A DNA stretch of 60,407 nucleotides from Bacteriovorax sp. Seq25_V. GTDB taxonomy: Bacteria; Bdellovibrionota; Bacteriovoracia; Bacteriovoracales; Bacteriovoracaceae. Positions 1 to 60,407 of the stretch are shown one piece after another. Each line of letters starts with the position of its first letter. Positions within the stretch are counted from its first letter, which is position 1. The DNA lies in NCBI RefSeq assembly GCF_000447795.1, contig NZ_AUNI01000003.1:1-60407 (forward strand). The letters are read 5' to 3'. The position numbers and the translations under genes are program-made. The notes beneath the pieces are model-generated. The model was not told where the DNA came from. It made no database searches and saw nothing but the letters and a program-made list of their open reading frames with translations.

Positions 1-2
1 AA

Positions 3-290
3 AAAGTTCTGCGTGGGCGTGATGGAAATGATACTTTTCTTCATTCGCAGTTATTTACATTTGAAACAAAAGAATTGTTTATGAAAGGTGTAAAGAATCA
101 GAGAAAGTTTCTTCGCGATACATTGATGACAAGCTATTTGAGTTACTCATCAATGGAAAGACAGAGAGTAGGCATGACAAAATATGGAAGAAGTATCTGG
201 GTAAAAACTGACAAAGTTGCATTGGGTTTAGAGTTTTTCTCCGGTGAATGGCACATTAGTCAATTGATTGCACTATCTTACTTACGATAA
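3..290 (+). CDS. Exported paralogue of the next gene, 5' end outside window
   Basis: The frame is open from the window edge and ends at TAA 288-290, so only the C-terminal 95 residues are visible. It aligns along its length with the C-terminal third of the next gene: both have a V-L-x-G-R-D-G-N-D stretch, an F-T-F-x-T-K segment, and the same ending W-x-I-S-Q-L-I-A-L-S-Y-L. The two genes are therefore tandem duplicates. An internal TTG at 75 is not a credible start because the homology continues upstream of it. I do not recognise the family. By analogy with the complete copy it is probably exported, but its own N-terminus cannot be seen. Confidence 0.75.
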   Translation, partial: KVLRGRDGNDTFLHSQLFTFETKELFMKGVKNQRKFLRDTLMTSYLSYSSMERQRVGMTKYGRSIWVKTDKVALGLEFFSGEWHISQLIALSYLR

Positions 291-366
291 GTCGCTTTTT
301 CTTTTTTTGGCAGGAGAATTATGCAAGATTGATCTCTAGTTTTTATTTTTGTTAATGGATTAGATT

Positions 367-1326
367 ATGAATAAATTTTTGTTACTACTGATATTTTCAA
401 TTTCGATTTTTGCGAAGACGGATATTTCTTTGAATAGTGATGGTGCGGAGAAATACTTTACACCTCTTGAGATGAAGCAGGCCTTGACTTGGAAAATATA
501 CTTCTCTGGAGATAAAAAAGATGGAGTTTCCAAAGTTTTACCAATGAAGCTTTACGAAACAAAAGACTTGAATGGGAAGGTAATAGGAGAAATTAACGAA
601 AAGGGACTTTTCTTCAAAGGGAAAAAAATCTGTCATTTTGAGAAGGTTCACGGAGGTCTAAATCTCTTGATTGATGAGAGACCTTTGAAGAATGATGATT
701 GGGATGTTGTGAAGAGCTATGGGATGAATACAAAGCACTTGTGTGAATCATACCCTTTAAGAAGAGGTTTATATGCTTCAAAGAGTCTTGAGCAATCAGA
801 ATATGAGATGGAAGTTATTGTTAGTGATGGAAAGGTTGGAACATATGATCATGAGGGAACATCATATTATTTTAAGATAGATCATATGGAGAAAGAGGCC
901 TCTAGGATAGAAAAAGATACAGAGACAATCTTGAAGGAAAAACTTTCAGATGATGAAATGAAGGCGCTGAATAAGTCCTTGGTAGAACTAAGGAGATTTT
1001 TAAAAACGGCAACACTTGAGCAGTTGTATGAGAGAGTTCTCAACGGCAGGGATGGTAATGATGTATTAGTCCATAAGAGGATTTTTACATTTAAGACGAA
1101 GAAGGACTTTTTTAATAAGCTAAAAAATAAGCACAATGATATAATTAAGAATGCTATTAAATTAACGTATTTATCTTTTGCTCACTTTGATAAAGGGTCT
1201 TATGGAATAAATACTGATGATAATCTCGCATTTGGGATCACTGGCAAAGAGCTATCTGTTTCCTATGCTTTAGTGGGGAGAGAGTGGAAAATTAGCCAAT
1301 TAATAGCACTTTCCTATTTGAAATGA
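367..1326 (+). CDS. Hypothetical exported protein, tandem-duplicated family
   Basis: The protein has 319 residues. It starts with a short signal peptide (one Lys, then a run of Leu/Ile/Phe, cleavage likely after S-I-F-A near residue 16), so it is predicted to be exported. The mature part is charged and mixed alpha/beta-like, with no motif I can name; two Cys (in K-K-I-C-H and K-H-L-C-E) could form a disulfide. The C-terminal third is duplicated in the gene truncated at the left edge, and its first codons are duplicated downstream at 1337. The start is the ATG following an AT-rich leader; no strong Shine-Dalgarno is visible. Function unknown. Confidence 0.8.
   Translation: MNKFLLLLIFSISIFAKTDISLNSDGAEKYFTPLEMKQALTWKIYFSGDKKDGVSKVLPMKLYETKDLNGKVIGEINEKGLFFKGKKICHFEKVHGGLNLLIDERPLKNDDWDVVKSYGMNTKHLCESYPLRRGLYASKSLEQSEYEMEVIVSDGKVGTYDHEGTSYYFKIDHMEKEASRIEKDTETILKEKLSDDEMKALNKSLVELRRFLKTATLEQLYERVLNGRDGNDVLVHKRIFTFKTKKDFFNKLKNKHNDIIKNAIKLTYLSFAHFDKGSYGINTDDNLAFGITGKELSVSYALVGREWKISQLIALSYLK
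407..452 (+). repeat. 46-bp perfect direct repeat, copy 1
   Basis: Bases 407-452 are identical to 1377-1422, offset by 970 bp. In this copy the repeat encodes the end of the signal peptide and the first residues of the mature exported protein. Identity stops abruptly on both sides, which points to a recent duplication or recombination rather than selection on the protein. Confidence 0.9.
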
Positions 1327-1336
1327 AATTTAAATA

Positions 1337-1453
1337 ATGATCAGAATATTACTTATAACTCTATATACTCTACTTCTTTTTGCGAAGACGGATATTTCTT
1401 TGAATAGTGATGGTGCGGAGAAGTCTATTTATAAAAAAGAAATGAGAGGCTGA
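1337..1453 (+). pseudogene. 38-codon remnant of a third copy (signal peptide only)
   Basis: An ATG at 1337 opens a 38-codon frame ending at TGA 1451-1453. Its first 15 residues form a new hydrophobic N-terminus. It then runs into residues identical to the mature start of the 367-1326 protein (F-A-K-T-D-I-S-L-N-S-D-G-A-E-K), and stops eight codons later. It has no body. It is most simply the stump of a third family member produced by deletion or by partial duplication. A functional exported micropeptide of about 22 residues cannot be excluded but has nothing else to support it. Confidence 0.55.
1377..1422 (+). repeat. 46-bp perfect direct repeat, copy 2
   Basis: Identical to 407-452. It is in frame with the 38-codon remnant and fuses a different hydrophobic leader to the same mature N-terminus. 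Confidence 0.9.
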
Positions 1454-1478
1454 AATCGACCTCTCTTTAAAATCCAGT

Positions 1479-2117
1479 TTAGTCTTCGATATTATCCCAA
1501 TCAAAATCTTTACCAAGCGTCACACCTGAAACTGTTTTTGTAATCTCTTTCTTAATAAACGGAAATTGCACAGGAACCATCTCATCAAATTCAGTTTCGT
1601 ATGCAATAGTGATCGTCTTAGGACATGCCCCAAGCAGAGTCGTGAGGTGATAATCCTTTGGCATTTCTGGAATCCCCATTAGGGCATCTTCTTCTTCCAT
1701 TGCCTGCTCAAGCATTGGGTTCATAGGTGGTTTCTCAGCACTATCTTTAACGATAATGGCCCCTTTAAGCTTCTCCGGTGGAATCTCTGCCGTTAAATTC
1801 CAGCTTTGGAAGTTAAAGAAATCGAGATAGAACATCGACTTTTGAAACTTGAATTTCCTTGGCATCAGCAGGGACTGAATAAACTTACGAGTCGAAGGAT
1901 CTTTGGCCTTACGTGCGAATTTATCTGCCAGTTTCGCATCTTCAATACGAATAATATAGGCCCCAGGGTCTTTAGTTGATAGAAATAGGATAGATTGAAA
2001 TGCAATACTGAAAAGCGTGTATAATTTGTGCTGATTCAGTAAAATATGTTTGTGCTCTGTTTCAATTATCGTTTTTACCGATTCATATAGATCTTGTTTA
2101 CTAATATCGCCGCTCAT
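1479..2117 (-). CDS. Hypothetical cytoplasmic protein
   Basis: The protein has 212 residues, with no signal peptide or membrane segment. An AGGAG ribosome site lies about six bases before the ATG at 2117, which supports the start. The sequence has an N-terminal helical part (about 1-50), a middle rich in Lys/Phe (about 80-115), an acidic stretch with E-E-E-D near 140, and an acidic C-terminus ending D-W-D-N-I-E-D. I recognise no family. It stands alone, transcribed away from fusA; the 200-bp gap to fusA must hold both promoters. Confidence 0.75.
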   Translation of the reverse strand: MSGDISKQDLYESVKTIIETEHKHILLNQHKLYTLFSIAFQSILFLSTKDPGAYIIRIEDAKLADKFARKAKDPSTRKFIQSLLMPRKFKFQKSMFYLDFFNFQSWNLTAEIPPEKLKGAIIVKDSAEKPPMNPMLEQAMEEEDALMGIPEMPKDYHLTTLLGACPKTITIAYETEFDEMVPVQFPFIKKEITKTVSGVTLGKDFDWDNIED

Positions 2118-2223
2118 AGAAGTCTCCTCGAACCTATAATATCTAAGGATTTACGGTATTTTTGTCAACTTAGATTTTTCAAAATATTTTGAACGATTTT
2201 CAAAATTTTTTTCACCTTCCTAA

Positions 2224-2252
2224 TTGACTCATTCACAGTAATTCACTAAGAT
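2224..2252 (+). promoter_or_regulatory. Sigma-70-type promoter for fusA
   Basis: TTGACT (2224-2229) and TAAGAT (2247-2252) are separated by exactly 17 bases, a near-consensus vegetative promoter. Transcription would begin near 2259 and give a leader of about 60 nt before the fusA ATG. Confidence 0.7.
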
Positions 2253-2319
2253 GCACCCTGAATATCTTGTAAAATTGAGACATCTTAATTAATTAATCAA
2301 CTAATACGTGGAGAACGCA

Positions 2320-4485
2320 ATGATTAACAACAAACTTATGGCGAAGACTCGTAACATCGGGATCTCAGCTCACATTGACTCTGGTAAGACAACTCTTACA
2401 GAGCGTATTCTTTTTTACTGTGACATGATTCACAAGATCGAAGATGTTCGTGGTGGTGGTGATGGTGCAAAGATGGACCACATGGAACTTGAAAAAGAAA
2501 AAGGGATTACAATTACATCTGCTGCTACGACAGTATTTTGGAAAGGTCTCGAAGGTAAGGGTACAACTTATGCTGACGGTGTAGATAAAGATACACGTGT
2601 TAACATTATCGATACTCCGGGCCACGTTGACTTTACAGTAGAAGTAGAGCGTTCACTACGCGTTCTTGACGGAGCTATTCTAGTTCTTTGTTCAGTATCT
2701 GGTGTTCAGTCTCAGTCTATTACAGTTGACAGACAGATGAAGAGATATAACGTTCCAAGACTTGCTTTCTTAAACAAGATGGACCGTATGGGAGCAAACC
2801 CATTCAATGGTAGAGATGCTCTTATTGAAAAACTAAACCACAACGCAGTTCTTATGCAAATGCCAATCGGTGCAGAAGATCAATTCTCAGGTGTTGTAGA
2901 TCTAGTTACTAAGAAGGCTTATTACTTCGACGGTGATAACGGTGAAAACGTTAGAGTTGAAGAGTGTCCAGCTGATCTAGTAGATCAAATGGAAGAGCTT
3001 AGAGCTGAAATGATCGACAAAGTTTCTGAATACAAAGACGAAGTAATGGAAAAATACCTTGAAGGTGAAGAGCCATCTGAGGAAGAATTACACGAGTGTA
3101 TCAAAATTGGTGTTCAGTCACTTCAACTAACTCCAGTATTCATGGGATCAGCATTTAAGAACAAAGGTGTTCAAGTTCTTCTAGAAGCAGTTGCTAGATA
3201 CTTACCATCTCCACTTACTTGTGCTCTTCCAACAGCTCAAGATTCTGAAACAGATTCAAAAGTTGAAATCACTCCAGATCCAGAACAAGATCTACTTGCG
3301 ATGGCATTCAAGATTACTGATGAGCAATTTGGACAGTTAACTTATACAAGAATTTATAGAGGAACTCTAAACAAGGGTGACACTGTTTTTAACACAAGAA
3401 CTGGTAAGAAAGTTCGTGTTGGACGTATGGTTCGTATGAACTCAAATGATAGAGAGAATATCGATTCAGCTCACGCTGGTGATATCATCGCTATCGTTGG
3501 TATCGACTGTGCTTCAGGGGATACTTTTGTTGGTGACGACAGAAACATTAACCTTTCTCTTGAAGGTATTCACGTTCCAGTACCAGTTATTGAGCTTTCA
3601 ATTTCTTGTAAAGATAAGAACGAACAAGCAAAAATGTCTAAAGGTCTTGCAAAATTCCTTAAAGAAGATCCAACTTTCCACGTATTCACAGATGAAGAAT
3701 CTGGTGAAACAAGAATCGCTGGTATGGGTGAGCTTCACTTAGAAATTTATGTTGAAAGACTTAAGCGTGAGTTCGGTGCAAACGTAACTGTTGGTGCTCC
3801 TCAGGTTAACTACAGAGAGACAATCAGACAGGAAGCAAAATTTGATTACACTCACAAGAAGCAAACAGGTGGTTCTGGTCAGTTCGGTCAAGTTGTTGGT
3901 TGGTTAAAGCCACTTCCAGATGATAGAAAAGATAAAGAAGACCAAGTATTCAAGTTCAACAACGAAATTAAAGGGGGATCTATTCCTTCAGAATTCATTG
4001 GAGCTTGTGAGAAAGGTTTCCAAGACGTTATGGACAAAGGTCCTCTTGCCGCTTTCCCAGTTATTAACTGTGAAATTTTCCTACAAGACGGTAAGTCACA
4101 CGACGTTGACTCTTCAGATATGGCATTCCGTATTGCTGCTAGACAAGCGATGAGACAAGCGATCAGAAACGCTTCTCCAGTAATTATGGAACCAGTAATG
4201 AAAGTTGAAGTAACAACTCCAGATGAGTACCAAGGTTCTGTAATTGGTGACCTTTCTTCTAGAAGAGGGATGATCCAAGGTTCTGAAACTGATCCAGGTG
4301 GAGAAGTTATTATCGTTGCAGAAGTTCCACTTTCTGAAATGTTTGGTTACTCAAATGACCTACGTTCTATGTCTGCTGGTAAAGCAACTTATACAATGGA
4401 ATTTGCTAGATACGTTGATTGTCCATCAAATATCCAAGAAGAAGTTATGACAAAAAGAAAAGAAAAACTTGCTTCAGACGATTAA
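2320..4485 (+). CDS. fusA: Translation elongation factor G (spdEFG1/mitochondrial-like)
   Basis: EF-G is the GTPase that drives ribosomal translocation. Visible motifs: P-loop A-H-I-D-S-G-K-T (residues 17-24), D-T-P-G-H (98-102), N-K-M-D (152-155), and the domain IV-V signatures H-D-V-D-S-S-D and G-D-L-S-S-R-R-G-M. I start at ATG 2320 because GGAG ends seven bases before it; the upstream in-frame GTG at 2308 would contain that ribosome site. The H-K-K-Q-T-G-G-S-G-Q-F-G segment and the R-G-G-G-D-G switch-I region look more like mitochondrial EFG1/spdEFG1 than the classical str-operon EF-G. There is no rpsL, rpsG or tuf next to it, so a second EF-G gene may exist elsewhere in the genome (inference). 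Confidence 0.96.
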   Translation: MINNKLMAKTRNIGISAHIDSGKTTLTERILFYCDMIHKIEDVRGGGDGAKMDHMELEKEKGITITSAATTVFWKGLEGKGTTYADGVDKDTRVNIIDTPGHVDFTVEVERSLRVLDGAILVLCSVSGVQSQSITVDRQMKRYNVPRLAFLNKMDRMGANPFNGRDALIEKLNHNAVLMQMPIGAEDQFSGVVDLVTKKAYYFDGDNGENVRVEECPADLVDQMEELRAEMIDKVSEYKDEVMEKYLEGEEPSEEELHECIKIGVQSLQLTPVFMGSAFKNKGVQVLLEAVARYLPSPLTCALPTAQDSETDSKVEITPDPEQDLLAMAFKITDEQFGQLTYTRIYRGTLNKGDTVFNTRTGKKVRVGRMVRMNSNDRENIDSAHAGDIIAIVGIDCASGDTFVGDDRNINLSLEGIHVPVPVIELSISCKDKNEQAKMSKGLAKFLKEDPTFHVFTDEESGETRIAGMGELHLEIYVERLKREFGANVTVGAPQVNYRETIRQEAKFDYTHKKQTGGSGQFGQVVGWLKPLPDDRKDKEDQVFKFNNEIKGGSIPSEFIGACEKGFQDVMDKGPLAAFPVINCEIFLQDGKSHDVDSSDMAFRIAARQAMRQAIRNASPVIMEPVMKVEVTTPDEYQGSVIGDLSSRRGMIQGSETDPGGEVIIVAEVPLSEMFGYSNDLRSMSAGKATYTMEFARYVDCPSNIQEEVMTKRKEKLASDD

Positions 4486-4512
4486 TCCAAAGCTTAAATT
4501 TTTCAATACGAG

Positions 4513-4535
4513 GGCCCACTTATGTGGGCCTTTTT
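4513..4535 (+). terminator. Intrinsic terminator of fusA
   Basis: A seven-pair GC-rich stem (GGCCCAC 4513-4519 with GTGGGCC 4524-4530, loop TTAT) is followed by five T. Confidence 0.9.
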
Positions 4536-4643
4536 ATTTGTGGCCGACTAATCTTTTTACACCCTTTGTAACTTATTCACTTTAATACAGCTCCGTAGAC
4601 AAATTGTTTATCATAAACAAAAACCTCTTTATGGAGCCTTTGC

Positions 4644-5234
4644 ATGAAAAGCCTACTGATAACTTTATTGATTGCATCTAATATGTCTTCTTTTGCTATT
4701 GGAGGAAGTCTACTTAGAAACTTCACAAAACCTTTTGCTAAGATTGGAATCGGATCTACTTCTGAGAAGTCGGTCAATAAGGTAAAGCATATTAGAAAGT
4801 TTTTAAACGCATCTGATCTCAGAAAAAGTGAATTGGATAAAGTTGAAATTAAAACAGTCCTTCCTCATTTTCCTGGCTCGGTATTAGAGAGCAATTACGA
4901 AAAAATTACTGAGCTAGAAGACCTTGGTTATGAACTAAGAAATAGTATCGTGGAGTTTTTAGAGCGCGGAAAAGTGAAAAACGATGCCGAAGTACTACTC
5001 CTTGCCAGACAGATCGAGGATTTTAATTTTCTTCTCGCCTCTGTTACGGTGTCTCTGGTTAAAGAGCCTAATATTGCTGATGTAAAAGAAGTAATTAATA
5101 TTATAAGTGATATTACTAAGCATATTCCTGATATGAAAGTAAATGGAAGCTATCTTATCGTTTCCGCATTTATGGATTTTCAAGATGTGTTAACTAAAAG
5201 TGCAAAAAATATCACAAAAGGACTGGGTAAATAA
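4644..5234 (+). CDS. Hypothetical exported protein, paralogue of the gene at 55309
   Basis: The protein has 196 residues with a clear signal peptide (M-K-S then a hydrophobic run, cleavage likely after S-S-F-A near 18) and a GGAG-like site before ATG 4644. The mature protein is predicted to be largely helical. It aligns end to end with the 198-residue protein encoded at 55309: both begin with an L-x-K/R-x-x-x-K-P-F-x-K segment, then V-K/D-x-x-x-F/Y-L-x-x-S-D-x-x-x-S-x-L-D-x-V. No known family is recognised. Its stop overlaps the start of the next exported-protein gene by one base (TAATG), so the two are translationally coupled. Confidence 0.82.
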   Translation: MKSLLITLLIASNMSSFAIGGSLLRNFTKPFAKIGIGSTSEKSVNKVKHIRKFLNASDLRKSELDKVEIKTVLPHFPGSVLESNYEKITELEDLGYELRNSIVEFLERGKVKNDAEVLLLARQIEDFNFLLASVTVSLVKEPNIADVKEVINIISDITKHIPDMKVNGSYLIVSAFMDFQDVLTKSAKNITKGLGK

Positions 5235-5623
5235 TGAGAGCTTTTCTAGTATTAATGATTGCAGTTATAACATCTTCTACCTTTGCAAAGGTCGCTGACT
5301 CTGCTGAACTTGGATGCCAACTCTACCTTGGTGAACAGAAAGTTTTTCACGACCTAAGAAAATTTAATATCGGTGAAGCAGATGGAAATGGTGTACGTGT
5401 CCTGGATGCTTATCTGGCCGAGAAAGAGGGAATCAAAGGCACTTGTACAATAGCTGGTGAAACTCTTGGATGCATTGTTAAGAACTCAAAGGGTAAGACA
5501 ATTGAAGTTTTTATCGATCTTGATGGCAAGAGCACTGGTGAGGTTGAAGGGGAAGTCGTACATGAAGGCCTTATCTTCGCAAGATCCCATCAGGTAAGCT
5601 GTGATATCTTAAACTTGAAATAA
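5234..5623 (+). CDS. Small exported cysteine-containing protein
   Basis: The protein has 129 residues. The signal peptide runs to about S-T-F-A (residue 18). The mature domain of about 110 residues holds four Cys (in L-G-C-Q, G-T-C-T, L-G-C-I and V-S-C-D), an even number consistent with two periplasmic disulfides, and looks beta-rich. It is coupled to the upstream exported protein by a TAATG overlap, suggesting the two products are needed together. No family recognised. Confidence 0.8.
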   Translation: MRAFLVLMIAVITSSTFAKVADSAELGCQLYLGEQKVFHDLRKFNIGEADGNGVRVLDAYLAEKEGIKGTCTIAGETLGCIVKNSKGKTIEVFIDLDGKSTGEVEGEVVHEGLIFARSHQVSCDILNLK

Positions 5624-5627
5624 GCTA

Positions 5628-5707
5628 AACTGCTCCCGTTAAATGGGGATGAATTTTCATTCAACCCAAGAGCTTCGGGAGCTTAAAACCCCAAAAATTG
5701 GGCAGTT
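5628..5707 (+). other. Possible structured RNA element between genes
   Basis: Just after the stop at 5623, AACTGC (5628-5633) pairs with GCAGTT (5702-5707) and continues as CC/GG after a bulged T. Inside, GGGG (5645-5648) can pair with CCCC (5689-5692), enclosing two small hairpins (ATGA/TCAT at 5649-5660 and AGCT/AGCT at 5671-5683). There is no T-run, so it is not a simple terminator. In addition, 5639-5650 is a perfect 12-base inverted repeat of 5758-5769, offering an alternative pairing. It matches no riboswitch consensus that I know. It could be a small RNA, a 3' UTR element or an operator pair. Confidence 0.35.
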
Positions 5708-5849
5708 CAGAAAAAATCGAGATATCTACTCAATGATATTCAGTATATTTCAGTTTTATCCCCATTTAAGTGAAGCAGTTATCATAAAATTTATTGTCTA
5801 GAATCAAACCTTTCTATAAACTGTATTTAATCCTCAAATTGGAATAGGT

Positions 5850-6230
5850 ATGAGTTTAAATTTGATTATTGTAGATGATGAAGTCGATATTTTTATCCTT
5901 TACGAACTATTCTTAAAAAAAGAAATTGCAGCTGGCCAAGTTGCTCTTAAGTGCTTCTCAAGTGCCGGGGACTGCATTAAATACCTCGAGAGCGAGGAGA
6001 TTAATTGCGCTAAGTCGTTAGTTCTAAGCGATATTAATATGCCTGAGATGGACGGTTACGAGCTCCTTAGCAAGGCGAGAGAACTCTATTCTGATCTACC
6101 TATCTATATGGTTACAGCTTACTCTCGAGAGGACTATGTGGAGAAGGCAATGAACCTTGGAGGCCAAGGCCTCATCCCTAAGCCTGTCGACTTTAATGAA
6201 CTAAAAAATCTAATTTCTTCCCACTTTTAG
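5850..6230 (+). CDS. Single-domain response regulator (CheY-like)
   Basis: The protein is a 126-residue stand-alone receiver domain. The conserved residues are present: acidic pair D9-D10, phosphoacceptor D61 (S-D-I-N-M-P), T89 and K111 (P-K-P). A partner histidine kinase phosphorylates such domains on the Asp; with no output domain it must act through protein-protein contact. No kinase gene lies nearby, so the partner is unknown. The start ATG follows G-G-A-A-T-A-G-G. Confidence 0.92.
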   Translation: MSLNLIIVDDEVDIFILYELFLKKEIAAGQVALKCFSSAGDCIKYLESEEINCAKSLVLSDINMPEMDGYELLSKARELYSDLPIYMVTAYSREDYVEKAMNLGGQGLIPKPVDFNELKNLISSHF

Positions 6231-6295
6231 AATTATCTAGCTTTTTGGCCGATTTTAGTATAAGGTTAAACTAATATATAATATAAGGGCTAAAA

Positions 6296-7195
6296 ATGAT
6301 TGAAACCAGTCAACTGCATACGCTTGTGGCCGTGGCCAGAGCGCAAAGTTTTTCAAAGGCAGCTGAAGAGCTTGGGGTTACCCAATCTGCTATTTCTCAG
6401 TCTGTGAAAAATCTCGAAAACAAGTTAGAAGTAAAACTTTTTAAAAGATCTGGCAAGAAGGTTGTTCTTACTGGTGAAGGCGAGAAGCTATTTACTCTTG
6501 CTTCAAACTTCTTATCGCATCTTGATGAGGCCCTTGTTGATATTCAAAATGCCAAGAATACGATGAGTGGAACAGTTCGCATTGGAACACTTATTGGTGT
6601 TGGAAAATCTTGGCTCGCACCAGAACTTCTAAGTTTTGCGAAAGAGTACCCTGAGCTATCTGTATCAATAAGTCTCGGCTTTCATGAAGAGCTGATTCGC
6701 GAGTTTGAAAACTATCGTCTTGATTTCCTTATTCTTCCTGAAGGAGCACTACCAACAGTTGGAGAGAAGAAACTTTTAAGTGAAGAAACGGTAACTCTTG
6801 TATATCCAAAAGGTAACCCGTTTGGGATCACTAAGGATATGACGATTGATGATCTTGCAAAAATTCCTACCGTGCTTTTTGAAAGGGAAGATCAATTATT
6901 TCAAAATTGGTGTCGTGCTAAATTTGGGAAACTTCCAAAGTCTAAGAATGTAAAATATACGATTAATTCACATGGAAATATGCTCCAGGCCGTTAGAGAA
7001 GGGCTTGGTATTGCTGTTGTTCCAAATCATGTTTTGAAAAGATCTTTTTATAAAGAACAAGTTGAAACTCTTGGTAACTTTTTTGATGTTGATCATGGAA
7101 AGTTCTATCTTGTATATCATAAAGATGCGACTGAGCTAGTACGTATCAAAAAGACGCTTGAGAGATTAACGTCGGAGAAGAACCCATTTCTATAA
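6296..7195 (+). CDS. LysR-family transcriptional regulator
   Basis: The protein has 299 residues, normal for the family. The N-terminal winged helix (about 1-60) carries the typical S-F-S-K-A-A-E-E-L-G-V-T-Q-S-A-I-S-Q-S and L-E-x-x-L segments. The rest is the periplasmic-binding-protein-like effector domain. LysR proteins usually regulate a neighbouring gene, often divergent, in response to a small ligand; here the upstream neighbour is the receiver protein on the same strand, so the target is not evident. Its last ten bases overlap the proposed start of the nucleotidyltransferase gene. Confidence 0.93.
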   Translation: MIETSQLHTLVAVARAQSFSKAAEELGVTQSAISQSVKNLENKLEVKLFKRSGKKVVLTGEGEKLFTLASNFLSHLDEALVDIQNAKNTMSGTVRIGTLIGVGKSWLAPELLSFAKEYPELSVSISLGFHEELIREFENYRLDFLILPEGALPTVGEKKLLSEETVTLVYPKGNPFGITKDMTIDDLAKIPTVLFEREDQLFQNWCRAKFGKLPKSKNVKYTINSHGNMLQAVREGLGIAVVPNHVLKRSFYKEQVETLGNFFDVDHGKFYLVYHKDATELVRIKKTLERLTSEKNPFL

Positions 7196-8349
7196 AATTT
7201 GATTCTCAAAAATTCTTTGAGCAAATTCCAACTCCTGTTTACGAGTTTCTTGTTGAGATATCTCGTAAGGGATTTTGCCTAACTCTCGTAGGCGGAAGTG
7301 TTCGCGACTTCCTATTAACGGGAAGACTTTCTCATGATCTTGACTTTGAGATCAAGCACCTCTTTGAATACGATGAAGCAAGGTGGATGAGAATGCTGCA
7401 AAACCTTTTTGATAAACTACAAGATGAATTTAATGTAAGCATCAAGCATAAAGGGGTAGGGGTTTATACACTCGAGTTGTCTGGCTTTGACTTAGAGTTT
7501 TCATCTCCTCGTATTGAAATTTTTAAAGCAGGTGAGATTGGGCATTTAAACTTTGAGCCAAAATTTATTTCAAATCTTTCAACAGCAGAGGCGTTTAAAA
7601 GAAGAGATTTTACCTTCAATGCAATTGGAATATTTTTTGGCGTCGCAGGTGCTGACGACGAATTCACGATTGTCGATCCTTATAATGGTGTTGATGCACT
7701 TGAAGCAAAAGAATTAAGAGCGATCTCTTCAGACTTCTTTTTAGACCCTGTACGCTTTTTAAGAATGATTCGCTTTAGTGAGAAATTTAACTTTTCAATC
7801 GGTGATAGTCTAAAAAAAGAACTTGGAAAATTTAATCTCCAGGGCCTAGGAATATTTCACTTTTATCAGGAGTTTAAAAAATCGAAGTCGATCAATTTTT
7901 TTAGTATATTTTTTAAGCTTGTCTTAGAACATAATATTTCTTTAAGTAAGGAAATTGAAAAATTACGCTTTTTAAAAGATTTACGAGATATCTCAACTGG
8001 TGATCGAGGGGAGTTATTCTTTGCGCTCCAATCGTTTACAATTGAACAAAAAACCATTCTCATTGAGTGCTTTAATTTAAAGAAGAAGCTATTTCAGGGC
8101 TATTTAAAGTCATTTCAGATAATCGAAAAGTATCGACACGAAGGAACAATTGATGAAGAACTTGTAAGTACTTTTGAAGTCATTTATGAGGCAAACCTGG
8201 CAACTGAATTTTCTATTATCGATGAAATGAAATATAGAGAATTTTTAACACTTATAAAAAATAAACCAAAGTTTCAAAATCAAAATGATAAAAACTCTTT
8301 TTATCAATCTCTTGTGACCTCTTTAGCTAGGCAAAATTCTCCTAAATAA
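7186..8349 (+). CDS. CCA-adding/poly(A) polymerase-family tRNA nucleotidyltransferase, ATT start
   Basis: Class II nucleotidyltransferases of this family add CCA to tRNA 3' ends or A to RNA. The active-site motifs G-G-S-V-R-D (36-41) and D-L-D-F-E (51-55) lie upstream of the first ATG (7387, Met68), so an ATG start would remove catalysis. The frame is open from 7162 and contains no ATG, GTG or TTG before 7387. ATT at 7186 is preceded by GGAG at 7174-7177 with eight bases between, which fits a rare ATT start as in infC; ATA 7192 is an alternative. Later motifs R-R-D-F-T-x-N-A (139-146) and D-P-x-R-x-L-R (187-193) are intact. At 387 residues it is near family size. Whether it adds CCA, CC or A cannot be read from sequence alone. 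Confidence 0.85.
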   Translation: MSIKFDSQKFFEQIPTPVYEFLVEISRKGFCLTLVGGSVRDFLLTGRLSHDLDFEIKHLFEYDEARWMRMLQNLFDKLQDEFNVSIKHKGVGVYTLELSGFDLEFSSPRIEIFKAGEIGHLNFEPKFISNLSTAEAFKRRDFTFNAIGIFFGVAGADDEFTIVDPYNGVDALEAKELRAISSDFFLDPVRFLRMIRFSEKFNFSIGDSLKKELGKFNLQGLGIFHFYQEFKKSKSINFFSIFFKLVLEHNISLSKEIEKLRFLKDLRDISTGDRGELFFALQSFTIEQKTILIECFNLKKKLFQGYLKSFQIIEKYRHEGTIDEELVSTFEVIYEANLATEFSIIDEMKYREFLTLIKNKPKFQNQNDKNSFYQSLVTSLARQNSPK

Positions 8350-8416
8350 ATAACCACTGGCTTTTATAACAGATTTCTGTCAAAATTAAACTGGGTAAAT
8401 TCTTCGTGGAGAAATT

Positions 8417-8833
8417 ATGGTAGATATACATTCAATCATTAAGACTCATCGAAATAAAGTTGATGAAGGTGAAATCGTTAACCTCGATTTTGATGAACCA
8501 ACTACTTCTGAAATCCCAGATGTTTTCTTTGATAACATTCTTGTAAATTTTAAACTTTCACGCCTAGAGACAATAGTACTGATGTACCTTTACCGAAAGG
8601 TATGGTGTCGATCAAATATGTATCAAAAGCATGGTATCTCTCAACTCTTGTCTTTGACTGACATGGTTAAGCAATTAGACTTTAAGATTGAAGAGATTCA
8701 CTCAGCAATACGCAAGCTAGAAAATTTTGGATTTATCGTTACGATTCGTATTGGACAGTACTTTGTTCGTCGTTACTTCACGAAAGATCTTGATGCTCAG
8801 TTTGGACAAACTTACGACGATTTTGAGGTATAG
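8417..8833 (+). CDS. Putative winged-helix DNA-binding protein
   Basis: The protein has 138 residues, with GGAG five bases before ATG 8417. After an acidic N-terminal 45 residues it has a helix-turn-helix-like order: a helix with L-S-R-L-E-T-I-V-L-M-Y-L-Y, then L-L-S-L-T-D-M-V-K-Q-L-D-F, then I-H-S-A-I-R-K-L-E-N-F-G-F-I and a beta wing ending R-R-Y-F. This resembles MarR-like or replication-initiator-like winged helices. The family is inferred from this pattern, not from a known signature. It is encoded alone, followed by a terminator. Confidence 0.7.
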   Translation: MVDIHSIIKTHRNKVDEGEIVNLDFDEPTTSEIPDVFFDNILVNFKLSRLETIVLMYLYRKVWCRSNMYQKHGISQLLSLTDMVKQLDFKIEEIHSAIRKLENFGFIVTIRIGQYFVRRYFTKDLDAQFGQTYDDFEV

Positions 8834-8861
8834 CCCACTTTTGTTGGCTCTCTAATTTTTG
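8832..8861 (+). terminator. Probable intrinsic terminator
   Basis: AGCCCAC (8832-8838) pairs with GTTGGCT (8843-8849) with one mismatch and a TTTT loop; a short T-run follows at 8856-8860. It overlaps the stop of the winged-helix-like gene. Confidence 0.5.
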
Positions 8862-8950
8862 ATAGATAGTTAAATCTTACCCATTTAGCTCCAACTAGTT
8901 CATTTTCTTTCAAAATGATAGAATAAAGTAATCTTTATTTTAGGTGAGCA

Positions 8951-10753
8951 ATGGCGAATACGCAAAAAAACATTCTTTACATTGGTTCCGACAAGGGTTA
9001 CTGGTCTAACCTTACTCATCGCTTTAAGTTGAACTATCAACATGTTGAGTTTGATTTTATTAATCTACCTCCATGTAATATGGACACTGTGAATTCTCAG
9101 ATCCTTGAATGTCTCGATATTAATCCGTCCTTTGTTTATCTTGATTTATCAAAGACTGAACAACCTCTTTATCAACTGGGTCAATACCTTAAGAGAACAA
9201 CTGCTTTTGCTAATACGCCAGTTATCGGACTTATAGAGGATATTAATAAGCTTGAAGAAACTCTTCTTCTTGGTTTTGATTTTGTCTTTATCAAGTGCGC
9301 TGAGATTCATGATGTAATTTACCATCCATATTTTAAACGATTCCCTAAAGAAGCCCTTAAGAAAGATTTCGCCCTTGCTCGTACAACAATCGAATCAAAA
9401 GTTGTTGAGACGATGCGAATTGGATATTTTGCTGAAGACTATATGCATATTGAGTGTGATAGCGATTTTAACGTTGGTGATATTTTAAAAATTAAAACTT
9501 CGCTTCCTGAAGATTGTGTAAAGTCTAAATATTTCACAGTTAAACATAAGTCAGAACGTGACCTATATTACTCATATCGTTTTTCATACGACCTCGAATA
9601 TAAGCTTATTGATGATCTCGTTTTTAATAATGAAGACATAGAAGAGGCCAATAAGATTGCAGATGAAAAAGTTCGTAAAAATGCTATTGATCATATTCAA
9701 AAAGGTCGAAATCTAAAAATTGAAGAACATGAAAAAAATAAAATAAAGTTAAAGAAGAATCTTAAGGCGTGGATTAATGATAATAAAGACGCCAAGGTCG
9801 CAAAGAGAACAAAGGTTCTTATTGTCGATGAAAATCTCTCTTTTTTAACATCTGAAAAACGAAGACTAGATTCTTTCCCTTGCACAATAAGGATAGAAAC
9901 TGCTTTAAGCGATGACTTTATTCAAATTGATCACTACCTTCCTCAGTTAATTGTTTTTAAAATTCCTGAAGTCGTTCTCTCTGCACAGGAAGAAATGCTT
10001 CCAGAGGATAAGCAACATGAAATTAAAGTTAGAAACGAATCTAAGCTAACAGAATTTTTTTCAAGACTAGTTTCGAAAGTAAATTCGATTGAAGATTATA
10101 CTCCATTTATTATTATTTTTAATTGTAAGAGCTTCACCTCAAAAGCTTTCCAGGATACTTTTCGCTATGACTTTATCTTAACCAATCCGAATCGTATTGA
10201 TCTTGATATGATTTTGAAAATGGCAGATCTTTATCAGACTAAGCAAGACGAGAAGTTTAAAAAAGTTGTGCAGGATAAAATTGCCAAACTAAGAAAAGAA
10301 GATCCACTAAAGTATGGAAAGCTGAATATTTCAGACTTTGAAGAAAATCGTTTCTACGTAAGTAAGAAGCATAAACTTTCAAGAGCTTCATATGAGCAGG
10401 TTATTCAAATCAAAGCGATAAGTGAGTCAGAAGTTTACTTTTTAACAGAATATGCATTAGAGCTTGGAAATTATCGTTTGAGTGATCCCTTTCCTATGGT
10501 TATTAGACTTGTTCCTCAAGATGGAAAACCATTTCAACAGCAGGATGGAAAACTTCTCTACAAAAGTTTAATTCATTCGATTGGAGAAAATGAGAAGAAG
10601 GAATTGAGACGCCATATCAATGATGTTTATACGTCGCACAAAAAAGAAGAGCGTGAAAAAGAAGAAGCGGAATTTCAGGAGCTTAATAAGAAGGTCCTTG
10701 AAGAGGCCCTTGAGAAAGAGAAAAATGATAAACATGATCAAGACAAAGAGTGA
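8951..10753 (+). CDS. Double pseudo-receiver protein with PilZ-like middle
   Basis: The protein has 600 residues and is soluble. Residues 5-130 follow a receiver fold (I-L-Y-I-G start, Y-L-D-L-S with Asp65, P-V-I-G-L-I, F-I-K) but lack the acidic pair and the Thr/Ser switch. Residues about 150-225 look like a beta-barrel of PilZ type, without the R-x-x-x-R and D/N-x-S-x-x-G signature. Residues 285-400 look like a second receiver (K-V-L-I-V-D-E-N) in which the phosphoacceptor strand reads L-I-V-F-K-I-P, without Asp. The C-terminal 60 residues are a highly charged Lys/Glu helix. It is probably a signalling adaptor that is not phosphorylated; the domain calls are by pattern only. Confidence 0.75.
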   Translation: MANTQKNILYIGSDKGYWSNLTHRFKLNYQHVEFDFINLPPCNMDTVNSQILECLDINPSFVYLDLSKTEQPLYQLGQYLKRTTAFANTPVIGLIEDINKLEETLLLGFDFVFIKCAEIHDVIYHPYFKRFPKEALKKDFALARTTIESKVVETMRIGYFAEDYMHIECDSDFNVGDILKIKTSLPEDCVKSKYFTVKHKSERDLYYSYRFSYDLEYKLIDDLVFNNEDIEEANKIADEKVRKNAIDHIQKGRNLKIEEHEKNKIKLKKNLKAWINDNKDAKVAKRTKVLIVDENLSFLTSEKRRLDSFPCTIRIETALSDDFIQIDHYLPQLIVFKIPEVVLSAQEEMLPEDKQHEIKVRNESKLTEFFSRLVSKVNSIEDYTPFIIIFNCKSFTSKAFQDTFRYDFILTNPNRIDLDMILKMADLYQTKQDEKFKKVVQDKIAKLRKEDPLKYGKLNISDFEENRFYVSKKHKLSRASYEQVIQIKAISESEVYFLTEYALELGNYRLSDPFPMVIRLVPQDGKPFQQQDGKLLYKSLIHSIGENEKKELRRHINDVYTSHKKEEREKEEAEFQELNKKVLEEALEKEKNDKHDQDKE

Positions 10754-10794
10754 ATTCACTTTTAAATATCCCTAAAATTGTGTAGTTTCTTTCT

Positions 10795-11550
10795 ATGAAC
10801 TACTCAAATACTCTAGAACAGCTACATAAGAGCTTACAAGAACACCCATTATACAAGGCCCTAAATTCAATTGAAGACCTTCAGGTTTTCATGTCTTGGC
10901 ATGCATTTGCTGTTTGGGATTTCATGTCGCTTTTAAAATCACTGCAAAATACAATTACATGTACAACTCTTCCTTGGAGACCAAGTCCATATCCAAAAGA
11001 TGTTGTGAGATTTATCAATGAGATCGTAGTCGGAGAAGAGTCTGACAGTTGTCTTGATGGCGGTTATATTGATCATTTTTCAATGTATGTAGAGGCGATG
11101 AAAGAAGTTGGGGCACCAGTTGATGGTTTAAATTACGTCATTGAGACTTGTGACTTTTCAATTCTTCCAGCTCCAATTAGAAGCTTTGTTGAATTTAATA
11201 TTGGTCTAGCTCAAAATGGATTGCCTCATGAGGTTGCAGCAGCGTTCTTCTATGGTAGGGAAAATTTGATTCCAGATATCTTTGAACCAATCGTTTCTGA
11301 AATTAATGAAAAGTCACTAAATTGTCCAAACTTCAAGTACTACCTCGAAAGACATATTGAACTTGATGGTGGAGAGCACGGACATCTCGCTAAGAAATGT
11401 TTAGATTCATTAACTGGGCATGATGCAGAACTTGAAAGACAGGCATTTGAAGCGGCAAAGACTTCCTTACTACTTAGAGAAAAAATGTGGACTTATATTC
11501 TAGGGGAAATTCAAAGGTCGACTAGTAAGGCTTCTCTAGCTATTCACTAG
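10795..11550 (+). CDS. DUF3050 family protein (haem-oxygenase-like fold)
   Basis: The protein has 251 residues. It matches what I know of the DUF3050 family: H-P-L-Y near the N-terminus, F-M-S-W-H-A-F-A-V-W-D-F-M-S-L-L-K-S-L-Q, then L-P-W-R-P, E-I-V-x-x-E-E-S-D, and H-I-E-L-D-G-x-E-H-G near the C-terminus. The family has an all-helical fold related to haem oxygenase/TenA-like proteins, and the conserved His and Glu could bind metal. The reaction is unknown. No Shine-Dalgarno is seen before the ATG. Confidence 0.85.
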   Translation: MNYSNTLEQLHKSLQEHPLYKALNSIEDLQVFMSWHAFAVWDFMSLLKSLQNTITCTTLPWRPSPYPKDVVRFINEIVVGEESDSCLDGGYIDHFSMYVEAMKEVGAPVDGLNYVIETCDFSILPAPIRSFVEFNIGLAQNGLPHEVAAAFFYGRENLIPDIFEPIVSEINEKSLNCPNFKYYLERHIELDGGEHGHLAKKCLDSLTGHDAELERQAFEAAKTSLLLREKMWTYILGEIQRSTSKASLAIH

Positions 11551-11648
11551 AAAAACTCTTCTTTTCTTACATTTAGTACCAAAGAATACGTGTCCCGATT
11601 AAACTAGAAAGATAAAAGTATTTTTTGGTATTTTCATGGAGGAAAATG

Positions 11649-12839
11649 ATGAGAAAACTAGTTGTCCTAGGGGCAGTTATCCTTTCTTTTGCTACTCAAG
11701 CAGGCCTAGAAAGTTTTAATAATAGATTTGAATTTGTAAGAGAAGATGGAAAGCTTATCGCGGTAAGAGACCGTTCACTGAGTTCAAAATTTTCAATCAA
11801 GACTTATATTTCATACATCAAGAATGAGCTTTTAAAAGAGCAGGCATTGATGAATAGTTTTCAAGGTGATTACGAAAATGAAATCAAAAACCTTTTCTCT
11901 GATGGAGAGTCTCTTCGTGGAGAAAACAATGAAAGAGTTAATCATATCGTAAATTCAATGAAGGCACTTGGTCCTGTTGATTTTGAAGCAATTTTTTCAA
12001 ATGAAAATTTTGTTGAAGTTATGGAAAGCTTTGAAGGTAAACTAAGAGAAGCGATCTTCTATATTGATCCACAACTTGTTGCAAAACCTGATAACGCATC
12101 ATTTTTCTATAAGAGAAATGTAACTCACAAAGTTGTATCGTGGGCCTTAAACTTTGCTGCAAAAAAATTAAGTACAGTTCCACTACTTAATACTGCTTCA
12201 TATGCAATCGTTCAAATTGAAAAGATGATGACGACTCGTAGAATGTACCAACAAAATATGCTTCTTCATTATCTTGAAGTAAATGAAGCATCAGAACTTG
12301 GTCTTACAAAAGAAGAAGCTGACAGTATCTTCTCTTCAATCTATGAATCGAGAATTGAATGGTATGCATTCTGGGAATCAACTGATGCGAAATTAGATTG
12401 GACACACTTTGGATCAAATCGTTTCTATCAAAACTGGAGACTTGGAACGAATAAAATTAGAAGCTTCAAAGGAATCTATGACTCGATGGATGAGAGAGTT
12501 AACTTTGCTTTCAATGAAGTAACTTATAAAGGAGAGCGTGTACTTGTTAACCTTGTAAATAATCAAAACATGATAGACTCAAAGCCTGCTATTGCATACT
12601 CATTTGATAATCCAAAGAAGATTAAGAGAACGAGAGCGGTTTTAACTCTCGCAAGACTTGGACTAAGCTTTGTATCTCTACCGGCCATGATCAAAGATAT
12701 TGTTCAGGACTACATGAAGTCGTACTATGAGCAACAACAAATTACAGAAGGTGCTTTAATGGCATACTTCGAACAAAATGATATGACTGATGAAGCTAAG
12801 AACGTAAGATCTCAATTTATAAATCCATATTCATTCTAA
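11649..12839 (+). CDS. Hypothetical exported protein
   Basis: From ATG 11649 the protein has 396 residues. I choose this start because GGAGG at 11638-11642 stands six bases before it and it leaves a clean signal peptide (M-R-K, hydrophobic run, cleavage after T-Q-A-G near 19). The mature protein is helical and rich in aromatic residues. It has a hydrophobic segment around A-L-N-F-A-A-K-K-L-S-T-V-P-L-L and another near L-A-R-L-G-L-S-F-V-S-L-P, which could be amphipathic or membrane-associated. I do not recognise the family. A terminator follows directly. Confidence 0.78.
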   Translation: MRKLVVLGAVILSFATQAGLESFNNRFEFVREDGKLIAVRDRSLSSKFSIKTYISYIKNELLKEQALMNSFQGDYENEIKNLFSDGESLRGENNERVNHIVNSMKALGPVDFEAIFSNENFVEVMESFEGKLREAIFYIDPQLVAKPDNASFFYKRNVTHKVVSWALNFAAKKLSTVPLLNTASYAIVQIEKMMTTRRMYQQNMLLHYLEVNEASELGLTKEEADSIFSSIYESRIEWYAFWESTDAKLDWTHFGSNRFYQNWRLGTNKIRSFKGIYDSMDERVNFAFNEVTYKGERVLVNLVNNQNMIDSKPAIAYSFDNPKKIKRTRAVLTLARLGLSFVSLPAMIKDIVQDYMKSYYEQQQITEGALMAYFEQNDMTDEAKNVRSQFINPYSF

Positions 12840-12842
12840 AAA

Positions 12843-12867
12843 AAAGGCCACTTCGGTGGCCTTTTTC
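12843..12867. terminator. Bidirectional intrinsic terminator
   Basis: AAAGGCCAC and GTGGCCTTT form a nine-pair stem closed by a TTCG tetraloop (12843-12864), with A-run before and T-run after. It serves both the exported-protein gene from the left and ccsA from the right. Confidence 0.9.
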
Positions 12868-14396
12868 TATGCTACTTGTTTCGGTTCACTTTTTATTGTT
12901 ATACCTAAAATTATCAATTGTACGGCAAAGAAGCTTCCAAGAAAGATTGCTCCCCCTTCAGAAAACCCATATGAGTGAAGTCCTGAAGCTAAAATATAGT
13001 TAACGCCAAACCATGCCATCATAACACTCATAAAAGCTGCCGCGACAAGTGGTGCGAACCTCTTTGGTGGAATCCAATTCGTATATTTTCCGTGGAGGAT
13101 TGCCATATAAAAACAAAGTACAATCAGTGACCATGTTTCCTTTGGGTCCCATCCCCAGAAACGCCCCCACGAGTAATCTGCCCATACTCCACCAAGAATA
13201 ATTCCTGCGGCCAGCATCGTTACTCCATACTTTAAAGAAGTATAAATGACATCATTATAATAAACTTCATCTTTGTGTGTGAGGTGACCAAATTTCTTTT
13301 TGATAATTATCGTATTAGCAAGAATCCAACTCAGTGCGAGTGCCCCATAAGACATAATGATTGTCGTTACGTGCGTACTTAGCCAGAAGTTATCACGAAG
13401 AACTGGTACGAGTGGGCTAATGCTTGGTGATACCATTGAACCCGCAAAAGTAATCATCATAAGCGTACAGAGATTGTAGGCAAGACCCATATAGATAAAG
13501 ACTTTTTCCTTCTTAAAATGTCCAATGATAAGAGCAAGTAGAAGAGATCCGAACCCTGAAAAGATAACAGTCTCATACATATTTGTAATCGGTGCTCTTT
13601 CTGAAATATAAACTCTAAGTCCAAGGTATGTAAGTTGGATGAGAACTGTTAAAACCGAAAGTCCAAGTGAAATATAGAATCTCTTAAATAGTACAAGGGC
13701 CGCAAGCGCTAAAATTGTCGTAAGCATTGCCCAACCAGTAAGAGAGGCCTTGTCAAAGTAATACTCAACTAAATATTTGTCTCCTTCAACCTGGATATAC
13801 TCTTTCTTTGCTTCTTCAAAAGCATAAAGAAAAGGTGTCTGGCTAATTTTAGCTAGAGATTCAATTTTTTCCTGAGTAAGGAAAGAAGCAAGGGGAATCC
13901 AAGTCATCTCAGTTCCATTCGCCATTGGTAGTAGCCAGTTATTACTTGAAGTAATTTCTGAATAGAGACTAATTTTAGAAAGTAATTTTCCAAGATCTTT
14001 CTTGTAGCTACCTTCATCTTTTTGTCTCATCCATTCTGATCTAAGTTCACCTTGCATTGAGACTAATTCAGAAAGTGGCATTTCATGCTTTCCACCGAGA
14101 AATTCTCTTGTCTGGCTGTGGTCGATCGTCGTTGTTGCATTAAGGTTAACAGGTAGTCCGAATCCTTGTGCTGACAAAAGACAATAAGCTGTTGTCGCCT
14201 TATAGTCACCAACCTTACTCTTTCCGACAAGATGTTTAATTGATTCTTTTGCGTGGACACTCAGTGGCTTAATACGCCCACCTTGAAGGATTGGAAGCTT
14301 TCCTAGCTCTTCGTTACAAAAATATGTTTCTGAAGGTGCCTGGGCAAAAACAGTATGTAATTGTAGAAGAGCGAGTATAAAAACAATAAATTTCAT
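12867..14396 (-). CDS. ccsA: Cytochrome c biogenesis protein CcsA/ResC
   Basis: The protein has 509 residues. CcsA with ResB forms the system II machinery that brings haem across the inner membrane and ligates it to C-x-x-C-H of apocytochromes. It has an N-terminal signal-like helix, then a periplasmic part beginning L-P-I-L-Q-G-G-R-I-K-P-L, as in fused CcsBA proteins. About eight membrane segments follow, with the tryptophan-rich haem-handling motif W-G-R-F-W-G-W-D-P-K-E-T-W. Conserved His are seen in T-H-V-T-T-I-I-M-S-Y and S-G-L-H-S-Y. It lies 12 bp after resB and surely shares its transcript. Confidence 0.94.
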   Translation of the reverse strand: MKFIVFILALLQLHTVFAQAPSETYFCNEELGKLPILQGGRIKPLSVHAKESIKHLVGKSKVGDYKATTAYCLLSAQGFGLPVNLNATTTIDHSQTREFLGGKHEMPLSELVSMQGELRSEWMRQKDEGSYKKDLGKLLSKISLYSEITSSNNWLLPMANGTEMTWIPLASFLTQEKIESLAKISQTPFLYAFEEAKKEYIQVEGDKYLVEYYFDKASLTGWAMLTTILALAALVLFKRFYISLGLSVLTVLIQLTYLGLRVYISERAPITNMYETVIFSGFGSLLLALIIGHFKKEKVFIYMGLAYNLCTLMMITFAGSMVSPSISPLVPVLRDNFWLSTHVTTIIMSYGALALSWILANTIIIKKKFGHLTHKDEVYYNDVIYTSLKYGVTMLAAGIILGGVWADYSWGRFWGWDPKETWSLIVLCFYMAILHGKYTNWIPPKRFAPLVAAAFMSVMMAWFGVNYILASGLHSYGFSEGGAIFLGSFFAVQLIILGITIKSEPKQVA

Positions 14397-14408
14397 ATCA
14401 TCTCCGAT

Positions 14409-16034
14409 TTAGGCTTTAAGGCCTAGGATATCATTTTCTTTAGTCTTTTTTCTGTTGTTTAAATAATAGTGCCAAGTTGCTCCAAATACTAAAAGTAGAG
14501 AACCGAGGTATTTTAAAAAACGTCCTTGGTCTACGTTAACACTTAATGTAGAGCTGTACTGTCCTGTTTGCTCATCCTGTGAGTAAGATGCTTGATAGAA
14601 TGTAAAGCCATCATACTTTAGAGGATTATTCATATAAACGTGATGCTCAGATGTACCATTATTTTTAAATAGTGTTACAAAGCTTTCATAACTTGCAGGA
14701 TTGTTTGTTCCTGGATCTTTGTCCATCTTAAATTTTGAAAGAGTTAATTCAAATGGCAGCAGAAATGACTTCTTCGTCATATAGATATCAACTTTCTTCC
14801 CATCAATGAGTAGACTCACTGGTCTCTCACTTGTTACCCAGTAAGTTTGTCCACGAATATTGATCTTTGCGGCACGAACTTCACCTTTTATTAGTGCGCC
14901 TTTTGATTGAATAGGTGTCGTTGCTACAGGGATATAAGTTGGAACTAGCTCATTAGAATGTTTCAAAAGTGTAAGTTCAAATCCCATCCAAGGAAGATCC
15001 ATTTTCTTTTTGTCATTAAACTCTTGAATAACCCATTTCTTTTCATCCTTTTCAAAGAAGGCCGCTTGTTCTCCAAATAGGAAGAGGTGTGGCTTTTCTT
15101 CAAATAGTTTCTTTGAGAAAACTCTTACTGGTGCACCACTAATTGGTTTTAACTCTGCGTCGAGGGCCCAAGGAGAAACATCTGGAATAAAGGAGTAAAC
15201 AGTATCTTTTTCTCTAAAAGCGAAGAATCTCTTTTGTGTAGAAGTTTCTTTAATAGGTATTTTTAATTCTTCTGGCGTTGAACATTTTGCAGTTCTTGAG
15301 TCCCAGATGATAAGCCCAGATGGGTTGTTTTGCTTAAAGCACTCAATCATCGCATGTGGCAGATATGTAATATTCAAAAGACCCATTGTTAAAGAAGCTT
15401 TAAAGTCATAGGCCTCTGGGTGAAGTGAAAGAGTGAAGTCTTGTGCAACATTTGGATTGGCCACATTATAACTAGAAGAATGTGTGTTTGAAGAGGCCGT
15501 TGGCACAGACTCCTTAACCCACTCAAGTTTCTTTTCTGCAAACGGTAGGTAGCTTACAACTTCGATGTCATTGTACTTAATTCCAAGTTCTTTTTCCTTG
15601 GCGACATATGGCAGATTCAAAGTGGCACGTTTGTTGTCTTCTTCTGAAATGATTTCAATAACATCATCGTTTAAAACAATTTGGCGTGTCGGAGTCATAG
15701 GGTTTAAATGAATTGTTCCATCAATCCCGGCGATATATGTCGCAAAAGATCCAATTCCAATTATTATTAGACCAGTATGGATAACATAGAAACCGTAAAG
15801 TCTCTTTTTCAATGGCAGGCGTATAAGAGTTGCAAATAAAATACTTAAGAACATAAAGAACTGAAGCAGCATAAAAAGAGGGGTCTTATAGATTAGTCGA
15901 TTGGCATAATCTGTTCCATACCAACTTTCCATGAAAGTTCCGATGATCATCATGATTGTAAAAATTAAGATAATGACAACAGCAAACTTTAATCCACCTA
16001 TTGTCTTTTCAATTTTATGATAAATACTTTGCAT
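14409..16034 (-). CDS. resB: Cytochrome c biogenesis protein ResB (Ccs1)
   Basis: The protein has 541 residues. The ResB family is shown by three N-terminal membrane helices (the first after K-T-I-G-G-L-K-F-A-V, then F-M-L-L-Q-F-F-M-F-L, then the Y-V-I-H-T-G-L-I segment), a large periplasmic region of about 370 residues, and a final helix at Y-L-G-S-L-L-L-V-F-G. F-Y-Q-A-S-Y near the end is typical of the family. It partners CcsA in system II cytochrome c maturation. A mono-haem cytochrome c, a possible client, is encoded at 20486. Confidence 0.92.
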   Translation of the reverse strand: MQSIYHKIEKTIGGLKFAVVIILIFTIMMIIGTFMESWYGTDYANRLIYKTPLFMLLQFFMFLSILFATLIRLPLKKRLYGFYVIHTGLIIIGIGSFATYIAGIDGTIHLNPMTPTRQIVLNDDVIEIISEEDNKRATLNLPYVAKEKELGIKYNDIEVVSYLPFAEKKLEWVKESVPTASSNTHSSSYNVANPNVAQDFTLSLHPEAYDFKASLTMGLLNITYLPHAMIECFKQNNPSGLIIWDSRTAKCSTPEELKIPIKETSTQKRFFAFREKDTVYSFIPDVSPWALDAELKPISGAPVRVFSKKLFEEKPHLFLFGEQAAFFEKDEKKWVIQEFNDKKKMDLPWMGFELTLLKHSNELVPTYIPVATTPIQSKGALIKGEVRAAKINIRGQTYWVTSERPVSLLIDGKKVDIYMTKKSFLLPFELTLSKFKMDKDPGTNNPASYESFVTLFKNNGTSEHHVYMNNPLKYDGFTFYQASYSQDEQTGQYSSTLSVNVDQGRFLKYLGSLLLVFGATWHYYLNNRKKTKENDILGLKA

Positions 16035-16089
16035 TTATTGATCCTAAATTAAGAATTTCAGTAGTTTTGATTTATCACAATGGTGATAA

Positions 16090-16770
16090 CTAGGCCATGA
16101 AAACCGAAATAAGATAGACGATTCCAAAGAGGATCGGCTGGTGAATGATGTAGATTTTGAACGCATGTTGTCCAAGAAAAACTAACGGCTTAGATGCGTT
16201 ATTGTAAGGGATGTAAGCCTTGTAGAAGCTAAATCCTGAACAATAAATACCAATTAGTGATACAGCGAGCCATGGAAAAATGGGAATATAATCCATTGAG
16301 GCGTGGGAAAGCTCAAAAAAAGGAATTTGTTTATTCATGACCTCAAGCGCCAAAAGAAAGATCGCAACAATAAGGCCTGTTTTCTTAAATTTTAGAAATG
16401 GGACACAGATAATGCTTAAAAAGAAGATACAATGAAGTGTTCCAAAATAAATCCAGTTCTTTGGAAAGGCAAAATACGTAAAGAGACTGATAAGTAATGC
16501 TCCAATACCAATCTTTGCCAGTCTATGGAGGTATGGCCTTAGCCTTAAGCCTTTTTTATGAGCAAGTGCAAGGGACATTCCAACACTAAAAAGAAAGAGT
16601 GTAACAATCACTCGCGGAAGAACAAACCAGAACGTGTCTTTTTGAAAGTCAATGTTAACAAATTTGAAGAGATCGAGGTCATAGAAGAGATGAAAGAAAA
16701 TCATCAAAGTTACAGCGACTCCTCTGATTATATCGAGTAATAAATATCTTTCATTTTTTGACCCAGTCAT
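16090..16770 (-). CDS. DUF1624 membrane protein (acyltransferase-like)
   Basis: The protein has 226 residues and about six to seven membrane helices. It starts R-Y-L-L-L-D-I-I-R-G-V-A-V-T-L-M-I-F-F-H-L-F-Y-D, the hallmark of DUF1624/HGSNAT-like proteins (heparan-alpha-glucosaminide N-acetyltransferase catalytic region), where the early His and Asp/Arg are conserved. F-P-W-L near 185 and Y-I-I-H-Q-P near the end also fit. The substrate is unknown. Its start lies 47 bp from the divergent acylase gene. Confidence 0.87.
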   Translation of the reverse strand: MTGSKNERYLLLDIIRGVAVTLMIFFHLFYDLDLFKFVNIDFQKDTFWFVLPRVIVTLFLFSVGMSLALAHKKGLRLRPYLHRLAKIGIGALLISLFTYFAFPKNWIYFGTLHCIFFLSIICVPFLKFKKTGLIVAIFLLALEVMNKQIPFFELSHASMDYIPIFPWLAVSLIGIYCSGFSFYKAYIPYNNASKPLVFLGQHAFKIYIIHQPILFGIVYLISVFMA

Positions 16771-16817
16771 TACTCAATTGTATACTTTCGAAAGTTATTT
16801 TTAAAGAGGTAAAAGTC

Positions 16818-19142
16818 GTGAAGAAGGTTTCAAAATATATTGCATACACAATTATCACTCTTGTTCTTGGAGTTGTTTTATTTTTTTACATTAGTTTGAA
16901 AATATCTGTCCCGGTTATGACAGGAGAGGTGCTTCTTGACGGTATTTCAAGTGATGTCAAAATTGTTCGTGACAATGAGGGAATACCTCATATCTACGCA
17001 AAGAATAAGCAAGATATGCTCTTTGCCCTCGGCTTCGTAATGGGCAGTGATAGGCTTTTTCAATACGACATGATTAGAAGAGCGGGAGCAGGTAGAACTG
17101 CTGAGATCATTGGTAGTAAAACTCTTCCTGTTGATATCCTTTTTAGGACCATCGCGAGTAACGCCAATTTTAAAGAAAAGGTAAATAATCTTCCAGAAAA
17201 TATTAAGGTTGAATTGAACTCATTTTATTCTGGTATTAATTACTATCTGAAGAATTATCCGAAACCGATTGAATATAGAATTCTAGGCGTAGACCCGGAG
17301 CCGTTCTCAATTGAGGATGCATATAGTGTTTATCTCTACCTTGCGTATAGTTTTTCACCCATGCTTAAAGATAAGCCAATGTATGATGTCATTAATAAAA
17401 CTGTGCAGGGCAGAGATCTCAATCTTCTGCATTCGAATAAGATTAAGGGTAAAACGATTACTACTGTGATAGAGGAGAAGGCATCATCTCTCGTATCATC
17501 TACTTATGCAAATCTTCTAAATATTGATCAATTACTCTCTTTCTTATCACCGATAGAAGGTTCTAATGCTTGGGTTATCTCTGGAAAGCTTACAAAGAGC
17601 GGGGCGCCGATTCTTTCCTCTGATCCCCACATCACTTTTTCTGCGCCCAACCTTTGGTATGAGGCCCATACAATAATTGAGGATGGAGAGTCATTCTATG
17701 GCCACTTCTTACCTCTCATTCCATTCCCTGCAATGGGACACAACTTTCATCATGGGTGGGGTCTAACGATGTCCTATAATGATGATATGGACTTAAACTA
17801 TGAAAATGATCAAAAATTTGAACAGAGAAAGTCACTCATTAAAGTAAGAGGTGAAGACGACTATGAATTATCTGTTGCTGTGACTAAGCATGGTCCATTG
17901 ATTAATGATATTGTTCAGAGAAAAGAATTGATCTCGATGAGCTGGGGATTATATGAGAAATCAAATAGGCCAATTCAGGCCTTCTATCACCTTGCCAATG
18001 CAAAAACGATGGAAGAGCTCAAAACGGCTGTGTCGATGGCGAAGTCACCTGGGATGAATATTCTTTATGCAGACAAAGAAGGTAATATTGGACATTTTAT
18101 ACTAGGGTCTCTTTTTAAAAGAAATGCCAATACTCCATCAACAGCTATAAAAGACGAATTTGATTTTGGTGGACTCTATGACTACGAACTTTCTCCCCAC
18201 CGCGTGAATCCAGATAATCAAATGCTAATCTCAACAAATGATAGACCGGATCATGCGAAGATTGAGGTGAGAGGAATTTGGTATCCAAAAAATCGTCATG
18301 ATACAGTAGAGCACCTTTTAAAAGAGAGAGAATCTTGGACAATGGAGATGATGGAAAAAGTTCAGACATCGTCATTGGATATTTTTGCGCTTGATATAAG
18401 AGACACAATTATTGCTGATCTCGAAAGTTCTTTAGGGCTAGACGAGTTAGAAAAATTGGCCCTTGAAGCGCTTAAGGCCTGGAATGGTGAGAGTGAAATT
18501 TCTAGTATTGGTGCTACAATTTACAATCATTTTAATTACCTGGTAATGCCAGAAATTACTGATGAAATGAATGAGAAAGAAAGATTTCAATATTGTACGA
18601 CTACTTCATCTTGGTACTTCTTACAAAGGCTTCTAAAGTCTCCTAATAACCCTTGGTGGGATATCTCGACTACGACAGAAGTTGAGAAACGAAGTGATAT
18701 AGTTTTAAAGGTATTTAAGTCAACTGTTGCGGATCTTTCACAGAAGCTTGGTGGCGATGTCAAACTTTGGAACTGGGGGCGCTTGCATACAATAGAATTT
18801 CCACATCCATTTGGAATGAATAAAGTGTTAGGAAAAGTTTTTAATATTGGCCCTTTTCCTGTTGAAGGCGCGATCAATGACATTAATCATTTTCGCAGAA
18901 AAGGATGTCAAAATGGTCACGATGTAAAATCTGGTCCTAGTACACGACGAATTGTAGATTTTGCAGATCCTAGTACAAGCCTTGGAATATTGCCGCTTGG
19001 AAACTCTGGCCATATGCTAAGTCCATTTTATGATAACCAAAGAGAGAGATTTTTAAAGGGTGAGTACCGCTTGCAGTTAATGAAGGAAGCAGATATTGAA
19101 AAAAACAAGGCCTTCGAATTACTCATTAAAAAAAATAACTAA
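16818..19142 (+). CDS. Penicillin acylase-family Ntn hydrolase
   Basis: From GTG 16818 the protein has 774 residues, with AGAGG eight bases upstream; starting earlier would run into the divergent gene. It has an N-terminal membrane anchor/signal (8-30), then I-V-R-D-N-E-G-I-P-H-I-Y and G-x-x-x-G-S-D-R-L-F-Q, the alpha-subunit signatures. Ser249 in E-G-S-N-A-W is the expected self-cleavage site and nucleophile of the beta subunit, and H-N-F-H-H-G-W-G follows. Family members hydrolyse amide bonds of beta-lactams, N-acyl homoserine lactones or lipopeptides; the substrate here cannot be deduced. The 3' end overlaps the convergent next gene by 24 bp. Confidence 0.92.
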   Translation: MKKVSKYIAYTIITLVLGVVLFFYISLKISVPVMTGEVLLDGISSDVKIVRDNEGIPHIYAKNKQDMLFALGFVMGSDRLFQYDMIRRAGAGRTAEIIGSKTLPVDILFRTIASNANFKEKVNNLPENIKVELNSFYSGINYYLKNYPKPIEYRILGVDPEPFSIEDAYSVYLYLAYSFSPMLKDKPMYDVINKTVQGRDLNLLHSNKIKGKTITTVIEEKASSLVSSTYANLLNIDQLLSFLSPIEGSNAWVISGKLTKSGAPILSSDPHITFSAPNLWYEAHTIIEDGESFYGHFLPLIPFPAMGHNFHHGWGLTMSYNDDMDLNYENDQKFEQRKSLIKVRGEDDYELSVAVTKHGPLINDIVQRKELISMSWGLYEKSNRPIQAFYHLANAKTMEELKTAVSMAKSPGMNILYADKEGNIGHFILGSLFKRNANTPSTAIKDEFDFGGLYDYELSPHRVNPDNQMLISTNDRPDHAKIEVRGIWYPKNRHDTVEHLLKERESWTMEMMEKVQTSSLDIFALDIRDTIIADLESSLGLDELEKLALEALKAWNGESEISSIGATIYNHFNYLVMPEITDEMNEKERFQYCTTTSSWYFLQRLLKSPNNPWWDISTTTEVEKRSDIVLKVFKSTVADLSQKLGGDVKLWNWGRLHTIEFPHPFGMNKVLGKVFNIGPFPVEGAINDINHFRRKGCQNGHDVKSGPSTRRIVDFADPSTSLGILPLGNSGHMLSPFYDNQRERFLKGEYRLQLMKEADIEKNKAFELLIKKNN

Positions 19143-19724
19143 AGTCGTGTGATTTGTATTCGTTATTTCAAATTTTCCATGGGCTTCATTGCTTATTCCA
19201 TGTGAAGAGAGAGGGCGAATACATTTTTTTAGAAGAGGATATTTTACCTTTCCCGAAATCGTGAGAATATTATTGTCTATTGAGAAGACACTAAATACAC
19301 CGTGATGATTTAGCTTTTCAAAGGTTTGATTAGTTATCAAAATTTGTGAGTCTACATACATTCTAAATGGATGCGGACCTTTGCTTTTTACTATTCCAAT
19401 TATTGTAAGAATATTTGCAAACTCGTGATCTTTTCTACCTCCGAGGAAGCCGTTGAGTCTTACGTTGGAATATTGATTTTCGTTTACAATTTTGAGAGCA
19501 TACTCGAGGTCACTTTCGTCCTTGTCGCGTGGAAGCTTCGTCGTCATTGAGGTTTCTGTTATATTCGAGTCATTGTCGCCAATAATATTCTTTATTTTTT
19601 TAAATGAAGAAAGTGTGTCGTAAACGCGATTAAGCCCACCATCAATAATGATAGTATCAAGCTCATAGTCAATAGGAGTATTGCTATCCATTGGACCAAT
19701 AAATTGAATAATCTTACTTGTCAT
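19119..19724 (-). CDS. Thiamine pyrophosphokinase-like protein
   Basis: The protein has 201 residues. Thiamine pyrophosphokinase transfers pyrophosphate from ATP to thiamine. The family motifs are in order: I-I-D-G-G (26-30), G-D-N-D-S (49-53, usually G-D-F-D-S), K-D-E-S-D-L-E (68-74, usually K-D-x-T-D) and G-G-R-K-D-H (95-100). The C-terminal thiamine-binding domain is more divergent, so substrate specificity is less certain. It is convergent with the acylase gene and is not near other thiamine genes. Confidence 0.82.
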   Translation of the reverse strand: MTSKIIQFIGPMDSNTPIDYELDTIIIDGGLNRVYDTLSSFKKIKNIIGDNDSNITETSMTTKLPRDKDESDLEYALKIVNENQYSNVRLNGFLGGRKDHEFANILTIIGIVKSKGPHPFRMYVDSQILITNQTFEKLNHHGVFSVFSIDNNILTISGKVKYPLLKKCIRPLSSHGISNEAHGKFEITNTNHTTLVIFFNE

Positions 19725-19787
19725 GAAATCTCATTTTCATTTCATAATGATAAGCTTATATTGTACCTCTAAATAAGGACACTGTAT

Positions 19788-20435
19788 ATGATTTCAAACG
19801 TTGCTAAAAATCTTATCGATAAATATACCAATAAAATATCTTCATCTTATGACATTCATTACACAGATGAACTCTTTCAGGGCGCCGAATTTTCGCTCAT
19901 TCTTAATGAGGACAAAATAGGGGATATCTTCTATAGGCCAGGTGAAAGCGCGGAATTAGATGCTTTAGTCTTGGCCTCTCTCGAACTTGGAAAGAAGATT
20001 GGTCCAAAATATTTTGCGATGGCGAACTTTAGGGAGATTGAAAATTTTCTTCGCGATGATGTAACTAAATTCGCATGGGAGCGTGTTCTTGCTTATAAGG
20101 AGTCTTGGGAAGCTGCACAAATCGTATTACTTCGTGGACTCATTTATTCTGTGCTACTAAAGAGTGGGCTTAATTTTGTGCAATTTCCTACAAATTATGA
20201 GGAGCGTACACAGTTAATACAAACTCAATTTGTTCATATTAATAACGTCCTTGGTTCTTTTGGTTTGGGGCACATTGATATTGTCGCTCTTGAGGATAGT
20301 AACCTATATGTTCATTATGAATTAGTCCGTGGACAACCAAATTCTAGTGATCTTTTCCTGGCCCTGTTGGATGGGGTAAGTGAGTATTTGAGTTTTTGCT
20401 ACGGGTCAAACAGTATAAAATTGGTTGCTCAATAA
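19788..20435 (+). CDS. Hypothetical cytoplasmic protein
   Basis: The protein has 215 residues with no signal peptide; AAGGA precedes ATG 19788. The sequence looks alpha/beta with an N-terminal domain (1-110) and a helical W-E-A-A-Q-I-V-L-L-R-G-L-I-Y segment. It resembles no family I can name. It precedes the cytochrome c gene by about 50 bp on the same strand and may be co-transcribed with it. Confidence 0.72.
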   Translation: MISNVAKNLIDKYTNKISSSYDIHYTDELFQGAEFSLILNEDKIGDIFYRPGESAELDALVLASLELGKKIGPKYFAMANFREIENFLRDDVTKFAWERVLAYKESWEAAQIVLLRGLIYSVLLKSGLNFVQFPTNYEERTQLIQTQFVHINNVLGSFGLGHIDIVALEDSNLYVHYELVRGQPNSSDLFLALLDGVSEYLSFCYGSNSIKLVAQ

Positions 20436-20485
20436 GTGATAAACAGTTAATATCAAGGGTAGTTATGTTTGAGGGGTTTTTAAAA

Positions 20486-20791
20486 ATGAAGAATATTTCA
20501 AAAGTTTTATTAGTAATATCAATGTTATCTGCACAGAATATTTTTGCTGCTGACGCTGCAGCTGGTAAGTCACTTTACGCAAAATGTGTTGCTTGTCACG
20601 GACAAAATGGAGAGGGAAACCCTTCTCAAAAAGCTCCACGAATCGCTGGTCAACATGACTGGTATATTTACTCATCGCTTGTTGCTTTTAAAAAAGGTGA
20701 GAGAAAGAACCCAACAATGCTTCCATTTATTAAGAATCTTTCTGATAAAGATTACCAAGACTTGGCAGCTTACGTTTCTCAAATGAAATAA
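20486..20791 (+). CDS. Class I cytochrome c, periplasmic
   Basis: From ATG 20486 the protein has 101 residues: a signal peptide (cleavage near N-I-F-A-A, about 21), haem-binding C34-V-A-C37-H38, and axial Met78 in P-T-M-L-P. It resembles a single-domain c4/c553-type electron carrier, presumably serving a terminal oxidase. GAGGGG lies nine bases upstream; ATG 20465, with its own A-G-G-G, is an alternative that adds seven residues. It would be a client of the ResB/CcsA system encoded 4 kb away. Confidence 0.92.
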   Translation: MKNISKVLLVISMLSAQNIFAADAAAGKSLYAKCVACHGQNGEGNPSQKAPRIAGQHDWYIYSSLVAFKKGERKNPTMLPFIKNLSDKDYQDLAAYVSQMK

Positions 20792-20821
20792 TATTAAGAC
20801 AACATCTTAAAAGGAAGTAAT

Positions 20822-21280
20822 ATGCAAGGGAATGCTAATCAACTTGTCTTTAATGAAGTAACTAAAGCAGACGATATTCAAAAAGTTTTTGACTACAATA
20901 TCGATGCTTTCTCGGATAGTCCTGATTTTAAATGGACTCTTGATGACATTAAAAAAGAAGTTAAAGATGGATGGCATCTTTACTCTGTTATTCTAAATGG
21001 CGAAATCATCTCAGCTGCCTTTTGTAAGCTTGAAGGTGAAGTTCTACACAGTAAGAATACTTCAATTAAAATTCAGCACCAGGGTTCTGGTTATTCACAT
21101 CGAATTATGGAATTCTTTGAGTCGAGAGCTAAAGAACTTAAGTCTTCATCGATTGTTCACTACTGTGCGATTGATAACTTTAGACAATATGCCCTTAATG
21201 AAAGCCATGGTTATGTTAAGACTTCTCGTAAACTTGGCAAGCTTGGACACACTACGGAGTGGATCAAACTACTTAAGTAA
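20822..21280 (+). CDS. GNAT-family N-acetyltransferase
   Basis: The protein has 152 residues, with AAGGAAG before ATG 20822. The acetyl-CoA loop Q-H-Q-G-S-G-Y-S-H-R-I is a standard GNAT motif A (Q/R-x-x-G-x-G/A). It is followed by a helix and the strand with H-Y-C-A-I-D-N-F-R-Q-Y-A-L-N-E-S-H-G-Y (motif B: N-x-x-A-x-x-x-Y-x-x-x-G-F/Y). It acetylates an unknown amine. It ends one base before the convergent stop of the next gene. Confidence 0.87.
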   Translation: MQGNANQLVFNEVTKADDIQKVFDYNIDAFSDSPDFKWTLDDIKKEVKDGWHLYSVILNGEIISAAFCKLEGEVLHSKNTSIKIQHQGSGYSHRIMEFFESRAKELKSSSIVHYCAIDNFRQYALNESHGYVKTSRKLGKLGHTTEWIKLLK

Positions 21281-21281
21281 G

Positions 21282-22418
21282 CTAAATCTTCTTGGCCTTA
21301 ATATATCTTTGTATTAGGGCCTCTGATACCCAATTCTTTTTCTTAGACCTTTCAATAAACTTGTCACAGTAAAGAGTAGGGTTTCCTTTCGGGAAGCTTC
21401 TCGCACCACTATAATAATCAATGCAAGCACGAGTATAGACCTCGAAGTATTCTGGAAAGTTCTTGTTGATATAGGTAATGATGACATCACTTCTTTTTTG
21501 ATCGGAGATATTAACAATGTCATCAGGTAGGGTTTGAAATGACTTTATATTTTCAAGAACTGTCTCTCTTAATTTGTGATCCTGTGATAGGCCGCTAAGC
21601 TTATTCCAGGCAAAATTAAAAACGTCACCAATTGCAGGTCCGTTAAGTAGATAAAGAGTAAGTGCTGTGGCCTCGAACTTTTCATCTGTCATTTGAAAGG
21701 CCTTGAGGTACTTATAAAGCTTTTCGCGTTCTGAATTATTCTTAGTTGTAATAGTTTCTTTTTTTAGTTCACTAGCAATTGCCTTGCGACAACTTTCATC
21801 CATGATGTGAGCAACATTCTTAAATGTTTGGTCAGTACTATCTTGCGAAGAAACTGTTTTAATGAGAAGAGCTTTGATATTTTTAAAATTCTCCATTTTA
21901 GAACAGTAAATCTTTGAACTATCGTCATTCAATATAGAGATAAGGACTTGGTCGGCAATCTCACTTGAAATTACTTGTGCTAGGTGAAAGAGTTGTTGGT
22001 CTATCTCGACAAATCTTTTGCTGCTAGACCAGTACTCTTGTAATTTCGACTGGCAATTGCTTTTTGAATCGACACAGACCTGGAAGAACCCAAGGGCATA
22101 TTTTGCAAAAATAAACTGAGCATAGTGATCTGTTTTGAGTGTTGCATTTGAGAGATAACCTAGAATCGAGTCAAAGGTTTGATTGCTAAATTCTTTTTTC
22201 TCTGTCGCTGTCTTAATAGAGAGGGCCAGCATCTCTAACGTCATTTTCTTCCAATCTTCATCTCTTTGAGTTGGCCTAATATCAAGATAATGGTCCAGAT
22301 ATTCTTGATATGATTTCTGCTTAAAAAGTACCTTAAGGTCGTCTTTTGTATAAGTCTCTCTTGCAATGGTATTTGCACATAAAGAGATGAGAAGAATTAT
22401 AGCGATTCGGTGAAGCAT
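21282..22418 (-). CDS. Hypothetical exported protein coupled to a response regulator
   Basis: From ATG 22418 the protein has 378 residues. This start lies one base past the stop of the upstream response-regulator gene and gives a good signal peptide (M-L-H-R, hydrophobic run, cleavage after N-T-I-A). The mature protein is helical, with pairs of Cys (C-V-D-S-K-S-N-C, then S-C-R-K and Y-C-D-K) that could be oxidised in the periplasm. No family recognised. Coupling to the receiver gene suggests a shared signalling role, but nothing in the sequence shows which. Confidence 0.8.
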   Translation of the reverse strand: MLHRIAIILLISLCANTIARETYTKDDLKVLFKQKSYQEYLDHYLDIRPTQRDEDWKKMTLEMLALSIKTATEKKEFSNQTFDSILGYLSNATLKTDHYAQFIFAKYALGFFQVCVDSKSNCQSKLQEYWSSSKRFVEIDQQLFHLAQVISSEIADQVLISILNDDSSKIYCSKMENFKNIKALLIKTVSSQDSTDQTFKNVAHIMDESCRKAIASELKKETITTKNNSEREKLYKYLKAFQMTDEKFEATALTLYLLNGPAIGDVFNFAWNKLSGLSQDHKLRETVLENIKSFQTLPDDIVNISDQKRSDVIITYINKNFPEYFEVYTRACIDYYSGARSFPKGNPTLYCDKFIERSKKKNWVSEALIQRYIKAKKI

Positions 22419-22419
22419 C

Positions 22420-22782
22420 TTAGTTATTACAAAGCTTTTCAATTGTTTCAATAAGATCTTTTCGTTTAAAAGGCTTAGATACCATCATGACTCTTCCATT
22501 GTACTTGGAGAGATCAATCCCATAGGCATCATCACCTGTTGCAAGAATTGCTAGGACCTCAGGACGAGTAGTTAAGACTTGTTCGATAAGTTCCTGTCCA
22601 TTTATTTCTGGCATAATATTGTCTGTGATTAAGATCGTATAATCGTGATTTGAAGAGATAAAACTTAGGGCATCATTTGGATTGAAAAAGATTTCAACAT
22701 TGTATCCTTTTGAGATAAGCGAAGTGCCAGATAGTGTTGCAATTTTCTCGTCGTCATCAACTAAAACAATGTTTGCTGCCAT
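22420..22782 (-). CDS. Single-domain response regulator
   Basis: From ATG 22782 the protein has 120 residues and is a complete receiver domain: D10-D11, phosphoacceptor D54 (T-D-N-I-M-P), T82 and K103 (S-K-P-F). An upstream extension in the same frame has no domain homology and was not used. It has no output domain, so it acts by protein contact. It is coupled to the exported protein that follows and diverges from putA with about 100 bp between starts. Confidence 0.9.
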   Translation of the reverse strand: MAANIVLVDDDEKIATLSGTSLISKGYNVEIFFNPNDALSFISSNHDYTILITDNIMPEINGQELIEQVLTTRPEVLAILATGDDAYGIDLSKYNGRVMMVSKPFKRKDLIETIEKLCNN

Positions 22783-22886
22783 GTGTAATCCGTTCGTTTT
22801 TAATTTCCAAGTAATCAATTATATGAGAAATAGTATATCGTTAAAATTTCAAAATAACAAAATCATTTCGTTTTTAGGAGCGTTGA

Positions 22887-25800
22887 ATGTCGAATATGCT
22901 TTTCGATCACCATTTACTAAATATTACTAATATAGCACTCGATTCTGGTTGGAGTTTATTCTTCTATCCTGAGTTTTCCAAAGTTATCTTAAATAAGGAT
23001 AATTCTAAATTAGTTTCAGGGTTTGAAGCAGAGTTAAGTTCTTTTTTTAAACTTCAAAAAAGTTTTAAAGCACAAGTTCATGTTAATGGTGTCCATCTTC
23101 TTGTAAGCGTTGATGCTCAGTCAAAAGAAGTTAGGCTTGGTACGGCCAGGCTAGCAAATGAAATTTTTCTTCTTGATCAAATTGAATCAAGTCTTGATAG
23201 CGAAGTGATCAACTTACGTGAATCAAATTCAGTTTACCTTGCTTTCAAAAAACACGTTGAGCTTATTAATTCAATTCCAGTTTCTTCTCATCCTGGAATA
23301 AGTAAGATCGTCGCGGCCCATGGAGATCTAACTCCACTTGAAGAGCTCGAAAGTGAAGAAGTCCTCTCTCGCGTCAAGGTAATTACGGAAAATCTACTAA
23401 AGAATGTTGAATCATATAAGCCAATTCTTTTTGAAAAAATATCAGACTTTGCCCTTTCTTTAACGGCACGTTTTGCACTTCTTAGAATTCACTTGTTAAA
23501 GTTTATTGCTATTCTTCCATCTCTTGACTATGACAAGTCTGGTGTTGAGGTGAAGAAAATTTTACTTGAGTCCCTTGAGAGGCTTTTAGTCGATAGCCGT
23601 AAGGCCCGTACTAATAACTTAAAAGGAGAAATGGCGGCACTTCCTCTGTTTTGGTACTCATTATTTTTTACTGCTTATTTCGTCGCAAAGATTTTCCCGG
23701 CAGCGCCTCTCGCAATGTTGATTAGGTTTTCAGTTCGATTTATGGCGAAACGATTCATTGCAGGAGAAACGATTGAGCTAGCGGAAAAGAACTTTGCACA
23801 GCTTTTTGCAACTGGACGAGATGTGACTCTTGATCAACTCGGTGAGCTGGTTGTTTCTGAAAAAGAAGCTGATCATTATATGAAGGAAGTTATTAAACTT
23901 GTTGAAGGTTTCTCCCTCCATATTAATAGAGGGGAGAAAAATGGAGCAGGTATCCTTAAGGCCCACGTTTCGATTAAAGTCTCTGCTCTTTGCTCTGATT
24001 TTAAGCCAGAGGCCTTTGATTACACTTATGCACTTGTGGCCCCTCGCTTAAAGGAAATTCTTCTTAAGGCGAAATTGAATGAAGTTTTTATCAATATCGA
24101 TGCTGAACATTACCATTATCGTGACATCGTTTTTAAAATTTATCGTAAGGTACTTCTTGAAACTGAAGATCTTAGATCATTTGCTCACACAGGGATCGTA
24201 GTTCAAGCATATCTTAGAGATGCAGTTTTCCATTTACGCGAAGTTATTGCTCTCGCGAAAGAACGTGGCATCACTATGCCTGTTCGCCTTGTTAAAGGTG
24301 CCTATTGGGATGCTGAAACAGTAGAGGCGACTGCTCATGGGCATAATGCACCTGAATTTTTAAATAAAGAAGAGACAGATATACACTTCAGACAAATGGT
24401 AAATGAAATTTTTAAGGCATACCCACATCTTCAAATTTGTCTTGCTAGTCATAATTTCTCTGATCACGCATTTGCTTTTGCTCTAAGAGAAGCAAAATAT
24501 CCAAATCTTCCTGCTATTGAACATCAGTGTCTTCACATGACATATGAAGCACTTTCGACAGCAATGGCAAAAATGGGGTGGGCCGTAAGAAATTATGTGC
24601 CAATTGGAAGTCTTATTGTTGGTATGGCCTATCTCGTTAGACGAATTATGGAGAACTCTTCTCAAGTTGGAGTTCTAACTATTATGCGTTCACATAAGAA
24701 GAAAGTTTCACTTCTTTCTCCTTTAACAATTTTTAAAACAAATCTTGATAATAATGCATTAGCATTTGACCAAACAATCACAAATCTTGATGGTGCATTT
24801 TTCAACACTCCTCCACTTAGAACATATCTTGATGAGGAAAGAGCAAGTATTGAAGAAGTTTTAAATGACGACTCTTTTTTAGGGACAACGTTTGAAAATG
24901 CATTCTCATGTGGAGGAGATGAAATTTCTATTTTTTCTCCTTCCGAGGAAAATAAAGTTGTTGGAAAGATTCATTTTGCCACAGTTGAAGATACCGAAAG
25001 AGCACTTAAAGTTTCTGATGAAGCTTTCTATGATGGTGCATGGTCAAACCTTGATTTCTCGTTGAAGTGCACTGTGATGACTAAGGCCGCACTTCTTATG
25101 ACAATTAGAAGAAATGAACTTTCTCGTCTTATTATGCATGAGTCAGGGAAAGCACTTTCAGAGGCACTTGCCGATGTTGATGAAGCAATTGACTTCATCA
25201 ATTTCTACATAAGAGACCAAAAGTCCATTCTTGATACTACTGAAGTTGTAGGGCGTGGTGCTGCCGCTGTTATTGCTCCATGGAATTTTCCTTTAGCAAT
25301 CCCATGTGGAATGATCGTGAGCTCACTAATTGCTGGAAATACTGTTATTTTAAAATCTGCAGAGCAAACCCCACTTATCGCACAAGTTCTTGTTGATCTT
25401 CTTCATGAAGCAGGTGTTGATAAGAGTAGCTTAATTCATCTTCCTGGTGTCGGCGAACTTGTAGGTGAGAAGCTAATTAATTCCGAGGAGATTGCTACAA
25501 TTGTTTTCACTGGATCAAAGGCCGTAGGTGTACATATTGCTAAATGTGCAGCGAAAAGACTTTATAAGAATAAGAAAACAGGTGCTACTTATCAGGTGAG
25601 AGTTATTACTGAGATGGGCGGAAAAAACGCTGTTATCGTAACTAATAATGCTGAGCTTGATGAAACCGTTAGTGGTATCCTCTATTCAGCCTTTGCCCAT
25701 GCTGGTCAGAAATGTTCTGCATGTTCGCGTGTTATCGTTCATAACAAGGTAAAAGAAAAGCTTGCAACTAGATTAAGTGAAGCGGCAATGGATCTTAAAG

Positions 25801-27062
25801 TTGGAAAGGCAACTGACTTTAGTGCATTTGTTAATCCAATGGTTAATAAAGATGAAAAAACACGCATTATATCTCAAGTAAAAGAAGCTTCTAATGAGGC
25901 CGTTCAATTTGGGGGGAAAGTCTACCTGGATAGAAGTAATGAAGAACTTCCTGGTAGCTGTGTTGGTCCCGTTGTTATTGAACTACCTTTTAATCAGGCC
26001 ATCAAAAAAAGTAGTTTCGCAATGAAAGAACTCTTCGCTCCTGTTATTCACATCATAGGTTATGATACTGCTGAGCAGGCCATTAAAATTTTCAATGGCA
26101 CTGAATATGGATTAACCGGTGGAATCTTTTCTCAGTCACAAGATGATATTGATTTCTATACTGAGCGAATGCAATGTGGAAATATTTATGTGAATCGTCC
26201 AATTACTGGTGCTCGTGTCGCGATTGAGCCATTTGGCGGTTTCAAACTTTCTGGAACTGGTCCAAAGGCCGGAGGTGTCGATTATATTAGAGCATTGAGT
26301 GTTGAGGCCCATATTGGTCAATCTGAGCATCCCGCGATTAAACAGTCTTTTGAAAAAGGATCTGATTATCTTGTGGATTTCGCAAAGGTAAGTGGTCTCT
26401 ATGATGCAAGTCGAGTAGAAAGAGCGATTAGATCTATTGATGAGATCATCTCAAATTTTGGTCCACTCTTTCCAGGTGTTTTTGGAACAGAGAAGTCTCA
26501 GTTACAGAATTTACGCCAATGGTTGGTCAATGATTTTCAGACTATTATCAATTCACCACGCGATAATAGAATTATCCCTGGGCAGCTGAACTACTCTCAT
26601 TTTGATTCATTCAAATCGCAATGTGTTTATCTCTCTCTAGGTGAGAAGGTTACAATTAATTCATTTGCCAATTTTATTATGGCCGTAGCTTGCGGACTTG
26701 GAGTGACAGTTCTTTGCTCTAATAATAAGGCCTATATCTGGTGGAAGTATCTTATTGATATACTCGTAAAGAATAGATTCTCTCCTCGAAATATTGAATG
26801 CTTCTATGTGAACTTTGATAAGATGAAGAAAGAAGATGGGCAATTTGTTGATGTCTTCATTGTTGATGGCGATGATTCTTCTTACTTAAAAGTTGTAAAC
26901 TATATGGAGCAATTTATTGGTAAAAAAGCGATGCCGAAAATTATCTATGGACGTGATGAAGTCGCAAGTTCATGCTTTGAGATGATGAGACCTTACGTTA
27001 ATGAGCGTTCTTTTGCTGTTAACGTGATGAGGCATGGGGCACCAATGGAAGTATCTCTATAA
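22887..27062 (+). CDS. putA: Bifunctional proline dehydrogenase/glutamate-semialdehyde dehydrogenase
   Basis: The protein has 1391 residues. It oxidises proline to pyrroline-5-carboxylate (FAD domain) and then to glutamate (NAD domain), channelling the intermediate. Visible: proline dehydrogenase about 340-640 with V-R-L-V-K-G-A-Y-W-D and G-M-A-Y-L-V-R-R-I-M-E-N-S-S; aldehyde dehydrogenase about 680-1160 with P-W-N-F-P-L, F-T-G-S, E-M-G-G-K-N and nucleophile Cys in G-Q-K-C-S-A. The N-terminus lacks the ribbon-helix-helix DNA-binding domain of E. coli PutA, so it should not be its own repressor. The C-terminal 230 residues resemble the extra domain of long PutA types. It overlaps proC by one base. 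Confidence 0.95.
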   Translation: MSNMLFDHHLLNITNIALDSGWSLFFYPEFSKVILNKDNSKLVSGFEAELSSFFKLQKSFKAQVHVNGVHLLVSVDAQSKEVRLGTARLANEIFLLDQIESSLDSEVINLRESNSVYLAFKKHVELINSIPVSSHPGISKIVAAHGDLTPLEELESEEVLSRVKVITENLLKNVESYKPILFEKISDFALSLTARFALLRIHLLKFIAILPSLDYDKSGVEVKKILLESLERLLVDSRKARTNNLKGEMAALPLFWYSLFFTAYFVAKIFPAAPLAMLIRFSVRFMAKRFIAGETIELAEKNFAQLFATGRDVTLDQLGELVVSEKEADHYMKEVIKLVEGFSLHINRGEKNGAGILKAHVSIKVSALCSDFKPEAFDYTYALVAPRLKEILLKAKLNEVFINIDAEHYHYRDIVFKIYRKVLLETEDLRSFAHTGIVVQAYLRDAVFHLREVIALAKERGITMPVRLVKGAYWDAETVEATAHGHNAPEFLNKEETDIHFRQMVNEIFKAYPHLQICLASHNFSDHAFAFALREAKYPNLPAIEHQCLHMTYEALSTAMAKMGWAVRNYVPIGSLIVGMAYLVRRIMENSSQVGVLTIMRSHKKKVSLLSPLTIFKTNLDNNALAFDQTITNLDGAFFNTPPLRTYLDEERASIEEVLNDDSFLGTTFENAFSCGGDEISIFSPSEENKVVGKIHFATVEDTERALKVSDEAFYDGAWSNLDFSLKCTVMTKAALLMTIRRNELSRLIMHESGKALSEALADVDEAIDFINFYIRDQKSILDTTEVVGRGAAAVIAPWNFPLAIPCGMIVSSLIAGNTVILKSAEQTPLIAQVLVDLLHEAGVDKSSLIHLPGVGELVGEKLINSEEIATIVFTGSKAVGVHIAKCAAKRLYKNKKTGATYQVRVITEMGGKNAVIVTNNAELDETVSGILYSAFAHAGQKCSACSRVIVHNKVKEKLATRLSEAAMDLKVGKATDFSAFVNPMVNKDEKTRIISQVKEASNEAVQFGGKVYLDRSNEELPGSCVGPVVIELPFNQAIKKSSFAMKELFAPVIHIIGYDTAEQAIKIFNGTEYGLTGGIFSQSQDDIDFYTERMQCGNIYVNRPITGARVAIEPFGGFKLSGTGPKAGGVDYIRALSVEAHIGQSEHPAIKQSFEKGSDYLVDFAKVSGLYDASRVERAIRSIDEIISNFGPLFPGVFGTEKSQLQNLRQWLVNDFQTIINSPRDNRIIPGQLNYSHFDSFKSQCVYLSLGEKVTINSFANFIMAVACGLGVTVLCSNNKAYIWWKYLIDILVKNRFSPRNIECFYVNFDKMKKEDGQFVDVFIVDGDDSSYLKVVNYMEQFIGKKAMPKIIYGRDEVASSCFEMMRPYVNERSFAVNVMRHGAPMEVSL

Positions 27063-27862
27063 TGAAGATCTTAATTCTTGGTGCTGGCAATATGGTTGAG
27101 GCCTTCTTTGGGAGAAGTGTCGAGAGTTTTACGAGTGATGAAATTTCGATTACATCACCTAGTAATACAAGCAGTCGTGACTTTGCTAAAAATTATGGAA
27201 TCAATTTTATAAATTTTGAAAATGCATTTGACGTTGAATACGATGCTTATATTCTTGGGATGAAGCCTCAGGTTTTGTTAGAACAAGCCAAGTTTTTTGG
27301 AGAAAAAATTCCTAAGGGAAAATTGATAATTTCGATACTCGCTGGGGTAGATGTAAATAAGCTACAAGGTATATTTTCTACATCACAAGTAATTCGGCTG
27401 ATGCCCAATACTCCTTCGGCCGTCTCTATGGGGGTTTGTCCTGTTTATGCAACTAGTTCAACTGATGAGCTTTTCTTGGATTATTTCGCAAAGTCACTTC
27501 AAAATACAGGACTAATTTTCTTCGTTGATAATGAGGATAAATTAGATAAAATTACTCCATACTCAGGAAGTGGCCCAGCCTACTTTTTTGAAATCGCTCG
27601 TATCTATACAGAAAAGCTGATTAGTGAGGGGATTCCTGCTGATCTTGCAAGAGAGGCAATTGCGATGACCATGAAGGGATCGGCCGAGTTAATACTTCAA
27701 AGTAATAAATCTCTTGATACTCTTAGAGATAACGTAACTTCCAAGAAAGGAGTTACCTATGAGGCGCTCGCGGAGATGAAAGAAAATAAATTAGAATTGA
27801 TTCTTAATAGTGCAATTGATCGTGCACACAGAAGAGTTACAGAATTAAAAAAGGGTAGTTAA
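27062..27862 (+). CDS. proC: Pyrroline-5-carboxylate reductase
   Basis: The protein has 266 residues, normal length. It reduces pyrroline-5-carboxylate to proline with NAD(P)H, the reverse of the first PutA half-reaction. It has an N-terminal Rossmann motif I-L-G-A-G-N-M, R-L-M-P-N-T-P-S-A-V, and the C-terminal signature S-G-S-G-P-A-Y-F-F-E with T-S-K-K-G-V-T-Y-E-A-L. The start overlaps the putA stop (TAATG) and the stop overlaps the next ATG, so the three genes form one operon. Confidence 0.95.
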   Translation: MKILILGAGNMVEAFFGRSVESFTSDEISITSPSNTSSRDFAKNYGINFINFENAFDVEYDAYILGMKPQVLLEQAKFFGEKIPKGKLIISILAGVDVNKLQGIFSTSQVIRLMPNTPSAVSMGVCPVYATSSTDELFLDYFAKSLQNTGLIFFVDNEDKLDKITPYSGSGPAYFFEIARIYTEKLISEGIPADLAREAIAMTMKGSAELILQSNKSLDTLRDNVTSKKGVTYEALAEMKENKLELILNSAIDRAHRRVTELKKGS

Positions 27863-28371
27863 TGTCAGCAATTAAAAAAATCTATAAAGCACTTCCTGAA
27901 TCTATTAGAGATACAGCTCTCGTTCGTACATTTGGTCTTTTCAAAGTTCCTCTTCTTTTTTGGATATCTCCAACAGTTGTTGAGTTATCAAAAGAGAGAT
28001 GTGAGGTAAGAATTCCACTAAATCGAAAGACAAAGAATCATTTGAAGTCGATGTACTTTGGGGTTTTAGCTGCTGGTGCCGACTGTGCAGGTGGTTTAGC
28101 TGCGATGAAGCTTATTATTGAGAGTGGCCAGAATGTATCATTAGCATTTAAAGATTTTAAAGCAGAATTTCATCAAAGAGCTGAAGCTGATACTCACTTT
28201 ATCTGTAATCAAGGAAAAGAAATTGCGGATTTTGTTACTAAGGTTGTTGAAAGTGGTGAAAGACATCACATGCCTGTCGAAATTGTAGCAATTTGTCCTA
28301 AAATCTCTCAAGAGCCAGTGGCCACATTTACTTTAACATTATCTCTAAAGAATAAATCTAAGAAGTCTTAG
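27862..28371 (+). CDS. DUF4442 hot-dog fold thioesterase-like protein
   Basis: The protein has 169 residues. N-K/T-K-N-H-L-K-S-M-Y-F-G-V-L-A-A-G-A-D is the DUF4442/PaaI-like signature, where the N-H-x-x-S/T-x-x-x-G-x-L region shapes the hot-dog active site. It is a probable acyl-CoA thioesterase of unknown substrate. It is the third gene of the putA-proC operon (one-base overlap) and converges on the next gene with a four-base overlap. Confidence 0.85.
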   Translation: MSAIKKIYKALPESIRDTALVRTFGLFKVPLLFWISPTVVELSKERCEVRIPLNRKTKNHLKSMYFGVLAAGADCAGGLAAMKLIIESGQNVSLAFKDFKAEFHQRAEADTHFICNQGKEIADFVTKVVESGERHHMPVEIVAICPKISQEPVATFTLTLSLKNKSKKS

Positions 28372-29504
28372 CCGGCTTCTTGGTCACTTTGAGTAAGCTC
28401 ATCACTCTTTGAAATAGCTTCAAGCTTTCTTATTTCTTTCTTTTTAAATATTGTTTCGATCAGAATTGATTCTATAGAGAAGAAGTTTTTCGCTGCACTT
28501 TCGAGGTATCTGTCCCCATAGCATGGAATGGTAAATAGAGAGCAGTCTGTGTATCTTTCCTCTTTCAATAGTGAGGCAATGATTGAACAAGCAAGTTCAC
28601 TTCTTTCTAGCGGAGTAAGATCTTGTGTCACTTCAAATATATCAAAATAGAGACTATTAAGTGTATCTCCTTCTTTTATTTTGCTTCGACCAAATAGGGG
28701 AAGGAGAGTACCTGCCATCTTAAAGATATTATCCATCTTTTGAATGTGAACTCTTTTAAGGTCATTCTCCTTACAATTTATAACTGCCAATAGCTTGCCT
28801 TCATCATCCCTCGTTAGGTAGCAATTCTTTTTCAAAATTTGATTCTCAATAATATCTTTATCGAGGATTATATTTATATCTTTTTCCTTGCCAATTTTTT
28901 GTTTGGCGAGAAAAGTTCTTATCTCTTCAAGTTCACTCAAACTTGCACAAGTTAGTTCTGCAGGAGGCCTTGAAAGAACAGGATATTTCTTAGCGAATAT
29001 ATTGATGATTTTATATTCTGTACTCTTTTTTATAGATATTGATCTACTTAAGCGTTCAAGTATTCCTTCGTGTGTTGAGTTCTCTTTTAGAATGAGTGCA
29101 TAAAAATACTTACAATCACTGAATTCTGTTATCCTATCCTTGTCTTTTATAATTGCACTAAATGCATTCTGCCATTGCCTTTTCCCCTCTGGGCTTAGTT
29201 CTGGTGAAGTTGAGAAATCTCCAACGTAGCACACAGGCTGAATGGCACCGTCAATCAATATCCTTTGGATTGAAAATGTTGCAAAACCTTTTATCTTCTT
29301 ATCTTCTTTTATGATGAGACAGTATGTATGTTCCTTTGTGAACGCAAAATAATTTTTCACACCTAAAGGATAGTCATAGTTGATCTTTACGCCATTGGTT
29401 TGGATAACCATTTTTTCTAAAAAATTATCTATCTCACCGATACCGTCGGTATTGATAATTTCTAGAAACTTATAATTTTGAAGGTATTCTTTGATACTAA
29501 TCAT
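28368..29504 (-). CDS. Putative two-domain GNAT-like protein
   Basis: The protein has 378 residues and is soluble. A GGAGAG site precedes ATG 29504. The first half has I-K-G-F-A-T-F-S-I-Q-R-I followed by Y-V-G-D-F-S-T-S-P-E, like beta4-beta5 of N-acetyltransferases just before the acetyl-CoA loop; however, the usual G-x-G/A loop is replaced by S-P-E-G-K-R. The second half may be another degenerate GNAT domain (L-L-A-V-I-N-C). The C-terminus is charged. Family assignment is tentative. Confidence 0.65.
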   Translation of the reverse strand: MISIKEYLQNYKFLEIINTDGIGEIDNFLEKMVIQTNGVKINYDYPLGVKNYFAFTKEHTYCLIIKEDKKIKGFATFSIQRILIDGAIQPVCYVGDFSTSPELSPEGKRQWQNAFSAIIKDKDRITEFSDCKYFYALILKENSTHEGILERLSRSISIKKSTEYKIINIFAKKYPVLSRPPAELTCASLSELEEIRTFLAKQKIGKEKDINIILDKDIIENQILKKNCYLTRDDEGKLLAVINCKENDLKRVHIQKMDNIFKMAGTLLPLFGRSKIKEGDTLNSLYFDIFEVTQDLTPLERSELACSIIASLLKEERYTDCSLFTIPCYGDRYLESAAKNFFSIESILIETIFKKKEIRKLEAISKSDELTQSDQEAG

Positions 29505-29665
29505 AAGCTCTCCATTGCTTTATTGTAGAGAAATGAAGAGAAGTGACAATTTATGCTTTTTAAAAAATGGCAATAGCTCGCTAATTCAACAGGATAGGAA
29601 TAATAGTATTCAAACTTTCAGCTATTTAAATGACTTAGATTGTTTTTACGAATTTGCCTGAATAT

Positions 29666-30436
29666 CTAGGCAGGGTTTGAACTATCGATAAAGACACACT
29701 CGACTTCAAAGTTTTTCTCAACAAGTCCCATGAGTGCCTTGATTCCAAACTTTTCAGTTGCATTATGTCCGGCCGCAAACATATGAACATCAGACTCACG
29801 TGCTTCATGATAGTCATGCTCACTCATTTCACCCGTTAGGTAGGCATCAAGACCCTCGTTATAAGCATCCTTCCATCCTGAGTTAGCTCCGCCTGTGATA
29901 ATTCCAACAGATTTAATCTGTGGCCTATCTTCAGCATTTGAGTGAAGAACTGAATGCTCCACCGCTGTCGCGATGATTTCTTTGACTTCTTCTGGTGCTT
30001 TCGGTTCTGCAAATACACCTTTTACACCAGTTGGCATCCCTTTATAGTCTCCAAATGGATGAAGGTTTGTGAGCCCTAACTTCTTTGCTAGAGTCGCAGC
30101 ATTTCCAAATTCAATATGCCCATCTAGAGGAAGATGGTAACCAAAGAGATTTATGTCATTTTGAACTAATGGTTTTATTCTTTTTGCAAAGGATTTTGTA
30201 ATTGTACGTGGTCCATGGAAGCTCCAAAAAAGACCGTGATGTACAACAAGACATTGGCAGCCCATTTCCACTGCTTTTTCTATTGATTTCTTTTGTGCAG
30301 AAACTGCAAAAGCAATTTTAGAAATATGCTCAACGCCCTCTATTTGTAGGCCGTTTGGTCCATAGTCTTTATACTGTTGAGGAGAGAGTATTACATCAAA
30401 AAATTTTTCTAATTCACTTCTCTCAATCGTCTTCAT
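29666..30436 (-). CDS. NIF3-family dinuclear-metal protein
   Basis: From ATG 30436 the protein has 256 residues; this start lies just after the stop of the upstream TPR gene and matches family N-termini. The NIF3/YbgI metal ligands are present: V-V-H66-H67-G, Y-H101-L-P-L-D105, and the C-terminal G-H-N-A-T-E. Members form hexameric toroids with two metals per subunit. The biochemical role is debated; GTP cyclohydrolase-I-like activity has been proposed for some. Co-transcribed with the TPR gene. Confidence 0.93.
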   Translation of the reverse strand: MKTIERSELEKFFDVILSPQQYKDYGPNGLQIEGVEHISKIAFAVSAQKKSIEKAVEMGCQCLVVHHGLFWSFHGPRTITKSFAKRIKPLVQNDINLFGYHLPLDGHIEFGNAATLAKKLGLTNLHPFGDYKGMPTGVKGVFAEPKAPEEVKEIIATAVEHSVLHSNAEDRPQIKSVGIITGGANSGWKDAYNEGLDAYLTGEMSEHDYHEARESDVHMFAAGHNATEKFGIKALMGLVEKNFEVECVFIDSSNPA

Positions 30437-30437
30437 T

Positions 30438-31589
30438 TTAGTTCTCTGGATGCTCAGTAAAGAATTGAGACCTTGTCGTTGCTCTTTCCTTTTCAAATGA
30501 AAGCTTAATTTTTTCAACGGTCTCAATTAGCTCTTCATTGTCTGGGCTAATTTCAATGGCCTGTTCGAACTCAATAATGGCCTTCTCATAATTATGAACC
30601 ATCATGTATGCTCGTCCAGCATTGATATATGGAAATTCCTTGTTTTGATACTTAATTGCTTTCTTTGCTAATTCAAACCACTTTAAAGCTTCTTCTATAG
30701 ACCCTTCGTTAAGTAGGATTGAGCCAAGGTCATTGTAGGCAGGCCCAAAGTCTGGATCAAGCGAAATTGCTCTTAGGCATAAGCTCTTTGCTTTTTCTGG
30801 TTCTCCAAGAAGTGTATAGATCCAAGCAACTAGAGTATTAACTTCCGCTGTATCCTTAAAGCTCTTGGCCTTTAGGAAGTGTTCTAAGGCAAGTTCATGA
30901 TCCTTTTGGTATGCAGCTTTATGACCAAGAGATAGTGATTCTTCATATTTCTCTTCTCTTTTACTTTCAAGTCCTAGTAGGGAAGTTTTGTTGTCACTGA
31001 CAACGGCCTTTACTTTCTCAATATCAAGTTGAAAGAGAACCGGAGTTAAGTCTTCTTCCATCTCTTCTTCATCTTCAATATCTTGTCTTCCACCTTCAAG
31101 TAGAGAGAATCTTCCAAACTTCTTCACTTCAGTTACTTGCTTTTGAGTGAATGCTGTTTCTGTTTTTACTTCACGAATAAGTGAAGTTCTTGGGAGTTGA
31201 ACATCAATATTTGCAAACTTTGCGGTTAACTCATGAAGTTCTTTTCCATGCTTATAAATGCAATTAATAACAGCTGCCATATCGTTGATGATATTTGCTT
31301 TATTAGGTGATAATTTTAAAAATACTTCAACAAACAAGCATAGGTTTTTGAAGTTTGTTTTAGCTGTCTTAATATGCTCGCGATGAATTAATGAAGTATC
31401 GTTGTAATTAGTAGAGACAAATTTTGTTTTTACAATTTGCTCAAGTTCTTCTGTCAAATTACTAGCACATGTACGTATTTCCGCACGATGAAATGCACTC
31501 GATAGGTCGGTAATCGCGTGAAACAATCTGTCGATATAAGATTTCGCCTGAATTAGTTCACTTAGTAAAATTTCGTGGGCTGAGTTCAT
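30438..31589 (-). CDS. TPR-repeat protein
   Basis: The protein has 383 residues and no signal peptide. The N-terminal 150 residues are helical with Cys and Leu. There is an acidic linker near 175-185 (E-D-E-E-E-M-E-E-D), and then about four tetratricopeptide repeats (about 225-375), recognised by A-L-E-H-F-L-K-A, A-x-N-D-L-G-S-I-L-L-N-E-G and A-I-I-E-F-E-Q-A-I-E-I-S-P-D. TPRs mediate protein assembly. The neighbourhood (exported-protein gene upstream, NIF3 downstream) does not reveal the partner. Confidence 0.88.
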   Translation of the reverse strand: MNSAHEILLSELIQAKSYIDRLFHAITDLSSAFHRAEIRTCASNLTEELEQIVKTKFVSTNYNDTSLIHREHIKTAKTNFKNLCLFVEVFLKLSPNKANIINDMAAVINCIYKHGKELHELTAKFANIDVQLPRTSLIREVKTETAFTQKQVTEVKKFGRFSLLEGGRQDIEDEEEMEEDLTPVLFQLDIEKVKAVVSDNKTSLLGLESKREEKYEESLSLGHKAAYQKDHELALEHFLKAKSFKDTAEVNTLVAWIYTLLGEPEKAKSLCLRAISLDPDFGPAYNDLGSILLNEGSIEEALKWFELAKKAIKYQNKEFPYINAGRAYMMVHNYEKAIIEFEQAIEISPDNEELIETVEKIKLSFEKERATTRSQFFTEHPEN

Positions 31590-31661
31590 TTCAATCCTTT
31601 GAGTAGTCTAGGGAATAGCTCTCCGTAGCTAATATGCAAAATTTATTACGATCTTACAATA

Positions 31662-31781
31662 TTAATTCCCCGATATAGAAAAAATCCAAAGTGTGATTGC
31701 CATAAGAGTAAAGATCTCTAACCTAAGTAATATTAGATTCTTATGACTTAATGCAGCTATTTGAGTGTTATTTTGTCTCAT
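31662..31781 (-). CDS. 39-residue putative membrane peptide
   Basis: An ATG at 31781 is preceded by GGGAGG (31786-31791) four bases away, among the best ribosome sites in the window. The frame ends at TAA 31662-31664. The peptide begins M-R-Q-N-N-T-Q, then H-K-N, then a hydrophobic stretch from about residue 16 to 36 ending I-S-G-N, consistent with a single membrane helix. It sits in the otherwise empty 310-bp gap between the 833-residue exported protein and the TPR gene, same strand. There is no homology I recognise; translation is inferred from the ribosome site and hydrophobicity. Confidence 0.5.
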   Translation of the reverse strand: MRQNNTQIAALSHKNLILLRLEIFTLMAITLWIFSISGN

Positions 31782-31878
31782 CAGACCTCCCGTTCTCTAT
31801 ATAATACATAATCAATGCCAATTCTTTACAAGTTAAGTCATTGAAAGTATGAAGATTGGGTTGAGACAAAAGGAAGCC

Positions 31879-31895
31879 GGGGGCATAATACCCCC
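31879..31895 (-). terminator. Hairpin after the 833-residue protein gene
   Basis: A five-pair all-GC stem (31879-31883 with 31891-31895, loop of seven) lies directly after the stop codon at 31900; on the minus strand it is followed a few bases later by TTCCTTTT. It probably terminates or attenuates transcription. Confidence 0.6.
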
Positions 31896-31899
31896 AGAA

Positions 31900-34401
31900 T
31901 TATTCTTTATCGATTGTACTATATTTTAGAAGACGGTCATCTTTGTTAACTTCAGAGTACTTATTTGTAATCCTTTCAAAGATATTTCCTTTCTTTCCAC
32001 CAATTCCCTGAGATGCAAGATCACGGAAATTTATTACATTTCCAGCACCCTTGTTTTTACCAAACATTTTTGCAAATGGGTTACCAGTATCTTTCGAGTT
32101 GCTCGACTTCTTCGCTCCGCTTCCACCGCTGAAGCTTAGAGAACGACCACCACCTGTGTAGCTAATTTTTGGTGACTTATAACGTGAACCTGAGCTTGGG
32201 GCTGCACCGTTTGAGCCTGAGCCTCCACTTAGTCCCGCTGCTGATGCTCCACCTGCACCGCCTCCTCCAGCGCCACTTCCTACTTGAGCGCTAGTTACCT
32301 TCGCTTTTGCAGCCGGCCCGTCAACAAAACCTGATGCCTTATCAATTGAACCACCAACAGTTGAAGTCGCAATATCTTCTGGGTCGATAGCAGAGTTTGC
32401 GCCACCATTACCAACATCAATTGCACTTCCTTCTCCCGAACCTGCGTCTGCTGTGTTTGTTCCAATTGAACCATTTATGGAGATAGCACCACCGCCACCG
32501 ATATGAGTTGTAAATCCTGTTCCAAGACCATTACATTCAACCGCCATTGGATTAAGATCACAGAAGTTCATTAGTTCTTCTTGTGAAGCAAATCCTTCCG
32601 GTAGGTCAATTACATCTGCGTCTTCAACTTTATTAATAATACTTCCAAGAAGCTTCTTTTGTTTTCCAAGCATTGTTACCGCAACTTGTTCTTTCGCAAC
32701 TTCAACACCTGCTTCCGCTGCTATTGCATATGCCGTAGAGATAGTACTTTGGTTTTGAAGAATTCCGTGAGCTGTTGTTAAGTTAAATGAAAGCTGGCAT
32801 TCTTCTTCAGCACTGTTTACTTTTAAGGTTCCTGCTCCTTCTGTTACATATTCTGCTAGTGTTTTATTATCACCTTCGATCTTGATCGAAGCAATACTTC
32901 TTAAAAGCTCATCAACTTTCCCTGCGCCTGACTTATTTGTTGAACATAGGTCAATAGCATCTGCGTTTTGCGGCATTTGCTTTGCGAGGGAAACCATCAT
33001 TAAAAGTTTCGCTGCTTGAAGAGCTCGTCTTTCTTCTGCCATGTCTTGTAGCTTACCAATTCCATCCTTCTGCGCTTTAAGCGCTAGGGTAGATGTATCT
33101 TCCTCAGTTGGATTTGCATTCATCATTTTAAGTTGTTGATCCTGTTGGTAGCTTTGAGTTCTAAATTGTTGAACAGCATCGTTACCAGTTTGAACAATCT
33201 GAGCACCATTATACGCATTTAAAACATTCATACACTCATCATAGTCGATTGTTTCAGGGCCGACGTTAGAACATTTGATTCTGCCATCAAAAGATTTTTG
33301 TACTTGAGCGTTTGGCTTATAATCATCCTCTTTCCATTTCTTTTCACCGCTTGCGAAATTTTCACCTGCTGTAAATGCAAACATGGCACAAGCTCTCGCT
33401 TTCATCATTCCATACTTAATTAGTGTCGCGATGTTTTCTTTTTTTTCTTTGTATCGGGCACCCATTAGAATAACAACCATTTTTTGGAAATGATCCTTTG
33501 TCAGGTTTACCGGTTCAGACTTAGAAGAAAACATTTCATTCCACGGTTGATCAGCTGCAGCCTGATAAGCAGACTGACACTCTCTAAATTGCTTTGTCCC
33601 GTGAGCAATAATATCGTCGCTGTTGAGCTTATTTCCTTCTTTTTCCAGATTTTGTAGCATCTCTTCCATTGAGCCTTGAGGCGTTGCTGCTGTTCCAAGA
33701 TTACCTTTTGAAGATAGTTCAGCTTTTTGGCTATCAATACCTGACTTCAAGTCAGAACAATCGTGGACTCCTTTTTTCAAGCATTCATTGTATTGAGTTA
33801 CAACGTTGTCATAATTATAAATTTGTTCTTGAGAGGCCGGAACATATTTTCCTGTAATAGTGTCTTTGTAGCAAGCTTGACCTTGCTTCTGATTACAATT
33901 CTTTCCCTCAGCAAGAGTAAAGCGATTTGGAGCAACTGGTTTCACGCTCATCCCTTGTTGCGCTTGGTGAGCAGTACCAGTTCCATCGTAATAATTGTGA
34001 ATTACCGTTTGAGTCGCAGTACCTTCTTCAGGGGTCGTTTGGGACTTTTTTTCTATTTGAGGTATAATTTCATGTTCAATTTTATTATTTGCAGCGATTA
34101 ACTCTTCTTTTTGTTTGAGAGCATCTTTTAGATTTCTTCTATGTTGATCGAGCATGGTTCCGTTACCGCTAACACTACTCATTGTGCATAGACCATTATC
34201 AGCTAAAATTCCTTCGCACTGTTCTACTTTATTTTGATAATCCTCAATATCTGCTTCAAGATCACGAATTTGACTTGTGTTCTCAGCTAGGAAATGTCGA
34301 GCTTCTTCTATAGTTGATATTTCAACGGCCAATACACTAGCACTTTGACTAATACTTAATGTTAGTAATAAAAGTAGAGTATTTGCTGATATTAATTTCA
34401 T
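31900..34401 (-). CDS. Large exported protein, Gly-rich, with shared C-terminal motif
   Basis: The protein has 833 residues, with AGGAAG before ATG 34401. The signal peptide is cleaved near S-V-L-A (25). A coiled-coil (about 28-115) follows, then a helical middle with scattered Cys (C-E-G-I-L, C-T-M-S, and C-N-Q-K...C-Y-K-D), a hydrophobic Ala-rich helix around 480-500, a Gly/Ser/Ala-rich linker (about 640-775), and a C-terminal block N-I-F-E-R-I-T-N-K-Y...R-L-L (806-825). The linker-plus-tail layout recurs in the 650-residue protein encoded at 35690. No known family. Probably periplasmic or surface-associated. Confidence 0.82.
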   Translation of the reverse strand: MKLISANTLLLLLTLSISQSASVLAVEISTIEEARHFLAENTSQIRDLEADIEDYQNKVEQCEGILADNGLCTMSSVSGNGTMLDQHRRNLKDALKQKEELIAANNKIEHEIIPQIEKKSQTTPEEGTATQTVIHNYYDGTGTAHQAQQGMSVKPVAPNRFTLAEGKNCNQKQGQACYKDTITGKYVPASQEQIYNYDNVVTQYNECLKKGVHDCSDLKSGIDSQKAELSSKGNLGTAATPQGSMEEMLQNLEKEGNKLNSDDIIAHGTKQFRECQSAYQAAADQPWNEMFSSKSEPVNLTKDHFQKMVVILMGARYKEKKENIATLIKYGMMKARACAMFAFTAGENFASGEKKWKEDDYKPNAQVQKSFDGRIKCSNVGPETIDYDECMNVLNAYNGAQIVQTGNDAVQQFRTQSYQQDQQLKMMNANPTEEDTSTLALKAQKDGIGKLQDMAEERRALQAAKLLMMVSLAKQMPQNADAIDLCSTNKSGAGKVDELLRSIASIKIEGDNKTLAEYVTEGAGTLKVNSAEEECQLSFNLTTAHGILQNQSTISTAYAIAAEAGVEVAKEQVAVTMLGKQKKLLGSIINKVEDADVIDLPEGFASQEELMNFCDLNPMAVECNGLGTGFTTHIGGGGAISINGSIGTNTADAGSGEGSAIDVGNGGANSAIDPEDIATSTVGGSIDKASGFVDGPAAKAKVTSAQVGSGAGGGGAGGASAAGLSGGSGSNGAAPSSGSRYKSPKISYTGGGRSLSFSGGSGAKKSSNSKDTGNPFAKMFGKNKGAGNVINFRDLASQGIGGKKGNIFERITNKYSEVNKDDRLLKYSTIDKE

Positions 34402-34582
34402 GATTACTTCCTAAAAATTTGTTTCCTAGTACTATTATTCTAATACCTTCTCGGAATTTCCTACTTGAATCTTGATATAAATAGACTGATATTGTTTAAG
34501 TAGTTAATAATACATAGCGCACTGATTCTTTTCACCAGGCAATTATTTGTGGCAACATTGATAAAAATGAATTGGAGTATTA

Positions 34583-35017
34583 ATGGAAACAACTGTGCAT
34601 CGCTATGAAATCCTAATCAACGAAAAACACCTGGACTCTTTTGGCCATGTAAATAATGCTGTCTATCTTGAATTGTACGAAGAGGCCCGTTGGGACCTTA
34701 TAACAAAAGGTGGATGGGGATTAGATCGTATCCAGAGAGATAAGATTGGGCCAGTAATTACATCGCTAAAAATAGATTTTAAGCGTGAGTTAAAAAATAG
34801 AGAAGTTATCACGATTGAGACTTCCTTTGGTGGATTTCGAAATTCTAAAATATCATACCTTGAACAACGAATGCTTAAAGCTGATGGTGCCGTGGCAAAT
34901 ACTATGACAATGGAAGCGGGTCTTTTCGACCTTCGAGAAAGAAAGCTTGTTGATCCAAGTGATGAATGGATGAGAGCTCTTGGTGTTGAAGGTGATTGGC
35001 GAAATTATCTTAAATAA
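34583..35017 (+). CDS. Acyl-CoA thioesterase, 4HBT/YbgC-like
   Basis: The protein has 144 residues. L-D18-S-F-G-H-V-N-N-A-V-Y-L-E is the classical hot-dog thioesterase active site with catalytic Asp18. GGAG lies eight bases before ATG 34583. It hydrolyses an acyl-CoA of unknown chain. It is the only plus-strand gene between two minus-strand exported-protein genes, and its end overlaps the convergent VanY-like gene by 13 bp. Confidence 0.9.
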   Translation: METTVHRYEILINEKHLDSFGHVNNAVYLELYEEARWDLITKGGWGLDRIQRDKIGPVITSLKIDFKRELKNREVITIETSFGGFRNSKISYLEQRMLKADGAVANTMTMEAGLFDLRERKLVDPSDEWMRALGVEGDWRNYLK

Positions 35018-35700
35018 ATATTTTGAATATATTGCTGGAAAATTTTTTCTGCGTGATTTTTAACAATATCAAGCAGAAGAAATTCTTCTGCATTTTGTTG
35101 ATCAAGAAATTCTAAAAAATGTTCCAATGTAAATTCGTTGAAATATCTTTGTGCGACATCAAAATCACTAATATGCCACATTTCTGGCGCGACACCTTCT
35201 TGGTCAACTTCATATGGCCTAAAGAAACCGAGACCGTCTTCTTCTGCAATTATTCTATCGAAGAAGCATTTCATTTTATAAAACATAGCGCCTTCGCTAA
35301 ACTCACCAGGGATTAGCTCGATATGATAACCTTCTGGCCATGTGTTCTTGTCTACTACGTCGATATCCGTACCCCAATGGTGGCGGCTTGTTCCAGGAAG
35401 TGCCGACCAGCGTAAGATTGCAAAAACAACTTCCTCATCCGTTAGTAAATCATAATTTAGTGCAGTACCATTTGAATCAAGGAGAGTCTTTTCTCCACGG
35501 CATTTCTTATTCCATATTGAAAGTTGATTTTCAAAAGATCGAAAAGAGCTTAACACATAGAGATCAATGCCTTCTTGTTTTGCTCTTTCTTTGAGTTTTA
35601 AAAACTTTGGATAGGTTTCTTTATGAAAGAGGCGGCTAGTAATCTCATCTGTGATGAGATGGTCCTCTGTCATTCCGTGAATTTCATTTTTATTCTTCAT
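35005..35700 (-). CDS. VanY-like LAS metallopeptidase (D,D-carboxypeptidase family)
   Basis: From ATG 35700 the protein has 231 residues. Zinc site and catalytic residues: S105-R-H107-H-W-G-T-D112-I-D114 (the S-x-H-x-x-G-x-x-x-D motif with D in place of the usual A) and W175-H176. The preceding S-S-F-R-S-F-x-x-Q is also typical. Such enzymes trim peptidoglycan stem peptides. No signal peptide is visible, which is unexpected for a cell-wall enzyme. The start lies inside the last codons of the 650-residue exported-protein gene (11-nt overlap), so the two are translationally coupled. Confidence 0.9.
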   Translation of the reverse strand: MKNKNEIHGMTEDHLITDEITSRLFHKETYPKFLKLKERAKQEGIDLYVLSSFRSFENQLSIWNKKCRGEKTLLDSNGTALNYDLLTDEEVVFAILRWSALPGTSRHHWGTDIDVVDKNTWPEGYHIELIPGEFSEGAMFYKMKCFFDRIIAEEDGLGFFRPYEVDQEGVAPEMWHISDFDVAQRYFNEFTLEHFLEFLDQQNAEEFLLLDIVKNHAEKIFQQYIQNIYLR

Positions 35701-37642
35701 CAATAATTAACTTTTCACTTCCGTCATCAAAAAGTCTTCTTAGTCCTGATTGATTATACCTTTTAGAAATTACATTCCAAATAGAAGCACTCTTATCTGT
35801 ATTAATATCACTATTTTTATAATCATATTTGACTTGTCCTTCTTGCGCAACATCAGAAAAACTTAACACGCTACTTGTATTGTTTGATGAATCAAAATTC
35901 CAATTAGTTTTTGCCTTCGCCTTTGTACTTCCTCTTCTTTTTGAAGAGCTAAGCTTTGGTTGAATAGTTTTAACTGAAGCTGTTGCTGACTGTAGAGCTT
36001 CTGTATTTGGTCTAATTTCTGCCATTCTTAAAGAAGGTGGGTTGTAAAGTGCAACACGATTTCCTGATTCTGAAGCAGCACTCTTGGCCTTGCTCAAGAT
36101 ATCATTTGATATTTCATCAACTGACTTTCCTGTTTGTTTTTTTACCATAGGAGAAATTTTGGAAAGTAGGGCCGACTTCGCTTTCTTTGCAATAGCTGCT
36201 TGCGCATCAAGATCTGATTCAACCGCGCCTGAGCTTGAGTTCCCTTGATTAAGACTTTCAACACCACTTACTGCTGCTCCAATATTCATCGGGCCGAGGC
36301 CTGAAAATGCACCTGAAGGCATGTTAATTTTCATACAGGCATTTTCACCACTTTTATTTTTCATTCTCTTACACTGACATCCAGGATCAAATTTTCCATC
36401 AACATAAACACAACCTTTTGCTGCTGCAAGGCCTGATCCTCGAAGAGCATCTTCTGATTCTGCCCATAGGCTATCAGGTGTTTTCCATAGATTTTGGCAA
36501 GTCTGCGAGTTTGTGCGGTTAGGATTTTTTGCTCCCTTATCTGTATAGCAGTAACAATAAGGCTTAGAAAGATCCTCTCTTCCATCTGGGCAGTAGTTAG
36601 AAATACTTGCCATGTACTTCTCTCGTAAATCCTGAATCATTCCCACGTTACTTTCCGCTTCTTTTGCTTTCTTTGCCATTTCAGATGATAAGGCAAAAGA
36701 CTGAACTGCAGCTATACCACCTGCCGCAATAACTCCGATAGGGGTGTCAAGAAATTTGGATACATAACTAAGACCATCCCCAACACTTCCTGCAATTTTA
36801 GAGATGCCTGAAGGAGCAGGAGCTTCTCCTGCTGGTTGTGTTTCGGTAGCTTTTATTTGGTCAGTCGGCTTTGCGTCTGAGCCTGCTCCGGCTTCCCCGC
36901 CACTGTCAGCAGTTGTGTCGCTTTCTTCACTCTTACTACAAGGCTCAGTGAACGCTCCACCTTTTTGATATGCTTCGTAAACGGCCATCGCAACAGAAGC
37001 CGTGTAACCAAGGCCTAACATCTGATAGAGTTTCTTATTGTCTTTTGCATACTTGCCAAGATAATTTTGTTCTTTCTCAAGATAATCAAATGCTGTTAGT
37101 TGAGCATCTTTCATTGTATCTTTTTCCGATGCTTCTTTATTAAACTCATCGGCCATCTTTTTTACATCTTTTTCTACATCATCCTCAAAAGCGACGTTCT
37201 TCACAAATCCTGCGAGTGAAGTTGCCCCAAAGATTTTTGTAGACCAACAGCTGCTCTTCCAAGAGCTTGCGCCAAAGACTTGCCAAACAGCAAGAGAGGC
37301 AAAGAGACCCGACTCAATTGTTTGAAGAGTTTTCCCTTTTGTAACATCTGAGCTATTAACATCATCTCCATACTTATTTCTTGTTTTCTTTTCCTGATCT
37401 TTTGCCGCTTTTTCATAACATGAAGCTCTTTGCTCTGAAGCAAGTTCTTCACATGCTTTATATTCTGCCTGATTTTTTAATGTTGATTCTGTAGAAACGC
37501 ATCTATTTAATGCGGTATCGAAGCGCTGACCCTGCGGACAATCTGTAGAAGAGCCCTCATCTGCGCCAACTTGAAAAGATATTAGGAGCAGGTTAAGTAC
37601 CAAAGATATTTGTAAATACTTACGAATTTTATTATGCTTCAT
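35690..37642 (-). CDS. Large exported Cys-containing protein with shared C-terminal motif
   Basis: The protein has 650 residues. AAGGA precedes ATG 37642 and the signal peptide is cleaved near Q-V-G-A (27). Next comes C-P-Q-G-Q-R-F-D-x-x-L-N-R-C-V, a small disulfide loop as in secreted Cys-rich repeats, then a charged helical region (55-100) and possible membrane or amphipathic helices near 108-145 and 305-325. A Cys cluster follows (about 350-435, with Y-C-Y-C and C-Q-C-K-R), then an Ala/Ser-rich part, and a C-terminal S-I-W-N-V-I-S-K-R-Y...R-R-L-F (620-638). The tail matches the 833-residue protein. Unknown family; exported. Coupled to the VanY-like gene. Confidence 0.82.
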   Translation of the reverse strand: MKHNKIRKYLQISLVLNLLLISFQVGADEGSSTDCPQGQRFDTALNRCVSTESTLKNQAEYKACEELASEQRASCYEKAAKDQEKKTRNKYGDDVNSSDVTKGKTLQTIESGLFASLAVWQVFGASSWKSSCWSTKIFGATSLAGFVKNVAFEDDVEKDVKKMADEFNKEASEKDTMKDAQLTAFDYLEKEQNYLGKYAKDNKKLYQMLGLGYTASVAMAVYEAYQKGGAFTEPCSKSEESDTTADSGGEAGAGSDAKPTDQIKATETQPAGEAPAPSGISKIAGSVGDGLSYVSKFLDTPIGVIAAGGIAAVQSFALSSEMAKKAKEAESNVGMIQDLREKYMASISNYCPDGREDLSKPYCYCYTDKGAKNPNRTNSQTCQNLWKTPDSLWAESEDALRGSGLAAAKGCVYVDGKFDPGCQCKRMKNKSGENACMKINMPSGAFSGLGPMNIGAAVSGVESLNQGNSSSGAVESDLDAQAAIAKKAKSALLSKISPMVKKQTGKSVDEISNDILSKAKSAASESGNRVALYNPPSLRMAEIRPNTEALQSATASVKTIQPKLSSSKRRGSTKAKAKTNWNFDSSNNTSSVLSFSDVAQEGQVKYDYKNSDINTDKSASIWNVISKRYNQSGLRRLFDDGSEKLIIDEE

Positions 37643-37745
37643 ACTTTTTCCTTAAAATTCTATTCCTCTTCTAGTATAAGAGCTAAAGTGGCGTCGGGTC
37701 TATGGCCGCTATTTGTACAAATTGTATTAAATAATCGGAATTATT

Positions 37746-38339
37746 ATGTTTTTACTTAAGTTTTTGCGAAATATTACCCTCTCGATCATTGTATTTGGTT
37801 GCCTGAATATTGTGGCAAGAGATTACCAAGACTTACAAGTAGGGGATGTCCTACTTCTTGATCTCGACTGCTACTCATGTCAGAGAATTGAGGATGAGAC
37901 TTTTGGTCCTTACTCTCATTCAGGAATAGTTGTTGAGGTTAATGGGGAGCTGGTTATCGCTCAGGCCTTATCGACAGTGCATCACTTAAGAGTGTCAGCA
38001 TTTCTTAAGTTCTCTCCAAAGAAAGCACTACACTTACGACCGAAGAAAATGACAAATTCGAAGCAAAAAAATCTTAGTCATAATTATATGAATAAGTTTT
38101 ATGGAGCTGAATTTGATCATGACTTCTTATGGGATAATGATTCATTTTATTGTTCTGAATTTTTATTTAAGTTGCTAGACTCTGTAAACGTTTTGAGTGA
38201 CTTAAAAGCGCTTCCTATGAACTTTGAAAGAAATTATGATTTTTGGAATATTTATTTTGATCACGGTGTCCCACAAGGGGAGATTGGAATTTCTCCAAAT
38301 GACTTCTATAGAAGTTCAGATTTTGAAATTTTAAATTAA
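37746..38339 (+). CDS. YiiX/YebB-like papain-fold hydrolase (NlpC/P60-related)
   Basis: The protein has 197 residues. It has an N-terminal signal (about 1-24). D-L-Q-V-G-D-V-L-L-L-D-L is the usual start of the fold, followed by S-H58-S-G-I-V with the catalytic His, and later F-Y-C136-S-E-F with the catalytic Cys. His before Cys is the circularly permuted order of the YiiX/DUF830 group. Such enzymes cleave peptidoglycan peptides or acyl bonds. It is divergent from the 650-residue exported protein (about 100 bp between starts). Confidence 0.87.
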   Translation: MFLLKFLRNITLSIIVFGCLNIVARDYQDLQVGDVLLLDLDCYSCQRIEDETFGPYSHSGIVVEVNGELVIAQALSTVHHLRVSAFLKFSPKKALHLRPKKMTNSKQKNLSHNYMNKFYGAEFDHDFLWDNDSFYCSEFLFKLLDSVNVLSDLKALPMNFERNYDFWNIYFDHGVPQGEIGISPNDFYRSSDFEILN

Positions 38340-39151
38340 AATGTAAGAGGGGAAAGCTTCCCCTCTATCTCAACTTTCTTGGATTTATCTTTTAGACAAT
38401 TTAAAAAATCATTCTGTGAATTAAAGTTACAAATTTTAAGGGCCTGATTAAGCGCTTTGGCCACTGCATATGAAGAGCCTGTAAAAAGATCATTTTCACC
38501 TTTAAAAGGAAAGAAATAGCTTACATGCTCTTGGTACTTATTTTTCTTATCGACATAGGCCGTATCATATTTCGTTTTTGGATAGTAATCACTAATAATT
38601 AATATATTCTTATTACTTTTTACTAGTTCTTGTGGGAATAGTTTATGTTCCTCTCTAATCCACTGATCTTGAACACCACTTGCTACAAATACAATATTTT
38701 TGAGATCTATTTTTTGGAGTGAAATACTCTTAAGAAAAGGCAAGCCTGCAGCAATCAGAAAGATATCTGTTCTCTTTAGTCGTTCAGTAGAAAATGCATT
38801 TTGCCAGTAAATCTCTTTCTGTCTTTTATCTGCATCAAAAACAATTAGTGGCTCAATTATTATTTCTTGTTCAACGTTCTTAATAAGAGTCTCTAGTACT
38901 CTTTGACCATGGAATCTTCTGTCGCGGGTGTTCTCTTTAGCACAGTCAAGCTTTAAAGATTTAGTCAGATCCGTCACATCTAAAATGGTTATGTTTTTAT
39001 GCGGTTTAAGCCTTTGTGGGCAAAAGCCTGTGTCGATGACTGTGATATGTACTTTGGAATAAATTGGTTTTGAAAAAAGAAGAGCGAGTACTACAAAGAG
39101 TACTCGCTTAATTAATTTATTTTTGTAATCTGTATGGTTTATGGTGTCCAT
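38336..39151 (-). CDS. Degenerate small subtilase-like (S8) exported protein
   Basis: The protein has 271 residues with an N-terminal signal (hydrophobic 17-31). The subtilisin triad is recognisable in order: V-I-D40-T-G, H81-G-Q-R-V, and G-S-S227-Y-A-V-A-K-A. The oxyanion Asn expected in the A-G-N segment is absent: the corresponding strand reads V-A-S-G-V (156-160). Only about 230 mature residues remain against about 275 or more in typical S8 domains, and no propeptide is evident. It may be a weak protease or a peptide-binding pseudo-enzyme. ATG 39151 lies 35 nt inside the end of the 1107-residue protein gene, indicating coupling. Confidence 0.78.
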   Translation of the reverse strand: MDTINHTDYKNKLIKRVLFVVLALLFSKPIYSKVHITVIDTGFCPQRLKPHKNITILDVTDLTKSLKLDCAKENTRDRRFHGQRVLETLIKNVEQEIIIEPLIVFDADKRQKEIYWQNAFSTERLKRTDIFLIAAGLPFLKSISLQKIDLKNIVFVASGVQDQWIREEHKLFPQELVKSNKNILIISDYYPKTKYDTAYVDKKNKYQEHVSYFFPFKGENDLFTGSSYAVAKALNQALKICNFNSQNDFLNCLKDKSKKVEIEGKLSPLTF

Positions 39152-42100
39152 TTTTACTTGTTAGTTTCCCATGTAGACCTTTATCAAACTTCTTAAGGTT
39201 ACTCATTTTACCATCGATTTCACTTAGTGGACCAACGATTTTCTTAAATAACTTTTTGAATGTAAATAGTCTCTTTGTAACTGCAGATCTCATCTCTTTT
39301 TCAAATGGTTTGTGTTCCTCTAAACCTTCTTTTAAAGAGTGGTATAAGTTATGAGCTGCTAGGTATAAACCAACATTCGACTTATCCGCTTGTTTTCCAA
39401 GATTGCTATTGATCTTATTATGCAATAAATTTTTATCATCAGCAACTAAGTCCGCAATATCCTTGTCTCCAAAAATACCGATTGATTCATCGTACATTTT
39501 GTTAACTTGGAATACCTCGTCGAAAGCTCTAAGCGCTACAGCTTCCATCTTCTTCTTCGTGACATCACTTGAGAAGTAGTTATTACCATCAACAGTTGCT
39601 TTAACATCTGCGATCATATTATCATTTGATTTTGCAAGTGTTTTTGCAACTTCTAGTTCACCTTTGTAGTTTCTCTCGTCTGCTTGAATAACTGCAATGT
39701 GTGACTTTAAGTTCTTGTTCATTCTATTGTTTGCAAAAAGCACTTTTGACTTTTCAGAGTTTCCTGCAAAGTGGAATTCTAACTGATTCGCATCTTTGAA
39801 GATTGTCTGATGTCTCTTGAATCTTTCTAGTCCGTTTTGGTCAAGTGTTACAATCGCAAGTTCTTCTGAGTTTCTTATCATGTTTTCGATTGTTTCTGTC
39901 ACTTTTCCCATAGTGTTAACAAGTAGTGCTTTTCCTTTGAGTCCATTTTGTAAAACTTGATCGTTTGCTGTTCTTACAGTTGTATCAAGAATACCAACTT
40001 TGTCTAAACCACCATTTTCAGAAAGCAAGTCTTGTATTTCTCTTAGTGAGTCTGAAGCATCAGCAACAATGATTACATCTTTTGAGGCATCAAGGGCCTC
40101 TTTTGCTACTACTGAAAGTGCTTGACCTAGCTCACCAACAATTACACCATCTTTTTCAAGGTATGCAGTAATATTAATTGGCTTATAAGCTTGATCTCTA
40201 TCTTTTACTGAGATTACTGCATCTGTAAGAGTCTTTGAATCTGTTAGATTTCTAATATCGGCAAACTCTTTTGAGATCACACCGTCAGTGTCAGAGTGAA
40301 TAACAACTTTTACATTGTCATAAACTTTCTTAGAATTGTTTTCAACTTGAACTCTTAGACCGATTGATTTTGATCTAATAAGCTCTCCAGAAAGTCCAAG
40401 TCTTGACATTGCTATTGGGTATCTTACTTGACCGTTTGTTATGTTATCACTCTCAAGAATTCCATCTTTAGAAGATGTAAAGTGTCTCGCTTCAATTTCA
40501 TTTGCAGCACTAGCTGTAATGATTACTTGGTCATTATCAATACTTCCAAGTTTAGAAGAAACGAGTCCTTTAGCAACAGCTGTGATTGTTGCTGTTGTTT
40601 GCCCTGGGATTGTTCCTAGGTTATATCCTTGTCCATTTATAAATACTTTTACATCTGTTTTTTCTGCGGCACCAAAGTTTGATATTTTGATATCATAAAC
40701 CTTGTTTTCTCCAGGAGCAAAAATTCCATCTTCCGAACCAACTCCATTAATACCAACCTCTCTAACTTTGATTGAATCAACTTTTAATACCGAAGACTTA
40801 GTGTAAACTTCGCTAACTTTTGTAAACTCAGAAGCACGGTTTTGTTCTTTTATTGTAGGGTAGTTTGCATTGTAAGTAGCCTCACTCGCTTCGGCCCTTG
40901 AATCTTGCTCAATTCTTGAGTACTCCGCTTGGTAACTCGTTGCTCTTGAGTTTTCGAAAGATACTTTATAATCTGTTGAGTTAGTGTCTGGAGAGTTAAA
41001 TGTTTGTTCTTCAGCTCTAGCTCTTGCAGCATTCTTATGTCCAGCGTAGTCTCTATTAAATGCATAGCTCTTAGCTTCGTTGAATGTTTGCTGTCTTAGT
41101 TGCGGATAGTCTCTATCTGCAAAGTTTCTGAACATTATTTCATACTGACGTGAGTAGTAGTCACTATATACTTTTTCAATTACATCATTGAAATGTCTTC
41201 TATGCGTTCTGTTATATGAAAATTCATAACCATCTTTGTAAGCTTCTTTTAAGATTGCTTCTTTATAAGAGCCTCTGTCGTTATATCTATTTCCTCTTCC
41301 TCTGCTATCTGGATAAGTTGGAGTTGTTCTTCCAAAAGCACCTGAAAACGCTCCTCCAAGTAGAACGTCTTTTAATTTCATTGATTCATATTTTGTAATT
41401 GCCTGAGAAGCCCCAAGGTTCTTTCCATCATTTGATCCATTTTGAAGCGCTCTGTTCATCCCTTCTTTGCTACCTCTTGCGGCACCTACAGATGAAGCAT
41501 CAGATGCTTGAGCTTGAGATACACCAGTAGTTGTTCCGTCAGTTGAACCTCTTCTTCTATTTCCTGAGATCGTACCTTCTCTGCTTCCGTCAATACTACC
41601 TTGATCAAGAGCATCTCTTGCACCTACTGAATCTCCTTCGGCCTGTGCTTGAGCACGTACTCTTTGTCTTCCTTCTTTTGTTCCATCTTGTTCACCATCA
41701 AGAGAACCATCCCTTGTTCCATAGAGAGAACCAAGTTCTTGTGCTAGGTCAGTTGCATCTTCAATTGCATTGTCTTGCCCTCTGCTACTACCTGCGTGGT
41801 TAGTTCTAAGAATTTGAATAACAATTTTTCTCTTATATTCGTTTCTTCTCTCTCTTGATTTTGCATGCGCTTCTGAAAGTCTTGCTGCGATTTCTTCAAG
41901 CTTCTTTGTCTCAACCTTTACCTGTGCAATTTTTTCATTTGATACTTTATTGGCCTGTTCATTAGAAGCCTTGATTGATTGGATTTCTGTAAGACGTGCT
42001 TCAATTGTATTAACTTCAGCAACTACTTTATCAAGCTCAACTTGAAGAGCTGCTTTCTTTGACTCATCTGAAGTTAGTTGGATTTGCTTCTTTAAAGATT

Positions 42101-42440
42101 GAACTCTAAGGCCAATCTTAAACTTTTCCTTGAGCTTTAAATTAGATTCTTCATCAAGTTGCTTATTTTGTGCCTGACGAGTTTGAATCGCTTTTTCCTC
42201 ATCAGCAATTATTTTTCTAAATGGTTTTACATTTTCATTAGCTTCATCAGCTCTTTTTTTCGTTTCTTCAACTGAGTTTTCAAGCTTTTCAAGATTTGGA
42301 TCTTGGCTAAATTTGAATGAAGGGTTTCCTCTGTAATATTCCTTCCAATTTTCAACGATATTTCTATCTTGTTCAAAGTTTTTTGCAAGTGCTAGCGGTG
42401 ACATTGCTAAGAGTGGAAAAAGTAGAAGTGCTGTTTTCAT
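39117..42440 (-). CDS. Giant exported coiled-coil/GX3-repeat/CARDB-like protein
   Basis: The protein has 1107 residues, with AAGGA before ATG 42440. The signal peptide is cleaved after A-L-A (19). Coiled-coil occupies 47-205. Residues 237-343 have Gly, or sometimes Ala/Val, at every fourth position (G-x-x-x repeated, e.g. G-T-R-D-G-S-L-D-G), forming a continuous small-residue stripe. A second helical, Tyr/Arg/Ala-rich part follows (about 390-540), then beta domains from about 555 with D-G-I-F-A-P-G-E-N and I-S-N-F-G, as in CARDB adhesion-type modules, then an alpha/beta region (about 780-930) and a basic C-terminus. Probably a long periplasmic or surface fibre-like protein. Unknown family; coupled to the subtilase-like gene. 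Confidence 0.83.
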   Translation of the reverse strand: MKTALLLFPLLAMSPLALAKNFEQDRNIVENWKEYYRGNPSFKFSQDPNLEKLENSVEETKKRADEANENVKPFRKIIADEEKAIQTRQAQNKQLDEESNLKLKEKFKIGLRVQSLKKQIQLTSDESKKAALQVELDKVVAEVNTIEARLTEIQSIKASNEQANKVSNEKIAQVKVETKKLEEIAARLSEAHAKSRERRNEYKRKIVIQILRTNHAGSSRGQDNAIEDATDLAQELGSLYGTRDGSLDGEQDGTKEGRQRVRAQAQAEGDSVGARDALDQGSIDGSREGTISGNRRRGSTDGTTTGVSQAQASDASSVGAARGSKEGMNRALQNGSNDGKNLGASQAITKYESMKLKDVLLGGAFSGAFGRTTPTYPDSRGRGNRYNDRGSYKEAILKEAYKDGYEFSYNRTHRRHFNDVIEKVYSDYYSRQYEIMFRNFADRDYPQLRQQTFNEAKSYAFNRDYAGHKNAARARAEEQTFNSPDTNSTDYKVSFENSRATSYQAEYSRIEQDSRAEASEATYNANYPTIKEQNRASEFTKVSEVYTKSSVLKVDSIKVREVGINGVGSEDGIFAPGENKVYDIKISNFGAAEKTDVKVFINGQGYNLGTIPGQTTATITAVAKGLVSSKLGSIDNDQVIITASAANEIEARHFTSSKDGILESDNITNGQVRYPIAMSRLGLSGELIRSKSIGLRVQVENNSKKVYDNVKVVIHSDTDGVISKEFADIRNLTDSKTLTDAVISVKDRDQAYKPINITAYLEKDGVIVGELGQALSVVAKEALDASKDVIIVADASDSLREIQDLLSENGGLDKVGILDTTVRTANDQVLQNGLKGKALLVNTMGKVTETIENMIRNSEELAIVTLDQNGLERFKRHQTIFKDANQLEFHFAGNSEKSKVLFANNRMNKNLKSHIAVIQADERNYKGELEVAKTLAKSNDNMIADVKATVDGNNYFSSDVTKKKMEAVALRAFDEVFQVNKMYDESIGIFGDKDIADLVADDKNLLHNKINSNLGKQADKSNVGLYLAAHNLYHSLKEGLEEHKPFEKEMRSAVTKRLFTFKKLFKKIVGPLSEIDGKMSNLKKFDKGLHGKLTSKNGHHKPYRLQK

Positions 42441-42644
42441 GCTAATCCTTTTAAACTTTTTGAATCTTCGCCGTATAACTCCTTTATCGGACTCTAGGTT
42501 TCATAAAAGTTATTAAGTTTAAAAGCACTTGGGGCATCCGGCTCCAAATTATTTGCTATTATTGTAGTTACCAGTCAGATTGCCAGAAATTTGATCTCAA
42601 TGGTATTAATTGTTGCGCAGCGTGTAATCTTTTCATTTTGTGTA

Positions 42645-42669
42645 TAAAAAAAGGTCCTTAATAGGACCT
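42645..42669 (-). terminator. Intrinsic terminator of the 112-residue protein gene
   Basis: On the minus strand AGGTCC and GGACCT form a six-pair stem with a TATTAA loop, followed by seven T. The stem overlaps the TAG stop codon at 42668. Confidence 0.85.
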
Positions 42670-43006
42670 AATCTTCATCTTGTGGCATTTTAGCGACTGT
42701 CTTATTCATCTTTACATCTTTCTTCTCGATGAAGAAGTATCTGATGGCATTAACTCCAATCTCTTCGCCTGATTTTAGTTGGATAGCAGCTTCTTTAAGA
42801 ATATCTTCCGCATTACCTCTATATTTATGGGCCTTTGCAAACTCTGATAGGTCATAAAATTCACCATCATATGTTTCAATGGCCATTGCTACTTCTTTTG
42901 CCTTGTCCATCACCTCTGGATCAATTCTCTTGATAGAAGTTTTCGCTTGAGTATTAAATGCAAATACCATTGTTGTTAAAGCGATTAATTTTACTAATGT
43001 TCTCAT
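42668..43006 (-). CDS. Small hypothetical exported protein
   Basis: The protein has 112 residues. GGGAG precedes ATG 43006 and the signal peptide is cleaved near N-T-Q-A (21). The mature 90 residues are helical and charged, without Cys, and end in an acidic Q-D-E-D. Nothing recognisable. It is a single-gene unit with its own terminator. The 227-bp stretch between it and the 1107-residue protein gene contains no other gene that I can support. Confidence 0.78.
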   Translation of the reverse strand: MRTLVKLIALTTMVFAFNTQAKTSIKRIDPEVMDKAKEVAMAIETYDGEFYDLSEFAKAHKYRGNAEDILKEAAIQLKSGEEIGVNAIRYFFIEKKDVKMNKTVAKMPQDED

Positions 43007-43187
43007 TTGTGAACTCCCTAGGCTTAGTCCATGAGAAATTCCTATTCTCAGCTCTTGCCTTTAACCAAACCTCCTATCTGGTAAATTGCCTTCTGATTTA
43101 TATAAAGCAGGAAGCGTGCCAAAAATGATTATAGGTACTTTTCAAGATTTCGATAGTTTACAGATTTTTAAGTGGAGCATTATGGTA

Positions 43188-43209
43188 TCGGGTGCCAATT
43201 GACACCCGA
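43188..43209 (-). other. Seven-pair hairpin after the CaiB-like gene
   Basis: TCGGGTG (43188-43194) and CACCCGA (43203-43209) pair perfectly around an eight-base loop, 11 bases past the stop of the CaiB-like gene. No T-run follows on either strand, so it is more likely an mRNA 3'-end stabiliser or a weak terminator. Confidence 0.4.
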
Positions 43210-43220
43210 GGTGGGGTTAT

Positions 43221-44153
43221 TTAGTCATTTCTAAGTAGATTAATACAGATGTCATGCCCATCAAGTAGCACCTCAAGCTCAGCGAGGGTTTTTGAAGAGA
43301 AGAACTCTCTTAGTTCCTTATGTATTTTCCCAGTTGTTTCAAATCTTTGCTCAAGAGTATAGCTCAGTTTGAAAACTTCACACATTGAGACCCAGAATTT
43401 ATCTTCAACACAGGCAACGACAATAAAGTGTTCGTCACTACTTTTATAAATATTATAACAAGGGTAGAGGCCATTATGAAGAAAGCGGCTGTCTCCTTGA
43501 AGCTCAGTCGGCCAGAAACTTGAGTACATATCTCTTGTTGATTCAAATAGGAAGCTTTCAACTATTTCTGTTTTTCCCGTTTCTTGGGCCTTGAGCATTG
43601 TTGCAACGAGATCAAGTGCCATTGTTTGGCCAAAGTTAATGCCAGCAATTGGAAGAAATGGGGGAGCAAGCTCTTTTTCACCTTTATGGTCATGGGTTTT
43701 TGCGTGTAATGTAAGAAGGCCCGTCAATGCTAAGGCATTGAGGTCATGCATATTTTGATGATGAGATTTTGATGCCTTCGGAATTACAATAGAAAATGGT
43801 TTTTGAAGATCGTTTAGTTGATCAAGACTAACTCCAAGCTTTGCTTGTACCTTTTCTGGAATTGCCATGATCACGGCATCAGCACTTTTAACAAGCTCAG
43901 AAATTTTCTTTTGATCATCTGGAGAATTAAAATCAAATCTTTTAATCTCTTTATCTTTATTAATATGCTCGTACCAAACTGGAAAAGAATTATCCATTTC
44001 AGCAAAGAGCCCATAAATAAATGGGTCTTTGAAAACCTTATCTTCTATTTTAATAACCTTCGCGCCAAGACTTGCCAGTAGCTTTCCAGCAACTGGCCCT
44101 GGGAGTCTGTGGGAAAGATCGATGATAACTTTACCTTCTAGTGGTCTTGTCAT
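43221..44153 (-). CDS. CaiB/BaiF-family (class III CoA-transferase) protein lacking catalytic Asp
   Basis: The protein has 310 residues, shorter than the usual 360-400. Family features: V-I-D-L-S-x-R-L-P-G-P-x-A-G-K-L-L-A-S-L-G-A-K-V-I-K-I-E-D at the N-terminus and H-D-L-N-A-L-A-L-T-G-L-L at 136-147. These proteins transfer or epimerise CoA esters through an Asp in an A-D-F-G-like motif; here the equivalent stretch reads I-N173-F-G. Loss of that Asp suggests altered chemistry or a non-catalytic protein. It starts three bases after the DUF255 gene stop on the same strand, so it is probably co-transcribed. Confidence 0.82.
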   Translation of the reverse strand: MTRPLEGKVIIDLSHRLPGPVAGKLLASLGAKVIKIEDKVFKDPFIYGLFAEMDNSFPVWYEHINKDKEIKRFDFNSPDDQKKISELVKSADAVIMAIPEKVQAKLGVSLDQLNDLQKPFSIVIPKASKSHHQNMHDLNALALTGLLTLHAKTHDHKGEKELAPPFLPIAGINFGQTMALDLVATMLKAQETGKTEIVESFLFESTRDMYSSFWPTELQGDSRFLHNGLYPCYNIYKSSDEHFIVVACVEDKFWVSMCEVFKLSYTLEQRFETTGKIHKELREFFSSKTLAELEVLLDGHDICINLLRND

Positions 44154-44156
44154 TAT

Positions 44157-46205
44157 CTATTCCGCCTGTCCTTGTGGTTTTAGAGTTTCGATAAAATTAT
44201 CAATCCCTTCACCGTTAAGCTCACATTGTGTTGCTGAACAGATTTCCCATCTCTCTCCATCTTCATGGAAGTCGAAAACAAATCTTGGTAGGAAGTAACC
44301 GATAAAGTTTGCAAACTTCTCCTGATCAAGCCAAGCTTTAGGACAACTAATAACTTTATAGGCATCGTTAGGGTATGTAAGCGCTCTTAAGGCCTCTCCT
44401 GCTGCTATCGGATTTTTTAGTACCTCGTGTGTTACTTCCTCAATAATTTCATTCATGTCTTGTACGAGATCATTATCTCTAAAAAGAACAGCTGCTCTTC
44501 TTGTCAGTGAAATCAAAGTAGAAACAGGAGACTTAAATGATTGATCAAAGCTTGAATATTTTTGATTCGGATATAGTTCAAGTTCATTAGCATTCTTCGC
44601 TCTTGTAAGAATTTCTTTTCCATCAATGAACTGGTCTTTGATATAGTTTAATGTATCAAGGAAGTTTTGCTTAAAGATGACATTTCCACTTAATTCATAA
44701 ATTCTAAGTTGAGCTTCTGCAAAGAATACGTAGTCCTCTAAATACGGAAGTGAACTATCTTTAGTTGTCGTGTGACATAGTCTCTTGGCCCCATCTTCAC
44801 CTTTAATAAATGTTTTGTATACACCTTCAATAAGTCTATTAAAGATCTGACTTGCCGCTGATCTGATAGGTGCTACTTGGCAGTATTGCATAACATCGCT
44901 TAGGGCAGTGATCATTTGAAAGTTCCAGCTCGCGATTCCTTTATTATCAGTCATCGGAGGAATTCTCATTTTTCTCTCCATTAATAACGCTTTTTTCGCC
45001 TTTCTTACTAATTCCCACCCTTCGCTTGTGAAGTATTCTTGTGCGCAGTCAGGACTTAGGGAAACAACATTAAGACCAGAATCAAAATTTCCCTGCTCTG
45101 TAATATTAAACCACTTGATCAGGTTATCCATATTTTTTGATAGGGCTTCATCTTCTTCATCTGCTCTATTTAATGAGTCAATGAATTCATCTCTTGTAAA
45201 TGTAAAGTAAAGTCCTTCTACTCCTTCACTGTCAGCGTCTTGAGCTGAGAAGCAGTAGTCTTGTTCATGAAGCATCTCTACGTGAATATACTCAAGTGTA
45301 TTATAGATCGCATCGAAAACAAGTGGCGAGGGATAGAGTAGACTTAGTTTAGAGAGGACTTTTAAAAATGCAGCTTGGTCGTAAAGCATTTTTTCAAAGT
45401 GAGGTACTGTCCAAGTTGCATCTGTTGAATAACGGTGAATTCCACCGCGAACTTGATCTGTGATTCCACCCATTAGTATTCTTTCAAGAGACTTTATAAT
45501 ATGTTCCCCTTGCTCTTTTGGAACAATTCCTTCAAGCATTTGCTCTAAGGCCCATTCATAGAATGCAAATTGTGGAAATTTTGGGGCCTGTCCGTAACCA
45601 CCATTATCATTGTCTTGGTATTGTTTGAGAACATCTAATATTCCTGATGCCGGAGGGAAGTGCCCTTGAAACTTAACCTTGTCTTTTGGAAGAAAACCTT
45701 CCTTTATAGTGTCTGTTGCTCGTTGAGCATTTTCATTTACTACATCTTTATCATTATGAAACGCGCGACTAAGTTCTTTTAAAAGATCTCCAAATGAAGT
45801 TTGATCTTTTTTCGCGACTTGTGGAAAATATGTTCCAACAAAATATGGTCTTAGGTCAGGAAGTAGAAAAGCTGACAGTGGCCATCCGCCTGAGCCAGTA
45901 AAGAGGTGACACGCTTGTTGGTAGTAAGCGTCGATATCTGGATGCTCTTCACGATCGACTTTAATACAAATAAAATTCTCATTTAAAAACGCCGCAGTCT
46001 CTTCATTTTTAAAAGACTCTTCTCCCATTACATGACACCAGTGACATGATGAATATCCAATGCTTAGAAAAATTGGCTTATTTTCTTCCTTTGATTGTAG
46101 TAGAGCTTCAGGTCCCCATGACCACCAGTGAACAGGATTCTCTTTATGTTGTAGAAGATATGTGGATTTTTCGGATTTTAATCGATTGAAATTTGTATTT
46201 GTCAT
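44157..46205 (-). CDS. DUF255/YyaL thioredoxin-domain protein
   Basis: From ATG 46205, with GGAG eight bases upstream, the protein has 682 residues; the longer frame upstream lacks homology. N-R-L...S-x-Y-L-L-Q-H...N-P-V-H-W-W-S-W and C54-H-W-C57-H-V-M mark the N-terminal thioredoxin-like domain (1-170). The rest is an (alpha/alpha)6-barrel like N-acylglucosamine epimerases/glycosidases, with F-P-Q-F-A and G-G-I-H-R-Y-S-T-D. Homologues (YyaL, SSP411/SPATA20) are widespread but have no established reaction. Confidence 0.93.
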
Positions 46206-46388
46206 ATGTACTCCATAATTTTTTTCACACCTGAATATTATGCGAGTTAATAAAGAAAATGTCACTAAATAGCTAAAAACATAGAGGATAAAGTGGCACC
46301 ATTTTAATGGCATCATATTTGAAGCGTGTGAGTGCAGTGTGTCGAGTCAAAAAAGACTAGACTTAAGGGTTCCAATGAAGGTATCAAA

Positions 46389-47357
46389 ATGCCCATGAAA
46401 ATTGCAGCATATCAAACAATTCTTGATACAGGTAGTCAGGCGTGGGATGTATCCGCCTCAAAGCTACCTCCATTAAAAAGATCAATGCTCTTTTTTGGTA
46501 TTGTTGGTATCCTCATTTTATCTTTCTACTATTCAGTGAATTCTTCACATCGAAGGGCCGATTCTTTTTATGGGCCACTAACTGTGAAAAACTCGGAAAT
46601 AAAACCATTCTACCTGGCCCCTGTAGGTGTAAAGAACGAGGCAAGTGAGGCGAGACCTTCTTATGAAAGTTTTAACTTCAAAAAGACTAAGCCATTTTAT
46701 CGTTCTCTGAACCTTCACTATGTTTCTAACGTTAATAAAACAGTCCTTATTGAAAGCTTACTAAGTACAATGCCGCTTCGAATTCGCGAGTATGCTCAAG
46801 ATTACATTGAAGAAATTATTCTCTTTAGTGAGCTTAATAATATTGATCCTCTTTGGGCCCTCGCAATCACTTGGACTGAGAGTCACTTCAGACCAAGGGC
46901 AAAAAGCCGGGTTTCAGCAATGGGACTAATGCAGATTATGCCTGCCACTGGTGGATTTATAAATGAACTTTTAAATCGTCCAACTGATCGTCGATTAGTT
47001 CTTGAACTTTTAAAAGACCCTCGTACAAATATTGAGCTTGGAACTTTTTATCTGAAGAGACTTCTTAATAGATTTAGACTTTCTCATAAGCATGCAACTG
47101 TTGCTTATAATATGGGACCTAACTTCGTTTCTTACCGATTAAAAAATTCTCTTCCTGTTGGAGTTAAGAATCAATATCTCGATAAGGTGAATAAGCATTA
47201 CTTCATTTTACTTTCTGGAGTTAAAAAACTTCAGAAAGAATCTCGTAAAGAAGCATTTAAGAGTGTCCTGACTTACAAACCTGTCATAAAAAATTCAAAT
47301 TATTTTCTCGGTCTTGATATTTTGACAATGATTTCAGAGCGTTATGCTTTGAACTAA
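46389..47357 (+). CDS. Membrane-anchored lytic transglycosylase (SLT family)
   Basis: From ATG 46389 (GAAGG seven bases upstream) the protein has 322 residues. It has a membrane anchor at 33-50 and a linker, then the SLT domain (about 145-250): catalytic E164 in T-W-T-E-S-H-F, then A-M-G-L-M-Q-I-M-P-A-T, N-I-E-L-G-T-F-Y-L and A-Y-N-M-G-P. It cleaves the MurNAc-GlcNAc bond of peptidoglycan to give 1,6-anhydro ends. In a predatory bacterium such enzymes may act on own or prey wall; the sequence does not say which. Confidence 0.92.
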   Translation: MPMKIAAYQTILDTGSQAWDVSASKLPPLKRSMLFFGIVGILILSFYYSVNSSHRRADSFYGPLTVKNSEIKPFYLAPVGVKNEASEARPSYESFNFKKTKPFYRSLNLHYVSNVNKTVLIESLLSTMPLRIREYAQDYIEEIILFSELNNIDPLWALAITWTESHFRPRAKSRVSAMGLMQIMPATGGFINELLNRPTDRRLVLELLKDPRTNIELGTFYLKRLLNRFRLSHKHATVAYNMGPNFVSYRLKNSLPVGVKNQYLDKVNKHYFILLSGVKKLQKESRKEAFKSVLTYKPVIKNSNYFLGLDILTMISERYALN

Positions 47358-47446
47358 TCACTTTTATGGTCCTAAGCGTCTAGTCAAATAACTACAGTCT
47401 TTGATATTTTTTACTATCACAAACACACAATGAAGGATTTTATAAA

Positions 47447-48139
47447 ATGTCGCACTGTAGCGTAATTGCAATTGATGGACCTAGTGGTTCAGGTAAATCT
47501 ACTGTAGCTAAAAGACTGGCCAGTGAATTGGGTATTCTTTATATCGACACTGGTGCAATGTTTAGAGCTCTGGCTTATAGTGCAAATGAGCGAGATATTG
47601 ATCTTGATAGTGACTATGAAGTTTCAAAGTTTCTCGAGCAGATTAATCTCGAATATCAAACCTCTGATGGTGCCCTAATCAAAATTGACGGAGAAGATCT
47701 CTCCGAGAAAATTCGTGCCCACCATGTTTCTAAGCTTGCTTCAATCATTTCTCAAATTCCTGCAGTCAGAGAATATTTACTAAAGTTTCAAAGAAGCCTT
47801 GCTGAGTCTAAGACATGTGTGATGGAAGGACGTGACATTGGAACAGTGGTATTCCCTGAAGCCTTTAGCAAGTTCTTCATTACTGCTTCAATCGAAATTC
47901 GTGCGAAGAGAAGATATGATCAGTTAGTTGAAAATGGTCAAAGTGATGTTGATATGGATCAACTAATAAAAGACGTAGCTAAACGTGATCAAAAAGATAT
48001 GGGTCGTGAAGTTGCACCACTTAAAAAAGCAGATGATGCTGAACTTGTCGACACATCACAGATGGCCCTTGATAATGTTATTTCTCATCTTGCTGATTCA
48101 GTAAAAAAAAAAGCACTCCAATTTGGAATTGATTTGTGA
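47447..48139 (+). CDS. cmk: Cytidylate kinase
   Basis: The protein has 230 residues, normal size. It phosphorylates CMP/dCMP with ATP. P-loop G-P-S-G-S-G-K-S-T (10-18), Y-I-D-T-G-A-M-F-R-A and G-R-D-I-G-T-V-V-F-P are characteristic, and the C-terminal R-D-x-x-D-x-x-R segment is seen as R-D-Q-K-D-M-G-R. The last four bases overlap the GTG start of the heptosyltransferase-like gene. Confidence 0.96.
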   Translation: MSHCSVIAIDGPSGSGKSTVAKRLASELGILYIDTGAMFRALAYSANERDIDLDSDYEVSKFLEQINLEYQTSDGALIKIDGEDLSEKIRAHHVSKLASIISQIPAVREYLLKFQRSLAESKTCVMEGRDIGTVVFPEAFSKFFITASIEIRAKRRYDQLVENGQSDVDMDQLIKDVAKRDQKDMGREVAPLKKADDAELVDTSQMALDNVISHLADSVKKKALQFGIDL

Positions 48140-49209
48140 AATATCTCATTAATAGAAGTGATGCCATTGGTGATAATATCTTAACGACTCCAATGGCCCA
48201 AGCAATCTTCGAGTTAGATCCCGAAGCTGAAATTGGGATCATTACTTCTTATATTTGTCGTGACCTCTATCACGACCATCCATATATCTCTCGTGTTTTT
48301 CATTTCGATAAAAAGGCAAGCTATTGGCACAAGATAAAAAAATCTTTGGTCATCTTTAAAGAGTTTGATCCTGATTTTTATTTCTATGTTGGTGGAAGCC
48401 AGACTCCAAATTTTGTGGCCTGGCTTAAAAGTGTACCATTTCGTGGAGGAATTCTTTCTCGTTGGACCACGTTCTTTGTTTTAAATAAAGGAATAAGACA
48501 GAAAAGATCACAAGTTGCTCAACATGAAATCTTTTATAATGTTGATCTCTTAAAACACCTTTCTGGATTTGAAAAAGTTGACGATAAGGACTACCTTCCC
48601 CAAATTGTTGTGCCTAAGAAAGTCGATGCAATGAAAGATTTTAACGAAGAGCTTAAGTCAGAAGGCTTCGATGATTCCTTGCCATTTATCGTAATTCATC
48701 CTGGTATGACTGGTCATACTCTTAATTGGCCATCAAGAAATTATGGAAGACTCATTAAGAGGCTTGCACTTCTTTACCCAAATCAATACAACTTCATTAT
48801 CTCACATACTCCAAGTGATAACGCTTACCTGCTTGGAACTAAAGATGAGCTTGAAGCCGAGTCTGATTTATCTAAAAATGTTTACTTCTTTGATGGTTCA
48901 AAGAAGGGACTTCTAAACTATATGAATGTGATCAAGGAAGCTAAGCTCTTCATTGGTCCAAGTACAGGTACAACGCATATTGCTGCTTCAATGGAAGTTC
49001 CTGTCGTTTCAATATTCTCTCCAATCAAGGCGCAGTCAGCACTTCGCTGGGGCCCAAAAGGGAAGGGAAAGATTTACACTGTAACTCCAGATGTTGTTTG
49101 CGGGGAAACATTGAAATGTGCAGGGCAGGCTTGTCCTTACTATGAATGTATGTCTAAAATAGAAGTCGACGATCTTTTGATACATATTAAAAAAATTCTG
49201 GAGAATTAA
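48136..49209 (+). CDS. ADP-heptose:LPS heptosyltransferase-like, GT9
   Basis: The protein has 357 residues and starts at GTG 48136 within the cmk stop. GT9 features: N-R-S-D-A-I-G-D-N-I-L-T-T-P near the N-terminus, I-H-P-G-M in the middle, and F-I-G-P-S-T-G-T-T-H-I-A-A-S with P-V-V-S-I-F-S-P toward the C-terminus, which bind the ADP-sugar. It adds heptose to the lipopolysaccharide inner core. The following heptose kinase supports this. WaaC versus WaaF type cannot be told. Confidence 0.92.
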   Translation: MKYLINRSDAIGDNILTTPMAQAIFELDPEAEIGIITSYICRDLYHDHPYISRVFHFDKKASYWHKIKKSLVIFKEFDPDFYFYVGGSQTPNFVAWLKSVPFRGGILSRWTTFFVLNKGIRQKRSQVAQHEIFYNVDLLKHLSGFEKVDDKDYLPQIVVPKKVDAMKDFNEELKSEGFDDSLPFIVIHPGMTGHTLNWPSRNYGRLIKRLALLYPNQYNFIISHTPSDNAYLLGTKDELEAESDLSKNVYFFDGSKKGLLNYMNVIKEAKLFIGPSTGTTHIAASMEVPVVSIFSPIKAQSALRWGPKGKGKIYTVTPDVVCGETLKCAGQACPYYECMSKIEVDDLLIHIKKILEN

Positions 49210-50231
49210 TGAAATTATCTATAACAACGTCAAGATTTGGCGAGTTAGTAAAACAATTTGAAACAATTAAACCAATCCTTGTCGTTGGTGATGTTGGTAT
49301 CGATAAATATACTTGGGGAGTCGTTAAAAGAATTTCTCCTGAAGCACCAGTTCCACTACTTGAAGTTAAGAAAGAATGGCTGAAACTTGGACTGAGTGCC
49401 AATATCTCAGACAATTTAAAGACTCTTAATGTACAGTCAACTCTTTGTGGTGTTATTGGAGATGATCAAAATGCCAACGTTTTTGAAAATCTACTTGAAG
49501 AGTCAAAAATTTCAACTTGGGGAATTGTACGTTGTGATGAAAGACCAACTGTATACAAAGAAAGAGTTGTAACAGAATCACAGCAAATTTGTCGTATTGA
49601 CTATGAATCAAAAAAACCAATAAACGACGATGTTGCAGAAAAACTTTTTTCTCGTATTAAAGATCTCTCTGAAGATCATGACTCAATTATTCTTGAAGAT
49701 TACGCGAAGGGGACTTTAACAAAAACTCTTATTCGCAAGCTTATAGACCTTTATAAAGGTACTGGGAAAATTATTGCCGTTGATCCTTCGAGAACAACTC
49801 CTCCTGAGTATTATAAAGGAGCAACACTTTTAAAACCAAATCGCAACGAGGCAGAGATTATGGTTTCGGCCCTTGGTTACAGTGATGTTGAAAGTGTTGA
49901 TGAGATGGCAAAAATTTTAATTGATAAACTTGAGCTTGAAAAACTTGTTATTACACTTGGTCCAGAAGGGATGGCCCTTGTTGATACAAAACTAGGCCCA
50001 GAAGTTAAATACATACCAACTGTTGCTAATGAAGTCTTCGATGTTTCAGGTGCAGGGGACACTGCAATCTCTCTACTTGTTTCGGCCTTACAGGCAGGAG
50101 CAACTCTTGAAGAAGCAGCATGGATTTCAAATTGTGGTTCAGGTGTTGTTGTTGGAAAGAAAGGGACAGCAACTGTTGATCAAAAAGAATTAATCGAACA
50201 CTTTGAGTATATTACTAAGAAAATGTCGTGA
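49209..50231 (+). CDS. PfkB kinase, heptose-7-phosphate kinase (HldE-N/RfaE1-like)
   Basis: The protein has 340 residues. G-D-V-G-I-D-K-Y and V-K-R-I-S-P-E-A-P-V-P are typical of the kinase half of HldE, which makes heptose-1,7-bisphosphate in ADP-heptose synthesis. The C-terminal V-S-G-A-G-D-T-A motif holds the catalytic Asp. The usual G-G-A-A-N sugar-binding stretch reads G-L-S-A-N (61-65), an unusual change. The nucleotidyltransferase half is absent, so a separate HldE-C/RfaE2 gene should exist elsewhere. One-base overlap with the preceding gene and four with the next. Confidence 0.9.
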   Translation: MKLSITTSRFGELVKQFETIKPILVVGDVGIDKYTWGVVKRISPEAPVPLLEVKKEWLKLGLSANISDNLKTLNVQSTLCGVIGDDQNANVFENLLEESKISTWGIVRCDERPTVYKERVVTESQQICRIDYESKKPINDDVAEKLFSRIKDLSEDHDSIILEDYAKGTLTKTLIRKLIDLYKGTGKIIAVDPSRTTPPEYYKGATLLKPNRNEAEIMVSALGYSDVESVDEMAKILIDKLELEKLVITLGPEGMALVDTKLGPEVKYIPTVANEVFDVSGAGDTAISLLVSALQAGATLEEAAWISNCGSGVVVGKKGTATVDQKELIEHFEYITKKMS

Positions 50232-50758
50232 GCACCCTTCAATTTCCTGAAGATATAACTTTTTTTATTTCAGTACTTTTTAATCATGACTCTATTTCCC
50301 TGGCGGAGGTAGAGTCAATTATTCGAGAAAACTTTCAAGATGATTTCTCATCCTATGAATGTAGCTACTTTCCTATGAAGGAATACTACTCCAAAGAAAT
50401 GGGGCACGAGAAAAGCCTACGACGCTATTTCTTTTTTCTTTCTGACAAAAAATCTCGAGACCATTTAATTGAATATAAGATTCTGAGTGAAAAAATTGAG
50501 AAGAATCTATCTCGTGATGGTCATCGCATCGTTAACCTTGACCCAGGTTATATTGGCCTTGATCAGGTTGTTCTCGCTACTGGTAAACCATATTCGCATC
50601 GCCTTTACTTAGGACAGGGCGTCTATGGAGAGTTAACTTATACCTATCAAAATTCATCTTATAAAACCTTACAGTGGACTTATCCTGATTACTCAAGTGA
50701 TGAAACTATCAAACTATTCAATTTTATTAGAACTTTTAACCTCTGCGTCGATTCTTAA
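50228..50758 (+). CDS. DUF4416 family protein
   Basis: The protein has 176 residues and starts at GTG 50228 overlapping the kinase stop. R-I-V-N-L-D-P-G-Y-I-G, V-V-L-A-T-G-K-P-Y-S-H-R-L-Y-L-G-Q-G-V-Y and W-T-Y-P-D-Y are the DUF4416 signature. The function is unknown; I recall the family mainly from deltaproteobacteria-like genomes. Position at the end of the cmk-heptose operon suggests a link to envelope sugar metabolism, but this is only context. Confidence 0.9.
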   Translation: MSTLQFPEDITFFISVLFNHDSISLAEVESIIRENFQDDFSSYECSYFPMKEYYSKEMGHEKSLRRYFFFLSDKKSRDHLIEYKILSEKIEKNLSRDGHRIVNLDPGYIGLDQVVLATGKPYSHRLYLGQGVYGELTYTYQNSSYKTLQWTYPDYSSDETIKLFNFIRTFNLCVDS

Positions 50759-50827
50759 ATAACTCATTGCCTCTTTCCTTTGATTTTTTCCTCTGATAAT
50801 TAATCCGATACGAAAAGGAGTATTCAT

Positions 50828-52585
50828 ATGAGAAATATGATTTTAGTGGCATTGATCGCCCTTAATGTTTTTGCAATTGATAAAGATAGTTTTTCTGGAA
50901 CGAAGTTCTGGTATATGGATAAAGCTGATAGAGTCGAGATTGTAACAGATCTTTATAAGCAAACAAAAGCTGAGTATGCGCTTTGGGATTTTAAAAAGAA
51001 GAGAATCGGTGTTGATGGAGATAAATTATTTCAAGATGCACTTGCTGTAGAAAATGCAATTTCTGATGTTGAAGGGCCAATTTTAGAAGCTCGTGCAAAT
51101 CTTGATTTCATTGATAGAGTTAAAAAAATTATTGCTACTTTCCAAGATACACATTTTGGAATTTCAACTAAAGTCTCTATGCCGTGGATTGTCTCAGGTC
51201 TAGGAACAAAACTAATTGATGATAAAGTATTTATTACTGAAATCTATCAAAAAGTAATAACTAAGAGTGCTGCGTCTTCTGATAATGGAGATGAACTTCT
51301 AGCTATTAAATTAGGTGATGAAGTTCTTGCCGTTGATGGAGTATCTGTTTCAGAAAAAATCAATGAGCTTGTTCCTTATCTTGATGCTTCTTCTGTAGCA
51401 TTTGCAAGAGAATCGGCAGGAAGATTTCTACTAGAGAGATATTTCAAAATCCCTTCTAAACCATTTTTTGATGTAAAAATTAAATCAGGGGAGAAAGAAA
51501 AGGTCGTAAGAGTTCCACTACATTTTTCTGATAATACGCAAGATAGAGTAAGAAGAAGAGATGCAATGTTTTACATGACAAAGCTTGGATTTATTCCTTT
51601 AGCTCAAATCCGTACAACTTATGATCAAAGTAAGCATGAGTGGATTGATTCTCGTGATCTTGATTCAAAATCCCTTGTTAAAGAAATGCCTAAAGGTGCA
51701 ATTGAATTAAATAATTGGACTTCAGCAAAGAATGGCGGATCTTCAATTGTAAGAAGTGGTTTAATACTAGATGCAGGAAAAGTAACAGCTTATATGCAAG
51801 TTAATTCATTCTCTGTTTCAACTGTGTATAAAGGAAGCGAGACGACTGACTTTATTTCTGCAATTAGAAACGAAGTGAAGTACTTCAAGGCCCAAAACCT
51901 TAACCTTATTCTCGATATTAGAAGTAATGGAGGGGGGCGAAGCACATACCCTGGACAGGTTCTATCTCTACTAACGGAAGAAGGAAAAACTTATAATGGG
52001 ACAATCAGTGCAAGAAGAATTACTCGTTACATGAGACAACTGTTTGACTATTACAGTTCGGATGAAATTTTCTCTCAAGTTGCAGATGGTGTGAACTGGC
52101 AAACGACTGTTAATGAAGTTGAAGATTCAATTTCTGATAGAAGAGAGTATACTCGTGCAATTTATGATGGTGATATTACTGCTGACGAAGAAGTTGGCGG
52201 ATATAATGGAAAGATTGTTGCCCTTATTTCTCCAAGTTGTATTTCTGCATGTGATAAAATGAGTATGCTTTTAAAAACATCAAAAAGAGCAACGCTTGTA
52301 GGTATCTCTGCAAATGGTACAGGGGCCGGGTATTCATCAAACGATAAACTTAATACTCAGTTTACTGATCGTTTCAATGTATTCTCAACTCAAATTCCAA
52401 ATTATCTATTTGGTTACCCTCCAGCGACTGGGGTTAGTACAACAGATTTTTCTCTTGAGTCTGGATATGAGCTAAATTCTGAAAACGTAGAGGTAAAGGC
52501 CGATGTAATTTATGAAGAATCACTCGATGCTGACTATATAAATTACTCAAAGGGATGGATTGAAAAAGCTCTTTCTCTATTCTAA
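50828..52585 (+). CDS. Exported S41-family (C-terminal processing) protease
   Basis: The protein has 585 residues, with AAGGAG before ATG 50828 and a short signal peptide (about 1-16). Residues about 110-230 contain a PDZ-like region (L-G-D-E-V-L-A-V-D-G-V). The S41 core has D-I-R-S-N-G-G-G (363-370) and S-P-S-C-I-S473-A-C-D, where Ser473 is the expected nucleophile. Tail-specific S41 proteases degrade or mature periplasmic proteins. A terminator follows directly. Confidence 0.9.
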   Translation: MRNMILVALIALNVFAIDKDSFSGTKFWYMDKADRVEIVTDLYKQTKAEYALWDFKKKRIGVDGDKLFQDALAVENAISDVEGPILEARANLDFIDRVKKIIATFQDTHFGISTKVSMPWIVSGLGTKLIDDKVFITEIYQKVITKSAASSDNGDELLAIKLGDEVLAVDGVSVSEKINELVPYLDASSVAFARESAGRFLLERYFKIPSKPFFDVKIKSGEKEKVVRVPLHFSDNTQDRVRRRDAMFYMTKLGFIPLAQIRTTYDQSKHEWIDSRDLDSKSLVKEMPKGAIELNNWTSAKNGGSSIVRSGLILDAGKVTAYMQVNSFSVSTVYKGSETTDFISAIRNEVKYFKAQNLNLILDIRSNGGGRSTYPGQVLSLLTEEGKTYNGTISARRITRYMRQLFDYYSSDEIFSQVADGVNWQTTVNEVEDSISDRREYTRAIYDGDITADEEVGGYNGKIVALISPSCISACDKMSMLLKTSKRATLVGISANGTGAGYSSNDKLNTQFTDRFNVFSTQIPNYLFGYPPATGVSTTDFSLESGYELNSENVEVKADVIYEESLDADYINYSKGWIEKALSLF

Positions 52586-52590
52586 ATAAA

Positions 52591-52617
52591 AAAGCCGCTT
52601 TTATTAGCGGCTTTTTT
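52591..52617 (+). terminator. Intrinsic terminator of the S41 protease gene
   Basis: AAAGCCGCT (52591-52599) pairs with AGCGGCTTT (52606-52614) around a TTTATT loop and runs into T residues. It isolates the downstream non-coding region from the protease transcript. Confidence 0.9.
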
Positions 52618-52734
52618 GTCTCTGCCATAAAAGCTCGTCAATAATTCTACTGAATTCGTAAACCCTAAGATTCATACATCCCCTTAAGAGCTTAAAATCT
52701 AATTGAATTTAATTTTTTTCATTTTTTTCTTATC

Positions 52735-53202
52735 CACAAGTACAGAGTTGTTTTAATCTGTTTTTAGAAAACCCGTGGAAAGGGCGAGGATTATTCGAAA
52801 GATTTTCCGAGCAAAGCTCTTGTGCTTCAGAATGATTTCTATGCATTAAGAGTTGCCGAAACGGTGCGGAGTCCCTCACTTGTCTGGACTTGAAACTTAG
52901 TCTGGTACAATCGATCGGGTCATTTAGGCGTGGAGAGCGCTTGGGTGAAGTGGGGTGTATGATTCGCGTAGGGAGGAATTTTGGGACCATAGCGTCTCTC
53001 AATACTTTTACTTTTTAGACATTCACGTATTTGCTTACCAGGGATTAATCCGGCCAGTTTTTGACTACTAGAAGGGGGTAATATTCTTTTTAGGTCGAGT
53101 GGTGGTGAGTGAAATGGGGCAAATCATCAGACCCCTAATCTATTGTACTTACAAGCACAAACCTTCATAGGGCCACCGACTAATGTACGTGGCCCTTTTT
53201 TA
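52735..53202 (+). ncRNA. Unassigned long structured RNA upstream of rlmN
   Basis: No credible protein is encoded between 52586 and 53231 (646 bp). The stretch 52770-53060 is visibly richer in G and C than its surroundings. Complementary ends (AAGTACA 52738-52744 with TGTACTT 53144-53150) could form a closing stem. Inside, GAGTCC/GGACTT (52869-52891), GAGAG-CGCT with AGCG-TCTCTC (52933-53000) and GAGC/GCTC (52809-52819) form further helices. An intrinsic terminator ends it at 53202. I looked for RNase P (GAGGAAAGTCC), tmRNA (T-loop, tag codons), SRP domain IV and GEMM riboswitch signatures and found none. It is either a stand-alone RNA or a very long rlmN leader. The promoter is not evident. 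Confidence 0.6.
53170..53202 (+). terminator. Intrinsic terminator between the RNA and rlmN
   Basis: GGGCCAC (53170-53176) pairs with GTGGCCC (53189-53195) around a 12-base loop, followed by seven T. It lies 29 bases before the rlmN ATG. Confidence 0.88.
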
Positions 53203-53231
53203 TTTGTGCTTTATCAGCTATAGTCCGGCAA

Positions 53232-54263
53232 ATGAAAACATCTTTCTACGACCTTTCTTATCAAGACCTATTTGATATCCTTGAATCAAGGGGATTAAAC
53301 ACGTCTGCGGCCAGTCTACTTTTTAACTGGCACTATAAGAAAAGAGAACATTCCCCGTGCACAGAAAATGTTTCAAAAGATAATATTAAATTTATTGCTG
53401 AAAACTTTGACTTTTCTCTACCTAAAATTTCAAAAGTATTTGAGGCCCAAGACCGTACAGTTAAATTTCTTTTCGAACTGAGTGACGGAAATCGTGTTGA
53501 AACAGTCCTGATTCCTTTTAATAATAAGTACTCTATTTGTCTCTCGTCTCAAGTGGGATGTGCAATGAACTGTGCTTTTTGTTATACTGGAACGCAAGGC
53601 CTTACTCGAAATTTAAAAACTTCAGAGATCGTTGGACAATTTCTTATGGCCTACCATTGGCTTAGGGAAAATCGCCCTGATGAACAAAGAGTTTTAAATA
53701 TCGTTTTTATGGGACAAGGTGAGCCTCTTCATAATTTTGATCCAGTAAAAAAAGCCTGTGAGATTTTTCTAAGTTCTCACGGAACCTCTCTTGGTCATCA
53801 AAAAATCTCAATTTCGACTTCTGGGTACATCCCTGGACTAAAGAGATGGGCTGAGGAAATTCCTGGCGTAAACCTTGCTCTATCTCTGCATTCACCTTTT
53901 GCGGCGATTAGGAATGAGCTCATTCCAATCAATAAGAAATTTCCTTTAGAAGAAGTTCTCTCATATATTGATACGGTTCCTCTTCGTAAAAAGCAGTTTG
54001 TCACTTACGAGTATCTGGTTATTAAGGATTTTAATGACTCTGCTGAAGATGCCCATGCAACGGCTAAACTTTTAAAAGACAAACGTGCTTTTGTTAATCT
54101 TATTCCATTTAATCCATTTCCTGGCACTGACTATAAGCGACCAGAGCTTGAAGTTGTTATGAACTTTAAGGCAGTTCTTGATACTTATAAAATTCCAACT
54201 CTCGTGCGAGGAACGAAGGGCGATGACGTTCTCGCTGCCTGTGGACAACTAAACTCTAAGTAA
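53232..54263 (+). CDS. rlmN: 23S rRNA/tRNA adenine-C2 methyltransferase RlmN (radical SAM)
   Basis: The protein has 343 residues. It methylates C2 of A2503 in 23S rRNA and A37 of some tRNAs by radical SAM chemistry. The iron-sulfur motif is C110-x-x-x-C114-x-x-C117, M-G-Q-G-E-P-L binds SAM, and C-terminal Cys337 (A-A-C-G-Q-L) is the methyl-carrying residue. There is no ribosome site before ATG 53232. Instead TATAGT (53219-53224) ends seven bases before the A of ATG, so transcription could start at the start codon and give a leaderless mRNA; otherwise the gene depends on read-through of the terminator upstream. Confidence 0.94.
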   Translation: MKTSFYDLSYQDLFDILESRGLNTSAASLLFNWHYKKREHSPCTENVSKDNIKFIAENFDFSLPKISKVFEAQDRTVKFLFELSDGNRVETVLIPFNNKYSICLSSQVGCAMNCAFCYTGTQGLTRNLKTSEIVGQFLMAYHWLRENRPDEQRVLNIVFMGQGEPLHNFDPVKKACEIFLSSHGTSLGHQKISISTSGYIPGLKRWAEEIPGVNLALSLHSPFAAIRNELIPINKKFPLEEVLSYIDTVPLRKKQFVTYEYLVIKDFNDSAEDAHATAKLLKDKRAFVNLIPFNPFPGTDYKRPELEVVMNFKAVLDTYKIPTLVRGTKGDDVLAACGQLNSK

Positions 54264-54417
54264 AATTCCCTCTTTGGTTTTGATCGAAGAATAGTCAAAT
54301 TAATCGAGATCTTTTTTTGTATATTATTTAGACAGGGTTGTTTTATTTACATCTTGTTCAGTAGTCAGTCAGGAATTATGTCATTATAAAAATAATTAAT
54401 AGATGAGTGAGGTCATA

Positions 54418-55080
54418 ATGAAAAAATTAATTATTGGTGCTGTTTTATTATCTAGTTCTATGTCTGCGGCAGCTACTGACTTTTCTTTTGATAGAAAGTA
54501 CAGTCTTAAACTTCCTGTTAATTCAGAAAGAATCGGAGCGATTGTAGAATTAAAAGACTATTTTGAACTTAACCCAAAGCTTTCTGGTGTTGCTGTAAAG
54601 ATAAATAATTTATCATTTCAATATAAAGGTTTTAGTAAATCAGATGTTAAATCAAAAATATGTGTACAGGTTGGAAAACTTGAGTTCTTTAAGGAGAGGT
54701 TCGATATTCTCAAAGGACGAGTTTTGTCAGATGCTGTGCCTCGTTTATTAAACAAAGAACAGTCGAGACTAAGTGAACAATTTTCAATTCTAAATACAGG
54801 TTTGAGTAATACATTAAGTGACCTCACAAGTTTTTGTGAAGGTGACTTAAATTTGGATGGAAAAGGGATCAGAGATTCCCTAAACGGTTTATCTTCTCTT
54901 ATTCATGATACAGCATTTAATGTAAACTGGGCATTGGAAAGAGATAGTATCCTTGTGCCACAAGCAAGTGATACTTTTATCGAATATTCTAGAGCAAAAC
55001 ACATTTATGATAACACAGTGGAAACTGAGGAAGATGGTGATACAGGGAAAAAAGAATGCAGGTTTCGTGATCTTTTTTAA
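54418..55080 (+). CDS. Hypothetical exported protein
   Basis: From ATG 54418 (GAGG five bases upstream) the protein has 220 residues with a signal peptide cleaved near M-S-A-A-A (19). The mature part is mixed, with three Cys (K-I-C-V-Q, S-F-C-E-G, K-E-C-R-F). No family recognised. It is a single-gene unit with a strong terminator; the 154-bp gap upstream presumably holds its promoter. Confidence 0.78.
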   Translation: MKKLIIGAVLLSSSMSAAATDFSFDRKYSLKLPVNSERIGAIVELKDYFELNPKLSGVAVKINNLSFQYKGFSKSDVKSKICVQVGKLEFFKERFDILKGRVLSDAVPRLLNKEQSRLSEQFSILNTGLSNTLSDLTSFCEGDLNLDGKGIRDSLNGLSSLIHDTAFNVNWALERDSILVPQASDTFIEYSRAKHIYDNTVETEEDGDTGKKECRFRDLF

Positions 55081-55111
55081 AAAATACTCAACTAAAGTAA
55101 TATAACCATAC

Positions 55112-55143
55112 AAAAGGCAGAGAATATTTCCTCTGCCTTTTTG
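55112..55143 (+). terminator. Intrinsic terminator
   Basis: AAAAGGCAGAG (55112-55122) pairs with CTCTGCCTTTTT (from 55131) around an eight-base loop; the pairing runs into the T-run. Confidence 0.9.
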
Positions 55144-55308
55144 TTTTACTCCATCTTTTCTAGTCAGCCATTTTTGGCCATCAGTCTTCTCAGTTGTATT
55201 GATTATTATATTGTTCATTTTTTTTACACCATTTGTAGATTTTTCAAGTATCAACAAATTTGACTTTATTTCGCTAAAATATACTTATTAGTTAATTTTG
55301 AGGTTTCT

Positions 55309-55905
55309 ATGAATATAAAAAAATCACTAGTTTTGCTTACTATTATTTCTACTTTTTCTCTTCCTAGTAACGCAGGAGCGGGAACTATTTTAAAGGCACT
55401 TGCTAAGCCATTTGAAAAAGTAGGAAGTATGGTGAATGGAAAGGCCCTTCCTAGTAAGGCGAAGCTTGTCGATCAGTACCTATCCCTTAGTGATGTTAAG
55501 CGCTCTCGCCTTGATGAAGTGAATATCCAGGCCCTATCTTCAGGTGGCTCAGGCGCTGTTTTACATAATACGGAATCAAAACTTGTTGAACTTGAATTTC
55601 GTGCCATGGATCTCGTCGAAACTTTTGATGATCTTGTTGGTAATTCTAATGCCTCATCTGGACTTAAGGCCTTATTTACTTCACAGGTTAAAGATTTAAG
55701 TTTCTTACTTGCTCACATGCATGTGGTTGTCTCTAAGAATAAGGTTTATCCCCATGTCGATAAAATTCTCGATATTATAACGGATCTTGATAAGAGCCTT
55801 AGTGGTGCTTATATCACAAACCCAAGCTACGCAACAAAATCAGCTTTAAATGATTTTCTAAAAATACGTAAGAAGGTTTATTCTGACTTAGTTGATCTTA
55901 AATAG
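55309..55905 (+). CDS. Hypothetical exported protein, paralogue of the gene at 4644
   Basis: The protein has 198 residues with a signal peptide (M-N-I-K-K, hydrophobic run, cleavage near S-N-A-G). It aligns with the 4644-5234 protein over its whole length (A-K-P-F-x-K-V-G, then D-Q-Y-L-S-L-S-D-V-K-R-S-R-L-D-E-V, then V-K-D-L-S-F-L-L-A). Both are helical, of nearly the same size, and have no Cys in the mature part. Unknown family. Unlike its paralogue it has no coupled small Cys protein. Confidence 0.82.
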   Translation: MNIKKSLVLLTIISTFSLPSNAGAGTILKALAKPFEKVGSMVNGKALPSKAKLVDQYLSLSDVKRSRLDEVNIQALSSGGSGAVLHNTESKLVELEFRAMDLVETFDDLVGNSNASSGLKALFTSQVKDLSFLLAHMHVVVSKNKVYPHVDKILDIITDLDKSLSGAYITNPSYATKSALNDFLKIRKKVYSDLVDLK

Positions 55906-55940
55906 TTTCTTTTTTTTCTATCGCAATTATAATAACTCTT

Positions 55941-56294
55941 ATGAAACTTGTGATTAGAAACGAATTTAATAAAGAAGTAACTCAAGCTAAGTCCCTTATT
56001 CGCAAAGGGGATTTTGAGCTTGCTTTTGTCCATCTCGAACGCGCTCATGTGATCGGCCAGCTCTACGTCATCCCACACACCATATCTCATTACTACATGC
56101 TAGTAGTTGGCATCAAAAAGAGAAGCTTCAAAGAGATCTTTGGTCAACTAATTCGTCTACCTCTAGGTGTTTTAGGTTCTGCTGTCGGAATCGTCCCAAC
56201 TGGTAATACTGGAGGGAGTAATATCTCTGCATTTAAGAAACTTCCAATCCCGTCAGATATCCAAGAAATATTGAATTCAGATGCCTCAAAATAG
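55941..56294 (+). CDS. DUF3703 family protein
   Basis: The protein has 117 residues. H-L-E-R-A-H-V-I-G-Q near 33-42, H-x-x-x-H-Y-Y-M-L-V-V-G, K-E-I-F-G-Q-L-I-R, and V-P-T-G-N-T-G-G-S-N followed by P-I-P-S-D-I match the DUF3703 pattern. The three conserved His could bind a metal. Function unknown. It lies between the exported protein and pheS on the same strand. Confidence 0.88.
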   Translation: MKLVIRNEFNKEVTQAKSLIRKGDFELAFVHLERAHVIGQLYVIPHTISHYYMLVVGIKKRSFKEIFGQLIRLPLGVLGSAVGIVPTGNTGGSNISAFKKLPIPSDIQEILNSDASK

Positions 56295-56392
56295 CCATTT
56301 TTTAGGCATCTCGTCTTGATTTTTCACGCCTTGCATGAAAATATTCTTCGTTAAAACTTAACTTTTGACTCAATACATATAAGGAATTTGAA

Positions 56393-57454
56393 ATGATTAA
56401 CAAATTAGAGAGCGCGCTGGTCTCTTTTAAAAGCGAAATTGCAAGTCTGGTCAAGCAGGCCGATGTTTTAAACCTCAAGGCAAAGTATCTTGGAAAACAA
56501 GGTGAGATCTCAGAAATCCTAAAATCTCTAAAGGATGCTACTGTTGAAGAAAAGAAGCTAATTGGACCTAAGGCCAATGAGATCAAGGATACAATTTTAA
56601 AGCTTGTTGATGAAACTCTCGCCAATATTGAGCTAAATGAAATTAATGAGAAGCTTCAGGCCAATAGAATTGATATTTCTTTAACTGACGATATGCTTGA
56701 GAAAAAGAATGTTCATGGTGGTTTTCATCCAAGAACTCTAATTCGCCAAGAGGTTGAGGATATCTTCCTTTCAATGGGCTTCGAAGTTCTTGATGGCCCA
56801 CATATTGAAACTGAGTTTTATAACTTTGAGGCCCTCAATATCCCAGGTGATCACCCTGCACGTGATATGCAAGATACTTTCTGGTTTAGAGACGAGTCTT
56901 CTCCTGAGGGAAATAAGCATCTTCTTAGAACTCACACTTCGACAATCCAAATTAGAGGGATGATGGACCGTAAGCCTCCATTTAAATTCATCGCTCCAGG
57001 AACTGTATTTAGATGTGAGCGTACAGACGCCTCTCACGAGATGGTTTTCCAACAACTCGAAGGGATGATGGTTGGAGAGAATATCTCTGTATCAAACCTT
57101 ATTTATTTCATGAAACAAACCCTAAAAGAAATCTTCAAAAGAGATGTTGAAGTTCGTCTTCGTCCAGGTTTCTTCCCATTCGTTGAGCCAGGTTTCGAGC
57201 TTGATATCAGATGCCAAGTTTGTGCAGGTAAGGGATGTTCTGTATGTAAGCAAGTTGGTTGGGTAGAACTTCTTCCATGTGGAATGGTTCATCCAAACGT
57301 CCTTCGCGCTGGTGGAGTTGATCCAGAGAAATATAATGGATTCGCTTTCGGCCTAGGACTTGATCGTCTTGTTATGATGAAATACGGAATCGAGGATATT
57401 CGTCACCTACAAAGTGGAGACCTTCGTTTCAATTCACAGTTCAAAGAATACTAA
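56393..57454 (+). CDS. pheS: Phenylalanine-tRNA ligase alpha subunit
   Basis: The protein has 353 residues. It is the catalytic subunit of the alpha2beta2 enzyme that charges tRNA-Phe. It has an N-terminal coiled-coil (1-90), H-P-A-R-D (motif 2 region), H-L-L-R-T-H-T-S, F-R-C-E-R-T-D-A-S-H, a C-x-x-C-x-G-x-x-C-x-x-C-like stretch near 275, and G-F-A-F-G-L-G-L-D-R-L (motif 3). AAGGAA precedes ATG 56393. pheT follows after 22 bases. Confidence 0.97.
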   Translation: MINKLESALVSFKSEIASLVKQADVLNLKAKYLGKQGEISEILKSLKDATVEEKKLIGPKANEIKDTILKLVDETLANIELNEINEKLQANRIDISLTDDMLEKKNVHGGFHPRTLIRQEVEDIFLSMGFEVLDGPHIETEFYNFEALNIPGDHPARDMQDTFWFRDESSPEGNKHLLRTHTSTIQIRGMMDRKPPFKFIAPGTVFRCERTDASHEMVFQQLEGMMVGENISVSNLIYFMKQTLKEIFKRDVEVRLRPGFFPFVEPGFELDIRCQVCAGKGCSVCKQVGWVELLPCGMVHPNVLRAGGVDPEKYNGFAFGLGLDRLVMMKYGIEDIRHLQSGDLRFNSQFKEY

Positions 57455-57476
57455 AAAATAAAATAGGAATAAATAT

Positions 57477-59900
57477 ATGTTAATAAGCATTGATTGGATT
57501 AAAGATTTCGTAAATTTACCAGAGGGCCTAACACCTAAAGAAGTAGGGGAGAAATTCACTCTCGCTACAGCAGAAGTAGAAGATGTCATCTCTATCGGTG
57601 AGCACCTTGAAAAAATCACAGTTGTTGAAGTTCTTGAAAAAGAACCACACCCAGAAGCTGATAAGCTAAACCTTGTGACTTTCACAAATGGCACAGACAA
57701 GTTCAAGGTTGTTTGTGGTGCCTCTAACGTTGTTGTTGGAATGCGCACGGCCTATGCTCCTCTTGGCGTAACTCTTCCAAACGGATTAACTCTTGAACCA
57801 AAGAAAATCCGTGGCGTTCTCTCTGAAGGGATGCTTTGTTCTGAAGAAGAACTAGGTTTCAAAGAAGAGTCAGATGGAATCCTTGAGCTTGCCAAAGATG
57901 CTAAGCTTGGCATGACAATGCTTGAACTATTTAACGAAACAAAGGACATCATCCTTGACGTTGATAATAAGTCTCTAACACATAGACCAGACCTTTGGGG
58001 TCACTACGGTCTTGCTCGTGAATTTGCAACTGTATTTAGAAATGAATTACAAAACCCATTCACATCCCAGTGGACACAAGACCTTAAAGCAAAAACAAAC
58101 TCAAACAAGGCCCCTGTGACGATTTCAGTCTCTGAAGATTCAAGCTGTCTTGGCTACTTCGGATTAAGTGTGGATAACGTTACAGTAGGAGAGTCACCTC
58201 TTTGGCTTTCTAAGCGTCTTAAGGCCGTAGGTCTTAGACCAATTAACAATATTGTTGATATCTCAAACTACGTGATGCTAGAGCTTGGTATCCCACTTCA
58301 CATTTTCGATCGCGACAAGATTCAAGATGGAAAGGTTGTGATCTCAAAACTCGCTTCACCTACAAAATTTACAACTCTCGACGAAATCGAGCGCGACCTC
58401 ATCCCGGGTGACACAGTAATAAGCGATGGTCAAAAACCACTGGTTCTCGCTGGTATCATGGGCGGTCTTAATAGTGGAGTTGACGAGAATACAAAAAATA
58501 TCTTCATCGAAGTTGCAAACTGGAAAGCCGCCGAAGTTCGTTCAACTTCAACTCGCCTAGGACTAAGAACCGATTCTTCTTCTCGTTACGAAAAGACTCT
58601 CGATTCTTTAAGTCTAGAAAAAACACTTCTACGTACGCTTGAATACGTTTTAAAACTTTGCCCAAGCGCAACTGTAAATGGCGACATCCAGTACGATGGA
58701 CCAGATCTCTCAAAGATCCCAACTCTAAAGATCAAGTCTTCACAAAAATCAATTGCCACAAAAATAGGAAAAGAAATTTCTTTCGAAGAAATGAAAACAA
58801 TTTTCGAATCTCTTGCTTTCATTGTTGATGGTGATGCATCAGAATTTGAAGTAACTGTTCCAACATTCAGAGCGACAAAAGACATCGAATGCGAATCATG
58901 TCTTGTTGAAGAAATCGGACGAATCATTGGCTTCGATAATATCGATCCTGTCTCTCCACTTGTAGAAGTTGTTCCTGTAAAACTAGAAGCTGCTGGAAAG
59001 CTTCACCGTAAGCTACGTGACTTCTACGCTTATCACGCTAATGCATTTGAAGTAATGACTTACCCAATGATTGGTGAAGCTCTTTTAAATAAAGCAATGT
59101 ATCCCGTAGACAAGGGCCTAGAGCTTATCAATGCACTTTCTAAGGACACTGAGCTTATGCGTGCTACTATGGTTCCAGGTTTTCTCGAGGCCATCGCTAA
59201 GAACGCAAAGAACGAAGATCAATTCCGTTTCTTTGAACTTGGTAGAACATACCACAGCGACGAAAAGAAATTCTGTACAGAAAAAAGCATGCTTGCAGTT
59301 GCTTATTTCTCAAAAGAAAAAACACCATTCATGGAACTTACTAACGATGTTATGCGGTCTCTTGATGCAACTAATATCAGTTACCAAATGAGTGAAAGAC
59401 ATCCAAAGTTCAAAAGTGCTGTTGTAGATGAAGATTGGAAAGGTATCCACCCATACGAATTTTACAATATCAGAATACAAGGAAAGATGGATGGAGTTGT
59501 ATTCTCTGTACATCCAATCGTTTTAAAAGCTTTCAAGATCAAAGGAAACGTCTCGATTGCCCTTGTTGACTTATCTACAGTTGAATCGCGTGAACAAAAA
59601 GATAAAACAAAGTACAAACCACTTTCTAAATTTCCGGGTTCTACTTTTGATTGTACGGTTGTTTGTGGCGCTGAAATTCCTTCTGCAAACGTTCTTGCGT
59701 CCCTTTCAAAGCTGAAAATTAAGCAATTAACGGCTTCCAAAGTAGTTGACGTCTTCACATTAGAAGATGGGAACAAGGCCGTGACAGTAAGAAATCACTT
59801 TGCTGACCCAGAACAAACGCTTTCGGGAGACTTTATTACTGAATCTAGTAATAAGATTGTCGAAACTCTTCAAAAAAGTGGCTTCGCTCTCAAGCAATAA
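57477..59900 (+). CDS. pheT: Phenylalanine-tRNA ligase beta subunit
   Basis: The protein has 807 residues, full length. It provides tRNA binding and editing of Tyr-tRNA-Phe. Domain order as in the family: N-terminal I-S-I-D-W-I-K-D-F-V, an OB-fold tRNA-binding domain (about 40-150, with H-P-x-A-D-K-L and V-V-C-G-A-x-N), the B3/B4 editing region with R-P-I-N-N-I-V-D-I-S-N-Y-V-M-L-E, B5, and a C-terminal anticodon-binding domain. AGGA precedes ATG 57477. Operon with pheS, ending in a terminator. Confidence 0.97.
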   Translation: MLISIDWIKDFVNLPEGLTPKEVGEKFTLATAEVEDVISIGEHLEKITVVEVLEKEPHPEADKLNLVTFTNGTDKFKVVCGASNVVVGMRTAYAPLGVTLPNGLTLEPKKIRGVLSEGMLCSEEELGFKEESDGILELAKDAKLGMTMLELFNETKDIILDVDNKSLTHRPDLWGHYGLAREFATVFRNELQNPFTSQWTQDLKAKTNSNKAPVTISVSEDSSCLGYFGLSVDNVTVGESPLWLSKRLKAVGLRPINNIVDISNYVMLELGIPLHIFDRDKIQDGKVVISKLASPTKFTTLDEIERDLIPGDTVISDGQKPLVLAGIMGGLNSGVDENTKNIFIEVANWKAAEVRSTSTRLGLRTDSSSRYEKTLDSLSLEKTLLRTLEYVLKLCPSATVNGDIQYDGPDLSKIPTLKIKSSQKSIATKIGKEISFEEMKTIFESLAFIVDGDASEFEVTVPTFRATKDIECESCLVEEIGRIIGFDNIDPVSPLVEVVPVKLEAAGKLHRKLRDFYAYHANAFEVMTYPMIGEALLNKAMYPVDKGLELINALSKDTELMRATMVPGFLEAIAKNAKNEDQFRFFELGRTYHSDEKKFCTEKSMLAVAYFSKEKTPFMELTNDVMRSLDATNISYQMSERHPKFKSAVVDEDWKGIHPYEFYNIRIQGKMDGVVFSVHPIVLKAFKIKGNVSIALVDLSTVESREQKDKTKYKPLSKFPGSTFDCTVVCGAEIPSANVLASLSKLKIKQLTASKVVDVFTLEDGNKAVTVRNHFADPEQTLSGDFITESSNKIVETLQKSGFALKQ

Positions 59901-59926
59901 TTCAAAAAACAATAATATTTCACTAA

Positions 59927-59955
59927 AAAAGGCCGATTTATTCGGCCTTTTTCTT
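59927..59955 (+). terminator. Intrinsic terminator of pheST
   Basis: GGCCGA (59931-59936) and TCGGCC (59942-59947), extended by flanking A/T pairs, form a stem followed by a T-run. The region from here to 60180 contains no gene I can support. Confidence 0.9.
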
Positions 59956-60186
59956 TTTCTTGAACTTTTTTCACTATTTCTCTTAAGTATTTCCAGAAAC
60001 CGACGATACTCCTCACTCTGAAATTAATCCCCTAGTTGAGATTATAAGTATCTGAATTAACATTAGGACAACCTTAATAATGTTAGTTGTACTTATGTTA
60101 GGCATTAGCTAAGCTAATTCTCTCTAAATAATTAATTTTAAAAGAAAAAAAAATGCAAAAAAATTAAAATAAAATGAAAAAAAGTA

Positions 60187-60215
60187 TTGACGGGTGAGAT
60201 GGTTCTGAGTAATAT
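60187..60215 (+). promoter_or_regulatory. Strong rRNA-type promoter P1
   Basis: TTGACG (60187-60192), exactly 17 bases, then TAATAT (60210-60215). Upstream, 60140-60186 is almost pure A/T, like an UP element. Downstream, GCCCCTCG is a GC-rich discriminator of the kind that makes rRNA promoters sensitive to ppGpp. All features point to a stable-RNA promoter reading to the right. Confidence 0.85.
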
Positions 60216-60300
60216 GCCCCTCGTCCCAAGCAAAAGAGAAAAACAAAAACAACTCTTCAAACTTTGAAGAAAAATTTTTTGTCTTTTTTTAAAAAAAGTG

Positions 60301-60327
60301 TTGCCAAAGCGTTTCACTTTTTATAGT
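60301..60327 (+). promoter_or_regulatory. Possible second promoter P2
   Basis: TTGCCA (60301-60306) and TATAGT (60322-60327) are separated by 15 bases, shorter than ideal. Its position about 110 bases downstream of P1 is like tandem rRNA promoters. Tentative. Confidence 0.35.
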
Positions 60328-60335
60328 CTCGGACA

Positions 60336-60347
60336 GCTCTTTAAAAA
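60336..60347 (+). promoter_or_regulatory. boxA-like antitermination element of an rRNA leader
   Basis: GCTCTTTAAAAA closely matches the boxA of rRNA leaders (TGCTCTTTAACA in E. coli), the binding site for NusB/S10 antitermination factors. It lies after the promoters and 60 bases before the window edge, where a 16S rRNA gene would be expected. Confidence 0.75.
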
Positions 60348-60407
60348 TCAAATATTGGAAAGAATTTATTGCCCTTTTGGGTAGTGAATAAGATGAGAAA
60401 GGAAACC

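Follow-up and report, generated by a model that had tools for sequence, protein, structure and literature searches.

A short C-terminal amphipathic helix anchors E. coli PBP5, an exported protein, to the membrane. In type IX secretion (T9SS), many large exported proteins carry C-terminal domains of about 70 to 80 residues, which adopt beta folds. T9SS cargo has been described (PMC7468200), and short tags on unrelated exported proteins are also known from the MYXO-CTERM/myxosortase, PEP-CTERM/exosortase, GlyGly-CTERM/rhombosortase and LPXTG/sortase systems (PMC11980579, PMC3237569). Tags of this sortase type are tripartite, consisting of a signature, a transmembrane helix and a basic cytoplasmic tail (PMC11980579).

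Here, we analyzed a window of 60,407 nucleotides from Bacteriovorax sp. Seq25_V, in which an 833-aa exported, Cys-containing protein with the signal-like N-terminus MKLISANTLLLLLTLSISQSASVLA and a tag at its end (NIFERITNKYSEVNKDDRLLKY) is encoded at 31900..34401 on the minus strand, while a 650-aa exported protein, which features hydrophobic helices and a Cys-rich region and is the founder of body superfamily I, is encoded at 35690..37642 on the same strand. Homologues of these two proteins, detected in 34 of 78 relatives for the 833-aa protein (by a single-sequence search) and in 43 of 78 for the 650-aa protein, have similar ends despite dissimilar bodies. The shared end is a C-terminal module of about 30 residues with the pattern DI-x(3-6)-S-[IL]-[FW]-xx-[IV]-[ST]-x-R-Y-xx-[ST]-[GA]-xx-[RK]-[LF], encoded on the minus strand at 35723..35827 in the 650-aa protein (DINTDKSASIWNVISKRYNQSGLRRLF; E 1.7e-14) and, according to profile matches, at 31909..32037 in the 833-aa protein.

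Two profiles were searched separately against the Seq25_V genome, one (A1) built from 22 rows of 650-type tails including one paralogue and the other (A2) from 20 rows of 833-type tails only. They retrieve essentially one set of proteins, with the 1391-aa protein missing from A2 and the 833-aa protein missing from A1. Both list tagged proteins of 690, 584, 593, 609 and 1219 aa on other contigs, A2 detects the 650-aa protein at an E value of 0.011, and the 1391-aa protein is listed by A1 alone (E 0.008). The tag of the 833-aa protein scores 3e-20 with the profile of its own family and 5e-11 with a combined profile, which finds eight proteins at 6.6e-9 or better and no other Seq25_V protein at 0.05; since the combined profile contains those eight sequences, the separate searches are the fairer test. 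The genome thus encodes eight tagged proteins of 584 to 1391 aa at seven loci, six of them away from the cluster of the 650- and 833-aa proteins, and each has a signal-like N-terminus and the tag at its very C-terminus. No convincing match to the tag was found in Pfam, NCBIfam or the PDB; the NCBIfam search with 42 tag sequences returned no tag model and a single unrelated match (5.5e-3), PHROGs yielded nothing useful, and we found no description of the tag in the open-access literature.

When a tail HMM was run over 1010 ORFs of loci from relatives, 98 were tagged, and the match always lay 0 to 34 residues from the C-terminus, never internally. A signal-like N-terminus was present in 96 of the 98 tagged proteins, compared with 196 of 392 background ORFs in the same simple hydropathy test, and 96 of the 98 also contain at least seven cysteines. 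In the 100 residues preceding the tag the fraction of small polar residues is 0.62 versus 0.54, and a GG motif is enriched about ninefold upstream of the tag. Since about half of the tagged proteins contain internal hydrophobic segments, their topology is uncertain. One tag on several unrelated exported proteins, in a strictly C-terminal position, is a mark of many-to-one sorting tags in general, and the tag shows it; a cognate sorting enzyme or receptor of matching phyletic distribution would be another such mark. As in the sortase-type systems, a single tag is found on several unrelated Sec-exported proteins whose genes are scattered, its distribution is restricted to one lineage, and the relationship is many-to-one. 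Unlike the sortase-type tags, it has neither a terminal transmembrane helix nor a basic tail, and up to 34 residues may follow it; no C-terminal hydrophobic stretch of transmembrane length was detected in the tag sequences. It resembles the T9SS C-terminal domain in being non-transmembrane and carried by many large exported proteins, but it is short and probably helical, and no Pfam T9SS domain was found in the whole tagged proteins or in the tags. A search for SprA gave no match in 38 relatives, and the control genomes were likewise without a match.

Because the tag occurs on about 100 exported proteins, some of them otherwise unrelated, it has the look of a delivery or docking label not described before, and not of a part of a system private to the cluster. 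We consider it somewhat more probable than not that the module is a C-terminal sorting or docking tag acting in trans, by which many cargo proteins address one common envelope receptor, and recognition in trans by one shared partner in the envelope is also the most economical reading; what we infer is this recognition, the compartment involved and the outcome. The tagged proteins form a large, lineage-wide, Sec-exported and cysteine-rich set, in which a flexible linker rich in G, S, K and N leads into a short, probably helical segment with the core S-[IL]-[FW]-xx-[IV]-[ST]-x-R-Y and a basic/aromatic end. Export across the inner membrane would come first and leave the C-terminal segment free, which could then dock into one shared envelope receptor; this receptor would bring all tagged proteins to one site for sorting, anchoring or assembly, the possible outcome being surface display, attachment to the outer membrane or assembly of a complex. 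That a non-transmembrane tag and an envelope machine together deliver large Cys-rich proteins to the surface or to a shared assembly, possibly a predatory one, and so constitute a previously unrecognized system of the Bacteriovoracaceae, is a more tentative proposal, which we put forward at lower than even confidence. Should the tag prove to be a signal for sorting or docking, it would unite in one class several of the largest exported proteins that lack annotation in this predatory family, imply that a receptor or secretion machine is still to be discovered, and supply a sequence signature ready for finding envelope proteins in these mostly predatory bacteria. Its role is directly testable by experiment.

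The bodies that carry the tag bear on the main rival to a sorting role, namely that the tail is an oligomerization or intramolecular folding element of an old superfamily, spread by domain shuffling without any sorting. When the bodies were compared by profile-profile alignment (hhalign) after removal of the tail, the 650, 690, 593 and 609 types fell into one superfamily (97 to 99% to the 650 type). Most bodies are therefore homologous, so part of the sharing of the tag reflects common descent, which counts against the sorting-tag reading and agrees with a folding element. The 833, 1219 and 1391 types, instead, are unrelated to this superfamily and to one another (10% at most), and several further single tagged proteins also fall outside it. 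The exception is a 76% match between the 833 and 593 types, which is restricted to the linker; these two types also share NPFAxxFxKK ... [VI][LI]xF ... A, so that their similarity reaches about 40 to 60 residues upstream of the tag, which is reminiscent of a shuffled domain. Judged from these sequence comparisons, at least four unrelated body types carry one tag, always at the end and after a flexible linker, which argues against a folding element. Moreover, the tag is the best-conserved stretch of its length, at 63% versus a body mean of 28% in the 650 family and 48% versus 24% in the 833 family; an intramolecular element would be expected to co-vary with its body. On balance we deem a shuffled folding or oligomerization element unlikely, while still the strongest of the alternatives to a trans-acting tag.

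The physical properties of the tag concern a further explanation, which sees in the tail an amphipathic helix bound directly to a membrane on its periplasmic face, in the manner of PBP5. The likeness consists of a short C-terminal helix, here a predicted one, on an exported protein, and the hydrophobic I, F/W, I/V and Y positions with K/R near the end would suit such a helix. The helix itself is a low-confidence prediction, given that the AlphaFold model of the 650-aa protein is poor (pLDDT 52); with this model, Foldseek returned no match better than an E value of 1.9. Unlike the PBP5 anchor, the tag is calculated to be only weakly amphipathic, with a hydrophobic moment of 0.13 to 0.41 and a negative mean hydrophobicity, and its R-Y and S/T, which hardly vary, favor recognition by a protein in a sequence-specific manner. 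Direct membrane binding thus appears improbable. The weak amphipathicity, the low confidence of the helix and the uncertain topology of about half of the tagged proteins also count against the sorting-tag reading. Two other known signals were considered and dropped: an outer-membrane beta-signal, since the tag is predicted, with low confidence, to be helical and not a strand, and a type I secretion signal, since the proteins bear N-terminal signals.

Among the 292 genomes of the phylum that were searched, the tag was present in 93 of the 100 Bacteriovoracaceae genomes, with 1 to 12 copies per tagged genome as lower bounds. In the other families of the phylum 12 of 192 genomes were positive, each weakly (best E 1e-5), and in 46 outgroup genomes no tag was found at an E value of 1e-3 or better. 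In two Halobacteriovorax metagenome-assembled genomes the copies number 13 and 5, and in two further genomes of Bacteriovoracaceae or Bdellovibrionales they number 4 and 11; together with the scan of named genomes described below, these four genomes are the ground for assigning the tagged family to the Bacteriovoracaceae. The seven family genomes that lack the tag belong to four genera. On a NIF3 tree that includes six of them, tag absence needs one or two changes, and none of 500 shuffles was as low; this is consistent with one gain or with one or two losses, on a tree that is itself weakly supported. In the tag-less genomes NIF3 adjoins 2-oxoglutarate dehydrogenase genes, a different context, and an empty site was sought there and not found.

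Tagged genes mostly stand alone amid housekeeping genes and have no constant neighbor, a dispersal that is expected for a receptor acting in trans; their neighborhoods yielded no candidate for a receptor or a processing enzyme. In Seq25_V, three of the eight tagged genes have a hydrolase gene behind them, which encodes a LAS peptidase in the case of 650, a trypsin-like protein for 690 and a subtilase for 1391. Near a fourth lies the gene of a phospholipase A1. The sequence-only reading of the window had proposed a repeated pairing of a large exported protein with a hydrolase; such pairing is real and recurs at some paralogues, but it is partial, as most tagged genes are alone.

That reading had also placed the 833-, 650- and 1107-aa proteins and three smaller neighbors in a single envelope system. 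All the ORFs it named are present where it placed them, and the three large proteins do begin with signal-like sequences and match no family of Pfam or NCBIfam above the cut-off. Between the 650- and 833-aa genes lie a LAS/M15 (VanY) peptidase gene (35005..35700, minus strand; PF02557), a conserved neighbor of the former, and a gene for a 4HBT acyl-CoA thioesterase-like protein (34583..35017, plus strand). Divergent from the 650-aa gene is that of a 197-aa permuted papain-like protein of the C92 (YiiX) type (37746..38339, plus strand), a genuine gene with a PF05708 match at 4e-10. It is followed by the genes of a divergent subtilase-like protein of 271 aa (38336..39151, minus strand) and of its partner, the exported 1107-aa protein (39117..42440, minus strand), which overlap by 35 nt. 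The TPR protein gene at 30438..31589 (minus strand) is the conserved neighbor downstream of the 833-aa gene.

In relatives, the recurring order is 1107, 271, C92 on the opposite strand, 650, LAS, thioesterase on the opposite strand, 833, TPR and NIF3, and it is kept whole or largely so in loci such as L084, L089, L094 and L100. The LAS gene adjoins and follows 650 in 18 loci of relatives, the thioesterase gene borders 833 in 14, and C92 is divergent from 650 in 8; the recurrence of this arrangement across many Bacteriovoracaceae genera far exceeds chance. The thioesterase gene, which was absent from the earlier gene list, belongs to the conserved order. The expectation that the genes travel together across genera is therefore borne out in part, but the 1107 and 271 pair is patchy and often found elsewhere. 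The 1107 gene is close to 650 or 833 in the Seq25_V window and in six other loci, while neither of them accompanies it in nine other loci of the family, as far as the retrieved stretches extend; in a profile search, full-length members occurred in 13 of 36 family genomes. The 650 and 833 genes are also sometimes apart, for example in L088 and L087 of one genome. Since 1107 and 271 are often apart from the rest and 1107 is patchy, the proposal of three proteins in one system splits into at least two modules, with 1107 and 271 forming a separate, patchy pair and a unit of their own. Neither independent scattering of the genes nor membership of the large proteins in known families, the two outcomes named beforehand as speaking against the proposal, was found outright. 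Nevertheless, the notion of three giant proteins in one envelope system is not supported, given that the 1107 and 271 pair is separable, the 1107-aa protein has no tag, and the tag is not specific to the cluster.

The AlphaFold model of the 1107 family (pLDDT 85) combines a long coiled coil, in which polar repeats of the GxxxG type occur, with two Ig-like barrels and a Rossmann-like domain, and its end is helical. The structure matches listed were only to generic Ig-like barrels, at residues 550 to 781, which resemble those of transglutaminases and GH2 enzymes. On the strength of this model, the protein and its subtilase-like partner look like a separate exported pair of rod and protease. The coiled-coil and Ig-like architecture would fit a surface or periplasmic rod and, together with the gene order conserved over many genera, is what speaks for all six genes forming one dedicated envelope or surface machine for prey contact or wall remodeling. 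Against such a machine stand the patchiness of 1107 and its frequent distance from 650 and 833, the separate occurrence of these last two, the dispersal of the tagged relatives over the genome, and the ordinary families to which LAS, C92, thioesterase, TPR and NIF3 belong; we regard it as quite doubtful.

The neighboring enzymes belong to or resemble the LAS/M15 peptidases, the C92 YiiX-like amidases and the S8 subtilases, and none of them carries the tag. The LAS peptidase is a VanY domain (PF02557, E 6e-23; 232 aa if started at TTG 35703) with the zinc-site motifs SxHxxGxxxD and WH, whose residues S106, H108, G111, D115 and W176-H177 are invariant. Its gene overlaps the 650-aa gene by 11 nt with a start at ATG 35700, or by 14 nt from TTG 35703. 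The protein begins MMKNKNEIHGMTEDHL, without a signal-like N-terminus. The LAS family is widespread in Gammaproteobacteria, Gemmatimonadota and elsewhere, and the scan of named genomes, which used this neighbor as query, returned mostly unrelated carriers of a common enzyme. For the 271-aa subtilase-like protein the label "degenerate" is too strong, since 12 homologues all keep the catalytic residues D40, H81 and S227, and weak Peptidase_S8 matches in Pfam were obtained for three of them (best E 5e-4). The Seq25_V protein itself gave no Pfam S8 match, and its comparison with one real subtilase was weak. As far as its sequence indicates, it is divergent but not clearly dead. Finally, the ORF of a 39-aa membrane mini-protein at 31662..31781 (minus strand) corresponds to ORFs of 42 and 44 aa in two congeners, where the ribosome sites are strong.

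In other genera, the interval between the gene for the 833-residue protein and its downstream TPR neighbour encodes an exported protein of 313 to 333 aa (EVDSFxxRY...; L087:4209-5150 among the fetched loci, with counterparts in L089, L094, L098, L103, and L113), which has no Pfam family, whereas the same interval in the window holds only the 39-aa ORF. Upstream of the gene for the 1107-residue protein, which is exported and untagged, the window encodes a 112-aa protein (42668-43006, minus strand) that is kept in L084, L085, L086, and L090 and for which no family was found. Several overlapping stretches of a 1244-aa frame at G000:C20:116957-118534 match the 1107 family in its coiled-coil part, and this frame is perhaps a second rod-like exported protein.

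Hydrolase genes lie just after or near genes for tagged proteins, i.e., those ending in the C-terminal module of the 650- and 833-residue proteins, elsewhere in the genome of the window: a trypsin-like protease gene (L123:9940-10761) with the 690-aa protein, a subtilase gene (L143:6468-7907) with the 1391-aa protein, and a phospholipase A1 gene (L139:7372-8253) with the 584-aa protein. In many genera, the 593-aa type is directly followed by a small protein whose start is of the CxxC type (LPILLFDQECSLC...; L140:6229-6609, with counterparts in L190, L191, L194, L197, L203, L208, L209, L211, and L212), possibly a thiol-disulfide partner of the Cys-rich tagged proteins. The divergent neighbour of the 1219-aa type in two genera is an 840-aa exported protein without a Pfam family (L142:10217-12739; counterpart at L178:315-2849). 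The tagged protein at L207:6155-12298 reaches 2047 aa, and among the 98 tagged proteins, one contains 131 cysteines.

Follow-up and report, generated by a model that had tools for sequence, protein, structure and literature searches.

A conserved RNA with a c-di-GMP-I aptamer and a putative three-codon mini-ORF in Bacteriovorax and its relatives

Genomic locus and distribution

The window, i.e., the whole 60,407-nt stretch of DNA analysed here, contains a gap of 646 bp (52586-53231) that separates an S41-peptidase-type ORF from rlmN. As described in an earlier note on this DNA, the gap holds no credible long ORF and has a higher GC content than the DNA around it (43.8% for 52735-53202 versus 36.9% for the window). 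The two terminators proposed there can be read by eye as hairpins with T-runs, one behind the S41-peptidase-type ORF (approximately 52587-52617) and one, GGGCCAC...GTGGCCC TTTTTT, at the 3' end of the gap RNA (53170-53201), while a consensus scan listed neither. Comparison across relatives confirms a conserved, structured RNA in the gap. Delimited by conservation in relatives and by the terminator, it spans 52770-53201 (about 430 nt), and its 5' end may lie some tens of nucleotides upstream; this RNA and all features described below are on the forward strand. Folding energy alone is uninformative, as the single sequence folds no better than shuffles (z = -1.28), so that the structure is shown by comparison only. 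RNase P, 6S RNA, and tmRNA were rejected as identities of the gap RNA because all three sit elsewhere in the same genome; signature strings of RNase P and tmRNA had not been found in the earlier note either.

Of 100 genomes in the family, which comprises Bacteriovorax and relatives, 39 carry the RNA by the aptamer model described below, with one copy each except for one genome with two, whose contamination estimate is 9%. Nearly all loci with the RNA place it between hldE/orf176 and pheS: the relatives' copies follow hldE, often with the 176-codon ORF in between, and usually precede pheS. Where the RNA is absent, hldE/orf176 and pheS are usually simply adjacent. In the window, the S41-peptidase-type ORF lies upstream of the RNA, and rlmN and three ORFs lie downstream. 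This set of ORFs is found between orf176 and pheS in this genome only (50828-56291); in the relatives, orf176 and pheS are adjacent or separated by the RNA only.

The gene order, the adjacency of rlmN limited to the window genome among the hldE loci examined, and one copy (L116) on the strand opposite to its neighbours argue that the RNA is not a leader of rlmN. The earlier suggestion of an attenuator leader for this gene is thus rejected, also in view of the RNA's own terminator. A terminator closes most copies, at 290-530 nt from the start of the aptamer. In the window and in L106, pheS does not directly follow the RNA, and it was not found in the loci of L104 and L112. Judged from sequence and gene order, the RNA is very likely a stand-alone one, as the earlier note had also proposed, and it is predicted to be transcribed. 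No conserved promoter was found.

A c-di-GMP-I aptamer at the 5' end

The 5' domain (52770-52868) is a c-di-GMP-I (GEMM-I) aptamer, identified by Rfam matches in orthologues, RNAalifold, and covariation. A DNA search of 58 relatives matched a block of about 100 nt, starting at AACCCGTGGAAAGGG, in several genomes, and in cmscan of the relatives' copies the c-di-GMP-I models match exactly this block (23.9 bits in L004, 26.2 bits in L007). A survey with RF01051 added three family members at the same locus, with G011 (36.5 bits) above the gathering score of 35 bits and G026 (33.9 bits) and G033 (33.7 bits) just below. The window aptamer does not reach this score in the Rfam scan, and weaker Rfam searches of the window alone returned chance matches only. 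The Rfam scan proposed in the earlier note thus yields nothing for the window at the gathering score, while the orthologous copy in G011 exceeds this score. The claim of an orphan outside any known class does not hold for the 5' domain, nor does the reported lack of a GEMM signature, since the GAAA tetraloop, GCAAAGC, and GUUGCCGA are all present in the window.

Run unprompted on ten copies, RNAalifold returned the GEMM-I architecture, with 14 pairs kept through double changes. A covariance model built from these aligned copies (R1) matched 38 copies among the fetched loci (E 1e-26 to 1e-11), a few of these loci being the same genome fetched twice. In a 39-row alignment, 91% of the aptamer pairs hold, and double-changed cells number 193 compared with 54 in shuffles; sliding the partner strands abolishes this signal. 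RNAalifold and covariation agree on a three-helix fold of P1 (52773-52776/52861-52864), the P2 hairpin with its GAAA loop (52797-52800), and P3 (approximately 52814-52854). The P2 tetraloop is GAAA in nearly all copies and GAGA in L007 and L078. Its receptor in P3 reads CUAAG..UAUG in most copies and is weaker in the window (CUUCAG..CUAUG).

The ligand-contact bases are kept in every copy. They comprise the equivalents of G20 (52783), in contact with one guanine of c-di-GMP, of A47 (52813; A3 alignment), which stacks between the guanines, and of C92 (52856), in contact with the other guanine. The numbering is that of the Vc2 aptamer, and the G/A/C set is the canonical c-di-GMP set rather than that of the GGC variant. 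Altogether, the gap RNA is almost certainly a conserved c-di-GMP-I aptamer RNA; its identity as such is secure, and it is predicted to bind c-di-GMP, which two GGDEF proteins of the same genome could supply. The Rfam c-di-GMP-I model hence misses a branch of its class.

Downstream domain and mini-ORF

The second domain (52866-52969) is organized around P4 (approximately 52866-52873/52961-52969), which directly abuts the aptamer after P1 and whose 3' strand runs right up to a Shine-Dalgarno (SD) sequence. P4 encloses P5 (52874-52881/52948-52955), the variable hairpin P6 (52884-52905), the nearly invariant CGGGUC (52916-52921), and hairpin P7 (52922-52929/52939-52946), whose loop GUGGYGAGC reads GUGGAGAGC in the window (52930-52938). 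As MAFFT mis-registers the helices of this domain, we set the pairing within each sequence against that of strands taken from different sequences. Over 21 dissimilar representatives, the observed mean was not reached in any of 5000 permutations for P4, P5, or P7. The pair counts agree, with 190 double changes versus 65 in shuffles. Since the copies share ancestry and counting on a model-fitted alignment favours the model, the permutation test on representatives and a MAFFT-only count are the less biased figures. A second model built from the downstream domain alone (R2) finds matches beside R1 in most R1-bearing genomes. No known relatives of the downstream domain were found.

Covariation thus backs P4, P5, and P7 instead of the helices read earlier at 52869-52891 and 52933-53000, which are single-sequence pairings. 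The "complementary ends" of that reading (52738-52744/53144-53150) fall in part beyond the conserved RNA, whose start is near 52770; in relatives, the 3' strand (CUACUUACWAGCA) is present but its 5' partner is missing, so that the pairing looks like chance. A pairing of CGGGUC with GACC of the mini-ORF, seen by eye only, was likewise rejected, as CGGGUC stays where GACC is changed (L095, L101, and L065).

The SD sequence GGGAGG (52971-52976) is followed by a mini-ORF, TTG GGA CCA TAG (fMet-Gly-Pro-stop; 52981-52992). A start codon, two codons, and a stop directly follow the SD in 26 of 31 copies, compared with 0.9 expected and a maximum of five in 2000 shuffles; in the remaining five, the mini-ORF is absent or altered. 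Codon 2 encodes Gly (GGA, GGG, GGT, or GGC) or Asp (GAT or GAC) in all 26, codon 3 mostly Pro (CCA, CCG, or CCT) and in a few copies Ile, Asn, or Lys. The start is TTG, a weak start codon, or ATG, and the stop TAA or TAG, with Met-Gly/Asp-Pro-stop in most relatives. This codon pattern suggests a translated frame, and the SD/mini-ORF is probably translated. Moreover, 29 RNAs contain 54 occurrences of GGAGG downstream of the aptamer versus eight expected, and 20 of the 29 carry a second GGAGG (1.05 expected), in whose stead the window has GGGGG. In thermodynamic folding of 28 copies, the aptamer did not consistently change how accessible the SD is (mean unpaired 0.37 versus 0.41). Gating of the SD by c-di-GMP through simple alternative pairing was rejected, as the effect is inconsistent across these copies.

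The alignment of relatives further reveals the GACATTCAC motif in the 3' part (53018-53026) and, conserved in close relatives, the GTACTTACAAGCAC motif near the 3' end (53145-53158). The former, GACATTCAY across the window and relatives, is conserved 3' of the mini-ORF and has no obvious pairing partner.

Two relatives keep a segment of about 350-430 nt at the same locus (L124, Bacteriovorax sp. BSW11_IV, 6500-7000; L094, 6560-6990) in which no aptamer match was obtained even with filters off. L094 is matched by R2 and keeps the SD with TTG GGC CCG TAG as well as GGACATTCA, and L124 keeps AAGGAGG, GACATTTAC, CTACTTAAAAGCATGAGAT, and the terminator. SD, ACATT motif, and terminator are retained in both and the mini-ORF in L094 only, being unrecognizable in L124. 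Since these copies keep the downstream parts, the core of the RNA seems to lie downstream, with the aptamer as an input that can be removed.

Possible function and comparison with merRNA

On balance, we regard a stand-alone, c-di-GMP-responsive RNA that engages ribosomes via the SD/mini-ORF and acts in trans as the best explanation, its mechanism being inferred. A terminator-ended RNA of about 430 nt would present, in its body, the SD and three-codon ORF at the foot of the covarying P4. Binding of c-di-GMP to the 5' aptamer would alter the RNA's shape, lifetime, or ribosome engagement, ribosomes would use the SD/mini-ORF, and the RNA would act in trans, e.g., by taking up ribosomes or capacity for initiation, instead of on a neighbouring gene. 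That c-di-GMP-gated ribosome engagement is the function is possible, though doubtful. A specific form of it, in which c-di-GMP controls ribosome capture, ribosomes and tRNA are tied up or dropped upon initiation at Met-Gly/Asp-Pro-stop, and translation slows in one life-cycle phase, is speculative and rather unlikely; if it were true, Bdellovibrio merRNA, with its ORF of 12-16 codons, would represent a parallel solution.

According to Karunker et al (PMC3627812), merRNA of the predator Bdellovibrio bacteriovorus HD100 (1,073,741-1,074,185, minus strand; 445 nt) carries a c-di-GMP riboswitch and is massively expressed in attack phase, being among the most abundant RNAs there; conservation outside Bdellovibrio was not found, and a role as c-di-GMP reservoir was put forward as a proposal. 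The sole c-di-GMP-I match of G102 (1,073,868-1,073,951, minus strand) falls inside these coordinates, and G102 was therefore taken as HD100. One c-di-GMP-I aptamer each is present in 50 of 53 genomes of its (Bdellovibrio) family. In the region 5' of the aptamer, 17 of 20 genomes (L181-L196 and L200, Bdellovibrionaceae) contain an SD and a conserved ORF of 12-16 codons, e.g., MKHRIHDHHDEAPK followed by a stop, or MRTHEHHDDELK followed by a stop in HD100 (L181). Among 13 of the 17, 45% of codon changes are synonymous versus 17% expected, which none of 300 column shuffles reached. The parts of Karunker et al (PMC3627812) considered here do not mention this micro-ORF. Similar GCTATTCT/GCGCTATTCTC strings lie upstream of merRNA and of the L053-L057 copies of the present RNA and perhaps reflect a shared promoter type.

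A reservoir of this kind, i.e., an RNA that is abundant solely to hold and release c-di-GMP, is an unlikely account of the present RNA. An aptamer of this class in an RNA that, like merRNA, is stand-alone and of similar length, the single aptamer in all but one of the matching genomes, and the model proposed by Karunker et al (PMC3627812) speak for it, but the conserved covarying second domain and the SD/mini-ORF would then be unneeded, and two relatives lost the aptamer while keeping other parts of the RNA. Still less probable is a sponge for CsrA/RsmA, whose repeated GGA/GGAGG motifs would bind the protein with their exposure set by c-di-GMP. Such a sponge would fit the enrichment of GGAGG (54 versus eight), and CsrA is encoded in the same genome and matched in 49 of 58 genomes; however, it leaves unexplained why a start-x-x-stop with conserved amino acids follows GGAGG at fixed spacing, and CsrA also occurs where the RNA is absent (e.g., G003 and G007).

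The location of pheS downstream of most copies might suggest that the RNA is a leader or attenuator acting in cis on the following gene (pheS in most relatives, rlmN in the window). We consider this highly improbable, given the terminator that closes the RNA, the opposite strand of L116, the displaced or missing pheS in the four loci named above, the usual adjacency of hldE/orf176 and pheS where the RNA is absent, and the restriction of the rlmN neighbour to the window. Even more remote is a new RNA class unrelated to known ones, as first proposed: the window has no Rfam match at the gathering score, but the c-di-GMP-I models are matched by orthologues, with agreement in both fold and ligand bases, which refutes this reading for the 5' domain.

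Returning to the favoured c-di-GMP-responsive RNA that would engage ribosomes, its aptamer shares the fold, the GAAA tetraloop, and the G/A/C contact bases with RF01051, whereas the window sequence is too divergent for the gathering score and does not precede a regulated gene. The GGC variant RF03167 is the best model for L007 (26.2 bits; gathering score 59) but has G at the A47 position, where all copies here have A. In other families of the phylum, c-di-GMP-I aptamers (L039, L155, L160, and L161) lie within a long-range CCCCCUUU/AAAGGGGGGUCC element immediately 5' of a putative queE-like radical-SAM gene. The mini-ORF with its SD resembles other start-few codons-stop ORFs such as the bar minigenes of phage lambda, in which an SD likewise precedes a few codons; in contrast to these, the present mini-ORF is part of a long, structured, aptamer-bearing RNA.

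The closest analogue is merRNA, likewise a stand-alone RNA (about 445 nt) with a single c-di-GMP-I aptamer, its own terminator, and no cis-controlled gene, in which our analysis also identified an SD with a conserved short ORF and a second GGAGG. The two differ in the place of the aptamer (3' half in merRNA, 5' end here), in the short ORF (12-16 residues versus three codons), and in their genomic neighbours. As nhmmer searches in both directions did not detect homology outside the aptamer, we call the present RNA merRNA-like in architecture rather than a merRNA; by this analogy, the likeness is one of a probably stand-alone RNA combining a c-di-GMP aptamer with a conserved short ORF. With a second family of parallel architecture among Bacteriovorax relatives, merRNA changes from an isolated case into a comparative problem. 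Both RNAs conserve an SD with a short ORF, and some relatives of the present one lost the aptamer but not other parts, which argues for a function beyond the holding of c-di-GMP and singles out ribosomes as a partner open to testing.
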